Source of the DNA: Opitutaceae bacterium
GTDB lineage: Bacteria > Verrucomicrobiota > Verrucomicrobiia > Opitutales > Opitutaceae
Length of the DNA: 33,831 bases
Direction of reading: 5' to 3'
NCBI GenBank assembly: GCA_018667915.1
Contig: JABIRI010000056.1
Span: 1-33,831, forward strand
Position 1 is the first letter of the stretch; each line of letters begins with the position of its first letter. This document shows, one piece after another, positions 1 through 33,831 of this stretch. The notes below the pieces were generated by a model. The model made no database searches, had not been told where the DNA came from, and saw only the letters and a list, made by a program, of their open reading frames with translations. The translations under genes and the position numbers were made by a program.

Positions 1-757
1 CCTCGATATCCTCGATCTTGGACCGCAGCGCGTAGATGTGCGTGATATTGGGCGTGCTGGGGGTCATGCCTTTCTCGTGATTTTTGAGAAACTCAATCAG
101 ATCGAAGTAGTAACCGCGATTTGGCACCGTTTTGGCCTTTTCGAGAGCACGTTCCGAAACCGAGCAGAGGGCCAACCCCGGAGGCAGGGCCAAGGCTTTC
201 TGCGAACCGGAGATCATGATATCGATGCCCAGGGCGTCTTTTGGAATAGCCACCGCGCTGAAAGAGCTGACGGTATCGACGAGGGAGATGACCTCCGGGA
301 ATTCGCGGATCACCGCCATGAGCGCAGGCAAATCGCTCATGCAGCCGCAGGAGGTTTCGTTGTGAATCAACGTAATCGCGTCGTAATCGCCGGTAGCGAG
401 TTCGGCGCGGACCGCCGCGGGATCGACGGGCTGTCCCCAGTCAAATTTCAGGGCCGTAGCCGCAATACCGTTTCGATTGGCCACGTCGTGCCATTTATCG
501 GAAAAGGCTCCATTCATGCAGTTGAGCACCTTCTTGGTGCATACATTGCGCAGAGCGCCCTCCATGATGCCCCAGGCACTGGAGGTGGAGAGGAAAACCG
601 GGTCTTTCGTTTCGAAAAGTGCCTGCAAACCCGGTTGGACGGATTGATAGAGCTCAACGAAATCGGGACTGCGGTGCCCGATGGGCGCCGATATCAGGGC
701 TTGTTTGGTTTTGTCCGAAATAGCGATCGGACCTGGGATGAACAGTTTGTAGCTCAT
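1..757 (-). CDS. Class V PLP aminotransferase (alanine/serine-glyoxylate or phosphoserine aminotransferase-like), C-terminus cut by window edge
   Basis: Reading the minus strand from the ATG at 755-757 gives 252 codons open to the window edge, so the C-terminus is missing. The start MSYKLFIPGP with the phosphate-cup-like N-terminus, the segment SLVDTVSSF (about 159-167) carrying the PLP-pyridine Asp, and SGSQKALALPPG (about 183-194) with the probable Schiff-base Lys187 are typical of fold-type I, class V aminotransferases of the alanine-glyoxylate/serine-pyruvate group. These enzymes move amino groups between small amino acids and glyoxylate or pyruvate; some relatives act as phosphoserine aminotransferases in serine synthesis, so the substrate is open. 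panD lies 34 bp downstream of this start on the same strand and reads toward the window interior from a separate, upstream position, so panD then this gene may be co-transcribed. The opposite strand is also open here but looks like a shadow. Confidence 0.82.
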   Translation of the reverse strand, partial: MSYKLFIPGPIAISDKTKQALISAPIGHRSPDFVELYQSVQPGLQALFETKDPVFLSTSSAWGIMEGALRNVCTKKVLNCMNGAFSDKWHDVANRNGIAATALKFDWGQPVDPAAVRAELATGDYDAITLIHNETSCGCMSDLPALMAVIREFPEVISLVDTVSSFSAVAIPKDALGIDIMISGSQKALALPPGLALCSVSERALEKAKTVPNRGYYFDLIEFLKNHEKGMTPSTPNITHIYALRSKIEDIE

Positions 758-791
758 GAAATTGGTTTAGAAAAGTGGGAGAGGGCGCGGC

Positions 792-1157
792 TCACGCTGC
801 GGGCCGCTTGATGATGCGAGCATTGGATTCCCCGAGGAGGAGCACTTTAGGTATCCATTGCTCGGCCTCGGCAGCATCCGTTCGGGCGAAGGCCATGATC
901 GTTAATAAATCACCCTTGGCGCCGAGATGGGCGGTGGCGCCATTCAGTGAAATCGTCTTCGAGCCGGCGGGGGCTTTGATCGCGTAGGTCTCGAAGCGCT
1001 CACCATTGGCCATGTTGCCGACGAGGATCTTCTCGAATTCCATAATTCCGACCATCGCCATGAATTCAGCGTCGATCGCCAGGGACCCCTCGTAGTGCAG
1101 CGAAAGGTCGGTGACTTCGGCCCGATGGATTTTGGACTTGAGTAGATTGAGTTGCAT
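792..1157 (-). CDS. panD: Aspartate 1-decarboxylase (pantothenate synthesis)
   Basis: The 121-residue product matches the PanD family in length and motif order. PanD makes beta-alanine from L-aspartate in the cytoplasm for pantothenate and CoA. The proenzyme cleaves itself between Gly24 and Ser25 to form the pyruvoyl cofactor; here, starting at the ATG at 1155-1157, the sequence HYEGSLAID places Gly24-Ser25 exactly at the family position. LLKSKIHRA near the N-terminus and the NGATAHLG segment are further PanD hallmarks. A longer reading frame begins at 1193, but its extra 12 residues are not family-like and would shift the processing site, so I reject that start. It is divergent from lpxK and lies just upstream of the aminotransferase on the same strand. 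Confidence 0.95.
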
Positions 1158-1239
1158 GCAGCCTTGGCGATAGAGATAGAGAACCGCGAACAAAGCGTTT
1201 TTGCTCTCGCATCGTCAACCGCCTATTACCCCAAAATCT

Positions 1240-2442
1240 ATGTCCAGCCCTTGGCTAAAACAAAAGCTCACCGATTTTGAGCAGTTTGCCATCGATGTGG
1301 TTTATGGCCGCAGGGACGACCTGCCCGCAGTCGTTTTTGCAGGTTTCTTGCAGGCATTGTCGTATTTGTTCACCGGAATCGTGAAATTGCGTTGGCTGCT
1401 ATATCGCAAGCGGGTGCTACACGATCAGCCGTTGGGTTGCCTGGTGGTGGTGGTCGGCAACCTCACCGTTGGCGGCACGGGCAAGACTCCCGTCGTGGAG
1501 AAATTTGCTCGAGCGCTCCGGGACCAAGGCCGCCGCGTCGCGATTCTCAGCCGCGGTTACAAAAGCAAGGCGCCGCCGTTTTGGAAGAAATGGTGGTATT
1601 GGCTCAGCCACACCAAAGAGCCACCACCGCGCATCGTTTCCAACGGCGAGGAGGTGCTACTCGATAGTGAACAAGCCGGCGATGAACCCTACATGTTGGC
1701 CCGTAATCTCCCGGGCGTGATGGTATTGGTGGACAAAAACCGGGTGAACGCGGGCACCTACGCCATCAAACAATTCGGCTGCGATACCCTTATCCTGGAC
1801 GACGGGTTCCAATACATGCCGCTCAAGGGCCGGCTCAACCTGCTGTTGGTCGATAAAACCAACCCGTTCGGAAATGGATTTCTGCTTCCGCGTGGAATTC
1901 TGCGCGAACCGATTTCTCACCTCAAACGTGCCAGCTACGTTTTTCTCACCAAAAGCAATGGGGAGCGCGACGAGGAGTTGGAGGATTTGATCCAGAAGCA
2001 CAATCCCGGCGTGGACATCATCGAGTGCTCCCACCAGCCCCAGTATCTCCAGAAGCTCGGCGACCCCCCCGAGACCGCGTCGACGCGGCAGCCGTTGGAG
2101 TTTCTCGAGGGTAAACGGGTAGGTGCATTCAGTGGCATCGCGACACCGGAGAGTTTCGAGAAATTCATCCGCGACCTCGGGGCCGACATTGCCTACGCGC
2201 GCCGGTTCTTGGATCACTACCGATTCGAGCCCTCCGATTTCGTCGATATTTTCAGCGCGGGCCTAGAACACAAAGTGGACATGATCGTGACCACCGAAAA
2301 GGACGCCGTGCGGATCGATAACGATCTGCCGTGTCCGGTGCCGATCTATTATCTGCGCCTCGAAATCGATATTATCAGCGGCGCGGACGATTTTGATGAA
2401 GCCGTGAGTCGACTCTGCTTCGAGGAAACGCGCTCCCAATAA
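1240..2442 (+). CDS. lpxK: Tetraacyldisaccharide 4'-kinase (lipid A synthesis)
   Basis: LpxK phosphorylates the 4' position of the lipid A disaccharide at the inner face of the cytoplasmic membrane, so it marks a lipopolysaccharide-bearing organism. The 400-residue product has an N-terminal hydrophobic segment (about 28-48), the P-loop [12 protein letters not shown] (73-84) and [17 protein letters not shown] in the middle, followed by [17 protein letters not shown], which are diagnostic. The usual DDGFQH is DDGFQY here. A TTG at 1201 would extend the frame by 13 residues; the ATG at 1240 gives a family-like N-terminus. No clear Shine-Dalgarno precedes either. It has no other lipid A gene beside it. 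Confidence 0.95.
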
Positions 2443-2557
2443 TGGTGGGTAGGGCTTTCTGGAGAGGAGTGTTTTAGCCACAAAAGGCTCAGAATGTACA
2501 AAACCTATATCACTGGCTGACAGTGAATCCAGATACCCCGGACTTGTTAGTTGGGGC

Positions 2558-2607
2558 TTGATACCTGCTACTTCGCTCAGCTGCGCGTTTGATACTTGGA
2601 ACTTCGC
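2558..2607. repeat. Imperfect 19-bp direct repeat in the lpxK-aminopeptidase gap
   Basis: The gap 2443-2631 holds no gene. Within it, 2558-2576 and 2589-2607 are direct repeats with 16 of 19 identical positions (TTGATACxTGxxACTTCGC), 31 bp apart. No intrinsic terminator with a T-run is visible in the gap. An AGCCACAAAAGGCTC stretch at about 2477-2491 resembles low-complexity intergenic sequence. It could be a decayed intergenic repeat or a binding site; function is unknown. Confidence 0.5.
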
Positions 2608-2631
2608 GCGAAGGGCGCTTTAGCTTCGGGC

Positions 2632-3765
2632 ATGTTAATTGATTCCCGTTTTCATGACCTGGCCAAAGGCCTCACTGGATTCTCCACCAAGCTTAAGCGC
2701 GGTGAGAAGGTATTGATCGATGCGTATGATGTTCCCGATGCGATCGTGGTCGCCTTGGTGCGTGCCGCTCGGGCGCGCGGAGCCACCCCTTACGTGAATG
2801 TAAATCACGCCCGGGTGAGTCGCGAGTTGTTGATCAATAGCAAGCCCGGCGACTATGACGCGCACTCGGGGGTCGAGCTGAAACGTATGCAAGGCATGGA
2901 TGCCTACATCGCGTTGCGCGGTTCGGATAATATTTTCGAAAATTCCGACGTGCCCGCTCAGAAGGTTCAGGCCATGGCGAAGTCCATGAAACCCGTGCTG
3001 AACTACCGCGTGAATAAAACCAAGTGGGTGGTCTTGCGGTGGCCGACCACTGCCATGGCGCAACAGGCGGCCATGAGCACTGAAGCGTTCGAGGACTTTT
3101 ACTTCCGTGTCTGCACCCTCGATTACGCGCGGATGATTCCGGGCATGCGGGCTTTGCAAAAACTGATGGAAAAGACCGACCAGGTGCACATCAAGGGCCC
3201 GGGCACGGACCTTAAATTCTCCATCAAGGGCATCGGCGCCTGTCCGTGTGGCGGTGACCGCAATATCCCGGATGGTGAGGTGTTCTCCTGTCCCGTGAAG
3301 ACGAGTGTCGAAGGTGTGCTGCAATACAACGCGCCGACCGTTTATCTTGGCTCTTCGTTCGACAATATCCGCCTCGAATTCAGTGAGGGCAAAGTCATCA
3401 AAGCGACGGCGGATTCCCCGAAATCGACCAAACGACTTAACCAAATTTTGGATTCGGATCCCGGCGCACGTTACATTGGTGAGTTTGCGCTCGGGTTTAA
3501 CCCCCACATCCTCGAGCCTATGCGCGACATTCTCTTCGATGAGAAGATTGCCGGTTCCTTCCACTTCACACCTGGACAGGCCTACGCAGACTACAGCAAC
3601 GGCAACAACTCGCAGGTGCACTGGGATATGGTCTGTATTCAACGGCCCGAATACGGCGGTGGTGAAATCTACTTCGACGGCAAACTTGTCCGCAAAAACG
3701 GACTCTTCGTGCCAAAATCACTCCAGAAATTGAATCCCGCTTACCTGCTCGGAAAGACCAAATAA
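2632..3765 (+). CDS. M29-family metallo-aminopeptidase
   Basis: The 377-residue product resembles the thermophilic aminopeptidase family M29 (AmpS/AmpT type), two-metal exopeptidases that remove N-terminal residues from peptides in the cytoplasm. Supporting segments are [11 protein letters not shown] (a glutamate metal ligand region), [10 protein letters not shown] (a second glutamate), and, near the C-terminus, SQVHWDMV, which supplies the His-x-Asp ligands. The length is close to the usual 370-410. I choose the ATG at 2632; a TTG at 2596 would add residues from the repeat-bearing gap. There is no strong ribosome binding site. It is followed 22 bp later by the deaminase gene and may be transcribed with it. 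The peptide substrate cannot be told from sequence. Confidence 0.88.
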
Positions 3766-3787
3766 GCTCGTCGGAAATACGAGACTC

Positions 3788-4693
3788 ATGTCGGAACAAG
3801 AAGCAGATATGCGCGCCTATATTCGGGCGTTGCCGAAGACCGAGACGCACCTCCATTTGGAGGGCTCGCTGGCTTACGAGCTCCTGCATGAATGGGATCC
3901 GGTCAAGTATCCGCGTGACCCGATTTGGCGTCGGCCCGATCATCGTTTCGAGAGTTTCGAAAAGTTCGACGAAACCTTACTCGGTCACGCGCTTCCGTGG
4001 TTTTCATCGCCCGAACGCTATTACGAGGCAGCTCGCGTTTCGTTTGCCCGGCACGTCGAGCAGAACGTGCGCTACGTGGAGACGAGTTTTCACCTCGGAA
4101 TTGTGGAGTTCGTTTCCTTTACCGGTCGGGAAATCATCGCGGCCATCCGCGCCGCGGTGCCTCCCGGTTTGGAGGTGCGGATTTTCGCCGGAATGTTGCG
4201 CGGTAACTACGCGGGGCCGGTGCAAGCGGTGATCGATGATCTCGAAAATTGGGACGATCTCCATGGCGTGGATCTTCACGGTTTTGAACGCGTGCCGACG
4301 GAGTCATGGACCGCGCCGGTATGGCAGCGCTTACGTGACAGTGGCAAAATTACCAAATGCCATGCCGGAGAATTTGATGGCGCTCATCGCGTGCGTGAGG
4401 CCATTGAAGACTTGGGTGTGAAACGCGTGCAACACGGCGTTCGTGCCATCGAAGATCGTGCCGTGGTGCAGCTGGCGGTGGATCAAAATGTGACGTTTGA
4501 TGTGTGTCCGATCAGTAACGTAAAACTCCAAGTATTTCCCGATTTAAGCAGCCATCCGCTCCGCGCGTTGATGGCGGCGGGCGTGCGTTGCACGGTGAGC
4601 AGTGATGACCCGCTGGTGTTCGGTAACCAGGTGAGCGACGACTATGCCGCCCTCGCTCGAGAGGCCGAATTCACGATGGGCGAACTTGCCTAG
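3788..4693 (+). CDS. add: Adenosine-deaminase-family protein, ended early by an in-frame TAG
   Basis: The product carries all expected amidohydrolase ligands: HLHLEGS (His-x-His, about 22-28), CHAGE (third His plus catalytic Glu), VQHGV (His) and SSDDPL (paired Asp). Such enzymes hydrolyse adenosine or related purine nucleosides to the 6-oxo form; relatives deaminate adenine or aminofutalosine, so the substrate is not certain. Codon 302 is TAG (4691-4693). The same frame continues for 33 sense codons (VARNGWEIADV...) to TGA at 4793-4795, and this reads like the family's normal C-terminal helices. The restored length of 335 is the family norm, and the distal stop overlaps the rluD start. So this is either a recent nonsense change, a sequence error, or a true short form. 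All catalytic residues lie before the TAG. Confidence 0.82.
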
Positions 4694-4795
4694 GTCGCCC
4701 GCAATGGCTGGGAAATCGCCGATGTGATCGAAGAAGAGCGGCAAGTCCGCTTAGCGGAAATTACCCGCGTGGAGACCGCTTTTACGAATGTCTGA
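4694..4795 (+). pseudogene. Detached C-terminal segment of the deaminase gene after the TAG
   Basis: This stretch is in the same frame as the upstream deaminase and encodes VARNGWEIADV followed by an acidic/basic helical segment, matching the C-terminal helices (xxARNxxExxF pattern) normally found in adenosine deaminases. It has no start codon of its own in a good context. Its TGA overlaps the rluD ATG as ATGTCTGA, the arrangement expected of an intact upstream gene. A C-to-T change of CAG (Gln) to TAG is the simplest explanation. Confidence 0.75.
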
Positions 4796-5714
4796 ATCAT
4801 ATATTGTGCCCGAAGGAATTCGGCGGAGCAGGGCGGATAAAGCGTTAGCCGCTGCATTCCCCGAACATAGTCGCGTGGCGTGGCAACGCGCCATCGATGC
4901 GGGCTTGGTCAAACGTGGAGATACTCCGCTGGTGCGGCGCGATGAGGTGTTTGCCGGAGACGTGCTCACGTATGAAGCCCCGGAGATTATTTTAACCGAT
5001 CTGACCCCAGCCGATATCCCGTTGGATGTTCTCCTGGAGGACGAACACCTGCTGGTCATCAACAAACCCTCGGGGATGGTGGTGCATCCGGGAGCGGGCA
5101 CCCGTGGCGACACGTTGGTTCATGCGTTGTTGCACCACTGCGCGGGCAGCTTGAGTGGTATCGGTGGCGTCGAGCGACCGGGAATCGTGCACCGGTTGGA
5201 CCGCGAAACGAGCGGCCTTATCGTGGTGGCGAAATCGGATGCCGCCCATCGGGGGCTCGCCGAACAATTTGCCGAACGCGAACTCGATAAACAGTATCTG
5301 GCGTTGGTCAGCGGGGTGCCCCGATTACTTAGTGGGGTAATCGAACAGCCCATCGCCCGTGACCAGCGGCACCGGCATCGCATGACCGTCACGGAAGATG
5401 GTCGCCACGCGAAAACGGATTGGGTGTTGGAGGAGAAATTCGAAAAACTAAATGTCTGTTTGTTTCGCTGTGGAATTCATACCGGACGCACCCACCAAAT
5501 TCGGGTGCACATGAAATTTATCCGGCATCCGTTACTGGGAGATCGCACCTATGGTTGGCGGCCCGATGATCGATTACCGATTGCGCCCGAGCGCGTCATG
5601 TTGCACGCCGAGCGCTTAAATTTTACGCATCCGATTACGGAGGAAGAACTTTCAATGCAGGCGCCCGTGCCGCCTGATTTTAAAGCGGTGCTCGACTCAC
5701 TTCGTGAGCATTGA
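4788..5714 (+). CDS. rluD: 23S rRNA pseudouridine synthase, RluD type
   Basis: The 308-residue product has an N-terminal S4 RNA-binding domain (about 8-65; SRADKALAAAF and GLVKRGDTPL) followed by the RluA-family catalytic domain. HRLDRETSG (135-143) holds the catalytic Asp138; INKPSGMVVHPG and HTGRTHQIRVH are further family motifs. RluD-type enzymes isomerise uridines in helix 69 of 23S rRNA during large-subunit assembly; the RluC or RluA specificities cannot be fully excluded. The ATG lies inside the last codons of the upstream deaminase frame (ATGTCTGA, 8-nt overlap), suggesting coupled translation. Its 3' end overlaps the convergent Ppx/GppA gene by 18 bp. Confidence 0.92.
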   Translation: MSESYIVPEGIRRSRADKALAAAFPEHSRVAWQRAIDAGLVKRGDTPLVRRDEVFAGDVLTYEAPEIILTDLTPADIPLDVLLEDEHLLVINKPSGMVVHPGAGTRGDTLVHALLHHCAGSLSGIGGVERPGIVHRLDRETSGLIVVAKSDAAHRGLAEQFAERELDKQYLALVSGVPRLLSGVIEQPIARDQRHRHRMTVTEDGRHAKTDWVLEEKFEKLNVCLFRCGIHTGRTHQIRVHMKFIRHPLLGDRTYGWRPDDRLPIAPERVMLHAERLNFTHPITEEELSMQAPVPPDFKAVLDSLREH

Positions 5715-6638
5715 ATCCACCAGCCCCCAGCGTAAATTGTAGAGCGAGTGTTGGAACTCGGTGAGGCGGGCAAATTCGGCCAAAGCAATCACGGTCGCGA
5801 GGGCGGTGGGCATGACGTCAGCTCGTTTCGCGGGCAGACCTGGAATGACGCGGCGATCTTCCAGCGGAAGGCTACCGAGTTTTTTGAGAATAGCACCGAG
5901 GAGTTCCACGGTGACCCGAGAAGATGTTTTGCTGAACCCGACATCTTTCGCCGCAGCGAGGATCGCTCGTGACGTGGTCATCGTGCCTCCGGTGAACGCG
6001 GCGAGTGGTTTGTCTTCAAGGAATTCGATATCCGTATCGATTAGCTGACGTCGCACATGAGAGCGGATGGCTTCTCCGGATTGGGCGGAAAACGGAGCTG
6101 CTCGATCGTCGACAAATTTCTCGGTCAAGCGGACGCAACCGAGCGGCAGACTGACCGCTCGCTTAAGTTCACGCTTGCGAAAAGTCAGGAGTTCCAGGCT
6201 TCCTCCTCCCAGATCGAAAACATGAAAATCGTCCCACTTGGTCATGGCGGGATCGCACAATAAACCCCGTCCAATCAGGCGGGCTTCCTCTTCGCCGTCC
6301 AGCACCTGCAATTTGTGGCCGGCGACGTCTTCGATACGTTTTGCAAAAACGTCACCGTTGGTGGCTTCGCGAACCGCACTGGTCGCAACGATGCCAACTC
6401 GATCAGGCTCGTGGGCTGAGATCATCGCCATCAACTCGGTTACCGCTTCGAGGCCTTCAGCCATGGCGTCGTCGGTGAGGCGCATGGAGGATCCGCTGAT
6501 GCCATCGCTAATACGGGAATCGAGGGTGCGTTGTTCGACAGATTCCAGGAGACCGTGTTCGTTGCGTTTGGCAACGAGGGCTTTGATGGTATTGGAACCG
6601 ATATCAACAGCGGCGACAGTGGGAGAGGCGATCTTCAT
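5697..6638 (-). CDS. Ppx/GppA-family phosphatase (exopolyphosphatase/pppGppase-like)
   Basis: The 313-residue product is the short form of the Ppx/GppA family: only the two actin-like ATPase subdomains are present, without the C-terminal HD-like half of E. coli Ppx. AAVDIGSNTIKALV at the N-terminus and VFDLGGGSLELL about residue 145 are the phosphate-binding loops; GEEEARLIGRG and ATSAVREATNG are also characteristic. Members cleave inorganic polyphosphate or the gamma phosphate of pppGpp. Its ATG overlaps the TGA of rsmI (ATGA, 4 nt), so it is the second gene of an rsmI operon. It converges with rluD and their last 18 bp overlap. Confidence 0.9.
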   Translation of the reverse strand: MKIASPTVAAVDIGSNTIKALVAKRNEHGLLESVEQRTLDSRISDGISGSSMRLTDDAMAEGLEAVTELMAMISAHEPDRVGIVATSAVREATNGDVFAKRIEDVAGHKLQVLDGEEEARLIGRGLLCDPAMTKWDDFHVFDLGGGSLELLTFRKRELKRAVSLPLGCVRLTEKFVDDRAAPFSAQSGEAIRSHVRRQLIDTDIEFLEDKPLAAFTGGTMTTSRAILAAAKDVGFSKTSSRVTVELLGAILKKLGSLPLEDRRVIPGLPAKRADVMPTALATVIALAEFARLTEFQHSLYNLRWGLVDSMLTK

Positions 6639-7360
6639 AGCGAAAAGGAAGGGGGAGCAATCAGGACGACAAATTCGCCTTTGAGGCTCATGCTTTGCAG
6701 CTTTTGGTCTACTTCTTCGGCCGGGCCAACGAGAAATTTTTCGTGTAGTTTCGTGATTTCCTTGGCTACACAGATTACCCGATCGGGGCCCAAGACGTTT
6801 CGGATATCAGCCGATAACTTGGCGATGCGATGACAACTCTCATAGAGAGCGAGAGTGTATTCGAAATCATGATATTTGGTGAGAAAAGATTGGCGTGCCG
6901 CTGACTTGGGAGGCAAGAAACCCACGTAGAGAAACCCGTTGGTGGGCAGGCCGGACGCACAGAGGGCAGCCGTGAGTGCAGCGGGCCCCGGCACGGGCAC
7001 AACCGGAAGGCGACGGCGGTGACACGCACGGGTGAGTCGAAAACCGGGATCACTCAGTGAGGGGGTGCCCGCATCACAAACGACCGCGACGGATTTACCG
7101 GCGGCAATTTCTTCTACCAGTCTTTCGGCGGCGGCCGTTTCGTTGTGGTCGTGATAAGCGACAAGTTCTCGGCGCAGACCCATACGCGAAAGCAGAGCGC
7201 CGGTGGTGCGAGTGTCTTCGCAGGCGACGAGATCGACTTGCCCGAGGATCGATTTGGCCCGTTCGGTGAGGTCGGCCAGATTCCCGATTGGCGTGGCCAC
7301 CACGTAGAGGTGCCCCGGCAACGGAGTAAGAGAAGCGTTCGATGCGGCCGATGCGGACAT
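6635..7360 (-). CDS. rsmI: 16S rRNA 2'-O-ribose methyltransferase RsmI
   Basis: RsmI methylates the ribose of C1402 of 16S rRNA in the decoding centre, using SAM. The 241-residue product has the tetrapyrrole-methylase fold signatures of the family: VVATPIGNLADLTERA near the N-terminus, ACEDTRTTGALL, CDAGTPSLSDPGFRL and VPGPAALTAALCASGLPT. I choose the ATG at 7358-7360 (MSASAASN...). A longer open frame exists to 7558 but runs backward through an intrinsic terminator and the lipoprotein gene. The chosen ATG abuts the T-run of that terminator with no gap, so no Shine-Dalgarno fits; a TTG 13 codons in is an alternative. It overlaps the downstream phosphatase gene by 4 nt. Confidence 0.9.
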   Translation of the reverse strand: MSASAASNASLTPLPGHLYVVATPIGNLADLTERAKSILGQVDLVACEDTRTTGALLSRMGLRRELVAYHDHNETAAAERLVEEIAAGKSVAVVCDAGTPSLSDPGFRLTRACHRRRLPVVPVPGPAALTAALCASGLPTNGFLYVGFLPPKSAARQSFLTKYHDFEYTLALYESCHRIAKLSADIRNVLGPDRVICVAKEITKLHEKFLVGPAEEVDQKLQSMSLKGEFVVLIAPPSFSL

Positions 7361-7390
7361 AAAAAAATCCGGCGCCGTGAGGCGCCGGAT
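7361..7390 (-). terminator. Intrinsic terminator between the small lipoprotein gene and rsmI
   Basis: On the minus strand a perfect 10-bp stem ATCCGGCGCC / GGCGCCGGAT with a TCAC loop (7367-7390) is followed by seven T residues. It ends the coiled-coil/lipoprotein transcript 25 nt past the lipoprotein stop. Its T-run touches the rsmI start codon. Confidence 0.9.
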
Positions 7391-7415
7391 GGCGAGAAAA
7401 TTTCTAAAGATTCGC

Positions 7416-7589
7416 TTAGCGAATGCCGGAGCCTTTGCCGGTTCCCATACCTGGAACCTGGCCTTCCCAGTTGGCAGGACGGCTCCACGGAATGGAGGAA
7501 TCCGCGTCGGTGGCACTGGTGCAACCAGTGAACAGGAAAGTGCCGGCGATTCCAGCAAGAGCGAGTAGTAGACGGAGGGTGGCTTTCAT
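7416..7589 (-). CDS. Small lipoprotein (57 aa)
   Basis: The minus-strand ATG at 7587-7589 opens a 57-codon frame ending with TAA at 7416-7418. The product starts MKATLRLLLALAGIAG, a signal peptide with a positively charged start and hydrophobic core, and has the lipobox LFTGC with Cys23 as the predicted lipidated residue. The mature part is only about 35 residues, containing SIPWSRPANWEG and a Gly-rich end (GMGTGKGSG). It begins 3 bp after the coiled-coil gene stop and is followed at once by a strong terminator, which supports it as a real last gene of a two-gene unit. Function is unknown; it probably sits in the envelope, attached to a membrane. Confidence 0.8.
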   Translation of the reverse strand: MKATLRLLLALAGIAGTFLFTGCTSATDADSSIPWSRPANWEGQVPGMGTGKGSGIR

Positions 7590-7592
7590 AGG

Positions 7593-8339
7593 TCAGGGAA
7601 TTATGGTGGCGGCATCGCCTTTGCGAATATTGCCAGACAGGGTTTCAGGTAAGACCTGCGCAATGGAATAATGCTCCTTCGCGAGGCTAATTTCTGCGGT
7701 CGCGAGAGGAACTTCACCTCGTTTCAGCCCGAAGCGCAGATTCGGGACAGCACCGTGTGTTTTGCCAAAATTTATGATTACAAGGGAATTACGGGCCCCC
7801 ACATTCACTACCTGAGCATGATTACTGCGCCCCGAAACCAACGCAGGGGCGGCACTTTTTTGCGCCAACCGTTGCTCAAGTGGTTCGATTCGTGCCTCGA
7901 GGTCCAAGATGGTTTGCTGGTATTGTCGCACCTGTTCGGCCGAAACGCTCTGGGCGAGCTGGTTTCGAAGGATCGCGAGATTCGCGGTCGCTTGCCCGAG
8001 TTCCGTAAGCGCCAACTCACGCGCTTCTACGGACGAGGTCCGGGCGCCTTCGAGCAGTTTAACCGACTGCTGCATCTGCTCCGCTTCGATCCGCAAAGCA
8101 GCGAGATCCCGCTTATTGGTGGCGAGATCGGAGTCGAGCACCCGGATTTGATTCCGAAGCTCTTCAATTTCACGCTGATCGCTTTGGAGACGTGCTTCAG
8201 TTGCGGTGAGTTTACTCCCGGTGTTCTGCAAATCGTGGAACAACACCTGCTTGGAGTTGCCAATAATGAAAAACAACACCCCCGATGCCACCGCCCCAAC
8301 CAGAGCGATGATGCTGAGAATCAGGGTGAGGTTTCGCAT
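7593..8339 (-). CDS. Membrane-anchored coiled-coil protein of unknown function
   Basis: The 248-residue product has one N-terminal membrane segment (about 5-27, LTLILSIIALVGAVASGVLF), then a long region of heptad-like Leu/Ala/Glu/Gln pattern (about 35-165) that should form a coiled coil. The C-terminal part (about 170-248) has the pattern VVNVGARNSLVIINFGKTHG, then KRGEVPLATAEI, and resembles the small beta-rich domain (as at the end of FlgT-like or MreC-like proteins) found on many anchored coiled-coil proteins; this resemblance is from memory and weak. The topology suggests an envelope or periplasmic scaffold role. It lies 32 bp after pgi and 3 bp before the lipoprotein gene, so the last two are surely one unit. 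Confidence 0.8.
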   Translation of the reverse strand: MRNLTLILSIIALVGAVASGVLFFIIGNSKQVLFHDLQNTGSKLTATEARLQSDQREIEELRNQIRVLDSDLATNKRDLAALRIEAEQMQQSVKLLEGARTSSVEARELALTELGQATANLAILRNQLAQSVSAEQVRQYQQTILDLEARIEPLEQRLAQKSAAPALVSGRSNHAQVVNVGARNSLVIINFGKTHGAVPNLRFGLKRGEVPLATAEISLAKEHYSIAQVLPETLSGNIRKGDAATIIP

Positions 8340-8371
8340 CGGGCAGCGAGTGAAGGGGTCAGATCAAGTGG

Positions 8372-9934
8372 TCAGGCTTGATAGGTGGTGTCATACCAGG
8401 GCTCTGCAATATTGCGGGTAATTTTACCGTTGGCCGCGAGGTGCTCGAGAATCTTGAACGCGAGTTCCGGATCGCCGCCGACCTGTTGAGCAAGGGCTTC
8501 GGCGGTGAATGCTTGGTCGGAAGATGCCGCCAACGCACCCTCGAGTTTACCTTTGAGCGTGATGACGCCACCGGCCGCTTTTTTACCGGCTTCTACGCCC
8601 GGCTGGTGGTAGGCATTGATGCCAACCAGTGACGCGTAAAGCCCCACGACGCGTTCGTAGAGTGCGATCAACATGCCGACGGTGCGGGGCGATACATCCG
8701 GCACGGTGATGGTGACGGACCAGCGATCCTTTTCGGTCAAAGCATCGCGGGTCCCCAGGAGAAATCCTTGGAGGAAATCACCGGCGGTGATGCCCGGTTC
8801 GACTTCCATCGAATTGCCGGAACGGTCCTGCAGAACCTCGATAAACGTGACGAAAAAATTGTTCACGCCTTCGCGGAGCTGTTGCACGTAAGCGTGCTGG
8901 TCGGTCGAACCTTTGTTGCCGTAAACGGCGATACCTTGGTTGACGACGTGGCCTTCGAGATCGAGTTCCTTGCCGAGCGATTCCATGATCAGCTGTTGCA
9001 GGTAACGGGAGAAGAGCAGGAGACGATCCTTGTAAGGCAAAACGACCATGTCCTTGGATCCCCGGCCATCCGTGGCAAAGTGCCAGGCAAGGGCCAAAAG
9101 CGCGGCAGGATTGGCGGTGGTTTCGGTCTGGCGCGTGACGGCGTCCATATCGGCAGCGCCGGCGAGGACGGCATCAATATCGATGCCCTGGAGTGCGGCG
9201 GGAAGTAAACCCACGGCGCAAAGCTCAGAGGTGCGTCCGCCCACCCAATCCCACATCGGGAAACGGGCCAACCACTGCTCGGTGACAGCGACCTGATCGA
9301 GCTTAGACCCATCACCGGTGACAGCGACAAAATGGTCAGCGGGATTTAGCCCTACGCTTTTGAATGCCGCGGAGGCTTCGAGCATACCGTTGCGGGTTTC
9401 GGCGGTGCCTCCGGATTTGGAGATGACAACGGCTAGCGTGCTGGGGAGCTGATCGCCGATTTGTCCGATCACCAAATCCATGCCATCGGGATCGGTGTTG
9501 TCGAAGAAGTGCACCGCCATTTTGTCGGCGTTCGGTTGGCCGAGGGCGTGGTGCACGAATTGGGGACCTAGGGCCGAGCCGCCGATGCCAATGACGAGGA
9601 GTTGGGTAAATTTGCCCTTGGGGCCGACGAGCGCACCGGAGTGAATCTTCGCCGCGAATACCTTGATGGCATCCAGCGTATCAGCGATCGCGGCCTGCAA
9701 CTCAGCGGTCGGCGCAAGCGCGGCATGGCGTAACCAGTAGTGGCCCACCATACGATTCTCGTCCGGATTGGCGATCGCGCCGCCTTCGAGTTCGGCCATG
9801 GCCTTGAATGCCTCTTGGATGGCCGGCTCTTTTTCGGCCAAAAATCCCTCGGGCAGCGGCAAGCGGCTGAGGTCGAGCGAAAGGCCGAGTTGTGGGTAAG
9901 GGTGATGGTGTTTCTTGAATTGGTCCCAAGACAT
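8372..9934 (-). CDS. pgi: Glucose-6-phosphate isomerase
   Basis: Pgi interconverts glucose 6-phosphate and fructose 6-phosphate in glycolysis and gluconeogenesis. The 520-residue product has [33 protein letters not shown] (phosphate-binding SIS elements) and [15 protein letters not shown] near the active-site His. After the catalytic core it has an additional C-terminal segment of about 65 residues ([16 protein letters not shown] ... [14 protein letters not shown]) that looks like a small helical, winged-helix-like domain; similar tails occur in cyanobacterial-type Pgi. The ATG at 9932-9934 is chosen; a frame to 9988 would run into the ilvD terminator. Confidence 0.95.
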
Positions 9935-9974
9935 GTTCCCCGGATTAAAGCAGTTTGAAGCGCCAGAGGCAGAC

Positions 9975-10006
9975 AAAAAATGGCGCAATCGGTTAAGATT
10001 GCGCCA
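9975..10006 (-). terminator. Intrinsic terminator after ilvD
   Basis: On the minus strand the 10-bp perfect stem TGGCGCAATC / GATTGCGCCA (9981-10006, loop TTAACC) is followed by six T residues. It lies 42 bp past the ilvD stop and 40 bp before the pgi start, so ilvD and pgi are likely separate transcripts. Confidence 0.92.
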
Positions 10007-10048
10007 CTGAGAGTGGAAGGAGCCGTTTGAACCGGCTGTTGTTTGGGA

Positions 10049-11770
10049 TTATTTCAAGTATTTATCCGTAACCGCGCCTTCAGAAGCGCTTGAAACCGTA
10101 GCGGCGTACTTGGCCAATACACCGCGGGTTTCGTTGGGCGGAGGAGGCGTGTAGGCCGCCATGCGACTGCCGTATTCCTCGTCGGGAATGAGGAGGCTGA
10201 TGGTGTTCTTGACCGCATCGATCTCGATCTGGTCACCCGTTTGCACGATGCCGATGGGGCCGCCGTTAGCCGCTTCGGGGGTAATGTGACCTACATCGAA
10301 GCCGTGACTGCCGCCGGAGAAGCGACCGTCGGTGATGAGCGCGACGTCTTTGATGAGGCCGCGTCCAGCAACCGCGCTGGTGGGAGAAAGCATTTCGCGC
10401 ATGCCCGGACCGCCGACGGGCCCTTCATTGCGGATGACGACCACGTCGCCCTTGACCACGTCGCCACGGAGGATGCCTTGGAGCGCGTCCTCTTCACCTT
10501 CGTAGACCTTGGCAGTGCCTTTGAAATGGACGCCTTCCTTGCCCGTGATCTTTCCGATGGCGCCTTCGGGCGCGAGATTGCCGTGGAGCACGCGTAGATG
10601 CGTCTCGGTTTTGATCGGATCGTCCCAGGGACGGATGATGTCCTGCTCGGTCGGATAGGCACCATACGGTTGCACGTCGGCCAAAGATTCGGCCATGGTT
10701 TGGCCGGATACCGTCAGGCAATGGCCATGCAGCATACCGCGATCGAGGAGCATTTTCATCATCGGACGAATGCCGCCAATGCGAATGAGGTGGCTCATGT
10801 TGTATTTGCCGAACGGTTTCAGATCGCCGAGGAGAGGCACGCGTTCTCCGATCTCCTTGAAGTCATTGAGCGTGAGCGCGACTCCGGCGGAGTGAGCGAT
10901 GGCCAGCAGATGCAAAATCAGATTGGTTGATCCTCCGAGGGCCATGCAGACGGTGATGGCGTTTTCGAATGCCTCGCGGGTCATGATATCACGAGGTTTC
11001 ACATCATCCGCCAGCATACGCATCACGGCAGCGCCGGCGCGTTCGCAATCCCGGCGTTTTTCTTCACCGACGGCGAGTTGGGCACTGCTGTTGGGCAGAC
11101 TCATGCCGAGTGCTTCAATCGCACTCGCCATGGTGTTGGCGGTATACATGCCGCCGCAGGAGCCGGGCCCCGGAATGGCGCATTCCTCAACTTCTTTGAG
11201 TCCAGCATCGTCGAGCTCGCCCTTGGCGTGTTTTCCGACCGCTTCGAATACGGACACGATATCCAACGCTTTCTTTTTCTCGGGATCGGACGGCGTGAAG
11301 CCGGGCAGAATAGTGCCGCCGTAAATAAAGACCGCCGGCCGATTCAGACGAGCGATGGCGATCATGGCGCCGGGCATGTTTTTATCGCAGCCGCCGATGG
11401 CGACCAAACCGTCAAAACCCTCCGCGGCGGTGGCCGTTTCGATGGAGTCGGCGATAACTTCACGGGAAACCAGACTGTAGCGCATCCCCTGGGTGCCCAT
11501 GCTGATTCCGTCGGTGACGGTAATCGTATTGAAATAGATCGGCTTACCGCCGGCTTCGGCCACACCCTTGCGGGCATGATCGCTGAGATCGCCCAGGTGG
11601 ACGTTGCAGGGCGTCATATCACTCGCGGATGAGGCCACCGCGATCTGCGGTTTGGTAAAATCCTCATCGGTGAAACCAACCGCTCGGAGCATGGAGCGGG
11701 CAGGGGCGCGGTCGTTGCCGTCGACAACGACGGAAGAATGGGGGCGATTGGAGGCTGAATCGGAACTCAT
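10049..11770 (-). CDS. ilvD: Dihydroxy-acid dehydratase
   Basis: IlvD is the iron-sulfur dehydratase that makes the 2-keto acids for valine, isoleucine and pantoate. The 573-residue product carries the three conserved cysteine sites: MTPCN (Cys55), GGCDKNMPG (Cys128) and GPGSCGGMYTANTM (Cys205). GRFSGGSHGFDVGHITPEA near the C-terminus is the family signature. The ATG at 11768-11770 is chosen; the frame extends to 11812 but without family support. It is divergent from scpB across about 100 bp, and ends in its own intrinsic terminator. No other branched-chain gene is adjacent. Confidence 0.96.
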   Translation of the reverse strand: MSSDSASNRPHSSVVVDGNDRAPARSMLRAVGFTDEDFTKPQIAVASSASDMTPCNVHLGDLSDHARKGVAEAGGKPIYFNTITVTDGISMGTQGMRYSLVSREVIADSIETATAAEGFDGLVAIGGCDKNMPGAMIAIARLNRPAVFIYGGTILPGFTPSDPEKKKALDIVSVFEAVGKHAKGELDDAGLKEVEECAIPGPGSCGGMYTANTMASAIEALGMSLPNSSAQLAVGEEKRRDCERAGAAVMRMLADDVKPRDIMTREAFENAITVCMALGGSTNLILHLLAIAHSAGVALTLNDFKEIGERVPLLGDLKPFGKYNMSHLIRIGGIRPMMKMLLDRGMLHGHCLTVSGQTMAESLADVQPYGAYPTEQDIIRPWDDPIKTETHLRVLHGNLAPEGAIGKITGKEGVHFKGTAKVYEGEEDALQGILRGDVVKGDVVVIRNEGPVGGPGMREMLSPTSAVAGRGLIKDVALITDGRFSGGSHGFDVGHITPEAANGGPIGIVQTGDQIEIDAVKNTISLLIPDEEYGSRMAAYTPPPPNETRGVLAKYAATVSSASEGAVTDKYLK

Positions 11771-11871
11771 AGTAGGAATAACGACAGGAGCAAACCGACG
11801 CGCTACCGGCAAGCGGTGTTTTCGTCATTGCTTCCATGAGGTGGGCGCGGCGAAATTCATTTTCCGTTCGT

Positions 11872-12849
11872 ATGGCTTTCCACCTTCCATCTGTCCTCAA
11901 AGCACTGCTGTTCTCCTCCGGACAGCCTCTTTCCGTTAAAGACATTCAAGACGTCTTCGCTCGATTCCATGAGCAACGCCACGCTCCCACCGAGCCTGAA
12001 TTGACCGGTGAGTCTGCCAGCTCCGCCGAATCCGCTGAGGCGGAGGATGTTCCGGTATCCTCGGGCGAAGTGCCCAATCTGGTCACGGCGGCCGAGATTC
12101 GGGATGCGATGGAAGCGGTTTCCAAGGAATTGGAAGAAAGCGGTGACGTCTATCTGCTCGACGAGAGTGCAAAAGGTTACCGCATCGTAACGAATCCTCA
12201 ATTTGCCCCATGGGTGCGGGCCTTGCGCAATGAACCACCGCCCGCTCGCCTGACCGTCTCTTCGCTCGAAACCCTGGCGGTAGTAGCCTATCGCCAACCC
12301 GTCACCCGCAGCGAGATTGAAGCTGTGCGCGGGGTGTCGGCGGATGCGGGTCTCAACAAACTGCTGGAACGAGAGTTGATCTACATCACGGGCCGCGCCG
12401 AACTTCCGGGTCGTCCACTGCAATACAGCACAACGGACAAATTTTTGGAATTTGTAGGGGTGAAATCGCTCGTCGAACTTCCCGCCTCGGATGTGCTTTC
12501 GCCGCGTCAAATTGATGAATGGCTAAAAGATGCCATGAATCCGATCGCACCGGGCGATGCGGAAATGGGTCTGCCACTTGAAGCTGGTGAAGGCGATTCT
12601 CCGATGGAAGATGAAGCGCACATCGAGAATTCGAGCGAATCTGATGATTCGGACGTATCGACCGAGAATGTCGAAGAGACTGAAGACGTCTCTGAAGCTG
12701 AATCAAACGATAGCACCGAGGCACCCGAAGTCGAAGAGAACGTCGCCGAAGAGTCCTCAGTTGAACCTGTCTCGGAAACGACCGAAGAATCAGTTCCGGA
12801 AGAATCCCTTCCGGAGGAAGAAGCAGAGTCCGAACCCAAACAATCATGA
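11872..12849 (+). CDS. scpB: Segregation and condensation protein ScpB
   Basis: ScpB dimers bind ScpA and SMC in the bacterial condensin. The 325-residue product has the two winged-helix domains: an N-terminal half (HLPSVLKALLFSSGQPLS; later GYRIVTNPQFAPWVRAL) and the diagnostic SSLETLAVVAYRQPVTRSEIEAVRGVSAD followed by GRAELPGRPLQYSTTDKFLEFVG. It is longer than the usual 170-220 residues for two reasons: an acidic insert in the first domain (about residues 38-67) and a C-terminal tail of about 85 residues composed mostly of Glu, Ser, Asp and Thr. I choose the ATG at 11872, 12 codons into the open frame. Its TGA overlaps the pheA ATG (ATGA). scpA is not in the window. Confidence 0.93.
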   Translation: MAFHLPSVLKALLFSSGQPLSVKDIQDVFARFHEQRHAPTEPELTGESASSAESAEAEDVPVSSGEVPNLVTAAEIRDAMEAVSKELEESGDVYLLDESAKGYRIVTNPQFAPWVRALRNEPPPARLTVSSLETLAVVAYRQPVTRSEIEAVRGVSADAGLNKLLERELIYITGRAELPGRPLQYSTTDKFLEFVGVKSLVELPASDVLSPRQIDEWLKDAMNPIAPGDAEMGLPLEAGEGDSPMEDEAHIENSSESDDSDVSTENVEETEDVSEAESNDSTEAPEVEENVAEESSVEPVSETTEESVPEESLPEEEAESEPKQS

Positions 12850-13931
12850 GCGACGAGCTGGAACCTATTCGTAAGGGTATCGACGAACATGATCGTGAGT
12901 TGGTGCGGTTGCTGAATTCCCGCCTCAAGTTGGCGGGGAAGATCGGCGAACTCAAACGCAGTAGCGGGGGATCAATCTATGCGTCCGAACGTGAGGATAA
13001 GGTCCTACAGAAAGTCTGTGGGTTGAATGACGGTCCCATTAAAGATGAGGCGCTGCAGGCGATTTATCGGGAAATCATGTCGGCTGCCATTGCGCTGGAG
13101 AAGCCGACCTCGATCGCTTACCTCGGCCCTGAAGCCACGAACACCCACGCGGCGGCCATCAAAAAATTCGGCGCGAGCGTAGACTACGAACCGCTGCCCA
13201 CCATTGCCGATTTGTTCACGGCGGTGGAAAAGGGAGAGGCTGACTATGCGGTTATTCCAATCGAGAATTCAACCGAAGGCAGCGTGCGTGAAGCGCTCGA
13301 TAGTTTTGTGGAGAGTGACCTAAAAATCGTGGCTCAGATCTACATGGAGATCACACACTGCCTGATTTCTAATTCGGCTCCGGAAACAATCACCAAGGTT
13401 TACTCGAAAGACCAAGCCTTGGCGCAATGCCGCAACTGGTTGCATCGCCATCTACCGCATGCGCAATTGATCGATGCCTCCAGCACTTCGCGGGCCGTCG
13501 AAATTGCCCGCGATGAAGAAGGCGCGGCGGCGGTAGCCGGTGATCTGGCGGCCCACCACTATGGCGTCCCGATCATCGACGAAAACATTCAGGACAAGTC
13601 CGACAATACGACGCGCTTTTTTGTGCTCGGAAAAAAACCGGCGGGTTCCGTGGGGAACTCCCGCGACATGTCCAGTTTCTTGATTTCACTGGGCGATCAA
13701 GCCGCCTCAAACTCAGGCGCTCTGCTCAAAATGCTGATGCCCCTCGCGGAACGTGGCATTAATTTATCTAAAATCGAATCTCGCCCGAGCAAGAAGCGTC
13801 CCTGGGACTACTATTTCTTCGTCGACGTTTCCGGACACTACCAGGACGACACGATGAAGGCGGCGCTGGAGGACTTGTCCAAGTTCTGCCCAATGGTGAA
13901 GTGGCTGGGAAGTTATCCGGTCGTCAACTGA
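12846..13931 (+). CDS. pheA: Bifunctional chorismate mutase / prephenate dehydratase
   Basis: The 361-residue product joins an AroQ-type chorismate mutase (about 1-85; IRKGIDEHDRELVRLLNSR), a prephenate dehydratase domain (about 92-270; AYLGPEATNTHAA, IPIENSTEGSV, DNTTRFFVLG with the catalytic Thr-Arg-Phe) and a C-terminal ACT domain (about 280-355; ESRPSKKRPWDYYFFVD), which binds phenylalanine for feedback control. It converts chorismate to phenylpyruvate. It overlaps scpB by 4 nt, so translation is probably coupled. The stop TGA overlaps a GAGG that may serve as ribosome binding site for the next gene. Confidence 0.96.
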   Translation: MSDELEPIRKGIDEHDRELVRLLNSRLKLAGKIGELKRSSGGSIYASEREDKVLQKVCGLNDGPIKDEALQAIYREIMSAAIALEKPTSIAYLGPEATNTHAAAIKKFGASVDYEPLPTIADLFTAVEKGEADYAVIPIENSTEGSVREALDSFVESDLKIVAQIYMEITHCLISNSAPETITKVYSKDQALAQCRNWLHRHLPHAQLIDASSTSRAVEIARDEEGAAAVAGDLAAHHYGVPIIDENIQDKSDNTTRFFVLGKKPAGSVGNSRDMSSFLISLGDQAASNSGALLKMLMPLAERGINLSKIESRPSKKRPWDYYFFVDVSGHYQDDTMKAALEDLSKFCPMVKWLGSYPVVN

Positions 13932-13939
13932 GGTTGGTT

Positions 13940-14944
13940 ATGGATCGATTGCGCGTAGGTTTTATTGGCGCGGGAGGGAATACTCGCCTGCGGCACTTGC
14001 CCGGTTTTGCCGCGATTGACGGCGTGGAATTGACGGCAGTCGCGAACCGATCCGTAGCATCTTCGCAAGGCATCGTAGCCGCGTTCGGCGTCGGGCGCGT
14101 TGCGCGACATTGGCGCGAAATCATCGATGCGGATGATATCGACGCGGTGTGCATTGGCACCTGGCCCAATACCCACGCCGAAATGACCTGTGCCGCCCTC
14201 AAAACGGGGAAACATGTTCTGGTAGAGGCGCGGATGGCAGATTCTTTGGCCGCGGCCCAATCGATGGTGGAAGCACACGCGGCACACTCCGAACTCGTCG
14301 CGCAAATCGTGCCGTCCCCCATGACGCTTGAGGCGGATGCCACGATTACGCGAATTATCGCGGAGGATAAGTTGGGGATGTTACTCGAAGTCCGTTCAGA
14401 GTTTGCCACCGATGCGACCCGCGATTCGCAGGCACCCTTATCTTGGCGGATGGATGAGCGCATCAGTGGAATCAATACCATGGCGCTGGGAATTTGTTAC
14501 GAACCGATTCAACGCTGGTTGGCGGGTGACGCCGAAGTTGCGACCGCACATGCCCAAATCATCACCCCCGTTCGAAAGGACACAGACGGTTCTGAACGTG
14601 ACGTGAAAATCCCCGAACGATTATCAGTCCAGGGGCTATGGGGAAGCGCCCGCTTGGAGATGTCCCAGTCAAGCGTCGCTGAAGGCCCCCCGCGCTGTGG
14701 CTATCAGTTGCAAGGAACCGTGGGCGTGCTGAACTACGATGTTAACGACGGCCGCATGGCGATCTCACGGCCGGATGGAACGATCGAGGAAATCAACTAC
14801 CCAAAACGCCCCGAAGGCGGCTGGTCCGTGGAATCCGATTTCGTCGCTTCAATTCGTGAAGGGATTCCGGTAACGCACACCGATTTCACAACCGGACTGC
14901 GCTACATGAAATTTACGGATGCCGTGTGGCAGGCGTGGCAGTGA
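13940..14944 (+). CDS. Gfo/Idh/MocA-family oxidoreductase with altered EKP motif
   Basis: The 334-residue product has an N-terminal Rossmann fold (VGFIGAGGNTRLRHLPGF, about 6-23) and the Gfo/Idh/MocA C-terminal domain. Family members use NAD(P) to oxidise or reduce sugars and related compounds, or act as scyllo-inositol or tetrapyrrole enzymes. The segment that normally reads Glu-Lys-Pro is VEARMADS (Glu96-Ala97-Arg98), so the usual Lys is missing. I infer a substrate or activity that differs from classical glucose-fructose oxidoreductases, but no substrate is evident. The ATG at 13940 follows GAGG by 7 nt. It starts 8 bp after pheA stops, so it belongs to the scpB-pheA unit. Confidence 0.87.
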   Translation: MDRLRVGFIGAGGNTRLRHLPGFAAIDGVELTAVANRSVASSQGIVAAFGVGRVARHWREIIDADDIDAVCIGTWPNTHAEMTCAALKTGKHVLVEARMADSLAAAQSMVEAHAAHSELVAQIVPSPMTLEADATITRIIAEDKLGMLLEVRSEFATDATRDSQAPLSWRMDERISGINTMALGICYEPIQRWLAGDAEVATAHAQIITPVRKDTDGSERDVKIPERLSVQGLWGSARLEMSQSSVAEGPPRCGYQLQGTVGVLNYDVNDGRMAISRPDGTIEEINYPKRPEGGWSVESDFVASIREGIPVTHTDFTTGLRYMKFTDAVWQAWQ

Positions 14945-14993
14945 AGGTCATCTGCCCCTCTGACGAATTCTATCAGGTATTGGGTGCTGAATT

Positions 14994-15386
14994 TTAGAAG
15001 AACTGGAGAGCGGCGATCGCAGCCAAGATTCCCAATACCGCCAGGCCACAGAATATTAGCCAGCACCCCTTTTTTGAAACGGGTGGAGACGCGGAGCCTT
15101 CGGTTTCGACCCATTCCTCTAACACGGCCTCCGGATTGGCGGTAACCGCAGGGGAGGGCGTGTTCGACTCAAGTTGAACCGGGGTCGGAAGCGGTGTCGG
15201 CGTGGTTGGGCGAAGTTGTAGGTTTCCGCTGGATGGCGGTTCGACCGGCGGGTCTTCTCTTCTCGCTTTGATAATCTCGGTATCTAACCAAGCGAGGTGC
15301 TCCGCGATTTTAACGCGTTGTCTACGCAGGTCTTGAAGTCGATCTGGATCAGCCACGAGGGAACTCAATCCGCGATATACCTGCAC
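14994..15386 (-). CDS. Small tail-anchored membrane protein of unknown function
   Basis: The frame encodes about 130 residues: a charged helical N-terminal part (about 1-50; DRLQDLRRQRVKIAEHLAWLDTEI), a Pro/Thr-rich linker (about 52-85; TTPTPLPTPVQL), an acidic stretch, then a single hydrophobic segment at the extreme C-terminus (LIFCGLAVLGILAAIAALQFF). This is the topology of a tail-anchored or C-terminally anchored protein. No family is recognised. The start is uncertain: TTG at 15392 or GTG at 15386 (chosen); both lie within 10-15 nt of the terminator T-run that ends rpmA. The stop is TAA at 14994-14996. Codon choice resembles neighbours, so I think it is real. Confidence 0.6.
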   Translation of the reverse strand: MQVYRGLSSLVADPDRLQDLRRQRVKIAEHLAWLDTEIIKARREDPPVEPPSSGNLQLRPTTPTPLPTPVQLESNTPSPAVTANPEAVLEEWVETEGSASPPVSKKGCWLIFCGLAVLGILAAIAALQFF

Positions 15387-15395
15387 CAGCAAAAC

Positions 15396-15424
15396 AAAAA
15401 ACGCCGAACCGGTAAGGTTCGACG
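15396..15424 (-). terminator. Intrinsic terminator after rplU-rpmA
   Basis: On the minus strand a 9-bp stem CGTCGAACC / GGTTCGGCG (one G-T wobble; loop TTACC, 15402-15424) is followed by TTTTTTG. It lies 29 bp past the rpmA stop, and its T-run ends just before the start of the small tail-anchored gene. Confidence 0.88.
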
Positions 15425-15453
15425 CTGATGAAATTGATTATGCGATTTGCTTA

Positions 15454-15699
15454 TTAGGCAGTCACGACGCTCACGCTGCGCTTTGCCTTATCGAACTTCA
15501 CTGAACCGTCTTCGAGAGCGAAGAGAGTCCAGTCACGTCCAACACCGACATTCTTGCCGGGACGGGTCTTGGTGCCGCGTTGGCGGATGATGATATTACC
15601 AGCAATGACTTTCTCGCCGCCGAACTTCTTCACGCCGAGACGCTTTGAGTGGCTATCGCGGCCGTTGCTAGTGGAACCTGCTCCTTTTTTATGTGCCAT
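15454..15699 (-). CDS. rpmA: 50S ribosomal protein L27
   Basis: The 81-residue product begins [16 protein letters not shown] and contains [25 protein letters not shown], the unmistakable L27 sequence. The N-terminal tail reaches the peptidyl-transferase centre in the 50S subunit. There is no N-terminal extension to be cleaved, unlike Firmicutes L27. It has a clear ribosome binding site: AAGGAG on the minus strand at 15710-15715, 10 nt before the ATG. It follows rplU by 29 bp in the standard L21-L27 operon and is ended by a strong intrinsic terminator. Confidence 0.98.
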
Positions 15700-15728
15700 G
15701 AGTTATTATCTCCTTATTGGTAAAATGC

Positions 15729-16043
15729 TTAGGCGCTAATGGTCTCGATCTTAATGACCGAAAGCTCTTGGCGGTGTCCCCGTTGCTTATGGTAGCCTTT
15801 GCGCTTCTTCTTCTTGAATACGATGACCTTGGTGCCGCGCTTGTTCTCGAGGATCTTCGCGGTTACTTTGGCACCCTCAAGTTGAGGGGTGCCGAACTTG
15901 AAGTCAGCGCCTTCACCGGCAGACAATACGTCCGTAATCTCAACAGTAGCACCGGCTTCCGTGTTCGGATACTGGTCTACAGTCAGGATATCGCCCTCGC
16001 TTACGGCGAACTGCTGGCCTTGGGTTTTGATGGTCGCTTTCAT
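15729..16043 (-). CDS. rplU: 50S ribosomal protein L21
   Basis: The 104-residue product has the L21 pattern: an N-terminal [19 protein letters not shown], then [33 protein letters not shown] with the basic GYxKxxGHRQ signature that binds 23S rRNA. Its length is the family norm. It is the first gene of the rplU-rpmA operon. The 104-bp region between its start and the divergent methyltransferase gene should hold the promoter, but I do not see a convincing -35/-10 pair. No strong Shine-Dalgarno precedes the ATG at 16041-16043. Confidence 0.98.
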
Positions 16044-16147
16044 GTGTAAAAGGTCGAACTAAGATGTTTTGCCCATAGTCACGCAAGTCCCATTTTTAAC
16101 AATTCCCGCTCGCGTGAGTTAGGAGGGCAAATCACACCGATAATCTG

Positions 16148-16894
16148 ATGAATCGAATCACCCCAGAGGAGGTCAAAACAAGCTTTCGCGAAGAGGCGGC
16201 TGTTTCGCATTACGAAGCGGCAACGATCAATATCGGATTATGGCGTTCGGAAGAGGCGGTTTTGCGGCGAGTTTTTAAAACGGATCAGACGTTGCTGGAG
16301 CTCGGCTGTGGGGCGGGCCGAATCGCATTGGGGATGTGGGAGCTCGGCTTTCGAGGGATATTGGGCACAGATTTATCGCGTGAAATGATCACTGCGGCCC
16401 GTCGTCTTGCCGCGAAATTAGGTTATTCAGTTCCTCTGCGCGTCGCCGATGCGACCAAACTCCCGTTTGAAGATCATATGTTTGCTGGGGTGATTTTTGG
16501 TTTCAACGGCCTCATGCAGATTCCGACTCGTGAGTTACGGCGCAAAGCTTTGAGCGAAATGCGTCGGGTCACCGAATCCGGCGGACATGGGGTTTTTACC
16601 ACCCATGATCGAAACGTGGGATCACCGGCAGGATTTTGGGAGGCCGAACAGATACGTTGGGCTCAGGGCGAGCAGGACGCGCGACTGAATGAATTTGGCG
16701 ATCGCATCACGGCATCCGATCACGGGGATATCTTTATTCATATTCCTGATCGCCAAGAAATAATCGAAGATTTGAAGGCCAGCGGGTGGACGATACTGGA
16801 AGACGCCATGCGCTCGGAGATTCAGACCGAGCCCGACGATGTGAGGGAGTTTTCGGTGGATTGCCGATTTTGGGTGGTCGAAAACCCCCGCTAA
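16148..16894 (+). CDS. Class I SAM-dependent methyltransferase
   Basis: The 248-residue product has the Rossmann-fold methyltransferase motifs: LLELGCGAGRIALGM (motif I, about 49-63), the acidic GTDLSREMI after the second strand, ADATKLPFEDHMF (motif III region) and MRRVTESGGHGVFTTHD (the beta-5 post-motif). The substrate is not evident; small-molecule methylation is likely. An AGGAGG lies at 16121-16126, but 21 nt upstream of the ATG, too far for standard use, and I find no start codon at the right distance. The gene is divergent from rplU and convergent with the DUF3108 gene; their stop codons overlap. Confidence 0.85.
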   Translation: MNRITPEEVKTSFREEAAVSHYEAATINIGLWRSEEAVLRRVFKTDQTLLELGCGAGRIALGMWELGFRGILGTDLSREMITAARRLAAKLGYSVPLRVADATKLPFEDHMFAGVIFGFNGLMQIPTRELRRKALSEMRRVTESGGHGVFTTHDRNVGSPAGFWEAEQIRWAQGEQDARLNEFGDRITASDHGDIFIHIPDRQEIIEDLKASGWTILEDAMRSEIQTEPDDVREFSVDCRFWVVENPR

Positions 16895-17709
16895 TTCGAC
16901 GCCTCGGGCGAAACAAGTGGAGGGATCGCACGGGCCTGGAGTTCACTGGCGTCGGCGTCTTCCTGATAATCTGTAAGAATTGCCATGGCGGTGCCTACGG
17001 CGACCTTTACCTGGAAACGAAGAGGTAGTCGGAGTTCATCGTTCGATACCCAGACGCTGATTTCCCCACCGCGTTTAAACATACCCTTGGGTTCCCCTTC
17101 CATACGCGGGATAAGCACGAGAGCGGGTTTCTTACCCCACTTGGTGGACAGCATTTCTTTGCGATCAACGGCTATGATCAATTCGTAGAATTCGTCATCG
17201 AAAAGCACGGAGACTTTTTCTTCCTCGCCCACGCCGATATCCCAAGAGCGCGTCTGGATCAAGGTCGTGATAAAATCGGCCGGTTCATCAGGGGGGATAT
17301 CCAATAAAACCGATTTCTCGGGTCGCACGTGATCGACGTAATCTGCCTCCATCTTGTCGTAGTCGAGCGCGATGGACGCGTTGGTGGATTTACTTCCCGT
17401 ATCGGTCCAAGCCTTGGCGGAACGCAGACGTCCACTTTCGGTTTCGTATAAAAACTCACCCCAACCATCGAAACGATAGAGGGCGCGAATAAATCCCTGC
17501 GTCGCGGTATGGGATGTGATGCGAGTCACTCCGTTGGGATCTTTAGCATCTTGGGCGGCGACGATTTCGAGCGTGGCGGCTTTACGAAAGAGACCCCAGC
17601 TCAGCCGATAGGTGAATTTTTCGCCGGGTTGGATCGCCAATGGCTCGGCCGTAAGGGTTGCCATGGTGACGAGGGAACAAAGGGAGGTGGCAAAAACGCG
17701 GTGAAACAC
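16891..17709 (-). CDS. Exported DUF3108-type protein
   Basis: The 272-residue product opens with a signal peptide (about 1-21, ATSLCSLVTMATLTA followed by EP). It then has the pattern of DUF3108 proteins: PGEKFTYRLSWGLFRKAATLEI near the mature N-terminus, YRFDGWGEFLYET, and a C-terminal SVWVSNDELRLPLRFQVKVAVGTAMAIL. DUF3108 members are predicted periplasmic beta-rich proteins of unknown role. The start is a GTG at 17707-17709. It lies 91 bp downstream of the exonuclease gene on the same strand and overlaps the stop codon of the convergent methyltransferase. Confidence 0.82.
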   Translation of the reverse strand: MFHRVFATSLCSLVTMATLTAEPLAIQPGEKFTYRLSWGLFRKAATLEIVAAQDAKDPNGVTRITSHTATQGFIRALYRFDGWGEFLYETESGRLRSAKAWTDTGSKSTNASIALDYDKMEADYVDHVRPEKSVLLDIPPDEPADFITTLIQTRSWDIGVGEEEKVSVLFDDEFYELIIAVDRKEMLSTKWGKKPALVLIPRMEGEPKGMFKRGGEISVWVSNDELRLPLRFQVKVAVGTAMAILTDYQEDADASELQARAIPPLVSPEASN

Positions 17710-17800
17710 AGGAAGAGACGGTCGAGAGCTGGGTTGCCAAGGTATGATAACGAAAGAGGCGGGTGGGTTCCCTTAGAGACGCACTTCGACGGAGTAATAT

Positions 17801-18784
17801 TCAAAAACCGAGCTCCAATTGATTGGTTTTGCCCAGGGCCCATGCATCGTGCCCCATCGAACGGAGCGTAGCAGCAAATTCCGTGGCGAATCCATGCACG
17901 GTAAAAATTCGACTCGGATTCACCTGTTTGATGAAGGCGAGTAGTTCCGGGTAGTCTGCATGGTCGGAGAGCGGGAAGGCGGCATCGGTCGCGTGACGGT
18001 AACGCGACGACTCATCCAATGCCCAACCGGTCAATACGGCGGTCCGCCGGGGTTCGATGTTTGCGAAGAGTTCACTGCGGAGGGCCTGTTGCGGCGCAAT
18101 GATCACGTGTCCCGCCGCCAGCATGGGAGCGAGGGAGGTGTATGCGGGAAATTTGACCCCTAGTTTTTGATAGACCCGCGTTACCGCTTCAACCCGCGGG
18201 TGAAGCATGATGGAAAAGTCCGCCTCGGCCAAGTGGTGCAAAATCTCCTGACTACGACCGAGACTGTAGCCGAGCAACACCGGTATCTCGCCGGCCGCCA
18301 AAGCATCCCGACAGAACGTGATTGCGCGGGCCATGGTTTCTTCCGCGGGCGGAAACACATAATGGGGGCGCGCGAAAGTAGTCTCAAGTATGAGCACGTC
18401 GGCGACGGGGATTGCACACGCTTCGACAGTTCCCGAGGCACGGGTCTTGAAGTCGCCGGTATAGAGCAATCGCCCAAATTCGGAGTGCTCAATCAAAGCC
18501 TGAGCGGAACCAAGAACGTGACCCGCCGGGACGAGCGTGAGTTCGGCCGTGGGTGAGATCTTTAATGGCCGATTAAAGGGCAGTGGCTCGACGTTACCGG
18601 CCCGCGCACCGCGGGCACCGAGTAATTCGGCGGTTTGTGGCGTGCAGATGGCCCGATCGTGTTTCGCGACGTGATCGAAATGGGCGTGAGTGATGACAGA
18701 TCTCGCCGCCGGATAGTGGGCATCGAGATGCCAATCGATTTGCGGGAGCCAAATCCCGTTTCGGCTACGCACTTCCCATGTCAT
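17801..18784 (-). CDS. Ligase-associated DNA exonuclease (metallo-beta-lactamase/beta-CASP fold)
   Basis: The 327-residue product has the metallo-beta-lactamase ligand set: THAHFDHV (His33, His35, Asp37, His38), PAGHVLGSAQ with the next His, YTGDFKTR with the bridging Asp, and the beta-CASP motifs FPLSDHADY and FTVHG near the C-terminus. The overall pattern fits the exonuclease group that usually sits beside an ATP-dependent DNA ligase and a large helicase in a repair cassette; related mRNA 3'-end processing factors are the alternative. No ligase or helicase gene is in this window. It starts 6 bp after the zinc-ribbon gene, so it is the last gene of a three-gene unit. Confidence 0.87.
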   Translation of the reverse strand: MTWEVRSRNGIWLPQIDWHLDAHYPAARSVITHAHFDHVAKHDRAICTPQTAELLGARGARAGNVEPLPFNRPLKISPTAELTLVPAGHVLGSAQALIEHSEFGRLLYTGDFKTRASGTVEACAIPVADVLILETTFARPHYVFPPAEETMARAITFCRDALAAGEIPVLLGYSLGRSQEILHHLAEADFSIMLHPRVEAVTRVYQKLGVKFPAYTSLAPMLAAGHVIIAPQQALRSELFANIEPRRTAVLTGWALDESSRYRHATDAAFPLSDHADYPELLAFIKQVNPSRIFTVHGFATEFAATLRSMGHDAWALGKTNQLELGF

Positions 18785-18790
18785 CGGCGT

Positions 18791-19057
18791 CTAGTTGAGC
18801 CCCAATACCACGAGGATGAAGCCGATCAGAACCGTCATGCCAGCCGCCCACCAATACCAAGCGAGTTCGCGTGACAGGGGTTTGTCGTTCGCTCCCGATT
18901 CATCCCATGCTTCCATCGGCAATTCGAGGCCGTCGTAAATATCCGTCTCCCGCCAACCCGTGCGCTCGTCGGCTCCGCATTCCGGACATGCCCGAGCGCC
19001 GGCGGGAACATCTGTTCCACAGTTTGCGCATTCGGCTGGAGACGGTGGTTGAGCCAT
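18791..19057 (-). CDS. Small zinc-ribbon protein with a C-terminal membrane segment
   Basis: The 88-residue product has four cysteines in a zinc-ribbon pattern: ECANCG (Cys10, Cys13) and ACPECGADE (Cys24, Cys27). An acidic/aromatic linker follows (YDGLELPMEAWDES), then one hydrophobic segment at the C-terminus (about 67-87, WYWWAAGMTVLIGFILVVLGL). It should be a membrane-anchored cytoplasmic zinc-ribbon domain. No specific function is known to me. It sits with 6-7 bp spacing between the AI-2E-type transporter and the exonuclease genes, which strongly supports that it is real and co-expressed. Confidence 0.83.
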   Translation of the reverse strand: MAQPPSPAECANCGTDVPAGARACPECGADERTGWRETDIYDGLELPMEAWDESGANDKPLSRELAWYWWAAGMTVLIGFILVVLGLN

Positions 19058-19064
19058 CGAAAAC

Positions 19065-20216
19065 TTAAGCCGAGACGGAGAAATACTTCTGTCGAGCGAG
19101 ACGCCATGCGGTAACGAAGAACGCAGTCAAAGGAATCGCTAGGATCATTCCCAGAATGCCATTAAACGCGGCACCCCAGAAGAAGACCGCAAAAATGATC
19201 ACCACCGGATGCAAGCCGGTGCGGTCCCCCATGATCTTGGGCGTCAAAAACCAGCCCTCGATATTTTGCACGACAATGAAAACCGCCAAAGTGAGGGCAA
19301 GTAACACCCAGCCTCCTTCGGTTTGAAAAAATGCCAAAGGAAGGGTGATGCCCAGGCCCACGATCGTGCCCAGATAAGGAATGATATTAAGGATCCCGAG
19401 GGTGAGTCCGAGGACCAACGCAAACTTCAATCCGACCGCCCAAAAGCCGACCGTAAGTAAAAGCCCCATAATTACGCCGATGAGGAGTTGTCCGCGAAAA
19501 AACGAAACCACAATACCGATGAAATTCTGCACAAGGAATACGACGTCCTTGCGGATATCGTCGTTAAGAAAGGTCAGCTGTTTGCCGAGGCTGCCGGTCG
19601 GGTCGCGCCGAGATAGCAAAAAGAAGAACAAATAGATCGGAACGATCGCGAGTGAGGCGATGAAGCCGAATACGCCGAGCGCACCGAGGCCGGCGGCCTT
19701 AAGGGATGGGACGGCATTGCCGAGTAGGGACTGAATTTCGCCCGTCAGTGAGCCCAAGAGAGATTTTACGGTATCATTATCGGCGTGGCGCTGGGCGACC
19801 TCGATCCAAGCGGGATAACGCGCCTGCACGTATTCATTGGCGCGCTCCCAGACCACGGGGACGAAAGCGATGAAATCGAGCAACTGTTCTACGACGGCCG
19901 GAATGATGAGTAACAGGAAGCTCCCGAAAGCCAGACCGACCAATGCATAGAGAATAACCACGGAGGCGACGCGGCTGAGCTTCATGCGTTCTTCGAGTAA
20001 TGATACGGCGGGTCGAAGCACGAGCGCGGCCACGCCCGCGGTGGTTATGGGCCAAAGCACGCTGGAAAAATGACCAATAAATTTGGCGAAAAGCGTAAAC
20101 GATTGTCCGAGGAGCCACAGAATGATGGCCAAGGAAACAAAACCGATGGCAAAGCCAGCCAGTTTACGTTGGCGCTCCGAAAGGAAGCGGGACGTGGGTT
20201 CAGCCGATTCGGACAT
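19065..20216 (-). CDS. AI-2E family transporter (PerM/YdiK-like membrane protein)
   Basis: The 383-residue product has several membrane segments: paired helices near the N-terminus (LAGFAIGFVSLAIILWLLG; FSSVLWPITTAGVAALVL), a soluble central part (about 120-190), then at least four more helices including the Gly-rich ILNIIPYLGTIVGLGITLPLAF and, near the end, GAAFNGILGMILAIPLTAFF, both hallmarks of the AI-2E/PerM family. The family was named for a proposed role in autoinducer-2 export; other members act as Na+/H+ antiporters or have unknown roles, so the substrate is open. It is the first gene of the cluster with the zinc-ribbon and exonuclease genes. Confidence 0.9.
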   Translation of the reverse strand: MSESAEPTSRFLSERQRKLAGFAIGFVSLAIILWLLGQSFTLFAKFIGHFSSVLWPITTAGVAALVLRPAVSLLEERMKLSRVASVVILYALVGLAFGSFLLLIIPAVVEQLLDFIAFVPVVWERANEYVQARYPAWIEVAQRHADNDTVKSLLGSLTGEIQSLLGNAVPSLKAAGLGALGVFGFIASLAIVPIYLFFFLLSRRDPTGSLGKQLTFLNDDIRKDVVFLVQNFIGIVVSFFRGQLLIGVIMGLLLTVGFWAVGLKFALVLGLTLGILNIIPYLGTIVGLGITLPLAFFQTEGGWVLLALTLAVFIVVQNIEGWFLTPKIMGDRTGLHPVVIIFAVFFWGAAFNGILGMILAIPLTAFFVTAWRLARQKYFSVSA

Positions 20217-20356
20217 GCTGCTCAGTGAAGTGGATTGCGTGATTCCGGCCAGCGCAAAGCGCGTTTGAATCAGGGAGTTGGGGAAAAGTTTAGGGATTCC
20301 GGCAAATATGCGCTTGCGCTCAGCGATCTATGTTCTCTTTTTCTCCGTTCCTCGAT

Positions 20357-20433
20357 GCACCCGTAGCTCAACTGGATAGAGTGCTTGACTACGAATCAAG
20401 AGGTTAGGGGTTCGACTCCCTTCGGGTGTACCA
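20357..20433 (+). tRNA. tRNA-Arg (ACG)
   Basis: A 77-nt cloverleaf can be drawn by eye: acceptor GCACCCG / CGGGTGT (first pair G-U), D arm around TAGCTCAACTGGATAGAGT, anticodon stem CTTGA / TCAAG with loop CTACGAA (anticodon ACG at 20391-20393), and T arm AGGGG-TTCGACT-CCCTT. The 3' end is A followed by encoded CCA. ACG, with A34 normally deaminated to inosine, reads CGU/CGC/CGA arginine codons. An intrinsic terminator follows. Confidence 0.96.
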
Positions 20434-20439
20434 TTTTAA

Positions 20440-20473
20440 AAGGCCCGCGATCATAAAGACCGCGGGTCTTTTT
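20440..20473 (+). terminator. Intrinsic terminator after tRNA-Arg
   Basis: AAGGCCCGCG (20440-20449) pairs with CGCGGGTCTT (20461-20470) with one G-T wobble, and the T-run 20469-20473 follows. It starts 7 nt past the tRNA CCA. Confidence 0.82.
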
Positions 20474-20490
20474 GCGTTATGGGTGGAGCC

Positions 20491-20527
20491 AAAAATAGAA
20501 AACCCACCCCAAGCTAAGAGGCGGGTT
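20491..20527 (-). terminator. Intrinsic terminator after hpf
   Basis: On the minus strand AACCCGCC pairs with GGTGGGTT (one G-T wobble; 20501-20527), followed by TTCTATTTTT. It lies 29 bp past the hpf stop. Confidence 0.75.
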
Positions 20528-20555
20528 CGAGAAAAACTGTCGGAGAGCCTTTCAA

Positions 20556-20930
20556 TCAGGCAATCAATGCCCTGAGTCCTTCGATATCCGCTTTCATGCC
20601 AGTGCGGTGGCGTTTAACTTTGAAGAAACGGGAGCGACGACGGAGCATGCGATCCAGCTTATCGGTAAGTAGAGCGACGGACTTATGCGCCTCATCGGTC
20701 GTTACCGTGGCATTTAGGTCCGGGCCGTGAATCTCAATATGTCCTTTGGCCGTGAAGCGATGTTGAGGGTCCTGCTTGGGGTCGAATTCGATTTCGACTC
20801 GAATCCGCACGATCTGTTCTTCGTGGCGAAAGAGTCTTTCGGCTTTATCATGGACAAACGTTTCAATGGAAGGAGTGAGATCCATGTGGATACCGGAGAC
20901 TATTAATTCGTGAGCACGATTATCATTCAT
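20556..20930 (-). CDS. hpf: Ribosome hibernation promoting factor, short form
   Basis: The 124-residue product has the HPF/RaiA pattern: LIVSGIHMDLTPSIETFVHDKAERL at the N-terminus, a central FTAKGHIEIHGPDLNATVTTDEAHKSVALLTDKLDRMLRR, and a basic C-terminus. It binds the small subunit between the mRNA and tRNA sites and inactivates ribosomes under stress. The C-terminal dimerisation domain of long HPF is absent. The ATG is preceded by AAAGGAAATAAAATAAG on the minus strand, so AAGGAA about 10 nt upstream may be the ribosome binding site. It is divergent from the SDR gene with a 65-bp gap and ends in its own terminator. Confidence 0.9.
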   Translation of the reverse strand: MNDNRAHELIVSGIHMDLTPSIETFVHDKAERLFRHEEQIVRIRVEIEFDPKQDPQHRFTAKGHIEIHGPDLNATVTTDEAHKSVALLTDKLDRMLRRRSRFFKVKRHRTGMKADIEGLRALIA

Positions 20931-20995
20931 CTTATTTTATTTCCTTTAGTTGAGTTGACCGAGACAGTCGCAGATTCTCATGGCTGAAAACCCGC

Positions 20996-21811
20996 ATGCG
21001 TGCTGACGAAACCGACTCTTTTCCTTTTACCTCGATTGTCCTCACGGGAGGATCTTCCGGGATTGGAAACTCGTTTCTCAAGCACATGGAAAAGGTGTAT
21101 AGGAGTGTGCGAATTTGCAACCTTTCTAGACGCTCCGCAACGGAGTTTTCAGCTCAGCTTAAGCTGAGGCATATTCCGGTCGATCTAAGTGATACTAATG
21201 CGCGGACGGCTGCGATTCAGGAGGTATTAGCATTTCTAAGGGAAGATGAATCTGCGGGGCAGGTTTTACTCATAAACAACGCCGGATTTGGAAACTATGG
21301 CGAGTTTCACCTCTCAAACAGCGGGGCTCAGCGGGAGATCGTCGAAGTGAATATCAATGCGGTTATCGATCTGACGGCGCAGTTGCTACCCGTCATGCGA
21401 GAGCGCGGTGGAACTGTGCTAAACGTAGCATCGGTGACGGCTTTTCAGCCCACGCCTTACATTGCGACTTACGGGGCAACCAAGGCCTTTCTGCTGCACT
21501 GGGGTTATGCCCTGGACTACGAGCTCCGAGACTCGTCCGTTCGGGTGATGACGGTGTGCCCAGGTTCAACGGATACTGCATTTCATGCCCGAGCAGGCAT
21601 GGGGATTCAGGGACCTTCGGCCAAATTTGCGCAAACCCCGGACGACGTCGTGAACGAGGCGATGCAGGCATTGCGCCGCGGCAGCCCTCATGTGGTCACC
21701 GGCTGGGCAAACAAGATTATGACAACATTCGCCTCTTGGCTGCCCTGGCGCTGGGCGACGCCGTTGACCGGGCGCGTTTTATCTCATCTGAAGGCCCATT
21801 CTCGTGAGTGA
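20996..21811 (+). CDS. Short-chain dehydrogenase/reductase
   Basis: The 271-residue product has the classical SDR set: TGGSSGIG (17-24) for cofactor binding, NNAG (94-97), Ser146, and the catalytic Tyr159-xxx-Lys163 in ATYGATKAF. It should oxidise or reduce a hydroxyl/carbonyl group with NAD(P)H; the TVCPGSTDT segment follows as usual. The substrate is unknown. The C-terminal segment (about 230-265; ITTFASWLPWRW-like, aromatic) suggests membrane contact, as in the DltE/YqjQ-like SDR subgroup. The stop TGA overlaps the GTG start of the next gene in the 8-nt string GTGAGTGA. No Shine-Dalgarno is obvious before the ATG. Confidence 0.9.
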   Translation: MRADETDSFPFTSIVLTGGSSGIGNSFLKHMEKVYRSVRICNLSRRSATEFSAQLKLRHIPVDLSDTNARTAAIQEVLAFLREDESAGQVLLINNAGFGNYGEFHLSNSGAQREIVEVNINAVIDLTAQLLPVMRERGGTVLNVASVTAFQPTPYIATYGATKAFLLHWGYALDYELRDSSVRVMTVCPGSTDTAFHARAGMGIQGPSAKFAQTPDDVVNEAMQALRRGSPHVVTGWANKIMTTFASWLPWRWATPLTGRVLSHLKAHSRE

Positions 21812-22655
21812 CCCCTGCACTCCGAATATGGGCCGTGGTTCCTCGATCGTTTATGGCCCCTGGCCGCCGCGACCGTTTCGGGCGGACCGGGTGAAACTGA
21901 CCAGCCCCGCAGAGCTGGCGACTTGGATAATCCATGAAGACGAGGATCTGTTGGTGGTAAACAAGTCAGGTGAAGTCGTTTGTCATCCGTCAAAATTTGG
22001 ACCGACATCGAGTTTGGTGGGAGCGGCCCGAGAGTATTTGGGACTCGATACGGTTCACCTAGTGTTTCGGCTTGATCGTGAAACCAGTGGAATCGTGGTC
22101 ATGGCCAAGAACGCGAGCATGGCCAGCCGACTGCAAAAGGCCATGCAAACCCGTAAGGTGGGCAAACGCTACCTGTCGCTGTTACACGGTGAGTTGCACG
22201 GGCCGGTATTGGTGGATCAGCCCCTCGGGCCGGAAATCGATAGTCCGGTGCACGTGAAGGATCATGTGCGTGAGGATGGCAAGGAGGCTCAGACGCAATT
22301 CATTCCGTTGGCCCGTCACGGGGGTTTTACAGCGGTCGAAGTTCGGCCTCGAACGGGTCGCAAACATCAGATCCGCGCTCATGCGCAATGGTTAGGACAT
22401 ACTGTCGTGGGAGACAAAATCTACGGGCCCGACGCCAAGCTTTTCCTCCGCTTCATCGATGGCGGCTGGGGACCTGAGTTGGAGCGCCAACTATTCATCC
22501 GGCGCCAGGCACTGCATTGTGCGGAAATCGACCTTCGACCTACGGGGTTAGATTGGGTATTTCGAGCAGATTGGCCGGCTGATTTGGCGAAATTCACTTC
22601 TGAACAGCTGGAGATGCCTGAGATCGAGTTGGGCGACCCACTGACTACAGCCTAG
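21804..22655 (+). CDS. RluA-family RNA pseudouridine synthase without S4 domain
   Basis: The 283-residue product has the RluA-type catalytic motif RLDRETSG (89-96, catalytic Asp91), VVNKSGEVVCHP before it, and RPRTGRKHQIRAHAQWLGH later. The residue before RLD is Phe, not the usual His. No S4 domain is present, as in the RluA/TruC/YlyB-like subgroup. It should isomerise a uridine in rRNA or tRNA; the site cannot be inferred. The start is GTG at 21804, overlapping the SDR stop by 8 nt; an ATG at 21828 is possible. The pair is likely translated together, though their functions show no evident link. Confidence 0.88.
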   Translation: MSDPCTPNMGRGSSIVYGPWPPRPFRADRVKLTSPAELATWIIHEDEDLLVVNKSGEVVCHPSKFGPTSSLVGAAREYLGLDTVHLVFRLDRETSGIVVMAKNASMASRLQKAMQTRKVGKRYLSLLHGELHGPVLVDQPLGPEIDSPVHVKDHVREDGKEAQTQFIPLARHGGFTAVEVRPRTGRKHQIRAHAQWLGHTVVGDKIYGPDAKLFLRFIDGGWGPELERQLFIRRQALHCAEIDLRPTGLDWVFRADWPADLAKFTSEQLEMPEIELGDPLTTA

Positions 22656-22709
22656 AGTCGATTAACACGTGGGCTTGCGGGAGACGAAATCCATTGTCTT
22701 GTTCCTTGC

Positions 22710-25700
22710 ATGCTAAATCCCCAATCACGTTCCCTAGCAGCCCGATGGCTGCTCGGTGCTATCCTTTCGATCTACTCGCTGAATCTGATCGCAGCCGAAT
22801 CCGCGTCCGTTGATATCGAAGCTTTACGCAGTGCTCTCATTCCGAAGCGAGAAGTGGGCGCGGACACGTTTATCGCGCAAAACCCGACTTATGATGGTCG
22901 CGGCGTGGTCGTGGCTATTTTTGATACGGGAGTGGATCCAGCCGCCGCTGGTCTGGCCGTAACCTCGACCGGAGAGCGGAAGGTATTGGACATGATCGAT
23001 GCCTCGGGCAGTGGTGACGTAGACACCTCAGCGATCGTGGAGCTCGATGAAGAGGGGATGCTCGCGGGGCTCACCGGTTTGACCCTGGAACTACCGGCCG
23101 GAATTTCGAATCCATCAGGCGAGTTTCGAGTGGGGCTGAAACCCGCCAGTGAGCTGTTCCCGGGAGCAGCCTTGCGTCGTTTAAGCAATCACGTGCAATC
23201 GCAGTGGGATGCCGAATTGAGCTTGATACGCCGATCCGCGGATCGCAACGAGGACGAGGCTTTGAAAGCCGCAGAAGCAAAAGCTCCTGCTGATCGCTCA
23301 CGCGAGGAACAGAACTTGGTCGCGCTGCACGAGGCACAAAAGGCCCTTGAGGATGCCTATGCGAGTTCCGGACCGGGTCTCGTGTATGACTGCGTAGTTT
23401 GGCATGACGGCACGGACTGGCGGGTGATCGTGGATACAAATCGAAACGGTGATCTGAGCGATGATCTGGAATTGCGCCCCTACGGCATTGCGGGCGAATA
23501 CGGAACATTTGATGAGCACACCAATGCAACCTACGCGGTGCAGGTTTATGAAGAAGGCGACCTGCTTTCGATCGTCACGATGAGTGGAGCGCACGGCACC
23601 CACGTGGCGAGCATCACCGCATCAAACTTCCCAGATGATCCCGCCCGCAACGGGGTCGCGCCCGGTGCACAGATTCTCTCCATCAAGATCGGCGATTTGC
23701 GCGTGGGTGGTGGCTCCTATGGACCCAGCGAACGTCGAGCAATTGCCACGGCGGCTCGATATGGCGTCGACATCATGAATGCGAGTTGGGGCGGATCCAG
23801 CACCTATCAAGACGGTCGTGATCACAATGCCATGAATTATCAACTGCTAGCGGACCGATTCGATATTTTGGCGGTCATGTCGGCGGGCAACGAAGGACCG
23901 GCCTTGAGCACAGCCGGCTCTGCCGGTGGCGAATCCAGCCGTGTGTTGGGCGTCGGTGCCTACGCTTCCGAGCAGATGGGCAAAGCCCTCTACAATACGA
24001 TCAAGGACAGTCCCGATGCCGCGTTACAGTTTAGTAGTCGCGGTCCGACCAAGGATGGCGACATCGGGGTGGACATTATGGCCCCAGGCGCGGCTTGGGC
24101 TTCGACTTCCGCCGAGACTCTAAGGAGTGCCGGAATGTATAACGGCACCTCCATGTCGGCACCCTCGACCAGCGGCGTGGTTGCTTTGGTAATGAGTGCC
24201 GCCAAGCAGAACGGCATGAACCCGCGACCCGCTTTAATGCGAAAGGCGATGATGCTGGGCGCCACGCCGATCAACGCAGAGGCAGAGTTTACGCGCGGGG
24301 CGGGCATGGCCAACGCCAGTGGTGCTTGGGGCAAGCTCCAACAGTTGGCGGCAGAACCGGCCTTTGATGTTTTTTATGATGTCGGCGTAAACGGTGGCAC
24401 GTTCGTCGATCGCGGACGGGGCCTGTATTTACGGGAGCCGATCAGTGAATTGCGGCGCCACGTAATTGCCGACATTGCGCCACACTGGCCGGAGTCGAGT
24501 AGCAGTGATGATCGTTTTAAGTTCGATGAGGATTTTGTGCTCAAACCGCTCGATTCCTGGATCGAAGCTCCAGAATTTATGCACATGGCGAATGGGTCGG
24601 AGCGCATGAACCTGCACCTTAATATCCCGGAGCGCTCGGAAAAATCCCGAGAACGCGGTGATGTGATCATGAGTCGCGTGGATGCGTTTGTCGCAGGCAA
24701 AGAAGATTTAGGCGCAGCCTTTACGGTTCCGCTCACGATTGTGCGTCCGGCGGACGAAGACGTCTTTGAAGAATATAAATTGGCGACCTCCATCCAGCTG
24801 ACTCCCGCCATGACGGCTCGACGCTTTTATAGTGTGCCCGCGAATGCTGAAAAACTGTTGATCAAAATCAAGCACACGGCGGAAGACCCCATCACGCGTC
24901 GGTTCTTTTTGCAAGTGGTCACGCTTGCGGCCGAACAGGGACAGCATCACTACAAATCCGAGCATGTCGCTTGGATCGAGGAAGGCGACGAACATATGAT
25001 GTCGGTTGCCGTTAGAGGTGGGGGCGTTACCGAACTGGCCTTCAACCAGTATTTTTATTCACCCGAAGCGACCCAACTCGATTTGGAGTTGGAGTGGCAA
25101 GGGGTAGGATTGAAACCCAATACGCTGGTAATGGAGCCAAATCAGGGATTCCTACCGGTTGAGATTTCGCCGATGGCGGATGCCAAAATTTCCGTCGAAG
25201 CGAAGATGGCTTCGGCAGTTCACGTCAGTTTGCCCGTCTCCACGGAAGACTACTACGATGACGAACGCGCCGAGCGCCCAGGTTCTCCGCTGAATCCTGG
25301 TCCGCAACAAGACCGCCTTGTCCGACTCACGTATGAAGTTGAATTTGAAGAAGCAACGACGGCGTCTTTAGGTGGACAGCAATCCTACGACTTCTCTGAG
25401 GGTTTTACCGGCGGACGCCTCAAGGTGATCCACGAGTCGGGTGAAATATTGTATAACACGTTCCCTGATCCCAAAAAGAGCTTCGAATTCCCCAAAGGGA
25501 AAACGACCCTCATCGGTGAACAGAGCACGTATTTGACGGCTATTTTGGATGAGGTAAAAACGCTTCCGTTGCGGATAAACATTCCACTCAAACCCGCACC
25601 ATCACTCGGAGTATTGGCCAATCAACGCGCTCGTTTTATGGGGAGTGCGGCCAGCGATTTTGATCTCTCGGGTGGCCGCCAGCATATCCTGTTTTTGCAG

Positions 25701-26708
25701 GATACGATCATTGAAAAGGCAGCCGAACTGAAGCCGGTTCCGGACTTCCTGCGAGGCGAACTCACGTTCTCAGACGAAGATGACCGAAGTATTACCAAAA
25801 CGAACTTGGTTTACATGTTAGGCGATGCGCCGAGCAAGGTGACCGATCAAGAGCTAGAGTCCAAACCCGGGGATGATCTCAAGTCTGAAACCGAAACGCT
25901 GACCGATGCTGTTTACAGTCTTCAACTCGACTTTGTGCAGAAGCATCGACTGGCCGAAGAGCTGGTGGTGGCGAGCCGTCGACTGGAGCTACTGGATCAG
26001 ATGAGCGCGTTAAAACCCGAGAACCCATCGCCGTTAATTGAGCGTGCGATTGAAGGTGCCGTGCTCACCGGACTCATCAGCGATATTTGGGGCAAACTTC
26101 CCGCCGAAGAGGAAGAAACCGAAGGTGCAGCAACGGATGCAACAACCGACGAGGAATCGGCAGAGACTGAACCTGAAGTTGAAATTGAGAAACTCGAGAA
26201 GACGATCCCGAGTGAAGCTGAGATTTTGGCATGGCTGAATGAAGCGGAAGTCTTGGCGGACGCTGATGGCGTGAGTCGGTTTTTTGGAGGAAAACCCGTC
26301 GCACTTCCCGGAGATCTCGAAGCCCGTGACGAAATCGCTGCGGAAGAAAAGCAGTGGACCGAAAAACGGGAATTTCTGGCTACCATCAATCGCCTCAAAG
26401 CAGACATGTTGCATACGAAAGGTGAGATGGACGAGGCGTGGGCTGGATTGGCTGAATTACAGCGTTGGGAACCGGAAGCAGCGAAAGATACAACCAAGTT
26501 ATTGGCGAAGTTCTACGATGCCGCAGGTTACACCGGATTGGCGTTAGAGTCGCTCAATGGCCGTATCGCCGAAGATCCCTATAATGTCGAACTGCTCAAT
26601 GAACGCATTGCCCTGTATCGCGAGCTCGGTTGGGAGAAGTTCGCCTTAGCCGACGAACGCCTGCTGGCGGTTAGATCTGCTAACTTAGCCCGAATCAATT
26701 CACTGTAA
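22710..26708 (+). CDS. Exported tripeptidyl-peptidase-II-like serine protease (S8 subtilase, 1332 aa)
   Basis: The protein starts with a signal peptide (about 1-29; WLLGAILSIYSLNLIAA). The subtilisin triad is present: Asp72 in IFDTGVDP, His298 in AHGTHVAS, Ser481 in NGTSMSAPS, with Asn394 of the oxyanion hole in SAGNEGP. The large Asp-His insertion (226 residues) and the His-Asn (96) and Asn-Ser (87) spacings match human tripeptidyl-peptidase II (about 220, 98, 87, as I recall). VLDMIDASGSGDVDTS after the Asp is also TPP II-like. The long C-terminal half has beta-rich parts, an acidic tract (about 1133-1165) and helical TPR-like repeats (about 1220-1330). It would remove tripeptides from peptide N-termini, here outside the cytoplasm. 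It stands alone, 54 bp after the pseudouridine synthase gene, with no clear Shine-Dalgarno. Confidence 0.9.
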   Translation: MLNPQSRSLAARWLLGAILSIYSLNLIAAESASVDIEALRSALIPKREVGADTFIAQNPTYDGRGVVVAIFDTGVDPAAAGLAVTSTGERKVLDMIDASGSGDVDTSAIVELDEEGMLAGLTGLTLELPAGISNPSGEFRVGLKPASELFPGAALRRLSNHVQSQWDAELSLIRRSADRNEDEALKAAEAKAPADRSREEQNLVALHEAQKALEDAYASSGPGLVYDCVVWHDGTDWRVIVDTNRNGDLSDDLELRPYGIAGEYGTFDEHTNATYAVQVYEEGDLLSIVTMSGAHGTHVASITASNFPDDPARNGVAPGAQILSIKIGDLRVGGGSYGPSERRAIATAARYGVDIMNASWGGSSTYQDGRDHNAMNYQLLADRFDILAVMSAGNEGPALSTAGSAGGESSRVLGVGAYASEQMGKALYNTIKDSPDAALQFSSRGPTKDGDIGVDIMAPGAAWASTSAETLRSAGMYNGTSMSAPSTSGVVALVMSAAKQNGMNPRPALMRKAMMLGATPINAEAEFTRGAGMANASGAWGKLQQLAAEPAFDVFYDVGVNGGTFVDRGRGLYLREPISELRRHVIADIAPHWPESSSSDDRFKFDEDFVLKPLDSWIEAPEFMHMANGSERMNLHLNIPERSEKSRERGDVIMSRVDAFVAGKEDLGAAFTVPLTIVRPADEDVFEEYKLATSIQLTPAMTARRFYSVPANAEKLLIKIKHTAEDPITRRFFLQVVTLAAEQGQHHYKSEHVAWIEEGDEHMMSVAVRGGGVTELAFNQYFYSPEATQLDLELEWQGVGLKPNTLVMEPNQGFLPVEISPMADAKISVEAKMASAVHVSLPVSTEDYYDDERAERPGSPLNPGPQQDRLVRLTYEVEFEEATTASLGGQQSYDFSEGFTGGRLKVIHESGEILYNTFPDPKKSFEFPKGKTTLIGEQSTYLTAILDEVKTLPLRINIPLKPAPSLGVLANQRARFMGSAASDFDLSGGRQHILFLQDTIIEKAAELKPVPDFLRGELTFSDEDDRSITKTNLVYMLGDAPSKVTDQELESKPGDDLKSETETLTDAVYSLQLDFVQKHRLAEELVVASRRLELLDQMSALKPENPSPLIERAIEGAVLTGLISDIWGKLPAEEEETEGAATDATTDEESAETEPEVEIEKLEKTIPSEAEILAWLNEAEVLADADGVSRFFGGKPVALPGDLEARDEIAAEEKQWTEKREFLATINRLKADMLHTKGEMDEAWAGLAELQRWEPEAAKDTTKLLAKFYDAAGYTGLALESLNGRIAEDPYNVELLNERIALYRELGWEKFALADERLLAVRSANLARINSL

Positions 26709-26735
26709 GCCGCAGCCTAGCGTCTGCCGACGACC

Positions 26736-27833
26736 CTACTGCTTGGGGAGTAGGAGTCGGACGGGCTGAGGCACATTGATGAGGCTTTGAGCGTAGGTGA
26801 GTTTACCGGTTTCCTGATCAATCGAGAACGTCGCAATCGTGCCGGATTTCTGTGAGGCCGCGATCAGCCAATTACCATCAGCGGTAATGGTGAAATTCCG
26901 GGGCCAGACACCGCGGGCGGGCTCATTTTCGATGAGGGTAATTTGCCCGGTGTCTGTGTCGCGTTTAAACACCGCCAAGGAGTCGTTTCCACGGTTGGCG
27001 GTATAAACGAAATCGCCACTCGGGTGGACCAGAATTTCTGAAACATTGTTCGTCTGTTCATCGAGATCTTCCGGTGCCGCATTCACATGTTGGATAACTG
27101 CGAAGGTGGCCTTATCGGCGTCATATTCGAAGGCCGTAACATGGTGGGAAAGCTCATCACTCACATAGGCAAATTTTTGATCCGCTGTGAACGCCATGTG
27201 GCGCGGACCGGAGCCGGCGGGAACGCCGGTCTTGTGCAGGAGCTTCAATTGCGGGTCGTCCCGATTCACAGCGAAGGTCCAGATTTCATCCGAACCCAGA
27301 TCGGTGACATGCAAGCTCTCTCCGCTCGGAGTAAATCCTGCCCAGTGGGGGCGAGATTGGGTCTGCACACGATGGGGCCCGTTTCCTTTGTGCATGAAGA
27401 TATCTTTCAGGCCATCAAACGATCCATCGGGGTTGAGGGCTACGAGGGTCGTAGCTTCGCTGCCGTAGTGGGCCGTGGACAGGAATCTCCCGGTATTATC
27501 CACGGCGATGTGAGCTGGAACAGAAACGGGCAAAATCAGGGTGTCGAGTTCATCGACTTCTCCGTCGGCATTGAGACGGAGGGCCTTGACGCCGCTGGAT
27601 TTTCTCTCTCGCCAAGAGCTGTAAACCACCGAGTGGTTGGGATGCCACACCAGCCAGCTTCCAGAGCCAAATTCGTGGATCAGTTCGGGCGAAGCGAGTT
27701 TGCCGGAGTTGAGATCAATCGCGGTCCGATAGACTCCGCCTTGGCCCGCGATTAAAATAGCAGATTCGGTTTTAGCCGTGAGAAATGAAGCGGTGGATAA
27801 GGACAAGGTGAGGAGGGCAGGTAAAATTTTCAT
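26736..27833 (-). CDS. Exported lactonase-family beta-propeller protein
   Basis: The 365-residue product has a signal peptide (about 1-20; ALLTLSLSTASFLTA) and repeated WD-like blade motifs typical of the seven-bladed lactonase family (YbhE/Pgl type): HIAVDNTGRFLSTAHYGS, SGPRHMAFTADQKFAYVSDEL, ILVHPSGDFVYTANRGNDSLAVF and PRNFTITADGNWLIAASQ. Cytoplasmic members hydrolyse 6-phosphogluconolactone, but this one is exported, so another lactone or a non-enzymatic role is likely. Its ATG overlaps the TGA of the M14 gene (ATGA), so the two are co-translated. It converges with the TPP II-like gene, 27 bp apart. Confidence 0.86.
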   Translation of the reverse strand: MKILPALLTLSLSTASFLTAKTESAILIAGQGGVYRTAIDLNSGKLASPELIHEFGSGSWLVWHPNHSVVYSSWRERKSSGVKALRLNADGEVDELDTLILPVSVPAHIAVDNTGRFLSTAHYGSEATTLVALNPDGSFDGLKDIFMHKGNGPHRVQTQSRPHWAGFTPSGESLHVTDLGSDEIWTFAVNRDDPQLKLLHKTGVPAGSGPRHMAFTADQKFAYVSDELSHHVTAFEYDADKATFAVIQHVNAAPEDLDEQTNNVSEILVHPSGDFVYTANRGNDSLAVFKRDTDTGQITLIENEPARGVWPRNFTITADGNWLIAASQKSGTIATFSIDQETGKLTYAQSLINVPQPVRLLLPKQ

Positions 27834-28597
27834 GGAGTAAGATCGAGGAAGGAAGAACTGATGGCGGTGGATACCGTTTTTTTGAAGGCTGAAATTCGAT
27901 CAGCCCGGGGCAATGCTGACGGCGTTTCGAACGTATAAGAAAGATCACCGTGATATTTGAAGAGATAGATGGCCTCCGGCCAAGTGTCGCGCAGGGCCGG
28001 ATCACTTTGGGGGCGAATGATCGCGGTTTCGTCAATTGGACGACCATCAATTTGCTCCCCGGGCTCGATGGGGATATGCCAAGCCGCCGCGTCGCGAATG
28101 GAACGGGCCTTATGAGGGACCGACTGACGGGATAGTTCGTAGAGGTAGAATCCCGTAGCCTCCCAGTCCTCGTGAAGGCATAGACTGAGATTGAAGCGCG
28201 GTTGTTTTCGGAGCCAATTCAGGTGAGCTTTTACTTCGACTGATACGGGACTGAGATAATCGCGATTGAGGTCAATGCCCTCGGCGTTCTCGCGTTGGCC
28301 ACTTGAAAATCCAGTAGGATTGAGCATCGGAATCAGAAACCAATTGGCACGATCATCGAAGAAACCGGCTTGTAACAAAGCAAGGAGGGCCTCGGGCGGA
28401 GCGGGTTCGTCACCATGCACTCCGCTGGATAAATAAAAACGAGGATGCGGTCCGGCGGTCCGCTTGGTGAATGCTATCAATGGAAAATCATCCCGATAGC
28501 CCATCAATTCTTCTCGGAACCCGAGCCGCGCGGCTTCGGCACGAAAGCGTGCGAGCAATGCAACGGGATCAAGCGGGCAGGCTTTGACAGGGGGCAT
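27830..28597 (-). CDS. M14-family zinc carboxypeptidase-like protein
   Basis: The product of about 255 residues has the zinc site of M14 metallopeptidases: GVHGDEP (His61 and Glu64, numbering from the ATG), [12 protein letters not shown] with the substrate-carboxylate Asn-Arg, CLHEDW (His142) and the catalytic Glu224 in YTFETPS. Its small size is like the MpaA/succinylglutamate-desuccinylase-type group rather than the digestive enzymes, so a murein-peptide or small acyl-amino-acid substrate is possible. No signal peptide is evident. I choose the ATG at 28597; a GTG at 28603 would add two residues. It overlaps the lactonase gene by 4 nt and is divergent from gltX. Confidence 0.85.
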
Positions 28598-28617
28598 GCT
28601 CACGTTCTTGCTGGCCG

Positions 28618-28650
28618 ATCCCGGAGTTCACAAGCCGGGATTCATATAAT
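28618..28650 (+). promoter_or_regulatory. Inverted repeat and perfect -10 hexamer before gltX
   Basis: ATCCCGG (28618-28624) and CCGGGAT (28635-28641) form a perfect 7-bp inverted repeat with a 10-nt spacer, followed at once by TATAAT (28645-28650). The gltX ATG begins at 28655. A -10 box this close would give a leaderless mRNA. No -35 match lies at 16-18 bp. The site is also in the 51-57 bp shared with the divergent M14 gene. Confidence 0.5.
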
Positions 28651-28654
28651 CGTC

Positions 28655-29995
28655 ATGTCACAAGTTCGCGTTCGTTTCGCTCCCAGCCCCACGGGGTTTT
28701 TCCATATCGGCAGTGCCCGCACGGCATTGTTTAACTGGCTCTATGCCCGCCACACGGGGGGCAAGTTCGTGCTTCGCATCGAAGATACCGATAAGGAGCG
28801 CAACAGTGACGAGTATTTGGAAGTGATTTACTCCAGCTTACGTTGGTTGGGAATGGATTGGGATGAAGGACCCGAAATCGGCGGGGATTTTGGTCCTTAT
28901 CGCCAAAGCGAGCGCGACGGAATTTATCAGGACTACATTGAGAAACTAAAAGCCGCCGACCGACTCTACGAAAAAGAGGGTGCATGGTGGTTTAGGATCT
29001 CAGGTGAACCGCAAATTATTGAAGACCAGATTCGTGGCCGCGTAGAACGCACTGAGGAGAAAGACTTCGTCGTGGTGCGCTCGAATGGATCACCGGTGTT
29101 TCACCTCGTGAATGTCGTCGATGACATCACGATGGGTATTACCCACGTGATACGCGGTGAGGATCATCTTTCCAATACCAGCAAACACACCGAGCTCTTA
29201 AAGGCCCTCGGAGCACCGTTGCCAACGTTTGCCCACATTCCGCTCATCCTGCGACAAGATGGTCCCGGCAAAATGTCGAAACGGGATCAAGGCGCGCTGG
29301 TCGAAGAATACCAGAAGCGCGGATACTTGCCGGAATCCGTGGTGAATTTTCTTTGTTTGCTCGGTTGGAATCCGAAGGACGATCAGGAGAAAATGCCCAT
29401 CGCGGAAATTATTTCACGTTTCGATTTCCCCGGGGTCAATCAAAGCAACGCCCGCTTCGACGAGCGGAAGATGGCGCATCTCAATATGTCGTATCTGCTG
29501 GAACTTCCATCGAATGACTTCCTAGCCAAGGCTCGGGACTTTTTCGCGGCCACTCCGAAACACGCGGCGATTATGAGTTCGGTGTCAGAGGATTACTTCG
29601 CGGCGGTCATGGAAATCAGCCAGCCGAAGATTAAGGCGGTCGAGGAACTGCCGGCCTATATTTCATACTTCTGTTCCGATGAGTTTCCTTGGAACCCCAA
29701 AGCGCTCAAGAAGACCTTCAAGAAGGGCGAACCTTTGGCGCGCTTGGCTGAATTGAAAGATTTACTTGCGGGCCAAGATTCGCTCAATGACGAAACCGCC
29801 GTCGAAGACGCGATGAAAGCCATGGCCGAATCCAATGGAAACGGCTTTGGGGATTATCAAGCGATCGCACGACTTTCGGTCACCGGAACAAATGCCGGCC
29901 CGGGCATCACGCAAATCTTCCGGGTGCTCGGTAAAGATAGCGTGGTTGAGCGGATGGAACGTTTCCTCGCGAGCCCGCCTGAAATTCCGGCCTGA
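28655..29995 (+). CDS. gltX: Glutamyl-tRNA synthetase
   Basis: The 446-residue class I synthetase joins glutamate to tRNA-Glu. [15 protein letters not shown] (8-22) holds the HIGH-type motif, [14 protein letters not shown] follows, and [13 protein letters not shown] holds KMSKR (about 206-210). The C-terminal anticodon-binding helical domain is complete. The frame is open upstream to 28445, but that part lies antisense to the M14 gene; the ATG at 28655 gives the universal N-terminus. Since a glutaminyl-tRNA synthetase gene is in the same window, this enzyme need not misacylate tRNA-Gln and may be the discriminating type. It converges with the secreted protein gene, 11 bp apart. Confidence 0.96.
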
Positions 29996-30006
29996 TCCTC
30001 GGGCAA

Positions 30007-30651
30007 CTACCTCGACGGTCGGGCGTAAACCTCGATCCAATCGAGACGTGAACACGCGTGGCTGTTGCCACCGACCATCAAATCGGTGAATCCGATTTGA
30101 GTCACCCGAGAGAGGTCAGCGTCCGTGACGACGGGATGCTCTTCGACGATCAACTCCATGTTCAGTTTTCGCCATGCGATATTGGCCATCACGAACTCCC
30201 GTTCTCGCCAGTCATCCGAAGGCCCATCTCCCACATCGCTGACCAACCAGTCACGATTCTCCAATTGGACGATGATCCTCAAAACGCGAAAACCACTCTG
30301 TTTGGAGCGCCAGCGCACTTTGGCTTGGCCCGTGAGGTCGAAGGGGCCTGATTTGGGCTGAAGGGAAACGGCCCAATTGCTGGCGACGCTGCGCCCTGAC
30401 CAGATGTAATACGGGTCATCCGCCGGTTGGTCGTGATTGCTCTTCTTGATCAAATCTTTCGACGAACCATGCAGGTGTAGAATAAGGTCAGGGTTTGCGA
30501 CGTGATTCTGATTTACCGGCAGCTCGGCCGGAGTTTCTTTCCAGTCTTCACGAAAGAGAAGTGTGGGCCGTTGAGCGTGACTGGTCGAAACTGAGATCGC
30601 GCAGACGATAACGAGTGTTTTGAGCAAGAGACGAAGGGCGGTGGGGGGCAT
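30007..30651 (-). CDS. Exported protein of unknown function downstream of the sulfatase
   Basis: The product of about 214 residues has a signal peptide (LRLLLKTLVIVCAISVSTSHAQ) when started at the ATG at 30649-30651; a TTG at 30693 would add 14 residues before it. The mature part is rich in Trp and Asp with alternating polar/hydrophobic residues (LTGQAKVRWRSKQSGF, LRIIVQLENRDWLVSD), a pattern seen in beta-sandwich carbohydrate-binding domains, but no family is recognised. It follows the sulfatase gene by 62 bp on the same strand, so it may bind or help process the same sulfated polymer. That link is inference from position only. Confidence 0.72.
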   Translation of the reverse strand: MPPTALRLLLKTLVIVCAISVSTSHAQRPTLLFREDWKETPAELPVNQNHVANPDLILHLHGSSKDLIKKSNHDQPADDPYYIWSGRSVASNWAVSLQPKSGPFDLTGQAKVRWRSKQSGFRVLRIIVQLENRDWLVSDVGDGPSDDWREREFVMANIAWRKLNMELIVEEHPVVTDADLSRVTQIGFTDLMVGGNSHACSRLDWIEVYARPSR

Positions 30652-30713
30652 GAGTGTGATGGAAACAACCCGGATCGTCTCTCTCAAGACCAACCACGCG
30701 GAAGAATCAGGAA

Positions 30714-32165
30714 CTACTTCGGCTCTGCCGCCGCATCACGATCATCGTAGTGCTTGGCACTTTCGCTCTGCCAGAAAGGCGAGGAATCCCACAGCGGAAC
30801 CGTGGGTAGCATCGATTCCCAGTCGGCCAATTCCTTGAACAAGGCTTCAGTGCGTTCCCGTTCTTCGAACGACAGGTCATTGAGTTCTCCCGCATCCTCA
30901 TGGGGGGCAAATAACTCGGCGGGCCGATGAGAGAGACGCAATAACTTGCGGTCCCCGTTTCTCACTGCGGCTTGACCTTGTAGTCGCCAAAAGAGGCTCC
31001 GGGGTTTGGCCGGACTTTCGGCCCGGAGATAAGGCAGGAGATTGATGCCATCATAAGCCCCAAATTTTTGAACCCCGCGTTTATGATTGCGGGGGTCTTC
31101 GTGAGACAGAGGCGCACGAAGAGGTAACGGAGCAGCGTTTGCGGCGGTTAAGAAGGAAGGAAGGAGATCGAGTGCCGAAACGGGCTCGGTATAGGTTTTT
31201 CCGGCCGGTAATGCGGCGGGCCACGACCAGATCATGGGCACCCGGATACCGCCTTCTTTCAGCGCTCCCTTGCCGCCGGAGAGAGGACCATTCCAACTAC
31301 CGTTGCTGGAAGGGCCGCCGTTATCGGAAAAGAAAACAATCAGCGTATTCTCCATTTCCCCGTTCGATTTGAGCCAATCATGAATTCGGCCGACACCTCG
31401 ATCCAATGCCCACATCATGGCGGCATACGTGCGTCGGATGGGATCCTCGATGTGCGTGAATTTTGCCAGATCGGCCTCAGTCGCATGCATCGGCCCATGC
31501 GGGGCATTATAGGACATGAAAACGAACCAAGGGGTTTTCTGGGTCTTTTGATCCGCCATCCAACGAATCCCTTCGTCAGTGAAGAAATCGGTCAGATAGT
31601 CATTTGAGAACTCCGTGACGGGAGTGCCGTTTCGTTCGATGCTATTTCGGTCCCTCAAGGGGAAATAGCTATGACTTCCGGCCAGCATGCCGCAGAAGTA
31701 ATCAAAGCCGCGTTCGTTCGGGTGGAAACCAGGGCCGATACCCTGATGCCATTTCCCGATTAAAGCAGTAGCGTAGCCGGCTGACCGCAAGTGATCACCA
31801 AGGGTCAACTCACCGGGAGGTAGGCCGAGTAATTCGGGTCGAGTCGCGTAATGTTTATCGTCGCGATTGAGGTTTCCCTCGTATCCAAAACGCCGGGGGT
31901 CGCGTCCGGTCAGGAGGCCCGCGCGTGAAGGTGAGCATACCGAGCTCACAACGTAACCTTGGCTGCAAAACACCCCGGAACGGGCGAGGGCATCCAGATG
32001 CGGGGTGCGGAGTTTTTCGCTCCCGGTGAAGCCGGTATCGCCGTATCCCATATCATCGGCCAGGACGAGGATGATGTTGGGAGCAGTAGGCGAGGCCGCA
32101 AAAATAACCGGAGTGAAGAAAGTCGCGAGTGTCAGGGCCACGACAGTGCAGATACGTGTATTCAA
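30714..32165 (-). CDS. Exported sulfatase (type I, formylglycine)
   Basis: The 483-residue product has a signal peptide (about 1-23; TVVALTLATFFTPVIFA), the metal site NIILVLADDMGYGD (Asp37-Asp38) and the sulfatase signature CSPSRAGLLTG with Cys77, the residue that must be oxidised to formylglycine. GKWHQG and FFSDNGGPSSNG, the latter with the second metal-ligand pair Asp-Asn, complete the active site. Such S1 arylsulfatase-like enzymes remove sulfate from polysaccharides or other esters; the substrate is open. The start appears to be a TTG at 32163-32165, as no ATG or GTG in frame keeps the signal peptide. A formylglycine-generating enzyme is not in the window. The next gene encodes a secreted protein. 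Confidence 0.9.
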   Translation of the reverse strand: MNTRICTVVALTLATFFTPVIFAASPTAPNIILVLADDMGYGDTGFTGSEKLRTPHLDALARSGVFCSQGYVVSSVCSPSRAGLLTGRDPRRFGYEGNLNRDDKHYATRPELLGLPPGELTLGDHLRSAGYATALIGKWHQGIGPGFHPNERGFDYFCGMLAGSHSYFPLRDRNSIERNGTPVTEFSNDYLTDFFTDEGIRWMADQKTQKTPWFVFMSYNAPHGPMHATEADLAKFTHIEDPIRRTYAAMMWALDRGVGRIHDWLKSNGEMENTLIVFFSDNGGPSSNGSWNGPLSGGKGALKEGGIRVPMIWSWPAALPAGKTYTEPVSALDLLPSFLTAANAAPLPLRAPLSHEDPRNHKRGVQKFGAYDGINLLPYLRAESPAKPRSLFWRLQGQAAVRNGDRKLLRLSHRPAELFAPHEDAGELNDLSFEERERTEALFKELADWESMLPTVPLWDSSPFWQSESAKHYDDRDAAAEPK

Positions 32166-32239
32166 GGGGAGATGAGGAGCAATGGAATGGAGAATGGATG
32201 AACCTCGCGCGCAATCAAACCATCATGAACAAGGCCGAA

Positions 32240-32629
32240 TCAGGCGCTACCGTCTGCGGTAGACTCACCCAAGATATACCGCGCCTCATGCAAGAGTTCC
32301 GCCGGCGCGATGGGTTTGCTCAAAGCAGTCTTCGCCCCCATGCTTTTAGCCATGGACAGGTAGTCGGTGGCACCGACTCGCCCTCCACCCGAAACCGCGA
32401 TGATGGGCAATTCGGGGAACCGCTTGCGGACGGTCATGATCGTCTCGAATCCCTCCATCTCGGGCATAATCACGTCCGTTACCATGATATCAAAATTACC
32501 GCCGTCTAATTGGAGTAATGCCTCTTTTCCGTTTCGAGCGGTGACGACGGTTTGATCATTCGCGCTGAGGTATGCGGACTGAACTTCGAGGAGTTCCTCG
32601 TTATCGTCGACTAAGAGAAATTTTGCCAT
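32240..32629 (-). CDS. Stand-alone response-regulator receiver (CheY-like)
   Basis: The 129-residue product is a single receiver domain: FLLVDDN (Asp8, Asp9) binds Mg2+, MVTDVIMP holds the phospho-acceptor Asp52, IAVSGG gives Ser80 and ALSKPI gives Lys105. There is no output domain, so signalling must go through binding to a partner or through a phosphorelay. No histidine kinase is adjacent. The gene lies between glnS and the sulfatase with 58- and 74-bp gaps on the same strand; a functional link to either is not shown. Confidence 0.9.
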   Translation of the reverse strand: MAKFLLVDDNEELLEVQSAYLSANDQTVVTARNGKEALLQLDGGNFDIMVTDVIMPEMEGFETIMTVRKRFPELPIIAVSGGGRVGATDYLSMAKSMGAKTALSKPIAPAELLHEARYILGESTADGSA

Positions 32630-32687
32630 TAATTTGCGGACTTCGACGAAAGACTGTTTCGTTTCGGGTAGGTTACCAGTCGGGAAA

Positions 32688-33831
32688 TTACTTACTTGCC
32701 CAGGTGTCGCGGAGGGTGATGGTGCGATTAAAGACCGGTAGACTGCTCGATGCTGAGGACGAATCTCGGGTGAAATACCCTAACCGTTCAAATTGCACCC
32801 CTTGGTCTGAAGGCAACGTCAGTAAATCCGGCGGGATCTTGGCCTGAACGATGGAAAGAGACTCGGGATTGAGACAGTCCATGAAGTCTTCAGCCGCGCC
32901 CGGTTCAGCCACGTTGAAGAGGCGATCGTAGAGACGGATTTCGGCATCCAAGGCATTCACGGCACTGACCCAATGGATCGTGCCTTTCACCTTTTGACCG
33001 GAATTGGGTTCACCACTGCGCGTGGTTAAATCCGCGGTGGCATGAACTTCGAGAATGTTGCCGGCTTCGTCTTTGACCACATCCTGGTAGGTTACGATGC
33101 AGCCGTATTTGAGACGCACGCTGCCACCGGGTTTTAGGCGCCGGAATTTGGGTGGAGGCACTTCGGCAAAATCATCCTGTTCGATAAAGACCTCGCGGGT
33201 GAGGCGCACGGGGCGAGTGCCTTGAGATTCATCTTTGGGATGATTCGGAGCCTGGGTTTCGTAGACTTCGTCAGCCGCAAGATTTGTGAGGACCAATTTG
33301 ATGGGTGCCAATACCGCCATGCGACGAGGGGCCGTGGTGTTAAGTGAATCACGCACGATGCCCTCGAAAACTGCAGCTTCGGTGATTCCATCAAATTTGG
33401 TTATACCGATATGGTAGGCAAAATCCCGAATGGCGGCAGCGGGGATACCCCGACGACGTAGACCGGCGAGAGTCGGTAAGCGTGGGTCGTCCCAACCTTC
33501 AACCGCGTTCTCCTCCACCATGCGCAGTAGTCGGCGCTTACTGAATAGAGTGTAGGCTAGATTCAACTTCGCGAATTCAATCTGTTGAGGCAATCCACGG
33601 GGCAAGTTGAGTGACTCGAGAATCCAATTGTAGAGTGGGCGATGAACTTCGAATTCCAGCGTGCAGAGCGAGTGGGTGATACCCTCGAGGTAGTCACTCA
33701 AGCAATGGGCAAAATCATAGAGTGGATAGATGTTCCACTTTGAACCCGCATGGTGGTGCTCCACGTGACGAATCCGGTAGAGTAGCGGGTCTCGGAGCCA
33801 GACGTTGGGCGATGCCATGTCGATTTTGGCC
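32688..33831 (-). CDS. glnS: Glutaminyl-tRNA synthetase, N-terminus cut by window edge
   Basis: The 380 visible codons are open to the right edge, beginning in the middle of the family segment AKIDMASPNVWLRDPLLYRIR. YPLYDFAHCLSDYLEGITHSLCTLEFE is the GlnRS/GluRS core, and LFSKRRLLRMVEE is the KMSKS-equivalent; the C-terminal two-barrel anticodon-binding domain follows (IEQDDFAEVPP, RLKPGGSVRLKYG). GlnRS joins glutamine to tRNA-Gln directly. Only some bacterial phyla have it, the rest using the amidotransferase route. The ATG at 33818 is not the true start, since family sequence continues before it. Confidence 0.95.
   Translation of the reverse strand, partial: AKIDMASPNVWLRDPLLYRIRHVEHHHAGSKWNIYPLYDFAHCLSDYLEGITHSLCTLEFEVHRPLYNWILESLNLPRGLPQQIEFAKLNLAYTLFSKRRLLRMVEENAVEGWDDPRLPTLAGLRRRGIPAAAIRDFAYHIGITKFDGITEAAVFEGIVRDSLNTTAPRRMAVLAPIKLVLTNLAADEVYETQAPNHPKDESQGTRPVRLTREVFIEQDDFAEVPPPKFRRLKPGGSVRLKYGCIVTYQDVVKDEAGNILEVHATADLTTRSGEPNSGQKVKGTIHWVSAVNALDAEIRLYDRLFNVAEPGAAEDFMDCLNPESLSIVQAKIPPDLLTLPSDQGVQFERLGYFTRDSSSASSSLPVFNRTITLRDTWASK

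Follow-up and report, generated by a model that had tools for sequence, protein, structure and literature searches.

The window (the whole 33,831-nucleotide stretch of Opitutaceae DNA analysed here) encodes a protease that, judged by its sequence, has the architecture of tripeptidyl-peptidase II (TPP II) together with a signal peptide and is not demonstrably a tripeptidyl-peptidase. TPP II is a giant protease best known inside animal cells, and the usual picture is of a eukaryotic enzyme of the cytosol. A new observation is that the family splits at the sites of Glu312 and Glu343 of the fly enzyme while none of the 86 bacterial rows of the alignment has lost a catalytic residue. We take the two fly glutamates to be the anchor that holds the substrate N-terminus for tripeptide release. 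The window protein has neither. Since the two residues thought to set three-residue snipping are absent, it probably has a different bite, and it probably works outside the cytoplasm. We therefore read it, with moderate confidence, as an exported S8 (subtilisin) serine peptidase with the complete TPP II architecture and an altered bite, degrading peptides outside the cytoplasm.

The reading frame opens with the first start codon past the preceding stop, and no clear Shine-Dalgarno sequence was seen by eye directly 5' of this ATG (Table 1). The host is described as a marine-type bacterium.

Table 1. Features of the window protein, with positions in the window
Feature	Position	Strand	Basis
Predicted exported TPP II-like subtilase, 1332 aa (ATG start)	22710..26708	+	ORF list, Pfam, phmmer against PDB
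Putative Sec-type signal peptide, residues 1-29 (cut between LIAA and ES by eye)	22710..22796	+	Crude rule
Catalytic Asp D72	22923..22925	+	D in 87/87 aligned rows
Asp-His insertion as in TPP II, about residues 90-285 (limits approximate)	22977..23564	+	Collinear with fly TPP II
Catalytic His H295	23592..23594	+	Aligns with BPN' residue 64; H in 87/87 rows
S336, site of fly Glu312	23715..23717	+	Alignment
E341	23730..23732	+	Glu in 49/60 Ser-or-Ala/Gly rows; hydrophobic in 23/23 Glu/Glu rows
G362, site of fly Glu343	23793..23795	+	Alignment
Oxyanion Asn N394	23889..23891	+	N in 87/87 rows
Catalytic Ser S481 (GTSM)	24150..24152	+	S in 87/87 rows
TPPII first Ig-like domain, residues 568-678	24411..24743	+	PF21223, 33.6 bits
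TPPII galactose-binding-like domain, residues 698-782	24801..25055	+	PF21316, 23.9 bits, cut-off 27.3
Beta-rich middle region (PF12580-type in relatives), about residues 783-1050	25056..25859	+	Structural match to 3lxu
C-terminal helical-repeat domain, residues 1054-1331	25869..26702	+	AF2 model; 3lxu match
Acidic tract, residues 1133-1164	26106..26201	+	Composition; low-confidence loop in model

Sequence searches and the predicted fold confirm that the window protein is related to TPP II along its whole length, as had been claimed from the sequence alone. The S8 domain matches Pfam PF00082 (E 6.1e-43). TPPII_Ig-like-1 scores above its cut-off of 27, and TPPII_GBD falls just under its own when the window protein is searched alone. 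Such a search gives no match to PF12580 at E <= 0.001 and none to PF12583. The four TPP II-specific Pfam families are found in 61, 60, 56 and 17 of the 61 members of the family profile (PF21316 in 60 and PF12580 in 56, both at E <= 0.01; PF12583 in 17). The best sequence match in the PDB is fly TPP II (3lxu_X, phmmer E 2.2e-92), with query residues 40-839 on fly 12-823 and 29% identity across 777 aligned positions. For the C-terminal 59%, a family profile again has 3lxu as its top match (E 5.9e-143, fly 527-1350). Profile searching thus gives no reason to place the protein outside TPP II.

The predicted structures agree. They were built from alignments of 58 and 60 relatives (<85% identity, >1200 aa, rows with masked letters removed). 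The single-chain AF2 model of residues 33-1232 (pTM 0.82) has 3lxu as its top match (Z 44.7, 1038 aligned residues), and that of residues 545-1332 matches 3lxu with Z 23.5 over 706 residues, the next structure reaching Z 12.0. The C-terminal helical repeats of the original prediction are present in the model, and the acidic tract it described is there in the sequence (15 D/E and 2 K/R among 32 residues). The tract coincides with a loop of low model confidence (model residues 1102-1129, which are 1134-1161 of the protein) and is presumably disordered. In sum, the window protein resembles eukaryotic TPP II (fly 3lxu; MEROPS S08.090) in its catalytic residues and their spacing, the Asp-His insertion, the predicted full-length fold, the Ig-like domain, the helical repeats at the C-terminus and, going by its relatives and the predicted fold, the GBD-like and middle domains. 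It differs, as far as its sequence tells, in its signal peptide and in the anchor sites, and it shares 29% identity with the fly chain. The subtilases KP-43, SubHal and Tk-SP, next after 3lxu by sequence and among the top rows by fold, share the catalytic fold, but they match the S8 part only; neither the TPP II insertion nor most of the domains after the S8 part are covered.

The catalytic set is of the subtilisin type and is kept in 87 of 87 rows (86 bacterial plus fly). Positions 72, 394 and 481 had been named correctly beforehand, whereas the proposed histidine, H298, is the later of the two in the HGTH motif and not the catalytic one. His64 is the catalytic histidine of subtilisin. Because query residue 293 aligns with BPN' residue 62, and hence 295 with residue 64, the catalytic histidine is H295. 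The Asp-His-Asn-Ser spacing is then 223/99/87. The distance from Asp to His is 223 residues, versus 228 in fly (D44 and H272; these and S462 were read off alignments). For the human enzyme we assume catalytic positions 44/264/362/449. An apparent loss of the catalytic histidine in seven loci was rejected: the motif there is HGSH (HASH in L046) and all catalytic residues are kept. One relative (L028) escaped the search pattern because of its WDTG.

What divides the family is the anchor. The human counterparts of the fly residues are, we assume, Glu305 and Glu331. Glu is found at both sites in fly, the one sequence that stands for eukaryotes in this comparison, and in 22 of the 84 non-redundant bacterial rows, some of which are truncated at contig ends. 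The other pairs are Ser/Gly (57), Ala/Gly (3) and Ser/Glu (2), so that a class with Ser or Ala at the first site and Gly at the second, the window protein included, accounts for 60 of the 84. KP-43, SubHal and Tk-SP also have small residues, Gly standing in place of the first Glu and either Ala or Ser in place of the other. Tripeptidyl activity, which the original prediction had entertained, loses ground here, since in the sequence of the window protein the two presumed anchor glutamates are replaced. Natural homologues that differ at exactly these two presumed ruler residues offer a ready natural experiment. A literature search on the anchor glutamates and on exported or verrucomicrobial TPP II found nothing on point beyond PMC6713707.

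Could the anchor simply have moved? Five residues past S336 lies E341. Its column holds Glu in 49 of the 60 rows of the Ser-or-Ala/Gly class and in the two Ser/Glu rows, and is hydrophobic in all 23 Glu/Glu rows, fly included. Through the Tk-SP row, E341 aligns with BPN' residue 107, which presumably lines the S4 pocket, the place at which a substrate beginning with its P3 residue would have its N-terminus. E341 could therefore replace the N-terminal anchor, and the protein would be an exported tripeptidyl-peptidase that still releases tripeptides. This reciprocal swap makes the idea a possible one, if clearly the less probable. However, 11 of the 60 class rows have no acid in the column (4 Q, 2 Y, 2 S, K, A and T), one of seven outgroup subtilases (L019) has Glu there too, and an acid in S4 would equally suit an endopeptidase that prefers a basic P4.

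The second departure from eukaryotic TPP II is the N-terminus, MLNPQSRSLAARWLLGAILSIYSLNLIAA followed by ES, which looks like a signal peptide by a crude home-made rule, not SignalP (hydrophobic 9-mer 2.23). The cut would fall after A29 by eye and after residue 20 by the rule. In the closest relative MLNPxSR is retained, while the hydrophobic core has diverged (L020/L027). By the same rule, 74 of the 79 relatives with a readable ORF among the best 80 of 123 have such a start, 11 of the 74 being called lipoprotein-like; one of the five that fail has masked letters. Among controls the rule passes 130 of 790 regions taken from inside these proteins (16%) and, of 214 further long ORFs in their loci, 54. 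Export signals are thus, as read from sequence, the norm among the relatives examined, and an exported TPP II is not the oddity it was first held to be. Eukaryotic TPP II, in contrast, is cytosolic and has no signal peptide, and the fly chain starts only about a dozen residues ahead of the conserved block.

One might still argue that the signal peptide is a false call and that this is a canonical cytosolic-type TPP II forming giant spindles, the TPP II complex being a pair of twisted strands that exceeds 5 MDa. Its architecture does match the fly enzyme over the full length, and a crude rule that passes so many internal regions can err. This is nevertheless very improbable given how far the relatives exceed those controls, the lipoboxes that some of them carry and the absence of both anchor glutamates.

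How, then, would the exported peptidase with the altered bite operate? The Sec system would carry it across the inner membrane, and once the signal peptide was cut it would be periplasmic or extracellular; some relatives resemble lipoproteins. Sequence and predicted fold suggest an intact subtilisin active site (D72, H295 and S481, with N394), surrounded by the TPP II insertion, two beta domains, the beta-rich middle and the C-terminal helical-repeat arm. By analogy, arm and insertion may restrict access and permit oligomerisation. Cleavage would most likely proceed without a strict tripeptide ruler, that is, with endopeptidase character, because Ser and Gly at the presumed anchor sites come close to the state of open-cleft subtilisins. 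E341 may shape the S4 region. The substrates would be extracytoplasmic peptides or small unfolded proteins, and the purpose nutrition or envelope turnover.

The available part of PMC6713707 knows TPP II among bacteria from just two planctomycetes and proposes transfer from eukaryotes. The present alignment finds the architecture in 84 non-redundant bacterial rows, which come from three named phyla, and nearly all of the best 80 of 123 relatives from the genome scan belong to Verrucomicrobiota or Planctomycetota. (A broken gene, L036, was left out of every alignment.) Viral contigs gave no relative by tblastn. A PF12580 search of the window protein's own genome gave no match, but its controls were silent too, so it carries no weight. 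The Blastopirellula marina protein (L058; SBT6 in the available part of PMC6713707) belongs to the same family, has a similar length and a signal-peptide-like start, and carries Ser/Gly at the anchor sites; the part of that paper at hand mentions neither export nor anchor residues. The window protein, however, lies in a separate clade. A functional parallel comes from Streptomyces lividans, whose tripeptidyl peptidase S (S08.091), a bacterial member of S8, takes off tripeptides. The available text of PMC9549277 places it outside TPP II, in a separate group called TPPS; it is set beside the window protein by description.

Trees were built from 52 loci, the window protein and fly (<75% identity, at least 1100 aa), with six further bacterial rows excluded, two of them duplicating L021 and L033. 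The window clade comprises 12 of the 54 rows and is set off by a branch whose SH-aLRT is 100, and the bacterial rows show long internal branches. Once an outgroup is added, it joins between the window clade and all remaining rows, fly among them. AU tests accept every placement tried for fly, a single sequence on a long branch: Glu/Glu rows with fly (p 0.35), bacterial Glu/Glu rows alone (p 0.377), window clade with fly (p 0.414) and all bacteria as one clade (p 0.80, ahead of the free tree by 15 log units). Recent horizontal transfer from a eukaryote draws on this freedom and on the two species of PMC6713707, as far as its available part goes, but hardly seems credible against the spread over three phyla, the long internal branches, the well-supported window clade and the export-like starts that the fly chain has no room for. 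There is also an older history to consider. Perhaps an old exported TPP II family existed in Planctomycetes, Verrucomicrobiota and neighbours, its Ser/Gly class with a subtilisin-like open cleft; the Glu/Glu ruler would have arisen later within it, and the cytosolic giant protease of eukaryotes would descend from, or share its ruler with, the Glu/Glu class after loss of the export signal. The trees are compatible with this but do not demonstrate it, since the AU tests accept the alternatives tried and the tree with all bacteria together scored better than the free one; we think it rather unlikely.

Among the 80 loci, which were searched for the window's own neighbours only, no function was read from gene order or from scattered matches. 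The order exonuclease, AI-2E transporter, S30AE, SDR, RluA and TPP is kept in L021, L027, L033 and L036; M14 and GltX follow in L021, L033 and L036, while L027 ends within the TPP gene. Six more loci have an RluA-family match at 42-47% identity (L057, L060, L061, L062, L069 and L071), six have a sulfatase match (L023, L026, L041, L051, L076 and L082) and two a lactonase match (L082 and L084).

Sequence comparison and structure prediction show the window's subtilase to have the predicted full architecture of tripeptidyl-peptidase II (TPP II), intact catalytic residues, no anchor pair and an N-terminus resembling a signal peptide. Its ORF is uninterrupted and opens with an ATG, the earliest start codon past the upstream stop. 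Pfam finds Peptidase_S8 (6.1e-43) and TPPII_Ig-like-1 (33.6 bits, above the cut-off of 27), with TPPII_GBD below its threshold (23.9 versus 27.3), while NCBIfam yields S8-type families only, all far under their cut-offs. The best sequence match in the PDB is fly TPP II (3lxu_X, E 2.2e-92, query 40-839), followed by KP-43 (5.7e-17). The C-terminal 59% is also TPP II. A profile of 61 family members over residues 545-1332 matches fly residues 527-1350 at 5.9e-143, and apart from fly only a TPR protein (0.059) reaches E <= 0.1. Four TPP II-specific Pfam families are matched by 61, 60, 56 and 17 of these 61 members (E <= 0.01), and the window protein matches just the first two.

The full-length likeness to TPP II in the original prediction holds in the predicted fold as well. 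An AlphaFold2 model of residues 33-1232 is confident (pLDDT 89.9, pTM 0.82) and matches 3lxu in Foldseek at 3.2e-66 (TM 0.68/0.67), with Z 44.7 over 1038 residues. The rmsd is 12.1 and therefore the domains are shifted relative to one another. After 3lxu come single subtilase domains, from Z 40.9 over 292 residues. The C-terminal part modelled separately (545-1332; pLDDT 88.6, pTM 0.70) is also confident and finds 3lxu at 2.5e-38 (TMq 0.69), with Z 23.5 over 706 residues and rmsd 5.8; the next structure has Z 12.0. The expected acidic tract is present at residues 1133-1164 (15 acidic of 32), inside a low-confidence loop of the model.

Three of the four catalytic residues first proposed, D72, N394 and S481, are correct. 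The fourth, H298, is the second His of an HGTH motif. The catalytic His is H295, because query residue 293 aligns with subtilisin BPN' residue 62 and hence 295 with residue 64. All four are conserved in 87 of 87 rows (fly plus 86 bacterial, the relatives coming mainly from the best 80 of 123). The motif reads HGSH in six relatives (L026, L031, L032, L034, L040, L041) and HASH in L046, with the catalytic residues kept.

We take Glu312 and Glu343 of fly TPP II (Glu305 and Glu331 in human) to be the pair of glutamates that anchors the N-terminus of the substrate, a role reportedly established by mutagenesis and crystal papers. The window protein has S336 and G362 at these sites and so lacks the pair. 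Because this is a feature considered to define the activity, the protein is, from its sequence, classed as a TPP II-architecture homologue and not as a tripeptidyl-peptidase. The alignment has 86 bacterial rows plus fly. Removal of two duplicates leaves 84 bacterial rows (relatives mainly from the best 80 of 123): 22 Glu/Glu, 57 Ser/Gly, 3 Ala/Gly and 2 Ser/Glu. The Glu/Glu rows are 20 Planctomycetota, one Verrucomicrobiota and one without phylum assignment. The Ser/Gly rows are 29 Verrucomicrobiota, 20 Planctomycetota (including that of Blastopirellula marina), one Kiritimatiellota and seven without tabulated phylum, the window included. In the seven outgroup subtilases the first site is always Gly, and the second is Ala, Ser, Thr or Gly. 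The mixed anchor of two Phycisphaerae (L055, L087), Ser then Glu, is possibly an intermediate between the two classes.

How might such a protein work? It would be exported from the cytoplasm and active as a protease, cleaving in an open, endopeptidase-like cleft rather than by strict tripeptide release, and could serve to break down extracytoplasmic peptides. Against open-cleft cleavage, the chief alternative is that E341 takes over the anchor function. Residue 341 does swap with the anchor sites: all 23 Glu/Glu rows (counting fly) have a hydrophobic residue there, and Glu occupies the position in 49 of 60 Ser-or-Ala/Gly rows and in both Ser/Glu rows. Glu also stands in this column in one of the seven outgroup rows. 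Through the Tk-SP row, the column presumably corresponds to Ile107 of the S4 pocket in BPN'. On a tree that masks the columns of these sites (54 rows, 780 columns) the three anchor states need 3 changes, versus 18.0 in shuffles. This shows only that anchor states go with clades, and kinship alone eases such clustering. A shorter catalytic-domain tree needs more changes (5, with the outgroup counted as a fourth state).

Export was examined with a crude custom rule (an uncharged hydrophobic 9-mer, a non-negative n-region and a cleavage motif or lipobox) on start codons in the 80-codon stretch that precedes the catalytic region. The window protein passes, in keeping with the signal peptide originally proposed, as do 74 of 79 ORFs of relatives (best 80 of 123). 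Searched in the same way, 80-codon stretches picked at random from inside these proteins pass in 130 of 790 cases (16%). The loci hold a further 214 long ORFs, of which 54 pass when scored on the first Met; this set contains genuinely exported proteins and spurious ORFs. The 74 comprise 63 type I and 11 lipoprotein-like signals; by eye, L072 and L094 are doubtful lipoproteins, and L047 and L089, called type I, have a possible lipobox too. Five ORFs fail (L071, which is masked, L076, L088, L097 and L100), the last three still with hydrophobic N-terminal stretches by eye. A lipobox-like signal (e.g. LAGC) in eight Ser/Gly proteins (L042, L043, L048, L050, L051, L052, L079, L082) suggests membrane-anchored TPP II-like lipoproteins.

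The gene is patchy yet spread across a group of phyla. Among seven same-genus genomes, four have a full-length match (G001, G002, G003, G007), G005 has one split in two across two contigs, G006 has a broken gene and G004 (82% complete) has weak S8 matches only. Nothing beyond a weak S8 match occurs in the 17 genomes from other genera of the family, and of another 13 genomes from the order two have a long match (G026, G027). Evenly drawn phylum genomes gave the gene in 4 of 288 (E <= 1e-60) and 4 of 276 (E <= 1e-80), the same four each time, the window's own included; at most two candidates were scored per genome, so some genes may be missed. A scan of 84,980 species with a seven-row alignment found at least 123 relatives, a lower bound that depends on two short peptide patterns, with further phyla possible. 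By record title, the best 80 of the 123 belong to Verrucomicrobiota and Planctomycetota, apart from one Kiritimatiellota and a few without phylum. The broken gene, in the ascidian-associated Candidatus Synoicihabitans palmerolidicus (same genus as the window), has in-frame TGA stops and frame changes. A high pseudogene content is suspected for this genome in PMC8636102; an assembly error is also possible. The coordinates of G006 coincide with those of L036 in this species, which probably makes the window's source an Opitutaceae member near Synoicihabitans.

In PMC6713707, TPP II-type SBT6 is reported in two bacteria only, both planctomycetes, and transfer from eukaryotes is suggested. PMC9549277 counts TPP II as one of the pyrolysins whose C-terminus is elongated and treats Streptomyces TPPS as a group apart. 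Literature searches for TPP II with a signal peptide or periplasm, or in Planctomycetes or Verrucomicrobia, gave nothing else relevant; subscription papers were outside their scope, so TPP II of bacteria may have been described more widely than they show. In our trees, the window clade has 12 rows (the window, ten Verrucomicrobiota and one Kiritimatiellota; SH-aLRT 100). Fly falls among the Glu/Glu rows; its forks there score 81 and 88 (unstarred), and its branch is the longest (1.62). An outgroup-rooted tree (61 rows, 252 columns) puts the root between the window clade and the remainder, fly included, but long branches meet; constraining all bacteria together is 15 log units better (p 0.80). 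AU tests on 780 columns accept each placement tried: a single clade of fly and the Glu/Glu rows (p 0.35), one of the bacterial Glu/Glu rows by themselves (p 0.377) and one of the window clade plus fly (p 0.414). The outgroup-tree and AU results therefore favour no one origin of eukaryotic TPP II.

Coordinates of the TPP II-like genes and neighbouring features
Sequence	Position	Strand	Feature
Window	21804-22655		RluA-family pseudouridine synthase, directly upstream of the TPP II-like gene
Window	22710-26708	+	TPP II-like subtilase, 1332 aa
Window	26736-27833	-	7-bladed beta-propeller lactonase (PF10282)
Window	28445-29995	+	GltX ORF as listed
L036	6001-9945 (G006:C1:689288-693202)		Broken TPP II-like gene

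The neighbouring genes give no functional clue: L021, L027, L033 and L036 alone preserve their order, and other loci show just isolated single matches. The window's lactonase gene lies between the TPP II-like and M14/AstE-like genes; in the syntenic loci L021, L033 and L036 an M14 gene directly follows the TPP II-like gene, and tblastn at 1e-15 detects no counterpart of the lactonase gene there. Six verrucomicrobial loci (L057, L060, L061, L062, L069, L071) have an RluA-family pseudouridine synthase downstream of the TPP II-like gene, perhaps by chance, with 42-47% identity to the window's upstream neighbour. The listed GltX ORF begins within the opposite-strand M14/AstE-like ORF and its Pfam match starts at residue 73; the true start probably lies downstream.
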